Assembly (NCBI GenBank): GCA_026416975.1
Contig: JAOAEC010000008.1
Span: 1-33,289, forward strand
DNA: 33,289 nt
From: Patescibacteria group bacterium
GTDB lineage: Bacteria > Patescibacteriota > Microgenomatia > UBA1406 > GWC2-37-13
Reading direction: 5' to 3'
Both the position numbers and the translations under genes were made by a program. This document shows, piece after piece, positions 1 to 33,289 of this stretch. The notes beneath the pieces are model-generated. The model saw only the letters and a program-made list of their open reading frames with translations. It had not been told where the DNA came from and searched no databases. Each line of letters opens with the position of its first letter. Position 1 is the first letter of the stretch.

Positions 1-287
1 GGATTATGTTGTCCATCAGCATCAAAAGTAATAATAATTTCAGGATTTTTTAATTTTGCATATTCAACACCAGTCTTTACAGCTGCTCCTTTGCCACGAT
101 TTAAAATATGTCTTAAAACTATTACTTTTTCTCTTTTTGCTTTTTCAAAAGTTTCATCTTCTGAGCCATCATCAACGACGATAATATTTTTCCAGCCTTC
201 TTTTTTGATAGAAGCAATAACCGATCCGATAGCTTTTTCTTCATTAAAAGCAGGTATGATGATAAAGACTTTGTCTTTTTTGATCAT
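1..287 (-). CDS. Family 2 glycosyltransferase, N-terminal part (runs off the left edge)
   Basis: This minus-strand frame opens at an ATG (287) and stays open to the window edge, so only about 95 residues are visible. The ORF track omits it because no stop is present. It reads FIIIPAFNEEKAIGSV, then IIVVDDGSEDET, then a LNRGKGAAVKTG segment, then ITFDADGQHN. This is the GT-A nucleotide-sugar fold of family 2 glycosyltransferases, with the DxD-like metal motif at DAD. Dolichol-phosphate mannosyltransferase-like enzymes start this way. It would transfer a sugar from an NDP-sugar to a lipid or polymer carrier at the inner face of the membrane. The acceptor cannot be told from this fragment. The plus-strand ORF at 91-300 is its shadow. 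Confidence 0.88.
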   Translation of the reverse strand, partial: MIKKDKVFIIIPAFNEEKAIGSVIASIKKEGWKNIIVVDDGSEDETFEKAKREKVIVLRHILNRGKGAAVKTGVEYAKLKNPEIIITFDADGQHN

Positions 288-319
288 TGAATTTTTTTAA
301 CTAAAAAAATTCTCTTTTA

Positions 320-424
320 TTTTACCAAAAAAAACTAAAACTCTCTTATAAACTCTTTAAAAAATTTTTCTAGCTTTCAATTGCTATTTTTTCCCATGAT
401 TTGACTTTTACATTTTTAAAAACA
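320..424. repeat. Direct repeat, copy 1: tail of the DUF4143 gene plus its 3' flank
   Basis: About 105 bp covering the last ~17 codons and ~50 bp of 3' flank of the ATPase gene at 370-1521. A near-identical copy lies at 1937-2036. Shared pieces include CTAGCTTTCAATTGCTATTT and TACATTTTTAAAAAC. The second copy carries no gene of its own and looks like the stub of a lost DUF4143 gene. Confidence 0.85.
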
Positions 425-1521
425 AAATCTTCTTTGTCGGTAAAATATAGCTGATAAACCGCAGATTTTTTAGTCAATTTTTGAAAATATAAAAGATTTT
501 TGATTAAATCTTCGTTAAAAGTTGAGGAAACTTTAAATTCAATCGCATGAATTTTATTGTCCAGTTCATAAATGAGATCAATCTCTCTTCCTGTTTTATC
601 CTGCCAGAAATAAAAATTTATTTTCAGATTTTGATAAAAATTTTGTTTTAAAAACTCGGAAACACAAAAATTCTCATAAATATTTCCGTATAAAGGATGG
701 GTTTTTAGGTGAATAATGTTTTTAATATCTAATAAAGCACAAAGCAGACCCGAATCTAAAAAATAAATTTTTGGTGATTTTATAATTCTTTTATTAAAAT
801 TTTTATAGTATGGAGGAATTAAAGTGATAATATAAGTCGCCTGAAGAATGGATAACCAATTTTTGATTGTGTTAACCGACACTCCCACATCGCTGGCAAT
901 CGAGGATAAATTTAAAATCTGGCCGCTTCTTCCTGCCAAAAGTTTTAGAAATCTTTGAAAATCAAGAAGATTGCCGATATTTTTTATCTCTCTGACATCT
1001 TTTTCAATATAAGTCTGAAGATAGTCTTGAAACCATTGAAATGAGTTAAGATTTTTATCATAGATTCTGGGATAGAAACCTTTTAAAATAAGTCTGTCTA
1101 AATCGTTTGTCCAAAACTTTGTTTTTTTAAGCTCAACTATTGAAAAAGGCAAAAGAACAAAGATAGCCACTCGTCCTGCTAAAGTCTGAGAAACTTTTTG
1201 CGATAAAACAATATTTTGAGAGCCGGTAAGAACAAATCTTTTTTTTGGATTTTCATCAACAATTGTCTGAATATAGGAAAACATTTCCGGTAATCTCTGT
1301 ATTTCATCAATAATTAATTGATCGTTGCTCAGTAAAACTTTTTTTGGATCAGAAGCAAAAAGCAGACGGACATCCGGCGACTCTAAATTAAAATAAACAA
1401 AATCGGCAAAATATCTTTTTACTAACGTAGTTTTACCTGACTGACGAGGACCGGTAATAAAAATTACCGGATTTTTTTTAATTGTTCTAAAAATTAGGTC
1501 AATAACTTTTCTTTTTACCAT
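370..1521 (-). CDS. DUF4143-family AAA ATPase (ATP-binding protein with C-terminal nuclease-like domain)
   Basis: 383 residues, full length for the AAA_14/DUF4143 family. Walker A is GPRQSGKTTL (about residues 24-33), Walker B is LIIDEIQ (about 69-75), and a sensor-like TGSQN is followed by the family's LAGR motif. A winged-helix-like middle (IASDVGVSVNTIKNWLSIL) follows. The C-terminal DUF4143 part carries a PD-(D/E)xK-like pattern, GREIDLIYELDN...AIEFKVSS. Cellular role is not established for this family; it is widespread as solitary genes in small-genome bacteria and archaea and is often proposed to be defence- or toxin-related. The ATG at 1521 follows TATAAT by 7 nt. Two other family members (one decayed) and a relic tail lie in the same window, so the family is turning over here. 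Confidence 0.9.
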   Translation of the reverse strand: MVKRKVIDLIFRTIKKNPVIFITGPRQSGKTTLVKRYFADFVYFNLESPDVRLLFASDPKKVLLSNDQLIIDEIQRLPEMFSYIQTIVDENPKKRFVLTGSQNIVLSQKVSQTLAGRVAIFVLLPFSIVELKKTKFWTNDLDRLILKGFYPRIYDKNLNSFQWFQDYLQTYIEKDVREIKNIGNLLDFQRFLKLLAGRSGQILNLSSIASDVGVSVNTIKNWLSILQATYIITLIPPYYKNFNKRIIKSPKIYFLDSGLLCALLDIKNIIHLKTHPLYGNIYENFCVSEFLKQNFYQNLKINFYFWQDKTGREIDLIYELDNKIHAIEFKVSSTFNEDLIKNLLYFQKLTKKSAVYQLYFTDKEDFVFKNVKVKSWEKIAIES

Positions 1522-1528
1522 AATTTAT

Positions 1529-1557
1529 ATTATAAACTGGACAATTTTGCATTGCAA
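1529..1557 (-). promoter_or_regulatory. Promoter of the DUF4143 gene (leaderless arrangement)
   Basis: On the minus strand TTGCAA, a 17-nt spacer, TATAAT, then 7 nt to the ATG at 1521. Transcription would begin at or within a base or two of the start codon, and no Shine-Dalgarno sequence is possible. Confidence 0.65.
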
Positions 1558-1651
1558 CTGCAAATTAGTCCTATTAACTTCTTTATAATAATAACGTCTA
1601 ACTATCATTATAGACTTTAGACTTTAATTTTCAATTTCTAATTGTTAATTG

Positions 1652-1705
1652 TAATTTTTTTGCCCGCAATCGCTGAAGCGATAGCTTCTGCAGGCGGGTA
1701 ACTTT
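1652..1705. repeat. Palindromic mobile-like element, copy 1
   Basis: A GC-rich island in A/T-rich spacer DNA. The core 1659-1698 contains GCCCGCAATCGCTGAAGCG and ends GCAGGCGGG. Inside it GAAGC-GATA-GCTTC can form a hairpin, and CCCGC can pair with GCGGG. It is flanked by TAATTTT on the left and TAACTTT on the right, the same flanking heptamer seen at the other two copies (5799-5853 and 7308-7362). Confidence 0.85.
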
Positions 1706-1936
1706 TGACTTTTAACTTTTAACTATAGCTTTGATCTTTGATTTTTGATTTTTGATTTTTGATCTCTTTTACCAACCGCTGATTTTTTATTAAATAGGAT
1801 AATTTTTAGATGACAAATAAAAATTTATTATTATTAAATAGCTAAGTTTTTATATTGATAATTTAAAAAAACGGTTTTGATTATTGCCGTAAATAAAAGA
1901 AGTCATAATAATTATGTCATGAAATCTATCCCTCTT
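1706..1936. other. Gene-free A/T-rich spacer with heptamer-like simple repeats
   Basis: No open frame of note. The stretch 1706-1766 is built of TTTTGAC/TTTTAAC and TTTGATT units, the same low-complexity family found in the intergenic and in-gene repeats elsewhere in the window. The rest is plain A/T-rich sequence in which I see nothing further. Confidence 0.6.
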
Positions 1937-2036
1937 ATCTTACCAAAAAAAACCAAAATTCTCTTATGAACTCTTTAAAAATTTTCTAGCTTTCAATTGC
2001 TATTTTTCCCCGTGATTTAATTTTTACATTTTTAAA
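1937..2036. repeat. Direct repeat, copy 2: relic 3' end of a lost DUF4143 gene
   Basis: Matches 320-424 with few differences. On the minus strand it still encodes FKNVKIKSRGKIAIES followed by a stop at 1986, against FKNVKVKSWEKIAIES in the intact ATPase. It is fused to the 3' end of the P-type ATPase gene, whose frame ends inside it at 2024. The P-ATPase therefore borrows its stop codon from the relic. Confidence 0.8.
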
Positions 2037-4075
2037 AACTCCTTCACCCCTCTGATTCCAACTAACACCAAGCTTGAAAAACCAATCAAAATGAAAAATG
2101 TTTGCCAATTAATTGGTTGGGTTTTGAAGATTTGTTGTAAAAAAGGTTGATGAAGTAATAGTGGTTGGAGAACAAAGGGAAATATAAAAGCGATAATAAA
2201 GATTGGTTTAAATAAAAGTTTATAGTTTGAAGCAATATGGCGGTGAGAAAGAAAAAGATCAATCAGAATAAACTGCTGGATAAAAATAATCGCTGAAAAA
2301 ACAACGGTCGTATTATTTTTTATAAAAAGAGAGAATCCGGCCAAAATCATTGTTAAAAAACCAACGGAAAAGATATAATGAAAATCAACTTTATCTAATA
2401 TCTCCAATGTTTTTCTTGGTGGTTTTTCAATAATTTTTTTATCATCAGGCGCAAAAGCTAAAGAGATTGCTGGTAAGCCGTCTGTGGCGATATTAATATA
2501 TAAAAGTTGAAGGGGAGTGGGGACAGGAAGTTTAAGAAGAAGAGCGCTGATAATGTAAATTACTTCACCAATATTGCATGATAATAAATATTTAATGGCA
2601 TTTTTTATGTGAATAAAAATATTTCTTCCTTGTTCAATAGCGTCAATTAGAGTGGCAAAGTTATCATCAGTGATGATAATATGAGCCGTATCTTTGGCAA
2701 CATCAGTGCCGGTTTTTCCCATGGCCACGCCGCAGTCAGCCTGTTTTAAAGCTAAAGCGTCATTAACGCCATCGCCAGTGACTGCCACTACTTCGCCTAA
2801 TTTTTGATAAAGTTTAACCAATCGATATTTATCTTCCGGAGAAGTGCGGGCAAAAATTTTTACCTTTGGCAAAATTTTTAAAAGTTCTTGATCTGAATAT
2901 TTGTTCAAAATTTTTCCTGACAAAATATCTTCTCCTTCTTGAATAATCCCAGTTTCAATACCAACGGCTTCAGCAGTTAGTTCATTATCGCCGGTAATCA
3001 TCACCACTTTAATTCCGGCTTTTTTTGCTTTTTCAACCGCTTCTTTGACTTCTACTCTGACTGGATCAGCGATCCCAACAAAACCTAAAAAGATCTGATT
3101 TTCTTCTAAATTTTTATCATCGGTTTTTTTATAAGAAAAAGCAATCATTCGAAGACCTTTTTGGGCAAATTTTTGAAACTCTTTCTCGATCTCCTTTCTT
3201 TTAGTTGGCGTTAAAGGTTTAATCTCTTCACCAATCTGAATAAAATTTGAGATTTCCAAAATTGCCTCTGGCGCTCCTTTAGAAAAAACTAAGTTTTGAG
3301 TTTTGACATTTGAGTTTTGAGCTTTGATACTCATCCTTTTTGTCACTGCTGAAAAAGGAATTTCTTCTTCAATCTGCCATTTTTTTCGTTCTTCCTCATA
3401 GTTTATTCCCAAATCTTTGGCCATTAAAAGCAAAGCACCTTCAGTGGTGTCGCCAATGACATCCATATCGCCATGGTCAACTTTAAAAACCAAAGAAGCA
3501 GTTGAGTTAAGACATGAGTTAAGAAGAATTTTTTGAAAAGGATGATTGTTAATGTGAGGAGGAGAAGAGATATCATACTCTTTTTCATCAAGCCAGATTT
3601 TTTTTACCCGCATCTGATTCGTGGTTAAAGTCCCGGTTTTGTCAGTGGCAACTAATGTTAAAGATCCCATTGTTTCAATCGCATTAAGTTTGCGGACAAT
3701 GGTTTTTCTTTTTGCCATCCGCTCAACACCAATTGAAAGAATAATTGTCATTACCGCCGGCAGTCCTTCAGGAACAGCAGCGACCGCTAAAGAAACTGCC
3801 AAAATAAAACTTTCAACCGTGTTTTTTTCTTTAATAAAAGACAAAAGAAAAACAATCAAAGAGGCAATAATTCCGATGATTCCCAATTGTTTAGTAAAAA
3901 CCTCTAATTTTTTTTGAAGAGGCGTTTTTGCTTCTTTAATTGAGGACAAAGTTTTGGCAATCTGACCAAAACGAGTGTTTGAGCCAGTTTTTGTCACCCG
4001 CATAAACCCTCGACCGCGGGAGACAATGGTGCCGGCGTATAATTGATTGTCCATAATTTTAAATTTAAAATTCAA
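2024..4075 (-). CDS. Calcium-type (P2) P-type ATPase, C-terminal three quarters of a split gene
   Basis: 683 residues from the ORF start; translation may begin at the ATG at 4054 (MDNQLYAGTIV). It holds the second half of the actuator domain, then PEGLP in membrane helix M4, the phosphorylation motif DKTGTLTTN, the KGAPE nucleotide-binding motif, a TGD loop, the hinge TGDGVNDALALKQAD, and the last six membrane helices (about 480-680). These are features of PMR1/SERCA-like Ca2+ pumps. The N-terminal part, with M1-M2 and the TGES loop, is a separate ORF (4484-5002); a four-helix-bundle gene lies between them. The hinge has Leu where the family has Pro (VNDAPAL). The C-terminus runs into a relic DUF4143 tail. 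It may work as two coupled polypeptides or be decaying; I cannot decide from sequence. Confidence 0.85.
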   Translation of the reverse strand: MNFKFKIMDNQLYAGTIVSRGRGFMRVTKTGSNTRFGQIAKTLSSIKEAKTPLQKKLEVFTKQLGIIGIIASLIVFLLSFIKEKNTVESFILAVSLAVAAVPEGLPAVMTIILSIGVERMAKRKTIVRKLNAIETMGSLTLVATDKTGTLTTNQMRVKKIWLDEKEYDISSPPHINNHPFQKILLNSCLNSTASLVFKVDHGDMDVIGDTTEGALLLMAKDLGINYEEERKKWQIEEEIPFSAVTKRMSIKAQNSNVKTQNLVFSKGAPEAILEISNFIQIGEEIKPLTPTKRKEIEKEFQKFAQKGLRMIAFSYKKTDDKNLEENQIFLGFVGIADPVRVEVKEAVEKAKKAGIKVVMITGDNELTAEAVGIETGIIQEGEDILSGKILNKYSDQELLKILPKVKIFARTSPEDKYRLVKLYQKLGEVVAVTGDGVNDALALKQADCGVAMGKTGTDVAKDTAHIIITDDNFATLIDAIEQGRNIFIHIKNAIKYLLSCNIGEVIYIISALLLKLPVPTPLQLLYINIATDGLPAISLAFAPDDKKIIEKPPRKTLEILDKVDFHYIFSVGFLTMILAGFSLFIKNNTTVVFSAIIFIQQFILIDLFLSHRHIASNYKLLFKPIFIIAFIFPFVLQPLLLHQPFLQQIFKTQPINWQTFFILIGFSSLVLVGIRGVKEFLKM

Positions 4076-4096
4076 AATGTAAAAATCAAAATGACA
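4067..4096. repeat. Inverted repeat, distal end of the four-helix-bundle insert
   Basis: Plus strand AAAATTC...AAAATGACA. It is the imperfect inverted partner of 4482-4518. The two bracket the inserted gene and could pair in the mRNA. Confidence 0.6.
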
Positions 4097-4116
4097 ATGT
4101 AAAATGTAAAATTTTT

Positions 4117-4494
4117 TTATTTTTTACCTTTTAATTTTAATAAACTACTTGCTAAAATATTAGCGATTTCATTAACTTCTTTTAAAATTTCATTAGATTG
4201 TTTGACTAAATTTTCTTCATTTACAATGTTTTGAATAATATAAATCCAATATTTGGTTTCATTTGCTGATTTTAAAGCTGTTTCAAAATAATGAATATAG
4301 TCTTTAGTTGAACTTGATGATTTTGCCTCAATTACATTAGCTCCAATTGATGTTGTTGATCGAACTAATTGATCTAATATTGAGTAAAAAATAATGTGTT
4401 TTTTTATTGATTCTGAGAATTTAATAACTTTTATTGATAAATTAATCAATCTTTTTATAAATTCCTTTTTGAATTTTTCTCTGTCATTTTGCAT
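4117..4494 (-). CDS. Four-helix-bundle protein of the 23S rRNA intervening-sequence (S23) family
   Basis: 125 residues, about the usual length for this family (PF05635/TIGR02436 type). The diagnostic core is visible: LDQLVRSTTSIGANVIEA (about 42-59), then KDYIHYFETALKSANETKYW (about 65-84), and the rest is predicted helical. Family members are known as ORFs carried by intervening sequences in 23S rRNA and also occur free; their biochemical role is unclear. Here the gene sits inside a P-type ATPase gene. Its ATG (4494) overlaps the stop of the ATPase N-part by 11 nt, and its stop is about 40 nt before the ATPase C-part. The ends of the insert are inverted repeats, as in rRNA intervening sequences. 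A few family members are diversity-element accessory proteins, but no reverse transcriptase is present here. Confidence 0.88.
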   Translation of the reverse strand: MQNDREKFKKEFIKRLINLSIKVIKFSESIKKHIIFYSILDQLVRSTTSIGANVIEAKSSSSTKDYIHYFETALKSANETKYWIYIIQNIVNEENLVKQSNEILKEVNEIANILASSLLKLKGKK

Positions 4495-4518
4495 TTTGAT
4501 TTTTGATTTTTGAATTTT
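4482..4518. repeat. Inverted repeat, proximal end of the four-helix-bundle insert
   Basis: Plus strand TGTCATTTTGCATTTTGATT and onward to TTGAATTTT, the inverted counterpart of 4067-4096. It contains the start codon of the four-helix-bundle gene and encodes the odd last residues (NSKIKNQNAK) of the truncated ATPase N-part. The same AAAATTCAAAATG motif also occurs at 5025-5040, just upstream of the ATPase start. Confidence 0.65.
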
Positions 4519-5002
4519 TAGTTACTGGTAAAGATTCTCCAGTCAATATCGCTTCATTAACCTCTAAATTCATTGCCTGGAGAGCTTCGCCGTCAGCTGG
4601 GATTCTCGTTCCTTCTTCTAAATAAACAATATCACCAGGGACCAAGTATCGGCTATCAATTTCCTGCTCTTTGCCATCGCGGATTACTCGAACTTTAACG
4701 ACCGTCATTTTTTTTAAAGATTTTAAAGATTTTTCTGCCTGATATTCCTGATAAAGGCCAAAAAGAGCATTAAGAATAACAATCGCTAAAATAAAAATAG
4801 CATCTAAGATCTCGCCAATAAAAAAAGAAATTCCTGAAGCGGCAATTAAAAGCAAGATCAAAAAATTGTTAAATTGAGAAATAAAAGACTTTAACAGAGT
4901 AAATTTTTTTTCCTCTTTAATCTCATTAGCGCCATAGGTTTTAAGAAGTTTTTCTACCTGATGGGTAGTTAAAGACAAATTTTTAATTTTTTCCGGGTCC
5001 AT
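4484..5002 (-). CDS. Calcium-type P-type ATPase, N-terminal part of a split gene
   Basis: 172 residues. The N-terminal cation-ATPase domain (THQVEKLLKTYGANEI, about 13-28) is followed by two membrane helices (FLILLLIAASGISFFIGEIL and AIFILAIVILNALFGLYQEY) and the first half of the actuator domain (LVPGDIVYLEEGTRIPADGE). It breaks off just after the dephosphorylation loop TGESLPV. The last ten residues (NSKIKNQNAK) are translated repeat, not ATPase. The cut falls inside the actuator jelly-roll, so a working pump would need the two parts to fold together. The ATG (5002) follows TATAAT (5014-5009) by 6 nt. The intact gene would have been about 850 residues. Confidence 0.85.
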   Translation of the reverse strand: MDPEKIKNLSLTTHQVEKLLKTYGANEIKEEKKFTLLKSFISQFNNFLILLLIAASGISFFIGEILDAIFILAIVILNALFGLYQEYQAEKSLKSLKKMTVVKVRVIRDGKEQEIDSRYLVPGDIVYLEEGTRIPADGEALQAMNLEVNEAILTGESLPVTKNSKIKNQNAK

Positions 5003-5050
5003 AAATTAATTATAAATTAAAAATTCAAAATTCAAAATGAAAAATCTTTT

Positions 5051-5221
5051 CTTCTTCTTGTTAAGAGCAATTTAACAACTAACATCTAACATCTAACGTC
5101 TAACACTTAACATATAACATCAACTATTAATTTCTAATTTTCAATTTTTATTAAATTCAATTTATTAATTATTAATTTATTAACTATTGAATAAAAATTG
5201 ATTTATTAGTTTATTAAAAAT
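5051..5221. repeat. Long direct repeat, copy A (empty-site version)
   Basis: Starts in a CTTCTTCTTG tract, continues through AGAGCAATTTAACAACTAAC, a run of TAACATC-like units, and an A/T-rich tail (ATTGAATAAAAATTGATTTA). Copy B at 7213-7431 has the same parts in the same order. At 5135-5142 copy A reads CTAATTTTCAATT without the palindromic element that copy B carries at that point. Confidence 0.8.
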
Positions 5222-5228
5222 TATATCC

Positions 5229-5257
5229 TTGACAAACAATAGTTATTCTATTATCCT
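5229..5257 (+). promoter_or_regulatory. abiEi promoter
   Basis: TTGACA (5229-5234), 17-nt spacer, TATCCT (5252-5257), then 8 nt to the ATG at 5266. A TATTAT at 14-nt spacing is an alternative -10. Either way the mRNA would be leaderless or nearly so. Confidence 0.65.
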
Positions 5258-5272
5258 GTACATATATGTACA
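5257..5272. promoter_or_regulatory. Candidate operator: 16-bp perfect palindrome over the abiEi start
   Basis: TGTACATATATGTACA is perfectly self-complementary. It spans the predicted transcription start and the ATG. AbiEi antitoxins of the streptococcal type bind inverted repeats in their own promoter, so this is a good candidate autoregulatory site. A related TGTAC-N7-GTACA palindrome lies at 28250-28266. Confidence 0.55.
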
Positions 5273-5799
5273 AAATAGATAAATTATTAAAGCAGGATGA
5301 GAAACTTTTTCATACCCAGGATTTACGATTAATCTGGGGGATAAGTAACAAGAATACTTTATATACAACTATTAAGCGTTATATTCAAAAAGGCATTCTT
5401 ATTCCTATTCACAAAGGCTTTTATTCAACTTTGCCTTTAGAGAAAGTTAATCCAGTAAGACTTGGAATCGGCTATCTTCATAGGTTTTCTTATTTAAGCG
5501 GCGAGAGTGTTTTGGTTAAAGAGGGAGTGATTTTTCAAAAAGAAAACTATATTACTTTAATGTCTTCAGTTTCCAAAAAATTCACGTTAGGAAAAAACAG
5601 TTTTTTAGTAAGAAAAATGAAGGATGATTTTTTATACAACGACGGCGGAATTGAGGAAAAAGAAGGAATAAAAACAGCCAGTTTAGAGCGGGCCGTGGCC
5701 GATTTGCTTTATTTTAACCCTAATTATTATTTTGATAATTCAAAGAAAATCAACTGGAAGAAAGTAAAGGAAATTAAAAAAATAGTATTTGGTAGTTAA
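5266..5799 (+). CDS. AbiEi-like antitoxin / transcriptional regulator
   Basis: 177 residues. The N-terminal winged helix-turn-helix reads FHTQDLRLIWGISNKNTLYT...RYIQKGILIPIHKGFYS, ending in the GxY turn typical of AbiEi and DUF6088 regulators. A later segment, KTASLERAVADLLYFNPNYYF, matches the conserved A.ERAl.D.l motif of the C-terminal domain. In type IV toxin-antitoxin systems AbiEi represses its own operon and counters the AbiEii nucleotidyltransferase. The partner gene lies directly downstream, separated by a palindromic repeat. The start is fixed by the promoter 8 nt upstream. The pair sits on an island bracketed by long direct repeats. Confidence 0.82.
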   Translation: MYKIDKLLKQDEKLFHTQDLRLIWGISNKNTLYTTIKRYIQKGILIPIHKGFYSTLPLEKVNPVRLGIGYLHRFSYLSGESVLVKEGVIFQKENYITLMSSVSKKFTLGKNSFLVRKMKDDFLYNDGGIEEKEGIKTASLERAVADLLYFNPNYYFDNSKKINWKKVKEIKKIVFGS

Positions 5800-5853
5800 A
5801 AATTAACCGCCTGTAAAAGCTATTGCTTTAAGCGATTGCGGGCAGGAAAATTA
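5799..5853. repeat. Palindromic mobile-like element, copy 3 (inverted orientation)
   Basis: Core 5806-5846, flanked by AAAATTA on both sides (TAATTTT on the other strand). Read on the minus strand it matches the other two copies, but the inner hairpin GAAGC/GCTTC is AAAGC/GCTTT here. That paired change keeps the stem. It lies between the abiEi stop and the abiEii start, inside the transcript. Confidence 0.82.
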
Positions 5854-5866
5854 AAAATTGATAAAT

Positions 5867-6586
5867 ATGCTTTTGCCGAAAAAAGAAGATACTTATCATA
5901 AAATCCAGCTTATCAGACTTTTGACTGAGATTTTAGACAGCGAAATCTCAAAAGATATCTATTTTAAAGGCGGAACTGCTGCTACTATGCTTGGTTTTTT
6001 AGACCGGTTTTCCTTAGATTTAGATTTTGATTTGTCAATTGGCGCCGATAAAAAGAAAATCGATAAAGTTTTGCGGATGATTTTCCAAAAACTTGATTTT
6101 AAAATTGAAAAAAAAGCCGGAAAGACTCTTTTTTATGTTTTAAAATATCCATCAAAGCCGGGTTTAAGAAATAGTTTAAAATTAAGCATTGTTGATAAAG
6201 CCTTAAAGTCTAATCAATATGATAGTTTTTATCTGCCTGATGTTGACCGGTTTGCTATTTGCCAGACCAAAGAGACAATGTTTGCTCATAAGTTAGTAGC
6301 AGCGACTGACCGCTACAAAAAATACCAGACGATTGCCGGTCGAGACTTATACGACATTCATTATTTTTTTCTTCAAGGGTATGAGTTTAATAGTAATGTG
6401 ATTATTGAGCGAACAGGCAAAAAACCAAAAGAGTATTTAAAAGAATTAGCTGATTTTATTGAGAAAAAAGTTAATGACAAAATAATTAATGAAGACTTAA
6501 GCTTTTTACTGCCTTATGAGAGATTTAAAACGATAAGAAAAGTTTTAAAAAGGGAAGTGGTGATGATGTTGAGGGGAAGAATATAA
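5867..6586 (+). CDS. AbiEii/AbiGii-family nucleotidyltransferase toxin
   Basis: About 239 residues from the ATG at 5867; the ORF track's TTG at 5858 is less likely. The nucleotidyltransferase core is plain: YFKGGTAATMLGFLDRFSLD followed by LDFDL, that is GG(T/S) and two metal-binding aspartates. A later QTKETMFAHKLVAATDR and AGRDLYDIHYF are typical of the AbiEii (PF08843) family. AbiEii enzymes are type IV toxins; a relative (MenT) adds nucleotides to tRNA acceptor ends. Here the target is unknown. The gene follows abiEi in the same direction and probably shares its promoter; the palindromic repeat in the gap may affect message processing. Confidence 0.87.
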   Translation: MLLPKKEDTYHKIQLIRLLTEILDSEISKDIYFKGGTAATMLGFLDRFSLDLDFDLSIGADKKKIDKVLRMIFQKLDFKIEKKAGKTLFYVLKYPSKPGLRNSLKLSIVDKALKSNQYDSFYLPDVDRFAICQTKETMFAHKLVAATDRYKKYQTIAGRDLYDIHYFFLQGYEFNSNVIIERTGKKPKEYLKELADFIEKKVNDKIINEDLSFLLPYERFKTIRKVLKREVVMMLRGRI

Positions 6587-6595
6587 AATATATTT

Positions 6596-7189
6596 TTAAA
6601 AAATACCAATTTTAATTGTTTCTTCTAATGTCCACGTATTTTGATTTACTTCTAATCTCATTCCAAATTTTTCAAAGACTATTTCTAAAATAGGATTGCT
6701 AAGATTTTCGAGTAGATCAGGTACTGTTTCTAGCTCCCAAGAATTAAATTCACAAATTTTATCAGGAGTATCTCCTGTTTTTCCCATCACCTTAATCTCT
6801 CTATTTCCCATAACCATAACTTTTAATGAAATTTGAGGATTTTCGTCGTCTGTGAACTCTATTTGATATAGAGGGTCAGTAAAACCATTAGCCGCTCTTT
6901 GTTGAGGACTTTGTAAAAAACTAGTATGTGTCACTTGGTACGGATTTCCTTCTTTAGTTTTTCCTTGATAATGATTAATAACAGCATTATATGGTCTTCC
7001 TAATCCAACCATAAATCTGTCAGTTCTTTCATTAGCAGTAAGAGTAAGTGGTAACTTAACAAAGACTGTTGAAAGTTCTTGTGCAAACCAAGCTGTGCGA
7101 GATAAAACATCTTTACGTCTTTCTAAATATTCGATCATTGTTTCTCTATTTGTTTTCATTTGGGATGCTTCTGGGGGTATAGTAGACAT
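6596..7189 (-). CDS. Hypothetical protein, driven by a triplet-spacer promoter
   Basis: 197 residues; I do not recognise a family. It looks soluble, with no signal peptide or membrane segment. The N-terminal third is helical (ETMIEYLERRKDVLSRTAWF) and the middle looks beta-rich (LYQIEFTDDENPQISLKVMV). Its codon and residue use is less lysine-heavy than its neighbours. Its 3' end meets abiEii tail to tail with a 9-bp gap. The promoter has TTGACA, a pure AAG-triplet spacer of 20 nt, and TAAAAT 9 nt before the ATG. It shares this promoter type with the unknown genes at 24217 and 29550. It lies inside the direct-repeat-bracketed abiE island. Confidence 0.7.
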   Translation of the reverse strand: MSTIPPEASQMKTNRETMIEYLERRKDVLSRTAWFAQELSTVFVKLPLTLTANERTDRFMVGLGRPYNAVINHYQGKTKEGNPYQVTHTSFLQSPQQRAANGFTDPLYQIEFTDDENPQISLKVMVMGNREIKVMGKTGDTPDKICEFNSWELETVPDLLENLSNPILEIVFEKFGMRLEVNQNTWTLEETIKIGIF

Positions 7190-7198
7190 AGTAATTGA

Positions 7199-7230
7199 AT
7201 TTTACTTCTTCTTCTTCTTCTTCTTGTCAA
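7199..7230 (-). promoter_or_regulatory. Triplet-spacer promoter (20-nt AAG spacer)
   Basis: Minus strand TTGACA (7230-7225), a 20-nt spacer made only of AGA/AAG triplets, TAAAAT (7204-7199), then 9 nt to the ATG at 7189. The spacer is three bases longer than the 17-nt optimum reached by the copy at 30442-30470. Confidence 0.6.
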
Positions 7231-7431
7231 GAGCAATTTAACAACTAATATCTAACGTCTAACACTTAACATATAACTTATAACATATAACATCAACTAT
7301 TAATTTCTAATTTTCCCTGCCCGTAATCGCTGAAGCGATAGCTTCTGCAGGCGGGTAATTTTCAATTTCTATTAAATTATTAATTTATTAATTATTGAAT
7401 AAAAATTGATTTATTAATTTATTAAAAATTA
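7213..7431. repeat. Long direct repeat, copy B (carries the palindromic element)
   Basis: Same order of parts as 5051-5221, with an extra ATATAACTTATAAC unit and the palindromic element inserted at 7315-7355. It follows the TTC/GAA tract. With copy A it brackets the abiEi-abiEii-unknown gene cluster. Confidence 0.8.
7308..7362. repeat. Palindromic mobile-like element, copy 2, with 7-bp flanking duplication
   Basis: Core 7315-7355 begins CCCTGCCCG and ends GCAGGCGGG. It is bounded on both sides by TAATTTT (7308-7314 and 7356-7362). In the otherwise matching copy A at 5135-5142 a single TAATTTT is followed directly by CAATTT. That is the pattern of an insertion with a 7-bp target duplication. 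Confidence 0.85.
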
Positions 7432-7463
7432 GTTTAGCGGGTTTTGAGGGTTAAAATTATTAT

Positions 7464-7505
7464 TAATTTAGGATTTAGAATTTAGGATTTATGATTTATG
7501 ATTTT
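7464..7505. repeat. A/T-rich dispersed repeat (AGGATTTAGAATTT type)
   Basis: Reads TTTAGGATTTAGAATTTAGG and then ATGATTTATG. It is the inverted form of the AATTCTAAATCCTAAATCC repeats that are translated inside LeuRS and TyrRS. Here it lies between genes, downstream of the flavodoxin-like ORF. Confidence 0.7.
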
Positions 7506-7510
7506 TAATA

Positions 7511-7975
7511 TTATTTTAATATCTGCTTTACTTTGTCAGTTATTTCGATAAGATCGTTTTTCGTCGGTTTTTCTTTATTTATTCCTCCAAAATACTTTAA
7601 GAAACCAAAGGTATCATAGCCAGGAAGAGAGAACTCACCAATAATTTTGAATCCTTTATTTTTTAACTTTTTTCTTAATGACAGATGCCAGAAAAATTTA
7701 AAGGAAGGTAAGCCGGCGGTTGAAAAAATAATTGCTTTCTTATTATTTAATTTCGGTATTTGATCAATTAATTTAAATAATAGTTGATGGTGTTTGCCAA
7801 AATAAATTCCTGAACCAAAGCCAATAATTGAGTATTTTTTAATTTCTTTTTTTATCTTTGAGAGAGAATTAGTTTGAAGATCAATAATTGAGGCTTTTAA
7901 TTTTTCTTTCAAATAAAAAGCCAATTTTTTAGTATTTTGATGGTGAAAAGAGAAATAAATAATTAAAATCTTCAC
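7511..7975 (-). CDS. Flavodoxin-like protein
   Basis: 154 residues. The N-terminal phosphate-binding loop ILIIYFSFHHQNTKKLA (about 3-19) is a variant of the flavodoxin TxT/SxHxNT loop for FMN. IIGFGSGIYFGKHH and KKAIIFSTAGLP follow, at the positions of the second and third FMN-contacting loops of the long flavodoxin-like (Flavodoxin_5) family. It would be a cytoplasmic electron carrier or small oxidoreductase. It starts with GTG at 7975 and overlaps the MscS stop by 4 nt (GTGA), so the two are co-translated. No dedicated promoter is seen. Confidence 0.75.
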   Translation of the reverse strand: MKILIIYFSFHHQNTKKLAFYLKEKLKASIIDLQTNSLSKIKKEIKKYSIIGFGSGIYFGKHHQLLFKLIDQIPKLNNKKAIIFSTAGLPSFKFFWHLSLRKKLKNKGFKIIGEFSLPGYDTFGFLKYFGGINKEKPTKNDLIEITDKVKQILK

Positions 7976-8484
7976 TTTTTATTCTTTGTAATTTTAACGA
8001 CCGTGTTAATTTGTGAATTGGGAATATAAATCAGATTATTGTTTTTATCTTTTAAAATAATCATTCTCATGGTGATTTTTTTTACCTCGCCCTCGAAAGC
8101 GCCGATTTGAATGTGGTCTCCAACATTAAACTGATCTTCAACTAAGATAAAAAAACCAGAGATTAGATCTTTAATCAATGTTTGACTACCGAAAGAGATC
8201 GCTAATCCCAAGACACCAGCACCGGTGAGAATCGGTAAGATATTAATTCCATACAAAGAAAGAATCATTAGCAAAAGAATAATAAAAAGAGCAAAATCAA
8301 CAACGTTTTTTAAAAATCCTTTGATGGTTTGGGTTTTGGCAATTAATTTTTCTTTTGAAATCGTGTTTTTAATTTGAGCAAAGGTTTTATCGATTAATTT
8401 TTTAATTAAAAAAGAGAAAAAAAAGTAAAGAAAGATAATCATTGCTGAAACAATTATTTTATTTTGAAAATTTTTTTCTGTCAT
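7972..8484 (-). CDS. Small mechanosensitive ion channel (MscS family)
   Basis: About 170 residues from the ATG at 8484. The ORF track's start at 8523 lies inside tRNA-His and is rejected. Two membrane segments (about 12-33 and 55-80) lead into a pore helix rich in Gly and Ala, ILTGAGVLGLAISFGSQTLI. The MscS beta domain follows: FFILVEDQFNVGDHIQIG and LIYIPNSQI. The C-terminal alpha/beta domain of E. coli MscS is absent; such short forms are common in the family. It would open under membrane tension and release solutes during osmotic downshock. It begins 9 nt after the tRNA-His gene, so its mRNA 5' end is probably made by tRNA 3' processing. Confidence 0.88.
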   Translation of the reverse strand: MTEKNFQNKIIVSAMIIFLYFFFSFLIKKLIDKTFAQIKNTISKEKLIAKTQTIKGFLKNVVDFALFIILLLMILSLYGINILPILTGAGVLGLAISFGSQTLIKDLISGFFILVEDQFNVGDHIQIGAFEGEVKKITMRMIILKDKNNNLIYIPNSQINTVVKITKNKK

Positions 8485-8493
8485 ATTTTTTTG

Positions 8494-8566
8494 GGTGATC
8501 GATGGAATTTGAACCCGCCACATACAGCTTCACAGGTTGTCGCTCTACCATTGAGCCACTATCACC
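8494..8566 (-). tRNA. tRNA-His (GTG anticodon), weakly paired
   Basis: Folds as a cloverleaf with the extra G at -1 opposite C73 that marks tRNA-His. The D arm is GCTC/GAGC and the anticodon loop is CTGTGAA. CCA is not encoded. Several positions are weak: A6-G67 in the acceptor stem, A30-C40 in the anticodon stem, C50-A64 in the T stem, and T61 in place of the near-universal C61. It is still recognisable as the gene for the histidine decoder, but the T arm is unusual compared with the clean tRNA-Gly at 32651. Confidence 0.85.
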
Positions 8567-8618
8567 AGTTTATTTTTATTTTATCATTTTTTAGATTTTT
8601 TGTTCAAGAAGGTTAAGA

Positions 8619-9257
8619 TTAATCAACTTTTTCTTTTTTTTTGATGACCTCTAAAATTATTGGTATCAATGAGATTAAAATAATAGCGATGACTACTAAA
8701 GAAAAATTTTTTTTAATAAAAGGGATATTGCCAAAAAAATAACCAGCGCCGATAAAAAGACTGCACCATAAAACTCCGCCAATAATGTTATAAAAAATAA
8801 ATTTTTTATAATCCATCTGACCAGTGCCGGCGACAAAAGGAGCAAAAGTGCGGATAATAGGGACAAAACGAGCCAAGATAATAGTTTTTCCGCCGTGTTT
8901 TTTAAAAAATTCATTGGTTTTTTTAATATGATTTTCATTAATAGGAATTTTTGGATGACCAACAATTTTTTCGCCAAAAAAATGACCAATCCAGTAATTG
9001 CTTGTGTCACCCAAGACAGCAGCCAAGATTAAAATTAAAAGCAGTAAAGGAAAGTTAAAAGCGCCAAGAGAGGCAAAAGCACCAGTGGCAAATAAAAGGG
9101 AGTCGCCTGGTAAAAAAGGAGTAAAAACAAGACCGGTTTCCAAAAAAATAATCACAAATAAAATAAAATATGATAAAGCGCCATAGGTTTGAATAATCTC
9201 TCCTAAATGTTTGTCAATGTGTAGAACAAACTCAAATAAAAATTTGATTACTTCCAT
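8619..9257 (-). CDS. DedA-family membrane protein
   Basis: 212 residues, the normal size. The first half has ETGLVFTPFLPGDSLLFATG (about 41-60), the re-entrant F/Y-LPG-(D/E) motif of DedA proteins. The second has FVPIIRTFAPFVAGTGQM (about 130-147), the GRFxPxxR-like motif, here ARFVPIIR. There are four to five hydrophobic segments. DedA/SNARE-associated proteins act in membrane lipid handling; some move undecaprenyl phosphate or phosphatidylethanolamine between leaflets. The substrate here is unknown. TATAAT with an upstream TGT lies 12 nt before the ATG. The next gene upstream (mtaB) ends 24 nt away on the same strand. ORFs at 8696 (minus) and 8998 (plus) are shadows. Confidence 0.92.
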   Translation of the reverse strand: MEVIKFLFEFVLHIDKHLGEIIQTYGALSYFILFVIIFLETGLVFTPFLPGDSLLFATGAFASLGAFNFPLLLLILILAAVLGDTSNYWIGHFFGEKIVGHPKIPINENHIKKTNEFFKKHGGKTIILARFVPIIRTFAPFVAGTGQMDYKKFIFYNIIGGVLWCSLFIGAGYFFGNIPFIKKNFSLVVIAIILISLIPIILEVIKKKEKVD

Positions 9258-9281
9258 AGAGTTAAAAAAATTATAACATTT

Positions 9282-10601
9282 TTAAAACTTAATTTTTCCA
9301 ATTAAAAAATTGTTTTTGATTTCTTCTATTTTAACATTAACAATCTTTCCCGGTGAAAGTTTTTCTTTTCTTATTAAAATCGGTAGCTGATTATCTAAAA
9401 GCCCCTCCCAAAAATCATCAGTTTTTTTATTTAGGATTAAAGTGGTGGTTATTCGATTTAAATTTTTTTCCAAAAAAAGTTGATATTTTTTTTGAGAGAG
9501 TTTTCTTAAAATTTGAGAGCGGATTTTTTTTGTTTTTTCCTCTGGTTCTTTAATGTTTTTTGTCATATAAAAAGCAGCAGTGTTTTTTCTTTTGGAAAAA
9601 CGAAAAATATGAAAGCGAGAAAGGGGTGATTTTTCTAAAAACTGATAGGTTTTTTCAAACTCTTTTTCTGTTTCTCCTAAAAAACCAACAATAATATCAG
9701 TAGCTAAGAAAGAAAAAGGATTAATTTTATAAAGACTATTTAACTTTTCCATTATTTCCTCTTTTTGATAACCGCGTTTCATTAAATTTAAAATGGTATT
9801 TGAGCCTGATTGAATGGGAATATGGAAGAAATTAACAAGCCGATTAGTTGTTAAAATTTTTTGATAAAAATTTAAGAATTGGAGATTAATTGACAAAGGA
9901 TGAATTGAACCAAAACTAATTCGGGGGATGGTAGTTTTTTGAATAATATTTTTAATTAAATCAATAAAAGTTTCTTTAGTATCATAGCCAAAAGCCTCGG
10001 TATTAATGGCGGTTAAGATTATTTCACTAACTTGTGATTGATTTTGGTTTATATAATCTACGATGTCATTGATTTTAATTGACTTAGGTAAACCGCGAAG
10101 ATAGGGGACAATACAATAAGAACAAAACCGTTGGCAGCCGTCTTGAATCTTTACCAAAAGCCGACCTGAGGATAAAAATTTACTAAAAACTGCTAGTTTT
10201 TGGCTTTTCCTAACAAGCCAATTCTGACCTACGAGGTCAGAATTGGCTTGATGGGATAAGCTTTTTTGAATGATTTTTATTAATTTTTCTTTGTTTTGAT
10301 TATTGATGAGAAGATCGATTGGCAAATCTTTTTTTAAATTATTGATTATGTTTGTTTTTTGCCAATAAGTAGCGACACAGCCAGTGATAATAATTTTTGT
10401 CTGGGGAAGTTTTTTTTTAATCTGATAGATTAAGTTGCGACACTCGCGTTCCGCTTTTTGAGTGACAGCACAGGTATTGATGATGTAAAACTGGGGATTT
10501 TTTTTATCATAAACAAAGCCTTTTTCAATCAGCTCTTTGTCAATTTTTTCTTTTTCCGCTTCATTAACCCGACAACCAAAAGCAAAAGAGCAAAATCTCA
10601 T
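9282..10601 (-). CDS. mtaB: MiaB-like tRNA methylthiotransferase (MtaB type)
   Basis: 439 residues. The N-terminal methylthiotransferase domain has the three cluster cysteines in FAFGCRVNEAE, NTCAVTQKAE and TGCVAT. The radical-SAM motif is CQRFCSYC (about 155-162) with DGCQRFC before it, and IPIQSGSNTILNLMKRGY follows. The C-terminus is a short TRAM-like domain. The GCRVNEAE form points to MtaB, which makes ms2t6A at position 37 of ANN-decoding tRNAs, rather than MiaB or RimO. An insert of about 15 residues (SHQANSDLVGQNWLV, near 130) is encoded by a perfect 17-bp inverted repeat and is probably not family sequence. TATAAT ends 6 nt before the ATG at 10601. Confidence 0.9.
   Translation of the reverse strand: MRFCSFAFGCRVNEAEKEKIDKELIEKGFVYDKKNPQFYIINTCAVTQKAERECRNLIYQIKKKLPQTKIIITGCVATYWQKTNIINNLKKDLPIDLLINNQNKEKLIKIIQKSLSHQANSDLVGQNWLVRKSQKLAVFSKFLSSGRLLVKIQDGCQRFCSYCIVPYLRGLPKSIKINDIVDYINQNQSQVSEIILTAINTEAFGYDTKETFIDLIKNIIQKTTIPRISFGSIHPLSINLQFLNFYQKILTTNRLVNFFHIPIQSGSNTILNLMKRGYQKEEIMEKLNSLYKINPFSFLATDIIVGFLGETEKEFEKTYQFLEKSPLSRFHIFRFSKRKNTAAFYMTKNIKEPEEKTKKIRSQILRKLSQKKYQLFLEKNLNRITTTLILNKKTDDFWEGLLDNQLPILIRKEKLSPGKIVNVKIEEIKNNFLIGKIKF
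10214..10250. repeat. Perfect 17-bp inverted repeat inside mtaB
   Basis: CAAGCCAATTCTGACCT, loop ACG, then the exact inverse AGGTCAGAATTGGCTTG. It is translated in frame within mtaB, between the first domain and the radical-SAM motif, in a region expected to be a loop. I judge it a palindromic element inserted into a gene. Confidence 0.85.
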
Positions 10602-10632
10602 TGAAAAATTATACTACAACTTTAATTAAACT

Positions 10633-10676
10633 TTAGTGAATTTTTTGGATGCGATCACATCCAAAAAATTCACTAA
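10633..10676. repeat. GATC-centred palindrome 1 (19-bp perfect stem)
   Basis: TTAGTGAATTTTTTGGATG, loop CGATCA, then the exact inverse. It lies 32 bp upstream of mtaB. There is no T-run after either arm beyond the arms themselves, so it is not a plain terminator. Confidence 0.85.
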
Positions 10677-10757
10677 TGATTTTTATTTAGATTGTTGAGA
10701 AGATATAAAAATTATTTTTTTTGATTTTATTTTTTGACATAAAATTTAACATAAAAA

Positions 10758-10799
10758 GCGTAGAATTTTGTATGCCGATCGCACCTAAAAATTCTACGT
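10758..10799. repeat. GATC-centred palindrome 2
   Basis: CGTAGAATTTT pairs with AAAATTCTACG (11 bp), and the 18-nt loop contains TGCCGATCGCA. It shares the layout GAATTTTT-GG-TGCGATC with palindrome 1, so the two look like one repeat family. Confidence 0.7.
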
Positions 10800-10866
10800 C
10801 TTTAGGTAAAGAGCTAGAAAAGTTTAAGAAAAATTAATAAAGAGAAATTAGAGAAATTAGAAATTG

Positions 10867-11493
10867 TTATAAGAATAAGAAGCTGAAAAAGGCTGTTGAT
10901 AAGCCTAGAAGACTTCCGCCAATAATATCGGTTGTCCAATGTTCGCCTAAAGAAACTCGGGAGAAAAGCATTAAAAAATTAAAAACAAAAAGCAATATAA
11001 TTAAAAAAAATTTAAACACAGGCTTTATTTTTGATTTAAAAATTAAGTAGATAATTAAACTTACTACAAAAACAGTACGCAGCGAATGTCCAGATGGATA
11101 AGAATTTCCTGGTTGAATGTATGATGAAGGGAAGTTAAAAAGTAGTTTATAACGATGAAACATAAAAGGAGGACTTGGATGAGATAAAAAAGCTTTGCCA
11201 AAAACTTCGATAATATGAGCGCTTAAAAAAGGGAAAAAAATTAAGAATGAGATTATTTTTTTGCGAACGAGAATAATTAATAAAATTATTAAACTATAAA
11301 TTTCAAAACTACCAATCAGGCTAAAGTATGATAAAAAACAATCATATTTTTGTGGTAGATGATCTTGGATTTTAACAGTTAAATCAAAATCAAGCTGATT
11401 AAAAAAATCTTTTTTGACTAAATAAGAAAAGGCAAGAAAAAAAAGAAAAAACAAAAAAGAAAATTCCAAAAATAGCCAATTTTTCTTCTTCAT
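10867..11493 (-). CDS. PAP2-family lipid phosphatase
   Basis: 208 residues. The three phosphatase motifs are present: KAFLSHPSPP (about 100-109, a variant of K-x6-RP), YPSGHS (132-137) and SRVSLGEHWTTDIIGG (about 178-193). The last two supply the catalytic histidines and the aspartate. Five or six membrane helices surround them. Relatives dephosphorylate undecaprenyl pyrophosphate, phosphatidate or phosphatidylglycerol phosphate at the outer face of the membrane. The HPSPP variant is often seen in PgpB/BcrC-like proteins of small genomes, so carrier-lipid recycling is a fair guess, not a proof. TGT-TAAAAT lies 6 nt before the ATG (11493). Confidence 0.9.
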   Translation of the reverse strand: MKKKNWLFLEFSFLFFLFFLAFSYLVKKDFFNQLDFDLTVKIQDHLPQKYDCFLSYFSLIGSFEIYSLIILLIILVRKKIISFLIFFPFLSAHIIEVFGKAFLSHPSPPFMFHRYKLLFNFPSSYIQPGNSYPSGHSLRTVFVVSLIIYLIFKSKIKPVFKFFLIILLFVFNFLMLFSRVSLGEHWTTDIIGGSLLGLSTAFFSFLFL

Positions 11494-11549
11494 TTTTTAA
11501 TTTTAACAAAATATTGGTTTTATATTTTTTTTTGAAATTAAGAGTAATA

Positions 11550-12354
11550 TCAAATTTTAGCCACTAAATTTAATAATTTGTTAATTTGTTCATTAATTGA
11601 TAACTCTATATTATTATACCGCCAGACATATTTAAGCAAGATAAAAAGATAATCTTTGTTTTCTAATATCACCTCTATCTGCTAATTGTCTTTTTAAATA
11701 ACCAAAGAATCCTTCTAAACCATTAATATGATTGTTTTTGTTTTTTTTATCAACATATTCTTTTTCATTATGTTTTACAGTTCGGTGAACATAACCTCTA
11801 GTTGCCAATCCTGTATATGCTCTCCAAGTATTATAACAGATAATAGTATCCTTTTTTACTTTCTTTTCTATAATAGGAATTAGATCTTTTGCTTCAACAT
11901 CAGGGACTAATTTAGCAAATACTTTACCAGAACGGGCTAAAATAACAAAGACAGGTTGTTTGGTAGTGCCAAAACCTCTTTTGCTTTCTTTACCTTTTAA
12001 TCCTTTCTTTATTAACTGTTTCCTCCTCTTATTTTTCTTTTGACCACCCAAATAGGTTTCATCAACTTCAACTATACCATCAAAAACATCAGGAATGTCT
12101 TTTGCCATAACTTGTCTTATTAGATTTAAAGCTTTAAGGACTTTATATTTGCTTATTCTTGTTTTTTTAATGATGATATTAATTGAATGGCATCTTAAAA
12201 ACCATTTTAAAAAAGCCTTCCATTTATACCTTGAAAGATTTATTCCACTCAATTTCAACTTAAATTCATAAAGGCAATTTTTACCCCTTATTTTGCCTCT
12301 TCTTACCTTTCAAAAACTATTTCTAGAACATCTTTTACATTTAGCTTGATACAT
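11550..12354 (-). pseudogene. Decayed IS1595-family (ISXO2-like) transposase
   Basis: The longest open piece (11632-12258) holds the DDE core: VDETYLGGQKKNKRR, KDTIICYNTWRAY and NNHINGLEGFFGYLKRQL, as in ISXO2-like transposases. Upstream on the same strand the zinc ribbon MYQAKCKRCSRNSF...KVRRGKIRGKNC is interrupted by TGA where the family has a large residue, probably Trp (TGG). Downstream of FYLA a frameshift leads into KYVWRYNNIELSINEQINK, the natural C-terminus. Two lesions and no clear terminal inverted repeats mean the element is dead. A possible right end, GGGTAATGTTT, lies near 12400 on the minus strand; I could not find its partner. Confidence 0.88.
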
Positions 12355-12414
12355 TACCACGATTTTATCATAGTTAATGGCTATTTTTAAACATTACCCA
12401 TATATATGTGAAAA

Positions 12415-12443
12415 GTGAAAAATAAAGAAAAATGTATTAAAAT
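12415..12443 (+). promoter_or_regulatory. mgtA promoter candidate
   Basis: GTGAAA (12415-12420), 17-nt spacer, TAAAAT (12438-12443), then 7 nt to the ATG at 12451. This matches the leaderless spacing of the other genes and is the reason for preferring 12451 over the GTG at 12415 as start. Confidence 0.45.
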
Positions 12444-12450
12444 ATTTTTT

Positions 12451-15144
12451 ATGAGTACGATTTTTGGATATTTTTTAGGTTATAAAACTTTAGCGGAAAG
12501 AATTACAGAGTATAATGAAAAAATTAAACAAATTGAGTTTGCTCAAAAAAATCCAAAAATTCCTCCAAAAAAACAAGAAGAAATAATTACCGATATTAAA
12601 AAATATTCAAAAGCGACAATTGAGGATGTTTTTTATCAATTAGACACTTCTTTAGATGGTTTAAGTTTTTATGAGATAAAAAAAAGAATTTTTCAATATG
12701 GTCTAAATGAAGTAGAAGAAATTGAAAAAAACAATTTCTTTACTCGTTTAGGGAAAATTATTTTTAACCCATTAATTCTTTTATTTTTCTTTTTAATTTT
12801 TGTTTCTTATTTAACCCAAGATTATAAAACTGTTTTTGTTATTAGTTTTATGGTTTTAATAAGTGTTGTTTTGCGTTATATTCAAGAAACAAAAGCTTAT
12901 AATTCGGCCGCTGCTTTAAAATCTCGCATCAATACTACCTGTACGGTTATCAGGGGAGGTAAAAAAAGGGAGATTGATTTAAAAGATGTAACCCCTGGTG
13001 ATATTGTTGTTTTGTCCGCTGGTGATATTATTCCGGCTGATTTAAGATTGATTGAGGCAAAAGATCTTTATATTGATCAATCGTTTTTAACTGGTGAATC
13101 AGTGCCGGTGGAAAAAATTACCGATTTTAGTTTAGATGAAACAACTCATGTCATTGACTATAAAAACATCTGTTTTATGGGATCAAGTGTTTCTTCTGGT
13201 TATGGAAAAGGGGTGGTTTTTCAAACAGGAAAAAATACTTATTTTGGTAATTTAACTAAAAATATTAGCGGCAGGCGAACTGAAACAAGTTTTGATAAAG
13301 GAGTTGATAAATTTACCTGGTTGATGATTGCTTTTATGAGTGTGATGGCGCCAACGGTTTTTATTGTTAATGGTTTAACTAAAGACAATTGGTTTGAGGC
13401 TTTTCTATTTGGAATTTCCATTGCTGTTGGTTTGACTCCCGAAATGCTACCAGCAATTTTAACTTTTAACTTATCAAAAGGCACTGTTTCTATGGCAAAG
13501 AAAAAAGTGATTGTAAAACTTTTGAATTCAATGCAAAATTTAGGAGCAATGAATGTTGTCTGCACTGACAAAACCGGCACTTTAACTTTAAATAGAGTTA
13601 CAGTAATTCATAGTCTGGATGGAAATGGAAACGAAAATCCTAAAGTTTTAAAATTTGCTTATATTAACAGTTTTTTTCAAACCGGTTTTAAGAATTTAAT
13701 TGATACAGCTGTAATTTCTGAGGCAAAAAAAAGAAAAATTAATGATTTTATTTCTTCATATAAAAAAATAGATGAGTATCCTTTTGATTTTAAGAGAAAA
13801 AGATTGTCAATTGTTGTTGAAAATGAAAAAAAAGAGAAAATTTTAATCTGTAAAGGTGCGGTTGAGGAGGTGATGTCTGTTTGTCGTTTTTTAGAAACCA
13901 ATCAAAACAAGCAGGTTTTATTAAAAGAAACTGATTTAAATAATATTAAACAATTAAATGAAAACTATGCTAAACAAGGATATCGAACAATGGTTGTTGC
14001 TTATAAAAAGATTTCTGAAAGATATTATGGGCATGTTGATAAAGACGAAAAAGATTTAATATTTTTTGGGATTATTACTCTTCTTGATCCACCAAAGGAA
14101 TCAGCAAAAAAAGCAATAAGAAATCTAAGCGATTTAGGAATTACTGTTAAGATTTTAACCGGTGATAATGAACTGGTGACAAAAAAAATTGCCGCTGATG
14201 TAGGTTTGAACACGGAGAATATTTTATTGGGAGGGCAAATTCAACAAATGAGTGATGAAGAATTAAAAAAAATTATTGATAAAACAACAATCTTTGCTAA
14301 ACTTTCGCCTGAAGATAAAAAAAGGATTGTTAAAATTTTAAGAAAAAAAGGGAATGTGGTTGGATTTTTGGGTGATGGGATCAATGATGCGCCGGCGCTT
14401 CGTGAGGCTGATGTTGGTATATCGGTTGATGGTGGAGTGGATATTGCTAAAGAATCAGCCGATATTATTCTTTTAGAAACAAGTTTATCTGTTTTGGCTG
14501 ATGGGGTGGTTGAGGGAAGAAAAACTTTTGGCAATATTATTAAATATATCAGGATGGGAGCCAGTTCTAATTTTGGTAATATGTTTTCCGTTTTGGGACC
14601 AAGCATATTTTTACCTTTTTTACCAATGAGACCGGCACAAATTTTGGTTAATAATCTTTTATATGATATTTCCCAAACAGCCATTCCTCTTGATAGCGTT
14701 GATGAGGAATTTATGAAAAAACCTCGCCGTTGGCGGGTAAAAGACATTGCTCGTTTTATGATTTTTATTGGACCAATAAGTAGCATCTTTGATTATACGA
14801 CTTTTTTTGTTATGCTTTATGTTTTTAATTGTTGGAATAATCCAGCTCTGTTTCAAACTGGCTGGTTCGTTGAGTCTTTAATCACACAAACCTTAATTAT
14901 TCATGTAATAAGAAGCAAAAAAATCCCTATTCTTCAAACCATGGCTAGTTTACCATTAACCTTAATGACAATATTGATTATTAGTATTGGTGTATTTTTG
15001 GTTAATTCGCCTTTTGGCTATCTTTTTGGTTTTGTTAAACCACCTTTAATTTATTGGCCGATTTTAATATTAATTAATTTAAGTTATGTAGTCTTAACTC
15101 AAATCGTAAAGTACTTTTATATTAAAAAATTCGGTTATTATTAA
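12451..15144 (+). CDS. mgtA: Magnesium-importing P-type ATPase MgtA
   Basis: 897 residues from the ATG at 12451 (909 if the GTG at 12415 is used), the normal MgtA length. Visible in order: actuator loop LTGESVPVEK, LTPEMLP in M4, phosphorylation motif CTDKTGTLTLN (Asp about 373), FDFKRKRLSIVV, CKGAVEEV, LTGDNELV, hinge GFLGDGINDAPALREADVGI, and SVDGGVDIAKESADIILLE. The C-terminal six helices have NNLLYDISQTAIPLDSVDEE. Similarity to E. coli MgtA is close across the whole length. It imports Mg2+ across the cytoplasmic membrane using ATP. In enterics MgtA is controlled by PhoPQ and a leader riboswitch; no such leader is seen here, and the transcript seems leaderless. The decayed IS lies just upstream. 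Confidence 0.96.
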   Translation: MSTIFGYFLGYKTLAERITEYNEKIKQIEFAQKNPKIPPKKQEEIITDIKKYSKATIEDVFYQLDTSLDGLSFYEIKKRIFQYGLNEVEEIEKNNFFTRLGKIIFNPLILLFFFLIFVSYLTQDYKTVFVISFMVLISVVLRYIQETKAYNSAAALKSRINTTCTVIRGGKKREIDLKDVTPGDIVVLSAGDIIPADLRLIEAKDLYIDQSFLTGESVPVEKITDFSLDETTHVIDYKNICFMGSSVSSGYGKGVVFQTGKNTYFGNLTKNISGRRTETSFDKGVDKFTWLMIAFMSVMAPTVFIVNGLTKDNWFEAFLFGISIAVGLTPEMLPAILTFNLSKGTVSMAKKKVIVKLLNSMQNLGAMNVVCTDKTGTLTLNRVTVIHSLDGNGNENPKVLKFAYINSFFQTGFKNLIDTAVISEAKKRKINDFISSYKKIDEYPFDFKRKRLSIVVENEKKEKILICKGAVEEVMSVCRFLETNQNKQVLLKETDLNNIKQLNENYAKQGYRTMVVAYKKISERYYGHVDKDEKDLIFFGIITLLDPPKESAKKAIRNLSDLGITVKILTGDNELVTKKIAADVGLNTENILLGGQIQQMSDEELKKIIDKTTIFAKLSPEDKKRIVKILRKKGNVVGFLGDGINDAPALREADVGISVDGGVDIAKESADIILLETSLSVLADGVVEGRKTFGNIIKYIRMGASSNFGNMFSVLGPSIFLPFLPMRPAQILVNNLLYDISQTAIPLDSVDEEFMKKPRRWRVKDIARFMIFIGPISSIFDYTTFFVMLYVFNCWNNPALFQTGWFVESLITQTLIIHVIRSKKIPILQTMASLPLTLMTILIISIGVFLVNSPFGYLFGFVKPPLIYWPILILINLSYVVLTQIVKYFYIKKFGYY

Positions 15145-15226
15145 GAAATTTTTTTTGTTTTTTAATATAAAATCATAAAAGTTTTAATTTGAAGAAGTAT
15201 TTTAAAAAGATTTATGATTATTTTTT

Positions 15227-15976
15227 ATGAATAAAAATATTATTGAAGTAGAAAATTTGATAAAAAAATTTAATGACTTCACTGCTTTTAATGATATATC
15301 TTTTTCAGTAAAAGAAGGAGAAATTTGCGCTTTTTTGTGGCCTAATGATGCTGGTAAAACAACCACAATCAAAATCTTAACTACTCTTTTAAAACCAACC
15401 AAGGAAAAAGTTCTTTTAAATAATTTTGATGTTATTTCTGATCCAAATAAAGTAAGAAAAAGTTTTGAAATTGTTTTTCAAGATCAAAGCCTGGATGATG
15501 AATTAACTGCTTTTCCGACTTCAGATAATGATCGGTCGGACGTTAGGTGGAGCAACAGTGGCAACAATTCAAGGATTAATTGTTTTTTTATTTCTTTTTT
15601 AGTTGGTTTTCGTTCGGCTAATATTTTATCATGCCTTTGGCTTTAATTTTTATTTTTTTAATTGCTATTTTTTTACCGCTTTAGGAACAGCAATTGCTTC
15701 GGTTTTAGAAGACATGCAGGGGTTTCAGTTGATTATAAATTTTTTGGTAATGCCGCCTTTTTCTTATCCGGCGCTTTGTTTCCCATTAAAAATCTACCAC
15801 CGGTTCTTTTTTTGATCACCAAAATGGATCCTTTATCTTATGGAATTGATGGATTAAGAGGCGCTTTAATTAATTAATCTTACTATAGTTTATTTTTAGA
15901 TTTTTCAGCCCTTTTTGTGTTAGTGGCATTTTTATTTATCCTGGGTTCTTGTTTATTTAGTAAAATTGAAATATAA
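15227..15976 (+). pseudogene. Decayed ABC-2 (DrrAB-like) transporter, ATPase fused to permease remnant
   Basis: The first 85 codons are an ABC ATPase N-terminus (IIEVENLIKKFNDFTAFNDI) with a damaged Walker A, LWPNDAGKTTT in place of GPNGAGKTTT, and a Q-loop region ending IVFQDQSLDDELTA. The rest of the ATPase and the start of the permease are missing. After a frame change the permease appears: IGRTLGGATVATIQGLIVFL. Further on, in another frame, comes TALGTAIASVLEDMQGFQLI, then SGALFPIKNLPP and YGIDGLRGALIN, a stop, and the natural tail LVAFLFILGSCLFSKIEI. So there is one large deletion, at least two frameshifts and one nonsense codon. TATGAT lies 8 nt before the ATG. Drug or polysaccharide exporters have this make-up. 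Confidence 0.87.
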
Positions 15977-15981
15977 AATTT

Positions 15982-16212
15982 ATGAAAAAATCAATTTTTT
16001 ATTGTTCTTCCTGCGGGCTTAAATTTGAAAATTTTGGTTTTAAAGTCTTCTGGCAGGATAAGATTTATGGTGCTTGCTGGAAGCGCTCAGCCATTTGTCC
16101 TAAGTGTAAAAAGCAAGTGGATGAGTATTTTCCCAAAAATAAACAGCAAAAAAATTTATCAAAAGGGGTTGTTCCAAGTTGTTCTTGTGGGGACGGAAGT
16201 TGTTACCATTGA
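15982..16212 (+). CDS. Small zinc-ribbon-like hypothetical protein
   Basis: 76 residues. Two cysteine pairs, CSSCGLKFE (about 8-16) and CPKCKKQ (about 39-45), are spaced as a zinc ribbon. The C-terminus adds CSCGDGSCYH, a further Cys/His cluster that could bind metal. No family is recognised. It starts 5 bp after the ABC pseudogene stop and may be read from that region; TATAAA at 15972 lies only 4 nt before the ATG. The ORF at 16025 in another frame is a shadow for most of its length. Confidence 0.6.
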   Translation: MKKSIFYCSSCGLKFENFGFKVFWQDKIYGACWKRSAICPKCKKQVDEYFPKNKQQKNLSKGVVPSCSCGDGSCYH

Positions 16213-16220
16213 TTTTAAAT

Positions 16221-16322
16221 ATGTTAACCAAAGAAAAATTAAAAAAAATTTTAAAAGAGCTATTTTTAGCCTTCAAAAAAGCTCTCCGCGATTTTTTACC
16301 GTGTTGTTTAAAACAACTTTAA
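16221..16322 (+). CDS. Short ORF of unknown status, possibly a gene fragment
   Basis: 33 residues, MLTKEKLKKILKELFLAFKK and on to DFLPCCLKQL, starting 9 nt after the zinc-ribbon stop. If the frame is shifted by one base near the end, it continues as TLKFTLFLLPFFLQLFI, a good membrane helix (seen at the end of the ORF track entry 16025-16369). That suggests a small membrane protein, or the start of a larger one, broken by a frameshift. I cannot name it. Confidence 0.3.
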   Translation: MLTKEKLKKILKELFLAFKKALRDFLPCCLKQL

Positions 16323-16379
16323 AATTTACTTTATTTTTATTGCCTTTTTTTTTACAATTATTTATTTGACTTATTTAAT

Positions 16380-18470
16380 ATGAAAAACCTGGAAAATTTT
16401 TTTAATCCTCAATCAATTGTTTTGATTGGCGCTTCAGCCAATAAAGAAAAAGTTGGTTATAATATTGCTCTAAATTTAATAGAAAATTATCAAGGAAAGA
16501 TTTTTTTTGTTAATAAAAAAGGCGGTGAACTTTTTACTAAAAAACTATATAAAAAAATAACCGAAATTAAAGAAAAAATTGATTTAGTAGTTTTAGCAAT
16601 TCCAGCAGAAGCAGTAGTTGAAATTTTAGATGAAATTGGTGGACTCGGTATAAAAAATGTTTTAGTTTATGCAGCTGGTTTTAAAGAAACTGGTAAAGAA
16701 GGAGAAAAACTAGAACAACTTTTATGGGAAAAGACAAAAAAATATCAACTTAATTTATTAGGACCAAACTGTATTGGTTTTATTAATGGAGATAAAAAAA
16801 TCAACCTTACTTTTATTAAAGGAGTAAAAGAGATTTTTTCCGGTAACATTGGTTTTATTACTCAATCTGGGGCTTTAGGAAGCGTTTTAATTGATGTTTT
16901 TAACGAACATAAAAATCTTAATTTTTCTTATTTTATTTCTTTAGGTAATAAACTAATTATTAATGAAACAGACTGTCTTCAGTTTTTAAAAGATGATAAA
17001 AATACTGACGTGATTTTAATGTATTTAGAGAGCATAACTAATGGAAAAAATTTTTTAGATTTATTAAAAAAAACCACAAGAGAAAAACCCGTTATCATTC
17101 TTAAATCTGGTAGGACAAATGAAGGAGCAAAGGCGAGTTTAAGTCATACAGGTAGTTTAGCTGGTAACTATGAGATATATAAATCAGCTTTAGAACAAAA
17201 TGGAGCCATGGTGGTTGAGAATTTAGATGAGTTCTTTATGATAACTAAAATTTTAAGTTATAAGCGTCAGCCACAAACTAATAATTTTTTGGTAATTACT
17301 AATGGTGGTGGTATGGGTATTTTAGCGATTGATAGTTTAATTGAAAAAAATTTAAACTTAATTTTGCTTAATGAAAAAATTAGGAAAGATTTGTTTCAAA
17401 CATTAGGGCAGCGAAAAAAAATCAACTTAGTTAATCCTTTAGATATTTTAGGCGATGCAATAACACCAGATTTTAAAGATACATTTGAATCGATTTTAAA
17501 AAATATTAATGAAAAAGAACTAGGCGGAATAATAGTTTTAGTAACACCTCAATTTAATACTGATTTTCAAGCAATTGCCGAGTTAATTAATTTTTATCAA
17601 AAACAGACAAGTATTCCTTTTTATCCATTTTTTTTAGGAAAAAAATCAATTAAAGAACCTTTTAATTATTTAGAATCAAACAAGATTGGAGTTTTTACAA
17701 CCATTACTGATTTTGCTTGTGTTTTGAAAAAAATTTTAAGATGGATAGATTATAAAAATAAAAAGAATAATAATTTTGAAGAGATGTCGATTAATAAAGA
17801 GAAAATTAAAGAGATATTAGATTTGAATATTAAAAAAGGAATAGTTAATCTTAATGATTCTTTAAAACTGCTTGATGTTTTAAACATTAATCAACCTAGA
17901 TATTTTTTATATGACAGCAAGACTCAAAAAAATGAGGAATTGTTTGATAAGATAACATATCCTGTGGTAGTTAAAGTTTCTTCTGAAAAACACACTCACA
18001 AAACCGATGTTGGTGGTGTTATTTTAGATTTAAAAACAAAAGAGGAAACAAAGCAAAAAATTTTAGAAATTGGTGAAAAACTAAACGAGAAAAAATTTAT
18101 AGTTCAGGAAATGGTTAAGGGGGTAGAGATAATTATTGGCGGGAAAAAGGATGATGTTTTTGGTGAAGTGGTAGCTTTAGGATTAGGGGGAATTTTTACA
18201 GAAATTTTAAAAGAAGCAATAATTTTTACTTATCCTTTTAGCGAAAGCGATTTTTTAACAAAATTGGAAGAAACGAAAATTAATAAAATTATTAGCGGTT
18301 TTCGCGGTTTCAAACCAGTTGATAAGAAAAAGATTTATGAGATTTTAATAAAGATAAACTTGTTAATGAGTAGTTTTCCTCAGATAAAAGAACTTGATAT
18401 TAACCCATTGATTATAAACAAAAACGGCGAAATGTTTGCGGTTGATGGAAGGGTGATATTAAATGAGTAA
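16380..18470 (+). CDS. acdAB: ADP-forming acetate-CoA ligase (acetyl-CoA synthetase), fused alpha-beta subunits
   Basis: 696 residues, the length of a single-chain enzyme. Alpha part: CoA-binding Rossmann domain (NPQSIVLIGASANKEKVGYN), LLGPNCIGF, the succinyl-CoA-synthetase-like FITQSGALGSV, and LSHTGSLAG with the phosphorylated His (residue 256). Beta part: ATP-grasp with PVVVKVSSEKHTHKTDVGGV, VQEMVKGVEIIIGGKKDD, GLGGIFTEILKEA and a final LDINPLIINKNGEMFAVDGR. It converts acyl-CoA, ADP and phosphate to the acid, CoA and ATP by way of phosphohistidine. This is an archaeal-style way of gaining ATP from fermentation, and it is common in fermentative CPR bacteria. The usual Acs or AckA-Pta genes are not in view. 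The substrate may be acetate or a longer acid. Confidence 0.93.
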   Translation: MKNLENFFNPQSIVLIGASANKEKVGYNIALNLIENYQGKIFFVNKKGGELFTKKLYKKITEIKEKIDLVVLAIPAEAVVEILDEIGGLGIKNVLVYAAGFKETGKEGEKLEQLLWEKTKKYQLNLLGPNCIGFINGDKKINLTFIKGVKEIFSGNIGFITQSGALGSVLIDVFNEHKNLNFSYFISLGNKLIINETDCLQFLKDDKNTDVILMYLESITNGKNFLDLLKKTTREKPVIILKSGRTNEGAKASLSHTGSLAGNYEIYKSALEQNGAMVVENLDEFFMITKILSYKRQPQTNNFLVITNGGGMGILAIDSLIEKNLNLILLNEKIRKDLFQTLGQRKKINLVNPLDILGDAITPDFKDTFESILKNINEKELGGIIVLVTPQFNTDFQAIAELINFYQKQTSIPFYPFFLGKKSIKEPFNYLESNKIGVFTTITDFACVLKKILRWIDYKNKKNNNFEEMSINKEKIKEILDLNIKKGIVNLNDSLKLLDVLNINQPRYFLYDSKTQKNEELFDKITYPVVVKVSSEKHTHKTDVGGVILDLKTKEETKQKILEIGEKLNEKKFIVQEMVKGVEIIIGGKKDDVFGEVVALGLGGIFTEILKEAIIFTYPFSESDFLTKLEETKINKIISGFRGFKPVDKKKIYEILIKINLLMSSFPQIKELDINPLIINKNGEMFAVDGRVILNE

Positions 18471-18505
18471 AAAATAACATATCTTAACCTGGGCATAAAA
18501 TTTTA

Positions 18506-18514
18506 TGTTAAAAT
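18506..18514 (+). promoter_or_regulatory. Extended -10 of the M20 peptidase gene
   Basis: TGT directly before TAAAAT (18509-18514), and 6 nt later the ATG at 18521. No good -35 is needed with an extended -10. Confidence 0.55.
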
Positions 18515-18520
18515 ACAAAA

Positions 18521-19858
18521 ATGAATCAGACCGAAGTAATAAAAAAATTTAGTCAATTAATTAGCTTTCAATCAGTTTCTACTGATTCAAAATATGCTAA
18601 TGAAATTAAAAAAACGGTTAATTTTCTAAAAAATTGGTTGGAAAGTTTAGATTTTAAGGTTAGGATAATTAGTAAAAACAATTCTTCTCCCTTAATAATT
18701 GGCTCTTTTTTTAAAAAGAAAAATCAATTAACAATAGGGATTTATGGCCATTATGATGTTCAGCCGGCTGATCCGATTTCTCAATGGCAGACCTCACCTT
18801 TTGAGCTAATTTTAAAAAACGGAAAGTTTTTTGGTCGGGGAGTGGCTGATAATAAAGGTCATATTATTCAAAATTTAGCAGCAATTACTTCTTTAATTAA
18901 GGAAAAAAAACTTAAGAACAACATTGTTTTTATCTTCGAAGGCGAGGAAGAAACAGGAAGTATTAATTTTGAGAGTTTAGTTGATAAAGCCAAAGATATT
19001 TTATCATTAGTCGATGTTTTTTATATTACTGATACCGGGATGCATCGAAAAAATCAACCTCAAATTTTCTATGGTTTAAGAGGGATTGTTTATTTTCAGC
19101 TGACAATCAAAATTGGCAGTCATGATCTTCATTCTGGTGTTTATGGCAATCGAGTTTATAATCCAATTAATGTTTTGGCTGATTTGATTGTGAAAATTAA
19201 AGATACTAAAACCGGTAAAATTAAGATTCCTCATTTTTATGACGATTTTAGAAAACCAGACAAAACCGAGTTTTTGTTTTTAAAAAAGACCTTAAAAACT
19301 AATAAGGAGGAGATTAATGAGGCCGGTGTTTTTGGTTTAACTGAGATTGAAAATTTTGGCAGCATATCTTCAAAAATTTTTCCTTCTTTTGATTGTCATG
19401 GAATTTTATCTGGTTATACTAAGGAAGGTTTGAAAACCATTATTCCTAATCAAGCGATGGTAAAATTTTCTTTTCGCTTGGTTGAAAATCAGGACCCAGA
19501 GAAAATAGAAAAATTAGTTTTTGATTTTGTTAAAAAAAATCTATCAAAAGAAGTTAAATGGGATTTAAGATGTTTAAGTAAATCATCTCCATTTTATACT
19601 GACGTTAATAATAAATTAGTAAAAAAGACAGCAGAGATCTTAAAAAAAGTTTTTAAAAATGAGGTGCTATTTAATCGCTCTGGTGGTTCAGTACCGGCCG
19701 CTGAAGTTTTTCAACGGTTATTTAAAAAACCAATAATTCTTACTGGTTTTACCTTACCAGACGATAACGTTCACGTGCCAAATGAAAATTTTGATAAAGA
19801 AATGTTTTGGATGGGGATTGAGGCGTTAAAAAAAATTTATAATTTTAATTATGAATGA
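18521..19858 (+). CDS. M20-family metallopeptidase (dipeptidase / carboxypeptidase)
   Basis: 445 residues. Metal and catalytic residues are in IYGHYDVQPADP (His and Asp), FFGRGVADNKGH (bridging Asp), FEGEEETGS (catalytic Glu pair) and the late SGGSVPAAEVF and DDNVHVPNENF. SHDLHSGVYGN opens the lid/dimerisation domain. This is the dipeptidase-like M20 branch (CNDP/PepV-like: DVQPADP, WQTSPFEL). It would hydrolyse dipeptides or peptides in the cytosol and depends on two zinc ions. It follows acdAB by about 50 bp but has its own extended -10. A hairpin with a T-run at 20032-20061 may end its transcript. Confidence 0.92.
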   Translation: MNQTEVIKKFSQLISFQSVSTDSKYANEIKKTVNFLKNWLESLDFKVRIISKNNSSPLIIGSFFKKKNQLTIGIYGHYDVQPADPISQWQTSPFELILKNGKFFGRGVADNKGHIIQNLAAITSLIKEKKLKNNIVFIFEGEEETGSINFESLVDKAKDILSLVDVFYITDTGMHRKNQPQIFYGLRGIVYFQLTIKIGSHDLHSGVYGNRVYNPINVLADLIVKIKDTKTGKIKIPHFYDDFRKPDKTEFLFLKKTLKTNKEEINEAGVFGLTEIENFGSISSKIFPSFDCHGILSGYTKEGLKTIIPNQAMVKFSFRLVENQDPEKIEKLVFDFVKKNLSKEVKWDLRCLSKSSPFYTDVNNKLVKKTAEILKKVFKNEVLFNRSGGSVPAAEVFQRLFKKPIILTGFTLPDDNVHVPNENFDKEMFWMGIEALKKIYNFNYE

Positions 19859-20031
19859 ATTTACTGGTGATAATGCTGATTTATGTTAATTGTTGCGCGT
19901 TATATTAGGTTCGGTAACAATTACCAACACTTATATTGATTATCAATTAACTCCCAAAAACCCATAGATTATTTTTTTAAATTTACCCGGGCATTTATGA
20001 TTTATCGGTTAAAAAACAAGATGGTAATTAA

Positions 20032-20061
20032 GATAATGAAAAATTTTTCATCATCTTTTTT
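20032..20061 (+). terminator. Rho-independent-like terminator
   Basis: GATAATGAAAAA pairs with TTTTTCATCATC (12 bp, one mismatch, no real loop), followed by six T. The stem is A/T-rich and so weak, but position and T-run fit. Confidence 0.45.
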
Positions 20062-20100
20062 ATGATACCTTCTTTTTAAGGTGTTAACTCTTTTTTACTC

Positions 20101-20140
20101 GTTGTTTTAAAATAACGCGATCGCGTCAAAATATAACAAC
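20101..20140. repeat. GATC-centred palindrome 3, upstream of TyrRS
   Basis: A 40-nt imperfect palindrome running from GTTGTTTTAAAATAACGCGA to TCGCGTCAAAATATAACAAC, centred on ACGCGATCGCGT. It ends about 36 bp before the TyrRS -10 box. It resembles the two hairpins upstream of mtaB in being a long inverted repeat around GATC. Confidence 0.65.
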
Positions 20141-20172
20141 ATTGGAAAATGTTTTTTAATTTAAAATCGGTG

Positions 20173-20181
20173 TGTTATAAT
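20173..20181 (+). promoter_or_regulatory. Extended -10 of the TyrRS gene
   Basis: TGT-TATAAT (hexamer 20176-20181), 7 nt before the ATG at 20189. No convincing -35. Confidence 0.6.
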
Positions 20182-20188
20182 TTTTTTT

Positions 20189-21325
20189 ATGACCACTCAG
20201 GAAAAATTTAATCTTATTAAACAAGTTGGGGAAGAGATTATTGAGGAGAAAGAATTAATTAGTTTATTGGAAAGTCGAGAAGAATTAATCGCCTATGATG
20301 GGATTGAACCATCAGGCCAGCTTCATATCGCTCAAGGACTGTTGCGGACGATTTATATCAATAAGTTGATAAAAGCCGGTATTAAATTTAAGATGCTTTT
20401 GGCCGACTGGCACGCGATGGCAAACAATAAGATGGGTGGTGATTTGAAAAAAATTCAAATAGTTGGCCGTTATTTTATTGAGATTTGGAAAGCTTGCGGA
20501 ATGGATCTGTCAAAGGTTGATTTTATCTGGACATCAGATTTAGCCAAAGATCCAAAATATTGGGAGTTGGTGATTAAAATTGGCCGTTCTAATGCTCTTC
20601 GGCGATTTATCCGTTGTGCTGAGATTATGGGAAGAGAAGAGAGTTTAGATAAGTTAACTGGCGCAATGATTATTTACTCTTGTATGCAGACAGCTGATAT
20701 CTTTTATTTAGGAGCAAAAATCTGCCAGCTTGGTATGGATCAGCGAAAAGTTAATATGCTGGCACGAGAAATTGGTCCGCAGCTTGGTCTACCATTTGGC
20801 GGATGGAAACCAGTTGTAGTCTCGCACCATATGTTAAGGGGACTACAAAAATCTGAAATTCTAAATTCCAAATCCCAAACAAATTCAAATGATAAAAATT
20901 CAAAAATTGAAAAAACAATTGCCTTAAAGATGTCAAAATCAAATCCAGACAGTGCTATTTTTATGACTGATACTTATGAGGATATTAAGCGAAAAATCAA
21001 TAAAGCTTATTGTCCTGAAGGAGTAGTTGAGGATAATCCGATTTTAGAGTATTACAAATATATTGTATTTGAGAGTTTAGCGAGTTTACGAGTTAAGAAG
21101 TTGTGCATTAAACGTCCGCAAAAATTTGGCGGCGATGTCACCTTGGACTCGTTTCAGGATTTAGAAAAAAAATTTATTAACAAAGAAATTCATCCGGCGG
21201 ATTTGAAAGTTAATTTAATTGAATATCTTAATCAGTTAATTGAGCCAGTCAGACGCCATTTTGAAGAAAATCAAGAAGCCAAAGCTCTTCTTGAAAAAGT
21301 CAAGGCTTATCAAGTTACCAGATAG
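20189..21325 (+). CDS. tyrS: Tyrosyl-tRNA synthetase, archaeal/eukaryal (plant-like) type
   Basis: 378 residues. Class I signature HIAQG at 46-50 and KMSKS at 247-251. The segments CQLGMDQRKVNMLARE, VVSHHMLRGLQ, NPDSAIFMTD and KINKAYCPEGVVEDNPILEY match the cytosolic TyrRS of plants and protists and their archaeal relatives. The usual bacterial enzyme has a C-terminal S4 domain, which is missing here. It charges tRNA-Tyr. About 20 residues just before KMSKS (about 223-242, EILNSKSQTNSNDKNSK) are a translated dispersed repeat placed in a surface loop next to the catalytic lid. The start is fixed by TGT-TATAAT 7 nt upstream and the family N-terminus. It ends with TAG, 154 bp before the RRM gene. 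Confidence 0.92.
   Translation: MTTQEKFNLIKQVGEEIIEEKELISLLESREELIAYDGIEPSGQLHIAQGLLRTIYINKLIKAGIKFKMLLADWHAMANNKMGGDLKKIQIVGRYFIEIWKACGMDLSKVDFIWTSDLAKDPKYWELVIKIGRSNALRRFIRCAEIMGREESLDKLTGAMIIYSCMQTADIFYLGAKICQLGMDQRKVNMLAREIGPQLGLPFGGWKPVVVSHHMLRGLQKSEILNSKSQTNSNDKNSKIEKTIALKMSKSNPDSAIFMTDTYEDIKRKINKAYCPEGVVEDNPILEYYKYIVFESLASLRVKKLCIKRPQKFGGDVTLDSFQDLEKKFINKEIHPADLKVNLIEYLNQLIEPVRRHFEENQEAKALLEKVKAYQVTR
20855..20912. repeat. Dispersed A/T repeat translated inside TyrRS
   Basis: AAATTCTAAATTCCAAATCC and on to AAATTCAAATGATAAAAATT. It has the same word order as the repeats in LeuRS and between genes, length about 58 bp, and keeps the reading frame open. Confidence 0.75.
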
Positions 21326-21351
21326 ATTATAGATAATAAATTGTATTTAAT

Positions 21352-21380
21352 TTGACATTTTTTTTTATTTTTGCTAAACT
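21352..21380 (+). promoter_or_regulatory. Promoter of the RRM gene
   Basis: TTGACA (21352-21357), 17-nt spacer, TAAACT (21375-21380) with TGC before it. Start of transcription would be near 21387, giving a leader of about 93 nt. The other promoters in this window give almost none. Confidence 0.7.
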
Positions 21381-21386
21381 ATAGTT

Positions 21387-21479
21387 ATTATTGTTTTTCG
21401 CGGAAAGGTTGATCTCGCAACGTTGCGTCTATCTGCCTTTATCTGCGTTAGAAAAATCCAAAGGGGGTGAGAAATTTTA
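21387..21479 (+). promoter_or_regulatory. Structured 5' leader and strong ribosome-binding site of the RRM gene
   Basis: Contains the self-complementary CGCAACGTTGCG (21416-21427), two TATCTGC words (about 21430-21447), and a strong Shine-Dalgarno sequence AAAGGGGGTGAG 8-9 nt before the ATG. It is the only clear long-leader Shine-Dalgarno site in the window. RRM genes in cyanobacteria and cold-shock genes in general are often controlled through such leaders; a similar role here is inference. Confidence 0.5.
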
Positions 21480-21755
21480 ATGAATAAAAAGCTTTACGTT
21501 GGTAATCTTCTTTATGAGGTGACTGACGAGGATTTAAAAAACCATTTTTCCCAAGCAGGAAATGTTGTCTCTACCAATGTCATTCGTTTTCGCGATACCG
21601 GTCGATCAAAGGGCTTTGGTTTTGTGGAAATGGAAGACGAGGAAGGGGCAAAAAAAGCTGTTGATACCTTAAATGGCCAGGATTTTAAAGGAAGAAAGTT
21701 AGTTGTTTCTGAAGCCAGGCCGCCAAGAGAAAAAAAATTTGGCCAAAGAGGTTGA
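21480..21755 (+). CDS. RRM-type RNA-binding protein
   Basis: 91 residues, a single RNA recognition motif. RNP2 is LYVGNL (4-9) and RNP1 is KGFGFVEM (about 44-51), with the aromatic residues that stack on RNA in place. The tail PPREKKFGQRG is short, basic and glycine-ended, as in bacterial Rbp proteins. It would bind single-stranded RNA, probably as a chaperone or stability factor. The long leader and strong Shine-Dalgarno sequence suggest high, regulated expression. It ends with TGA, which with other TGA stops here argues for the standard code. The exchanger gene follows with its own promoter. Confidence 0.95.
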   Translation: MNKKLYVGNLLYEVTDEDLKNHFSQAGNVVSTNVIRFRDTGRSKGFGFVEMEDEEGAKKAVDTLNGQDFKGRKLVVSEARPPREKKFGQRG

Positions 21756-21781
21756 AAAAGAATGTTTTTATCTGCTAAGAT
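21752..21781 (+). promoter_or_regulatory. Promoter of the exchanger gene
   Basis: TTGAAA (21752-21757), 18-nt spacer, TGC-TAAGAT (hexamer 21776-21781), then 6 nt to the ATG at 21788. The -35 overlaps the RRM stop codon. Confidence 0.6.
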
Positions 21782-21787
21782 AAGTTT

Positions 21788-22726
21788 ATGTTAGTTTTTT
21801 CTATCATATTTTATCTTTTGTCTTTTTTCATTCTTTGGTTTGGCGCTGGTTTGATTATTAAAGGGACAGATGATTTAGCAAAAAAAATCAACCTTTCATC
21901 TTTTTCTTTGTCTTTTTTTGTTTTAGGAATGTTAACCTCGATTCCAGAGTTTTCTTTAGGAATAAACTCAATTATTGCCAAACAGCCGGAGATTTTTGTT
22001 GGCAATTTAATTGGTGGAAGCGCGACACTTTTATTGTTGGTAATTCCGATCTTGGCATTTTTAAATCGGGGGATAAAAATCAGTCATCAGTTAGACGAAA
22101 AAAATCTTATCTTTTCTTTAGTAGTGGTTATTGCGCCGGTTTTTTTTATCGCTGATAATTTAGTGACCAGAACCGAAGGAGTGTTTTTAATGATGATTTA
22201 TCTGATTTTGGTTTACTTTATTGAAAAGAAAAAAGGGCTTTTGGAGAGAATAAAAGATGAGTTAAAAACTGAAAAAACTCATATTTTTGAGGACTGCTTA
22301 AAAATTTTTGTTGGCGTGGCGATTGTGTTTTTTAGCAGCAGATTTTTAGTGGAAAGGACTGTTTATTTTTCCCATCTTTTAAAACTACCGCTTTTTTTGA
22401 TCAGTTTTTTGGTTTTGCCCTTTGGGACAAATCTACCAGAGTTTTCTTTAGCGGTTCGGTCAGTGATTTCTAAAAAAAACGAGATCGCGTTTGGCGATTA
22501 TTTAGGGTCGGCAGCGGCCAATAGTTTTCTTTTTGGTTTTTTAACGTTAGTTAATGGTAAAAGGGTTAATGTTTCTCGCTACTCAATGATTACTTTGATT
22601 TTAATGATTTTTTCTTTTTTTCTTTTTTATCTTTTTTCTCGCTCAAAAAACAACATTTCTAAAGACGAGGCAAAGATTCTTCTTTTAATCTATTTACTTT
22701 TTGTTTTAGTAGAGATGATTATTTAA
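21788..22726 (+). CDS. Ca2+/Na+ exchanger family membrane protein (CaCA, YrbG-like)
   Basis: 312 residues, about ten membrane helices. The two inverted alpha repeats are visible: LGMLTSIPEFSLGINSII with GNLIGGSATLLLL (about 47-83), and LPFGTNLPEFSLAVRSVI with GDYLGSAAANSFLFG (about 217-250). Acidic residues of the T-S-x-P-E and T-N-x-P-E motifs bind cation. An acidic cytoplasmic loop lies between the halves (IKDELKTEKTHIFEDC). It would exchange Ca2+ for Na+ or H+ across the cytoplasmic membrane. The second repeat has GTNLPE where GTSLPE is common. Together with the broken Ca2+ ATPase at 2.0-5.0 kb, it may be the cell's remaining calcium exporter. Confidence 0.9.
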   Translation: MLVFSIIFYLLSFFILWFGAGLIIKGTDDLAKKINLSSFSLSFFVLGMLTSIPEFSLGINSIIAKQPEIFVGNLIGGSATLLLLVIPILAFLNRGIKISHQLDEKNLIFSLVVVIAPVFFIADNLVTRTEGVFLMMIYLILVYFIEKKKGLLERIKDELKTEKTHIFEDCLKIFVGVAIVFFSSRFLVERTVYFSHLLKLPLFLISFLVLPFGTNLPEFSLAVRSVISKKNEIAFGDYLGSAAANSFLFGFLTLVNGKRVNVSRYSMITLILMIFSFFLFYLFSRSKNNISKDEAKILLLIYLLFVLVEMII

Positions 22727-22896
22727 TGATCATCTTTCTTTTTCTACCGGGCATAAGATATTTTTCGTTCCTTCTTCCGTTCCTTCTAAAGACTCTGCTT
22801 TTCTTCTTAAAAGCACCTAACAAATAGGTCCTAATAAAAAATCATTTTGGAAATGTCCACAATAATTTGTTTTTGTTTATGTCATTATATTTTTTT

Positions 22897-22916
22897 ATTT
22901 TACTTCTTCTTGTCAA
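22897..22916 (-). promoter_or_regulatory. Orphan triplet-spacer promoter-like element (8-nt spacer)
   Basis: TTGACA, spacer AGAAGAAG, TAAAAT on the minus strand. The spacer is too short for activity by usual rules, and no minus-strand gene follows it. Confidence 0.45.
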
Positions 22917-22928
22917 TGAAAAAACATC

Positions 22929-22957
22929 TTGACAATAAAAATATTTTCTATTAATAT
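22929..22957 (+). promoter_or_regulatory. Promoter of the second nucleotidyltransferase operon
   Basis: TTGACA (22929-22934), 17-nt spacer, TAATAT (22952-22957). The ATG is at 23009, so a leader of about 45 nt is predicted; no Shine-Dalgarno sequence is apparent. Confidence 0.6.
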
Positions 22958-23008
22958 AGAAAATTAGCTATAGTTAAAATTATAAATTTTAGAAAATAGA
23001 CCTATTTT

Positions 23009-23599
23009 ATGTTAAAAATAGAATATATTTGGCGCGATCTGCTTGATAGAGTAATAGAAAATCAAAATCCTTATTTTACTATTTTAGAGCTTTCCAAAAA
23101 ATACCACTTTTCAACCAGTGTTGTTGATTATGCTCTAAGTCCTTTAAAAGAATTAAACATCATTAAGATCAAAAAGTTTTCCTCAAGAGTAATTGACTGG
23201 GAAAAACTATTGTTTTTTTGGGCGACAAGACGAAGCCTTACAAAAGATATTATTTATTCAACTTATTCCAGTCTGCCAGTTTTTGAAAGAGAGGCTTTGA
23301 TGCCTTCGGAGGTGATTCCAACAGGCTATACTGCCTTTAGGATTTTTTTTAAAAAAACACCCTCTGACTATGATTCTGTTTATTTTTATTCCCAAAAACC
23401 AGAAAAAGTCAAAAAAAGATTTCCTCCAAGCAAAAAAAAGCCAAATATTTTTATTCTTAAGCCAGATATATATTTAGCTAAAAAAAAGAAAATCAGTTTG
23501 TCTCAGCTTTTTGTTGATTTGTGGAATATGAGTCAGTGGTATGCAAAAGATTTTCAAGAAGCGCTTATTTTAGAAATTAAGAAAAAATTAAATCAATGA
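23009..23599 (+). CDS. Winged-helix AbiEi-like protein (partner of the downstream nucleotidyltransferase)
   Basis: 196 residues. The N-terminal winged helix reads TILELSKKYHFSTSVVDYAL, then PLKELNIIKIKKFSSRVIDWEKLLFFWATRR, a layout seen in regulators paired with nucleotidyltransferase toxins. The rest (SEVIPTGYTAFRIFF) resembles the AbiEi C-terminal domain only loosely. It overlaps the next gene by 4 nt (ATGA), which is typical of antitoxin-toxin operons. I place it by context more than by sequence. It may act as an antitoxin, a repressor or both. Confidence 0.6.
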   Translation: MLKIEYIWRDLLDRVIENQNPYFTILELSKKYHFSTSVVDYALSPLKELNIIKIKKFSSRVIDWEKLLFFWATRRSLTKDIIYSTYSSLPVFEREALMPSEVIPTGYTAFRIFFKKTPSDYDSVYFYSQKPEKVKKRFPPSKKKPNIFILKPDIYLAKKKKISLSQLFVDLWNMSQWYAKDFQEALILEIKKKLNQ

Positions 23600-24207
23600 C
23601 TGATTTTTACCAAAATTATTTAACTGACAAAAGCTATCAGCTTTTAATTAATTTAAGAAAAAAATACCAATTTGTTCTTATTGGTGGATGGGCAGTTTAT
23701 TTTTATACCCAGTCTCTTAAATCAAAAGATATTGATATGATTATTGATTTTTCTGAGCTTGAAAAAATTAAAAAAGAATTTTTTTTGGAAAAAAATGAAA
23801 GACTAAAAAAATACCAGATAAAAATTGAGGAAATTGATATTGATATTTATCTGCCTTTTTATTCTTTTTTAGGTTTGCCGGCTGAAGAAATAATTAAAAA
23901 AACAACGGTCGTTGACAATTTTTATTTAGCAGAAAAAGAGATTTTGCTGATTACTAAAATTTTTGCCTACAAAAACAGACGAGGAAGTATTAAAGGAGAA
24001 AAAGATTTGCTTGATATTTTTAGTCTTTTATTTTTAGATGATTTTGATTTTAAATATTTTTTGAAAGTTATAAAACAATATAAACTAAAAAATCTTTTGT
24101 TGATTTTAACTGATTTATTAAAAAAAACCAAAAGCCTTGAAGATTTAAACCTTAATCAGCATCAATTAGCCAAGAAAAAAAGAAAGATTTTAGAAAGATT
24201 GGTTTGA
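23596..24207 (+). CDS. Nucleotidyltransferase (AbiEii/MNT-like)
   Basis: 203 residues. FVLIGGWAVYFYTQSLKSKD is followed by IDMII, giving the GG-W-A-V and K-x-D-x-D nucleotidyltransferase core. A third acidic strand is KIEEIDIDIYLPF. The helical second half includes TKIFAYKNRRGSIKGEKDLLDIF, the KxxDxxDi-like segment of the family. It would transfer an NMP to a nucleic acid or protein target, as a toxin kept in check by the upstream protein. This is a second, sequence-unrelated pair of the same kind as 5266-6586. It starts inside the stop of its partner. Confidence 0.72.
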   Translation: MTDFYQNYLTDKSYQLLINLRKKYQFVLIGGWAVYFYTQSLKSKDIDMIIDFSELEKIKKEFFLEKNERLKKYQIKIEEIDIDIYLPFYSFLGLPAEEIIKKTTVVDNFYLAEKEILLITKIFAYKNRRGSIKGEKDLLDIFSLLFLDDFDFKYFLKVIKQYKLKNLLLILTDLLKKTKSLEDLNLNQHQLAKKKRKILERLV

Positions 24208-24216
24208 TTATTAAAA

Positions 24217-24456
24217 TTAATTATTTCTTGCACTATATTCTATTCTTTTAGGACATGTTGCTTGTTGATATGTTTCTTTACAAAGGCACATACGAGGATG
24301 TTTTGAGTTAGCTAACCCACAAAAACCTACTAAAAGATCTCCATAAATTTTTTTATACTTTTCAGCAAGTATTTCAAATGCTCCATTTTCTCCATATCTT
24401 TCAACTGTTTCTTCTGGCGTTATTAAATGTACACATCCTTCACATCCATTTTTCAT
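24217..24456 (-). CDS. Small Cys-rich hypothetical protein
   Basis: 79 residues from the ATG at 24456. The ORF track's TTG at 24489 falls in the promoter and is rejected. Six cysteines lie in GCEGC, GFCGL, MCLCKE and TCPKR, a pattern fit for one or two metal sites. No family is recognised. The gene is divergent from LeuRS and shares its -35 region. Its promoter is of the AAG-triplet type (TTGACA, then AGAAGAAGAAG). It ends 9 nt from the end of the nucleotidyltransferase gene, which points toward it. Confidence 0.6.
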   Translation of the reverse strand: MKNGCEGCVHLITPEETVERYGENGAFEILAEKYKKIYGDLLVGFCGLANSKHPRMCLCKETYQQATCPKRIEYSARNN

Positions 24457-24461
24457 ATTAT

Positions 24462-24511
24462 AGGATATTATACTTCTTCTTCTTGTCAAAAGAAAGTTTT
24501 TATTTTAAAAT
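24462..24511. promoter_or_regulatory. Divergent promoter region with overlapping -35 boxes (LeuRS / Cys-rich protein)
   Basis: Plus strand: TTGTCA (24483-24488), 17-nt spacer, TAAAAT (24506-24511), 8 nt to the LeuRS ATG at 24520. Minus strand: TTGACA (24489-24484), AAG triplets for 11 nt, TATAAT (24472-24467); TATCCT at 16-nt spacing is an alternative -10. The two -35 boxes use the same heptamer TTGTCAA, so the two promoters should compete. Confidence 0.6.
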
Positions 24512-24519
24512 TGAATGAT

Positions 24520-27234
24520 ATGATTGACAAATATCAACCGCAGGAATTTGAAAAAAAATGGGTGGAGATTTGGGAGAAAGAAAAAACTTATCAAACTCGA
24601 AAACTCGTTAACTTGTCAACTCAAAAACCTAAACAATATGTTTTATCAATGTTTCCCTATCTGTCTGGTGTTGGTCTTCATGTTGGCCATGTGCGAATTT
24701 ACACTGGCACTGATGTTTTAGCCCGTTTTTTTAGGATGAATGGTTATCCAGTTCTTCATCCGATGGGCTGGGATGCTTTTGGACTACCAGCTGAAAACGC
24801 AGCCATAAAAGCTAAAAAAAATCCAATGGATATGGTGCCGGAGAATATCAAAAATTTTAAGCGCCAGATGAAGATGCTTGGATTTTCTTATGATTGGGAA
24901 AAAGAATTTTCGACAACCGACCCAGAATATTATCGATGGACGCAGTGGCTTTTTATCCAGTTTTTTAAAATGGGTCTTTTGTATAAAAAAGAAATACCAG
25001 TTTATTACTGCCCATCTTGTAAAACTGGTTTGGCAGAAGAGGAAGTTTTGCCAGACGGCACTCATGAACGCTGTGGCAAACCAATCACCAGAAAAACTCT
25101 TCCTCAATGGCTTTTTAAGATTACTTCTTATGCTGATAAACTTTTGGAAGATCTAAAAGATTTAGACTGGCCTGAAGGAATTTTGGAGATGCAAAAAAAC
25201 TGGATTGGAAAAAGCGAAGGAACGGAAATTAAATTCGAAATTCTAAATCCTAAATCCGAAACAAATTCAAAATCAAAAATTAAAAATTCTAAACAATATA
25301 TTCGGGTTTTTACAACTAGGGCTGATACTTTATTTGGAGTAACTGCTTTGGTGGTGGCGCCGGAGCATTGGTTAATTGATGAAATCCTAAATCCTAAATC
25401 CGAAATCCTAAACAAATCCCAAATCTCAAATTCTAAAATAGAAGAAATTAAAAAATATGTTGAAGAAGCAAAAAGAAAGCTAGATTTGGCAAGAACTGAT
25501 TTAGCAAAAGAAAAAACCGGGGTTGATACTGGACTAAAAGCTGTTCATCCTTTAACTGAAGAAAAAATTCCCATTTGGGTAGCTGATTATGTGATTGGTT
25601 GGTATGGCGAAGGAGCAGTGATGGTGGTGCCTGGACATGATGAACGAGATTATGAGTTTGCGAAAAAATTTAATTTACCAATAAAACAAGTAATAATAAA
25701 CGCAAAACGCAATCCGCCAACTGGCGGACAAAACTCAAAACTAAATCAAAACTTAAGCAAAGCTTTTACTGATTATGGAATTTTGATAAATTCTGGTGAG
25801 TTTTCAGGATTGACTTCAAAAGAAGCCATAGAAAAAATAACAGAAAAATTACAATCGTTAAATTTAGGTCAAAAAAAAATAACTTATAAACTTCGCGATT
25901 GGATTTTTTCAAGACAACGCTATTGGGGTGAGCCGATACCGATGATTTTTTGCGCAAATTGCGCAAAAAATCAAGCTCAAAATTCAAAGTTCAAAGTTCA
26001 AAATAAAATGTATGGTTGGTTTCCTGTTTCAGAAAATGAGCTACCTTTAAAACTCCCTTATATCAAATCATACGAACCAACTGAGACCGGCGAGTCACCT
26101 CTGGCAAAAATTTCTGAGTTTGTTAATACTACCTGTCCAAACTGCGGTGGACCGGCCAAAAGAGAGACAGACACAATGCCAAACTGGGCTGGCTCCTGTT
26201 GGTACTTTTTAGCTTTTGCTTTTTCAAAAGCTTTAAATTCTAAATCCAAAATTCCAAATTCTAAACAATCTCAAAATTCTAATGACAAAAATTCAAAAAG
26301 TTTTGAAAATTTAAATTTTAAAAATTCGGATTTATTTAGGATTTGGAATTTAGAGTTTAGTGCTTCATTAAAACATTGGCTTCCGGTTGACTGGTATTTG
26401 GGAGGAGCAGAACATGCAGTTTTACATCTTTTGTATTCCCGCTTTTGGGTGAAAGCTTTGTATGATTTGGGGCTACTTGATTTTAAAGAACCGTTTTTAA
26501 GGTTAAGAAATGTTGGTATGGTTTTGGCTGAGGATCATCGGAAAATGAGCAAAAGTTTTGGCAATGTCATTAATCCTGATGATGTAGTTGCTGAGTATGG
26601 CGCTGATGCTTTGCGTCTTTATGAGATGTTTATGGCACCATTTTCATCTGAGATTGCCTGGTCAACAAAAGCTTTGCAGGGTTGTTATCGGTTTTTAAAA
26701 AGAGTCTGGGAGACATATCAAAAGTTAGAAGTTAAAAATCAAAAGTTAAAAGTTGAAGAAGATAAAGAGTTAGTGGCGAAATTAAACAAAACTATTAAAA
26801 AAGTGACTGAGGATATTGGACAGATTAAATTTAATACTGCTATTGCTTCAATGATGGAATTTTTAAATGAATATGAAAAAAAACCGCAAGAATTATCAAA
26901 AGAAAACGCAAAAAAGTTTTTGCAGATTTTAGCGCCGTTTGCGCCGTTTTTAACTGAGGAGATCTGGAGAGAAGTTTTTGGAGAAAAAGAGTCGATTCAT
27001 TTATCAAAATGGCCTCAGGCTGAAGAGGTAGAGGAGAGCGAGATTATTATTCCGGTGCAGGTGAATGGAAAATTAAGGGGTACAATAAAAGTCAAAAGTC
27101 AAAAGTCAAAAGTCAAAAGTTATATTGAAGCGGAGGTTCTTAAACAAGAAAAAATAAAAAAATATCTTCAAGGAAAAAAATACAAGATGATTTATGTTGA
27201 AGGAAAGGTGGTGAATTTGGTGGTTGGAAGTTAA
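24520..27234 (+). CDS. leuS: Leucyl-tRNA synthetase with multiple repeat-encoded insertions
   Basis: 904 residues from the ATG at 24520; the ORF track start at 24427 lies upstream of the promoter. HIGH-like HVGH at 54-57 and KMSKS near 675. Zinc-binding-like pairs CPSCKTG, CANCAK and CPNCGG. The editing domain has TTRADTLFGVTALVVAPEHW and MVVPGHDERDYEFA with the conserved Asp. The core has SRQRYWGEPIPM, WAGSCWYFLAF, LPVDWYLGGAEHAVLHLL, and the C-terminal domain ends VEGKVVNLVVG. It charges tRNA-Leu and edits mischarged amino acids. At least six low-complexity inserts interrupt it. They are made of NSK/NPKSE words encoded by dispersed DNA repeats and account for about 120 residues beyond a typical bacterial chain. 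All keep the frame and lie between conserved blocks. The promoter is 8 nt upstream. Confidence 0.95.
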   Translation: MIDKYQPQEFEKKWVEIWEKEKTYQTRKLVNLSTQKPKQYVLSMFPYLSGVGLHVGHVRIYTGTDVLARFFRMNGYPVLHPMGWDAFGLPAENAAIKAKKNPMDMVPENIKNFKRQMKMLGFSYDWEKEFSTTDPEYYRWTQWLFIQFFKMGLLYKKEIPVYYCPSCKTGLAEEEVLPDGTHERCGKPITRKTLPQWLFKITSYADKLLEDLKDLDWPEGILEMQKNWIGKSEGTEIKFEILNPKSETNSKSKIKNSKQYIRVFTTRADTLFGVTALVVAPEHWLIDEILNPKSEILNKSQISNSKIEEIKKYVEEAKRKLDLARTDLAKEKTGVDTGLKAVHPLTEEKIPIWVADYVIGWYGEGAVMVVPGHDERDYEFAKKFNLPIKQVIINAKRNPPTGGQNSKLNQNLSKAFTDYGILINSGEFSGLTSKEAIEKITEKLQSLNLGQKKITYKLRDWIFSRQRYWGEPIPMIFCANCAKNQAQNSKFKVQNKMYGWFPVSENELPLKLPYIKSYEPTETGESPLAKISEFVNTTCPNCGGPAKRETDTMPNWAGSCWYFLAFAFSKALNSKSKIPNSKQSQNSNDKNSKSFENLNFKNSDLFRIWNLEFSASLKHWLPVDWYLGGAEHAVLHLLYSRFWVKALYDLGLLDFKEPFLRLRNVGMVLAEDHRKMSKSFGNVINPDDVVAEYGADALRLYEMFMAPFSSEIAWSTKALQGCYRFLKRVWETYQKLEVKNQKLKVEEDKELVAKLNKTIKKVTEDIGQIKFNTAIASMMEFLNEYEKKPQELSKENAKKFLQILAPFAPFLTEEIWREVFGEKESIHLSKWPQAEEVEESEIIIPVQVNGKLRGTIKVKSQKSKVKSYIEAEVLKQEKIKKYLQGKKYKMIYVEGKVVNLVVGS
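25236..25297. repeat. LeuRS insert 1 (dispersed A/T repeat)
   Basis: GAAATTCTAAATCCTAAATC and on to AAAAATTCTAAACAAT. Encodes ILNPKSETNSKSKIKNSKQ between EIKFE and YIRVFTT, at the start of the editing domain. Confidence 0.75.
25381..25440. repeat. LeuRS insert 2 (dispersed A/T repeat)
   Basis: GAAATCCTAAATCCTAAATC and on to CAAATTCTAAAATA. Encodes EILNPKSEILNKSQISNSK inside the editing domain, after HWLID. Confidence 0.75.
25699..25760. repeat. LeuRS insert 3 (short palindrome plus A/T repeat)
   Basis: Contains TCCGCCA-AC-TGGCGGA (25713-25728), then AAACTCAAAACTAAATC. Encodes NAKRNPPTGGQNSKLNQN, not expected in LeuRS. Confidence 0.7.
25944..26010. repeat. LeuRS insert 4 (29-bp palindrome plus A/T repeat)
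   Basis: GATTTTTTGCGCAA, one base, then its exact inverse (25944-25972), followed by a repeated AATTCAAAGTTCAAAGTTC tract. The palindrome partly codes the CANC metal motif, so its left half may be native. Confidence 0.6.
26234..26358. repeat. LeuRS insert 5 (long imperfect palindrome)
   Basis: Begins AATTCTAAATCCAAAATTCC and ends GGATTTGGAATTTAGAG, so the two ends are inverted copies; the centre AAATTTAAATTT is also self-complementary. About 125 bp in frame, the longest and most complete copy of this repeat. It encodes about 42 residues of N, S, K and F between WYFLAF and LKHWLPVDWY. Confidence 0.75.
26716..26757. repeat. LeuRS insert 6 (AAAAGTTA repeat)
   Basis: CAAAAGTTAGAAGTTAAAAA then TCAAAAGTTAAAAGTTGAAG, encoding QKLEVKNQKLKVEE. 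A sister tract of four AAAAGTC units lies at 27090-27121 near the C-terminus. Confidence 0.6.
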
Positions 27235-27250
27235 AAATTATAATTTTTAA
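27231..27250. repeat. 20-bp perfect A/T palindrome after LeuRS
   Basis: TTAAAAATTATAATTTTTAA, starting in the last codon region of LeuRS and lying about 10 bp before the PP2C start. It may serve as a weak terminator, or by its TATAAT as the PP2C -10. Confidence 0.4.
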
Positions 27251-27260
27251 AATTAATATA

Positions 27261-28204
27261 ATGAATGACGCCGAAGCATTATTATCATTTAATGATAAAA
27301 ATGAAGCTAGAAATTATATTATTGAAGGTGTTTTAAAAGTTGAGGCAAGAAAATCACCAGATCATCCACGCCAAGATTTTTGGGGATGTGCTTTAACTCA
27401 AAGTGGAGATACAATAGTTTTTGTTGCTGATGGAGTAAGTAGACCTTTTTCTGGAAGAAATAGATTATCGATCTTTAAAGATTGTGGATTATTTGATGTT
27501 TCTCCTGATGGGCGTAATTTACAATTTCCAAAAAGAGATGATAATGAAAATGATGAAGAAGAAGATAAAGAAGATTTTAAAAGATTTTCTAATAATATAA
27601 ACGAAAAAGCAATATCTTTAAATCCGCCTCGAGCTTTAGCAGAAAAGATTTTTTTAAAATTATCTCAAACGAGTGTGCCATTAACTCAAGAAAATATTAT
27701 TGATATTTTAAATAAAATTATGGAGGAGTTAAAAGAGGATCCATTATTAAAAAGAACACTAGATTTTTTTGCAGAAATAAATCCTATTTCAGTTGAATCT
27801 CGTAATAATCCTCTTTTAATTGCCAGTGCTTTAGGTTTAGTGGTAATACCAAAAGATGATGAACAAAATCTTTTGCTTTAACGATAGGCGATGTTAGAAT
27901 AAGTCAAAAAATTCAAGAAGAAGCAAAAGTAATTGTTGGTGGGCAACATAATAGTTTAGGTTATACTGAAGCTTTAGCTTTAATAAGTAAAAAGGGAGGC
28001 GAAATTGTTACGGGTGAATTTAAACCAAATATTGCGCCTATAATAATAAATAATCATCGTTTGTTAATTGACACAGATGGAGCTTATCTAAATGATTTAG
28101 GTGATGATGCTACTTTAGTTGAGGTTATTGATATTGAAAAATTAAGAGAAAGATTAGAAGAAAATGGTGGTATTATAAGTGAAGAATTAATTATTGATCA
28201 TTAA
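27261..28204 (+). pseudogene. PP2C-family (PPM) protein phosphatase with one frameshift
   Basis: The first frame (27261-27881) has RQDFWGCALTQSGDTIVFVADGVSRPFSG, the metal-binding first PP2C motif, then an acidic linker (DDNENDEEEDKED) and helices. It ends QNLLL at a stop. One base missing in the TTTT run near 27871 would join QNL to FALTIGDVRIS (the GDSR motif), GGQHNSLGYTEAL, LLIDTDGAYLNDL (the TDG motif) and GDDATLVEVIDI, ending at 28204. Restored length is about 314 residues. PP2C enzymes remove phosphate from Ser/Thr using two Mn2+/Mg2+. The second half shows no other damage, so this may be a recent loss, a sequencing error in a homopolymer, or slippage. Confidence 0.75.
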
Positions 28205-28213
28205 TAGATTTAA

Positions 28214-28239
28214 TTTATACCTTTTCTTCTTCTTGTCAA
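28214..28239 (-). promoter_or_regulatory. Orphan triplet-spacer promoter-like element (14-nt spacer)
   Basis: Minus strand TTGACA, AGAAGAAGAAAAGG, TATAAA. It points into the end of the PP2C gene on the opposite strand and has no gene of its own. Confidence 0.4.
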
Positions 28240-28249
28240 TTGGAAAAAA

Positions 28250-28266
28250 TGTACTTAACAAGTACA
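28250..28266. promoter_or_regulatory. Candidate operator over the -35 of the decayed ATPase
   Basis: TGTACTT-AAC-AAGTACA, a perfect 7-bp inverted repeat. It overlaps TTAACA (28255-28260), the likely -35. With the TTAAAT at 28277-28282 and ATG at 28289 the promoter again leaves only 6 nt of leader. Confidence 0.45.
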
Positions 28267-28288
28267 AAGATTGAGTTTAAATGTATTT

Positions 28289-29423
28289 ATGTACTCCAGA
28301 TTGATTAGAATGCCGGAAAAAACCATTTTTTTTCTTTTTTGGTCCAAGAGGAACAGGAAAAACAACCTGGGTAAAAACAAATTTTCCTGAAAGCCTTTAT
28401 TTAGATCTTCTTAATGCTGAAAATTATACTTATCTTTTAGCTAATCCTTCTCGTCTTGAAGAATTAATTCCTCCAAATTTTTCCCAATGGATTATTATTG
28501 ATGAAATTCAAAAAATACCTTCTCTTTTAGATGAAGTTCACCGGCTAATTGAAGAAAAGCACTATAAATTTATTCTTACTGGTTCTTCTGCCAGAAAACT
28601 TCGCCGGGGCGGTTTTAATTTATTGGCCGGTCGGGCTTTAGTAAAAAATCTTTATCCTTTAATAGCTCAGGAATTAGGCAAAGATTTTAATTTTAACAAT
28701 TATCTTCGCTTTGGCGGACTGCCGGGAGTACTTTTTGCCGAAGACAAAAAAGCATTTTTAAAAAGCTATATCAAAACTTATTTAGAGCAGGAAATCATTT
28801 GGGAGGCAATTACAAGAAATTTATCAGCGTTTAGCCGTTTTTTGGAAGTGGCGAGTTTTTCTCAAGGATCAGTTTTAAATATGTTGGAAGTAGCTCGAGA
28901 AGCAAATTTAGGCAGAAGAATGGTAGAAAACTATTTTTCTGCTTTGGAGGATTTGTTAATTGGAGTAAGAATTCCGGTTTTTTCCAAAAGAGCCAAAAGA
29001 AGATTGGTAGCTCATCGAAAATTTTATTTTTTTGATGTTGGAGTTTATTAGATATTAAGACCGCGCGGTCCTTTTGATCAAGAAGAGTTTGTTGGCGGTG
29101 TTGCTTTAGAAACAGTTTTTTTGCAAAATTTGCAAGCTTTAATTGATTATTTAAATTTAGATTATCAACTATATTACTACCGGACTTTAAGTGGTAATGA
29201 GGTTGATTTTATTCTTTATGGGAAAAAAGGAATAAAAGCTTTTGAGGTCAAAAGCAAAAGAGAAATAACCCCCCTTGATTTAAAAGGACTAAAAAGTTTT
29301 TTAGCTGATTATCCAGAGGCGAAAGGCTATTTAATCTATGGAGGAAAAACAAAACGTTATTTTGAAAAAATTGAGGTTTGGCCGGCTGAAGAAGCATTAA
29401 AGTCGTTGAAAAAGATATTATAA
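28289..29423 (+). pseudogene. DUF4143-family AAA ATPase with a frameshift and a nonsense codon
   Basis: Reads MYSRLIRMPEKTIFFLF, then after an extra T in a T-run GPRGTGKTTWVKTNFPESLY (Walker A). It continues with WIIIDEIQKIPSLL (Walker B), TGSSARKLRRGGFNLLAGR, a middle part (28623-29051 in the ORF track), FYFFDVGVY, an in-frame TAG where the family has a residue before ILRPRGPF, and the nuclease-like end SGNEVDFILYGKKGIKAFEVKSK. It belongs to a different subfamily from the intact copies at 370 and 30526 (GPRGTGKTT against GPRQSGKTT and GARQVGKTY). The body between the lesions is well kept, so decay is recent. Confidence 0.88.
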
Positions 29424-29455
29424 ATTTAAAAATTAAAAATCAAAAGTTAAAAATT

Positions 29456-29542
29456 CACTTACGAGGTAGAACCTTAAAAAAAGCCTTGGATACTTTTGAG
29501 AAGAAGAAATATAAAAAATTTATAAATTGGACACAAAATTGA
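29456..29542 (+). pseudogene. Short coding-like fragment
   Basis: HLRGRTLKKALDTFEKKKYK and on to FINWTQN, then a stop. It reads like the tail of a real protein, vaguely like an Smr-domain start (DLHGxTxxEAL), but too short to assign. It is preceded by an AAAATCAAAAGTTAAAAATTC repeat. Confidence 0.2.
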
Positions 29543-29549
29543 GCATTGA

Positions 29550-30434
29550 TTAATTAAAAGCGTTAAGAAGAGCTTCTGCTTTCTTCTTTTTCCCTTCAGG
29601 TAAATAGGGTAAGTCCACAATTTCTTCTAATGCCGTTTTTATTTTGTCTCGATTATCCCCATTTATTCTAGAAATATTCCTACCGAAATCTGATGATAAG
29701 AAATCTTCTGCGGGTGTTACTGCGGCGCATTGTAAAAGAACTACTACTCTCTCAAACCATTCGTCAGCTCCCTGAGGTAATAATCCATTTTCAATCTTTC
29801 CTCTTATTTTCTCAAGCGCAATTGATATATTTGTTTCATGTTCTGAGGGTGAAAGTGTTTGTAGGTTTATTCCTTCTATTTCTTTTGTTTGCCTTGATAT
29901 TTCTAAGATTTTATTGATAGGTGTTCCTGAAGCAATTGAAGCACACAGGTAATCAAGAGATCTTGCTAAATCAAAGGTTTTTCCGTCGTTTACCTCTTTC
30001 ATTATTTTTCTGATAATAAAATTTGATGTCTCGAAGGCAGAATCGCCCGCAATATAACTGACCCCAGGCAAATAACCTCCTTTTCTCATCGTTTGTGGGT
30101 TATATTCAATTCCACAAAGTTCACATATACCAATAACTAATTCAGGCGCACCCCAATATGTTTTGTCAGCATAAGGAAATTCAAGCAATTTAGAATAAGG
30201 CGGTTTAATTTCAATTCCTGCCTCTCTCAATTTTTTTGCTTGTATTGCTGAATCCAAACTCCAGCTTGCAAGACCTGCTTCTTGAATAATTGCGTAACTA
30301 ACAGGGGTTCCTTCACCTTCAGAAGAAGGAAAAATTTCATTTACTCTTTCTATTAATTGTTTTTCAAAAGGATTCAGTTGAAAAGATGAAAGTTTTCTCC
30401 CATCTACTTTTACTTCATCTGGTGTGGGTTCCAT
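29550..30434 (-). CDS. Hypothetical protein, driven by an optimal triplet-spacer promoter
   Basis: About 294 residues from the ATG at 30434 (MEPTPDEVKVDGRKLS). The ORF track start at 30506 lies upstream of the promoter, and the ATG at 30443 overlaps the -10. No family is recognised. It looks soluble and mostly helical, with GICELCGIEYNPQTMRKGGY as a possible single CxxC site in the middle and FERVVVLLQCAAVTPAEDFL later. Residue use is less lysine-rich than its neighbours. Its promoter is TTGACA, 17 nt of AAG triplets, TAAAAT, then 7 nt to the ATG. It is divergent from the intact DUF4143 gene at 30526. Confidence 0.65.
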   Translation of the reverse strand: MEPTPDEVKVDGRKLSSFQLNPFEKQLIERVNEIFPSSEGEGTPVSYAIIQEAGLASWSLDSAIQAKKLREAGIEIKPPYSKLLEFPYADKTYWGAPELVIGICELCGIEYNPQTMRKGGYLPGVSYIAGDSAFETSNFIIRKIMKEVNDGKTFDLARSLDYLCASIASGTPINKILEISRQTKEIEGINLQTLSPSEHETNISIALEKIRGKIENGLLPQGADEWFERVVVLLQCAAVTPAEDFLSSDFGRNISRINGDNRDKIKTALEEIVDLPYLPEGKKKKAEALLNAFN

Positions 30435-30441
30435 TTTTTTC

Positions 30442-30470
30442 ATTTTACTTCTTCTTCTTCTTCTTGTCAA
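30442..30470 (-). promoter_or_regulatory. Triplet-spacer promoter with the optimal 17-nt AAG spacer
   Basis: Minus strand TTGACA (30470-30465), seventeen bases of pure AAG/AGA triplets, TAAAAT (30447-30442), 7 nt to the ATG at 30434. Both hexamers and the spacing are near consensus. Confidence 0.7.
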
Positions 30471-30487
30471 GGGGAAAAAAATACAAC

Positions 30488-30516
30488 TTGACTTTACTTT
30501 TGACAAGGGATAAAAT
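30488..30516 (+). promoter_or_regulatory. Promoter of the intact DUF4143 gene
   Basis: TTGACT (30488-30493), 17-nt spacer, TAAAAT (30511-30516), 9 nt to the ATG at 30526. Back to back with the triplet promoter; the -35 boxes are 17 bp apart. Confidence 0.65.
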
Positions 30517-30525
30517 ATAAGTAAT

Positions 30526-31737
30526 ATGGAAGAAAAAATTTACAAAAGAAAAATTTTTGACGAGATTGTCCAATATCTGGAAACGCGAAATATTGTTGTC
30601 ATTCATGGAGCTAGACAAGTAGGCAAGACTTATCTTTTGTATGATATTGAGAAATATTTAAAGAAAAAGAATAAAAAAACATTTTATTTAGATTTAGAGG
30701 ATTCAAGGGTTTTGGAGATTTTAAATCAAGGAGTAGAGTCGTTTTTAAATTTTTTAAAGGCAGAGGGCGCCTCCTTTGATAAAAAAACTTATGTTTTAAT
30801 TGATGAGATACAATATCTTGAGAATCCGTCTTCCTTTTTAAAGTTAATTTATGATCATTATCCTTATCTTCAACTAATTGTTTCCGGCTCCTCAAGTTTC
30901 GAGATTAGATCAAAGTTTAAAGACAGTTTGGTTGGCCGGACCGTCAACTTTGAGCTTTTTCCTTTGAGTTTTCAAGAATTTTTAGTCTTTAAAGAAAAAA
31001 AAATTGACTTAAAAACAAAATTAACCACTTATCATCTAGATTTATTAATAAATTATTATCACGAATATTTATGGTATGGTGGTTATCCTAAAATAGTTTT
31101 AGAGCCTGATGTAAATAAAAAAGAAAAATATCTTCAACAAATCATTGATACTTATATCAAAAAAGATATTCGCGACTTAGCTAATATTAAAGAAATTCAT
31201 AAATTTAATCAGTTAATAAAAATTTTAGCTTCGCAAAGTGGCCAGCTATTAAACATTGCGGAAATCTCAAGGGTTATCAGCTTATCAAAACAAACAATAG
31301 AGAACTATCTTTTTCTTTTGGAAAACACTTATATTATTAAACTTATCTCTCCTTACTCAACCTCAGCTAAAATTGAGGTTTCAAAAAAACCAAAGATATT
31401 TTTTTATGACAGCGGCATCTTACAAATGCTGGTTTTTAAAAAATTAACCCAGAGCTTTTTAGGAAGTGTTTTTGAAACCAGTATTTTCTCTCAATTGGTA
31501 AAAAAATACGGAAGGAAAAATATCTTTTATTGGCGGAATAAAAATCAAAAAGAGGTTGACTTTATTATTCACAAAAAAGATAAGTTAATACCGGTAGAAG
31601 CAAAATTAAATTTTACTGGCTTTAATTTGAGGACGATGGGGGCTTTTTGTCGGAAATACAAAATTAAAGATTTTGTTATTGTTGGTTTAGGAAAAGAAAA
31701 AGATAGAGAGTATTATAAATGGCCGTGGGAGATTTAA
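30526..31737 (+). CDS. DUF4143-family AAA ATPase (intact)
   Basis: 403 residues, full length. Walker A is HGARQVGKTYLL (about 27-38), Walker B is YVLIDEIQYLEN (about 88-99), then SGSSSFEIRSKF and LVGRTVNFELFPLSF, a family hallmark. A helix-turn-helix-like ISRVISLSKQTIENYLFLLE precedes PKIFFYDSGIL. The nuclease-like end is NIFYWRNKNQKEVDFIIHKK and VEAKLNF, with the E-D-ExK set. Its role is unknown in general; see the sister gene at 370. It has its own promoter, with 9 nt to the ATG. It is followed after 38 bp by an unknown gene with a similar leaderless promoter. Confidence 0.92.
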   Translation: MEEKIYKRKIFDEIVQYLETRNIVVIHGARQVGKTYLLYDIEKYLKKKNKKTFYLDLEDSRVLEILNQGVESFLNFLKAEGASFDKKTYVLIDEIQYLENPSSFLKLIYDHYPYLQLIVSGSSSFEIRSKFKDSLVGRTVNFELFPLSFQEFLVFKEKKIDLKTKLTTYHLDLLINYYHEYLWYGGYPKIVLEPDVNKKEKYLQQIIDTYIKKDIRDLANIKEIHKFNQLIKILASQSGQLLNIAEISRVISLSKQTIENYLFLLENTYIIKLISPYSTSAKIEVSKKPKIFFYDSGILQMLVFKKLTQSFLGSVFETSIFSQLVKKYGRKNIFYWRNKNQKEVDFIIHKKDKLIPVEAKLNFTGFNLRTMGAFCRKYKIKDFVIVGLGKEKDREYYKWPWEI

Positions 31738-31761
31738 AATAAATTTTATTTTAAAATTATT

Positions 31762-31767
31762 TAAAAT
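31762..31767 (+). promoter_or_regulatory. Likely -10 box of the 31776 gene
   Basis: TAAAAT, 8 nt before the ATG at 31776, in a very A/T-rich stretch with two such hexamers (also at 31752). No clear -35. Confidence 0.35.
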
Positions 31768-31775
31768 TATTTAAT

Positions 31776-32426
31776 ATGTCAGAATCAGAAGCTCAATTGA
31801 CAAATCAAAATAATATTATCTTTGATTTAAACCAAGATTATGGTTTCTTAAGAAATATAAGAGATCTGGATAGAAGAAGAAAATTTGCTTTTTCTCCAAA
31901 TTTAACTGGTTTCTTTCAAAAACAGATAATAGAAAGATTGCGTGATTTAGGTTTTAATGACACTCAAACAAAATGGTTGTCTTTGTTTTTAGCACCAGAT
32001 TTAAATATTGAGTGTTCGATATCTGATGCTAGGTTTCTTATAGATGCCTTAGGAGAGATAAGGGAATTAACGGAGTTTTCAACGGGTAACAAATTATTAA
32101 TTAAGGGATTTCTTTCTAATCTTATTTCTGCTGCGAGAAAATTTTCTATTAATTTAGGATATTATAAAGATGATAATCATAGAATTGGAGCGTTTTTCGA
32201 TGATAAAAATCTATATGTAAATCCCCCCAATGGATTGAATGGAAGACAATTAATGATGAATTTTATACGAAAGAAATTAATGGAAATAGATATAGATTTA
32301 GAAAGACTTTTAAGCTCTAATTCTTATTTTTTATTTAAAGAAAAGATTGAGGAATTTAAAACTCTTTTATTAAATCGAGCTTGTCTAAAGTCTTTATATG
32401 CTTTATTGAGATTTAAATCTAATTAA
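31776..32426 (+). CDS. Hypothetical helical protein
   Basis: 216 residues, soluble, helix-rich, no family recognised. N-terminus is polar (SESEAQLTNQNNIIFD), and a basic patch reads RDLDRRRKFAF. A short beta-like piece GAFFDDKNLYVNPPNG lies near 150-165 between helical halves. No cysteine cluster or membrane segment. It follows the intact DUF4143 gene by 38 bp on the same strand and could be co-transcribed or use its own -10. Confidence 0.55.
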   Translation: MSESEAQLTNQNNIIFDLNQDYGFLRNIRDLDRRRKFAFSPNLTGFFQKQIIERLRDLGFNDTQTKWLSLFLAPDLNIECSISDARFLIDALGEIRELTEFSTGNKLLIKGFLSNLISAARKFSINLGYYKDDNHRIGAFFDDKNLYVNPPNGLNGRQLMMNFIRKKLMEIDIDLERLLSSNSYFLFKEKIEEFKTLLLNRACLKSLYALLRFKSN

Positions 32427-32650
32427 AAATCTTTTATATAAACTTAGATTTTATTTTTTTGATTTTGATATTTTCAATTTTAATGTTTTTTTGAGTAAGG
32501 TTTGAAAAAAACTTAAGAAAATACCTGATTTTTTAATTTTCTGCTTGATTATTTTTTTGTGATAAATTTAATACAGAATTTTACCCATATTTTTTAACTT
32601 GCGCAAGAGAAAATGAGGGTTTATAATTTGTTTATAATTAAAGTAAATTT
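32427..32650. other. Gene-free gap before tRNA-Gly
   Basis: 224 bp of A/T-rich sequence without an ORF. It ends in the tRNA promoter. A small palindrome CTTGCGCAAG (32598-32607) overlaps the -35. Confidence 0.55.
32599..32627 (+). promoter_or_regulatory. Promoter of tRNA-Gly (and probably pheS)
   Basis: TTGCGC (32599-32604), 17-nt spacer, TATAAT (32622-32627). A second TATAAT lies at 32633-32638. The tRNA begins at 32651. Confidence 0.6.
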
Positions 32651-32722
32651 GCGGTGGTAGTTCAGTGGTAGAATGTCTCCTTGCCAAGGAGAAGGTCGTG
32701 GGTTCAAATCCCATCCACCGCT
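32651..32722 (+). tRNA. tRNA-Gly (GCC anticodon)
   Basis: Clean cloverleaf: acceptor GCGGTGG/CCACCGC, D arm GTTC/GAAT (closing G-T), anticodon stem TCTCC/GGAGA with loop TTGCCAA, T arm GTGGG/CCCAT with TTCAAAT loop. Discriminator T at 32722. CCA is not encoded. It is followed after 4 nt by the GIY-YIG remnant and then pheS, so all may share one transcript. Confidence 0.96.
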
Positions 32723-32726
32723 CTAA

Positions 32727-32780
32727 ATGAGTTATTATGTTTATATTTTACAGTCGATTAAAAAAAGGATGATACTATGA
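32727..32780 (+). pseudogene. GIY-YIG endonuclease N-terminal remnant, or pheS leader peptide
   Basis: A 17-residue ORF, MSYYVYILQSIKKRMIL. The YYVYILQS block is the usual N-terminus of small GIY-YIG (UPF0213-like) proteins. The rest of the domain is gone. The stop overlaps the pheS start as ATGA, so translation could couple. It has tyrosines but no phenylalanines, which speaks against a Phe-sensing attenuator. Confidence 0.5.
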
Positions 32781-33289
32781 TTAAACAGATTGAAGATTGG
32801 AATTATAAAAAAATAATTCAAGAAGTAAAAAATATCCAAGAATGGGAAAAAGTTTTTATTGATTTTTTAGGAAAAAAGGGGAAAGTAAACAAATTATTTA
32901 GTCAAATTAAGACTTTAAAACCAGAAGAAAGAAAAATTTTTGGTCAAAAGTTAAATGAGATAAAAAAAGAGATTGGAAGATTATTAGAAATTAAGAAATT
33001 AGAAATTAGAAATTTAAAAAAAGACAGGTTTTTTGATCCAACATTACCAGGAAAAGTTTATCCAAAAGGTAGTCTTCATCCATTAACATCAGTTATTGAG
33101 GAAATCGTTTCCATTTTTTCTTCGATTGGTTTTATTCGAGTTTCTTATCCAGAAGTTGAGTGGGAGTATTTTTCTTTTGAGGCTTTAAATATGCCAAAAG
33201 GTCATCCAGCTAGAGATGATTTTGAGACTTTTTTTATGGATTATCCTGAAAACAAAAAATACGGACGGATGGTTTTGTCTCCTCATACC
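32777..33289 (+). CDS. pheS: Phenylalanyl-tRNA synthetase alpha subunit, N-terminal part (runs off the right edge)
   Basis: The first 171 residues are in view. The N-terminal coiled-coil (IQEWEKVFIDFLGKKGKVNK) binds tRNA. The class II core then begins: DPTLPGKVYPKGSLHPLT, IFSSIGFIRVSYPEVEWEY, SFEALNMPKGHPARDDFETF, and motif 2 approaching at VLSPHT. This is a standard bacterial PheS, which pairs with PheT. A Shine-Dalgarno-like AAAGGATG lies 8-9 nt upstream of the ATG, unlike the leaderless genes. That fits a gene read as part of a tRNA-led transcript. pheT would be expected beyond the window. Confidence 0.94.
   Translation, partial: MIKQIEDWNYKKIIQEVKNIQEWEKVFIDFLGKKGKVNKLFSQIKTLKPEERKIFGQKLNEIKKEIGRLLEIKKLEIRNLKKDRFFDPTLPGKVYPKGSLHPLTSVIEEIVSIFSSIGFIRVSYPEVEWEYFSFEALNMPKGHPARDDFETFFMDYPENKKYGRMVLSPHT

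Follow-up and report, generated by a model that had tools for sequence, protein, structure and literature searches.

The 33,289-nucleotide stretch of Patescibacteria DNA analysed here (the window) contains three copies of a short palindromic repeat, and one of two related intergenic segments carries a copy that the other lacks. Is this repeat a mobile element and, if so, did it duplicate its target when it entered? The original prediction proposed a mobile palindromic element with a 41-nt core, a filled and an empty site in the same window, and a 7-bp target duplication; all the sequence features that it described are present. The boundaries of the element were set by insertions for which the empty site could be identified. 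The palindromic repeat is real, and the element is 40 nt long rather than 41 nt, reading CCTGCCCG..GCAGGCGGG in copy B (Table 1). Given a 40-nt element, the direct repeat around copy B is also present, as the 8-nt TAATTTTC and not as a 7-nt repeat. Pairwise alignment was used to compare segments A and B (the MAFFT alignment was poor); TAATTTTC occurs twice around the element in B and once in A. The filled and the empty site are supported.

Table 1. Coordinates of the element copies, their flanks and the A+T-rich arrays. Positions refer to the window unless a contig or locus is given.
Feature	Position	Strand	Remarks
Element copy 1	1659-1698	+	First bases degenerate (TTTGCCCGC); flanks TAATTTT/TAACTTT
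Element copy 3	5806-5846	-	Between abiEi-like and abiEii genes; has AAAGC/GCTTT paired change
Element copy B	7316-7355	+	40 nt, CCTGCCCGTAATCGCTGAAGCGATAGCTTCTGCAGGCGGG; boundaries from tRNA and REP empty sites
Fourth copy, 40 nt	Contig C12, L024:6014-6053		Source genome
36-nt relative	C38:850-885		Source genome
Left TAATTTTC	7308-7315	+	Read as array unit, not target duplication
Right TAATTTTC	7356-7363	+	Array unit
Segment A, paralogue of segment B without the element	5049-5223	+	One TAATTTTC only, at 5135-5142
Segment B, duplicated intergenic DNA with element	7215-7431	+	Other array-unit indels relative to A
Heptad-array repeats in LeuRS-like/TrpRS-like genes	20849-20904, 25231-25286, 25382-25437, 26242-26297		

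The copies outside the window were identified by sequence search of the contigs of the source assembly (672 kb, 78% complete). At the gathering score, Rfam yielded two tRNAs only in the window and no match for the element. Between segments A and B lie an unknown ORF and an AbiE-like toxin-antitoxin pair (5266-6586); this module might have come with the duplication.

The element belongs to a family. Within the same class, the pattern CCTGCCCGC-N2..32-GCAGGCGGG matched 133 of 374 genomes and a mirrored control pattern matched none, which argues that the repeat is not a product of chance. The exact 30-mer core is present in 13 stretches of other Patescibacteria and was seen in Collier-, Roizman-, Levy-, Shapiro- and Berkelbacteria; a scan of IMG/VR gave no match for it. 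From about 80 fetched loci, 133 elements were extracted (149 later), and 119 independent insertion sites were analysed. The elements are mostly 36-42 nt long, with a variable core between ends CCTGCCCGC and GCAGGCGGG, the constancy of which follows from selection by ends, so that variants with other ends are under-represented. Genomes carry 1-18 copies, some of them arranged head to tail (L057, L059, L064, and L129). The paralogous filled and empty pairs, together with the 119 sites, bear out the proposed mobility.

Covariation was examined in 16 distinct 40-nt variants and revealed two mutually exclusive nested folds, both maintained by paired changes. In fold 1 (CCCGC/GCGGG plus GAAGC/GCTTC), pairing is 98.8% and 8 cells are doubly changed, compared with 2.2 after shuffling; the corresponding values for fold 2 (CCTGC/GCAGG plus ATCGC/GCGAT) are 95.6% and 13 compared with 5.2. 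The change from GAAGC/GCTTC to AAAGC/GCTTT, noticed at first in a single copy, is real and recurs elsewhere, and the covariation of both folds confirms and extends it. The fold is stable (z about -2.6), and one of the folds leaves four unpaired bases 5' of the stem.

Many insertion sites lie in DNA that can itself form hairpins. Fragments of tRNA genes are entered (i) in the D-loop, between GCTCAATGG and TAGAGC, in either orientation (L058, L066, and L113), with the D-loop of tRNA-Asn entered in both orientations (L058 and L113); and (ii) in the T-loop, between GGTTC and GATTCC in L099 and L108, and also in L149 and L079. In L117, a RAYT gene is bordered by its own REP, the right-hand copy of which is interrupted exactly by the element between GGGGACG and TCTGGGAAGGCTAAATAGC, and the partner REP is intact. 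In two 23S rRNA genes (L224 and L222), the element occupies a model hairpin or its base, and in L193 and L209 a second palindrome is nested within the loop of the first. Stems of at least 4 bp surround 40% of insertion sites compared with 23% of controls, with the peak at zero shift. The preference for hairpin loops is moderate and is driven partly by the tRNA fragments.

We rejected the possibility of insertion into functional tRNA genes, since aragorn found no complete tRNA across any of the joined sites. Insertions into tRNA sequence were found only in fragments beside intact tRNA genes, a pattern that is expected if insertions into functional tRNA genes are lethal. ORFs of serine recombinases also occur near elements and tRNA remnants (L058, L080, L101, and L113). 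Another palindrome, CCCGCCTACGCCGAGCTAAGCTCGGCTACAGCGGGC, is repeated three times in tandem, seemingly in frame within coding sequence (L262:660-850).

Clustering of the proteins encoded around the elements revealed one family that stands out, a small GIY-YIG nuclease; in 8 independent loci, its domain starts at a distance of 15-38 bp from the element. Relatives of this nuclease were found at 30 loci (L186-L215), about 26 of which share a common layout: an upstream tRNA-promoter-like sequence, a 5' tRNA remnant, the GIY-YIG gene and, within tens of bases, an intact tRNA with the same 5' sequence. A palindrome lies within the tRNA remnant, as expected of a passenger of the cassette, in about 24 of 25 readable cases, a count made partly by eye because a script misplaced short remnants (e.g., L196 and L202). 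The palindrome varies in subfamily, orientation, and position, and was for this reason rejected as a fixed left border of the cassette; the variation points to many independent insertions. In genome G004, at least 12 equal-scoring GIY-YIG genes lie head to tail with a 357-bp period (contig C2:242-4399).

The mobiliser could be the nuclease of this cassette, which would cut hairpin loops or tRNA-like DNA, the palindrome being inserted at the cut during repair. Proximity and the repeatedly interrupted remnants are consistent with this tentative reading, and so is co-occurrence: the element is present in 14 of 31 genomes with GIY-YIG as the only predictor, compared with 4 of 64 with neither predictor. 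In a joint model of 289 genomes, uncorrected for phylogeny, GIY-YIG co-occurs with the element more strongly than the Y1 transposases do (odds ratio 6.8 [3.7-13.6] compared with 2.2 [1.15-4.3]), the former value being due in part to element copies inside cassettes. However, positions vary even within one tRNA type, which speaks against a fixed cut site, and the element-rich genome G025 (16 copies) has no close GIY-YIG. Moreover, the cassette of the source genome, at tRNA-Asn (L244, contig C33, 1350-1900), has a remnant with a different, 16-nt palindrome (TCCGCCAGTTGGCGGA). Selection for interruption of the remnant could yield the same picture, so that either the nuclease drives insertion or the interruption is selected. 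A broader and equally tentative proposal is that the cassettes target the 5' part of tRNA genes by homing and rebuild the tRNA downstream, that the remnant is repeatedly interrupted, and that palindrome and nuclease form one system in which insertion would be driven by cutting or by a need to disable the remnant; solo palindromes across the genome, among them the window copies and those of 23S rRNA loops, would then be by-products.

Slightly less probable, and in our view rather doubtful, is that the element is a REP moved in trans by a RAYT or another Y1 (HUH) transposase acting on single-stranded hairpins. Zero target duplication (see below), a hairpin substrate, and the four unpaired bases 5' of the stem fit Y1 chemistry. 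Y1_Tnp occurs in 247 of the 374 genomes and in 107 of the 133 with the element (odds ratio 3.0, uncorrected for phylogeny), but the ratio drops to 2.2 once GIY-YIG is included, and no Y1 match was found in the element-rich G134 (12 copies) and G097 (99% complete, 5 copies). The element lacks a GTAG tag and is not the cognate REP of a RAYT: none of 23 RAYT loci has it on both sides, and several RAYT genes carry other palindromes of their own (L117, L255, L259, and L260). The original prediction had suggested looking for a REP-type transposase that acts in trans; two Y1/RAYT-like genes of the source genome are at most candidates, and the complete one (contig C5) apparently has different palindromes of its own on its borders. 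As mobilisers, a GIY-YIG nuclease acting with repair and a Y1 enzyme in trans are candidates of similar weight.

For the window alone, segment A may have lost the element by precise deletion instead of B having gained it, since a single pair cannot give the direction of change. This is unlikely: at other loci, tRNA remnants or REPs are what the element interrupts, and their uninterrupted form is ancestral, so that insertion is the general direction.

The proposed target duplication is not supported. Paralogous empty sites within the same locus were sought systematically. Of those recovered, 20 join without any duplication and 2 with a duplication of 1 bp; duplications of 2-7 bp were absent, and only the window gave one of 8 bp. 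The window scores among the 20 zero-duplication loci too, and one or two others of these lie in A+T arrays. A permuted control of this search gave 0. At the GIY-YIG/tRNA loci, every well-matched interrupted remnant joins without duplication (18 loci). Across the 119 independent sites, duplications of 2-6 bp occur at chance level, and exact duplications of 7-8 bp were observed 7 times compared with about 0.14 expected by permutation. All but one of the latter lie inside visible A+T arrays with a period of 7 or 8, and their length tracks the local period (8 in TTTGGATC arrays and 7 in TAATTTG arrays). One duplication departs from the array reading: CAAAAGA at L153:1501-1542 is an exact 7-bp flanking repeat, the only one with no visible array around it. 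The flanks in the window have a period of 7, with an autocorrelation of 0.48-0.73 at lag 7 compared with 0.26 for a coding control, and segments A and B differ by further array-unit indels; the two TAATTTTC copies are accordingly best explained as units of the array. The element inserts without target duplication, and the duplication seen at first is an effect of the arrays.

In view of these results, a reading along the lines of the original prediction, in which a DDE-type transposase moves a MITE and duplicates 7-8 bp of its target, is very improbable. With its empty sites, imperfect inverted ends, and absence of an ORF, the element does have the features of a mobile, non-autonomous element with terminal inverted repeats. 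The match between A and B is longest when an 8-bp duplication is assumed, and the excess of 7-8 bp duplications, with the L153 site, would also fit. Nevertheless, the fixed-length direct duplication of a MITE is contradicted by the empty sites, by the tRNA, REP, and 23S contexts, and by duplication lengths that follow the array period.

We can dismiss as least probable of all a non-mobile origin as regulatory or terminator hairpins conserved by selection, which would suit the stable fold and the intergenic position of the window copies but not the clean filled and empty pairs, the sites inside tRNA remnants, REPs, and rRNA, the site entered in both orientations, or the head-to-tail copies.

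A+T-rich heptad arrays also occur in frame within LeuRS-like and TrpRS-like genes of the window (24427-27234 and 20189-21325), where they give runs such as ILNPKSEILNKSQISNSK, and a glycosyltransferase-like gene on contig C12 (L024:4238-5191) has a similar run. A P-type ATPase gene (2024-5002) is apparently split into ORFs 2024-4075 and 4484-5002 on the minus strand; a gene of the 23S_rRNA_IVP family (4117-4494) lies between them, with inverted A+T arrays at its borders (4062-4113 and 4472-4523). Upstream of an AAA_14/DUF4143 gene (370-1521) lies a second copy of that gene's own 3' end, with approximately 90% identity (311-423 and 1929-2039).

Taken together, we consider it probable that this Patescibacteria repeat is a mobile, non-autonomous palindrome that inserts as an exact unit, without target duplication, into hairpin-prone targets, and that the TAATTTTC repeats are array units. 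The palindrome, usually 36-42 bp with ends CCTGCCCGC and GCAGGCGGG and a core with two exclusive folds, enters in either orientation. Its preferred targets would be hairpin-capable DNA, namely D- and T-loops of tRNA fragments, 23S rRNA expansions, the REP of a RAYT, and other palindromes, and A+T arrays of 7-8 bp period are further landing sites. In the window, an intergenic segment would have been duplicated and one copy would then have gained the element between array units. The substrate may be a single-stranded hairpin intermediate, inserted by a trans-acting GIY-YIG nuclease plus repair or by a Y1 (HUH) transposase.

Several known systems resemble parts of this picture. Mitochondrial double-hairpin elements and GC clusters are mobile hairpins of A+T-rich small genomes; they belong to organelle hosts and are presumably unrelated in sequence. 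The GTAG REPs associated with RAYTs are imperfect palindromes of 20-45 nt, dispersed in genomes, with sub-families that show compensated stem changes, and are regarded as non-autonomous elements that Y1 transposases mobilise (PMC3733652, PMC2817692). The element is likewise a short imperfect palindrome with compensated stems, but it has CCTGCCCGC and GCAGGCGGG at its ends in place of a terminal GTAG, the adjoining bases are not conserved, it flanks no examined RAYT on both sides (0 of 23), the RAYTs here carry other REPs, and its copy number is low (1-18 per genome). To our knowledge, neither GTAG nor CGTC REPs are known for preferring hairpin loops, tRNA remnants, or rRNA expansions. Rickettsia palindromic elements are known to insert into genes. 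Like CGTC REPs, they are short palindromes with no dedicated transposase (PMC3733652). The element differs from both in its ends, which lack CGTC, in its sequence, in its host phylum, and in favouring tRNA remnants and rRNA loops. It is a REP-like palindrome that has neither a GTAG nor a CGTC tag and no cognate RAYT. For Patescibacteria, it represents a widespread mobile palindrome whose boundaries are exact and whose preferred targets are hairpin loops, tRNA remnants, and rRNA expansions.

The rRNA genes of CPR bacteria carry short unexplained insertions that contain neither an ORF nor an intron and lie at the top or base of stem-loops (cut-off 100 bp), in the description of which palindromes or hairpin repeats are not mentioned (PMC11270868). 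Two 23S genes here (L224 and L222) carry the element in such places, which makes it a candidate source for some of these insertions.

The link to the GIY-YIG tRNA cassette is the most interesting part of these results and was not anticipated. A literature search, mostly without subscription journals and without preprints, found no account of the palindrome family or of the cassette. SegB of phage T4 is a GIY-YIG homing endonuclease near tRNA genes (PMC13096335, PMC2988022). The cassette shares with it a GIY-YIG gene associated with tRNA genes; here, however, the nuclease lies between a rebuilt tRNA and a 5' tRNA remnant that bears a palindrome. A cassette with repeated hairpin insertion makes the movement of REP-like elements without a dedicated transposase directly testable.
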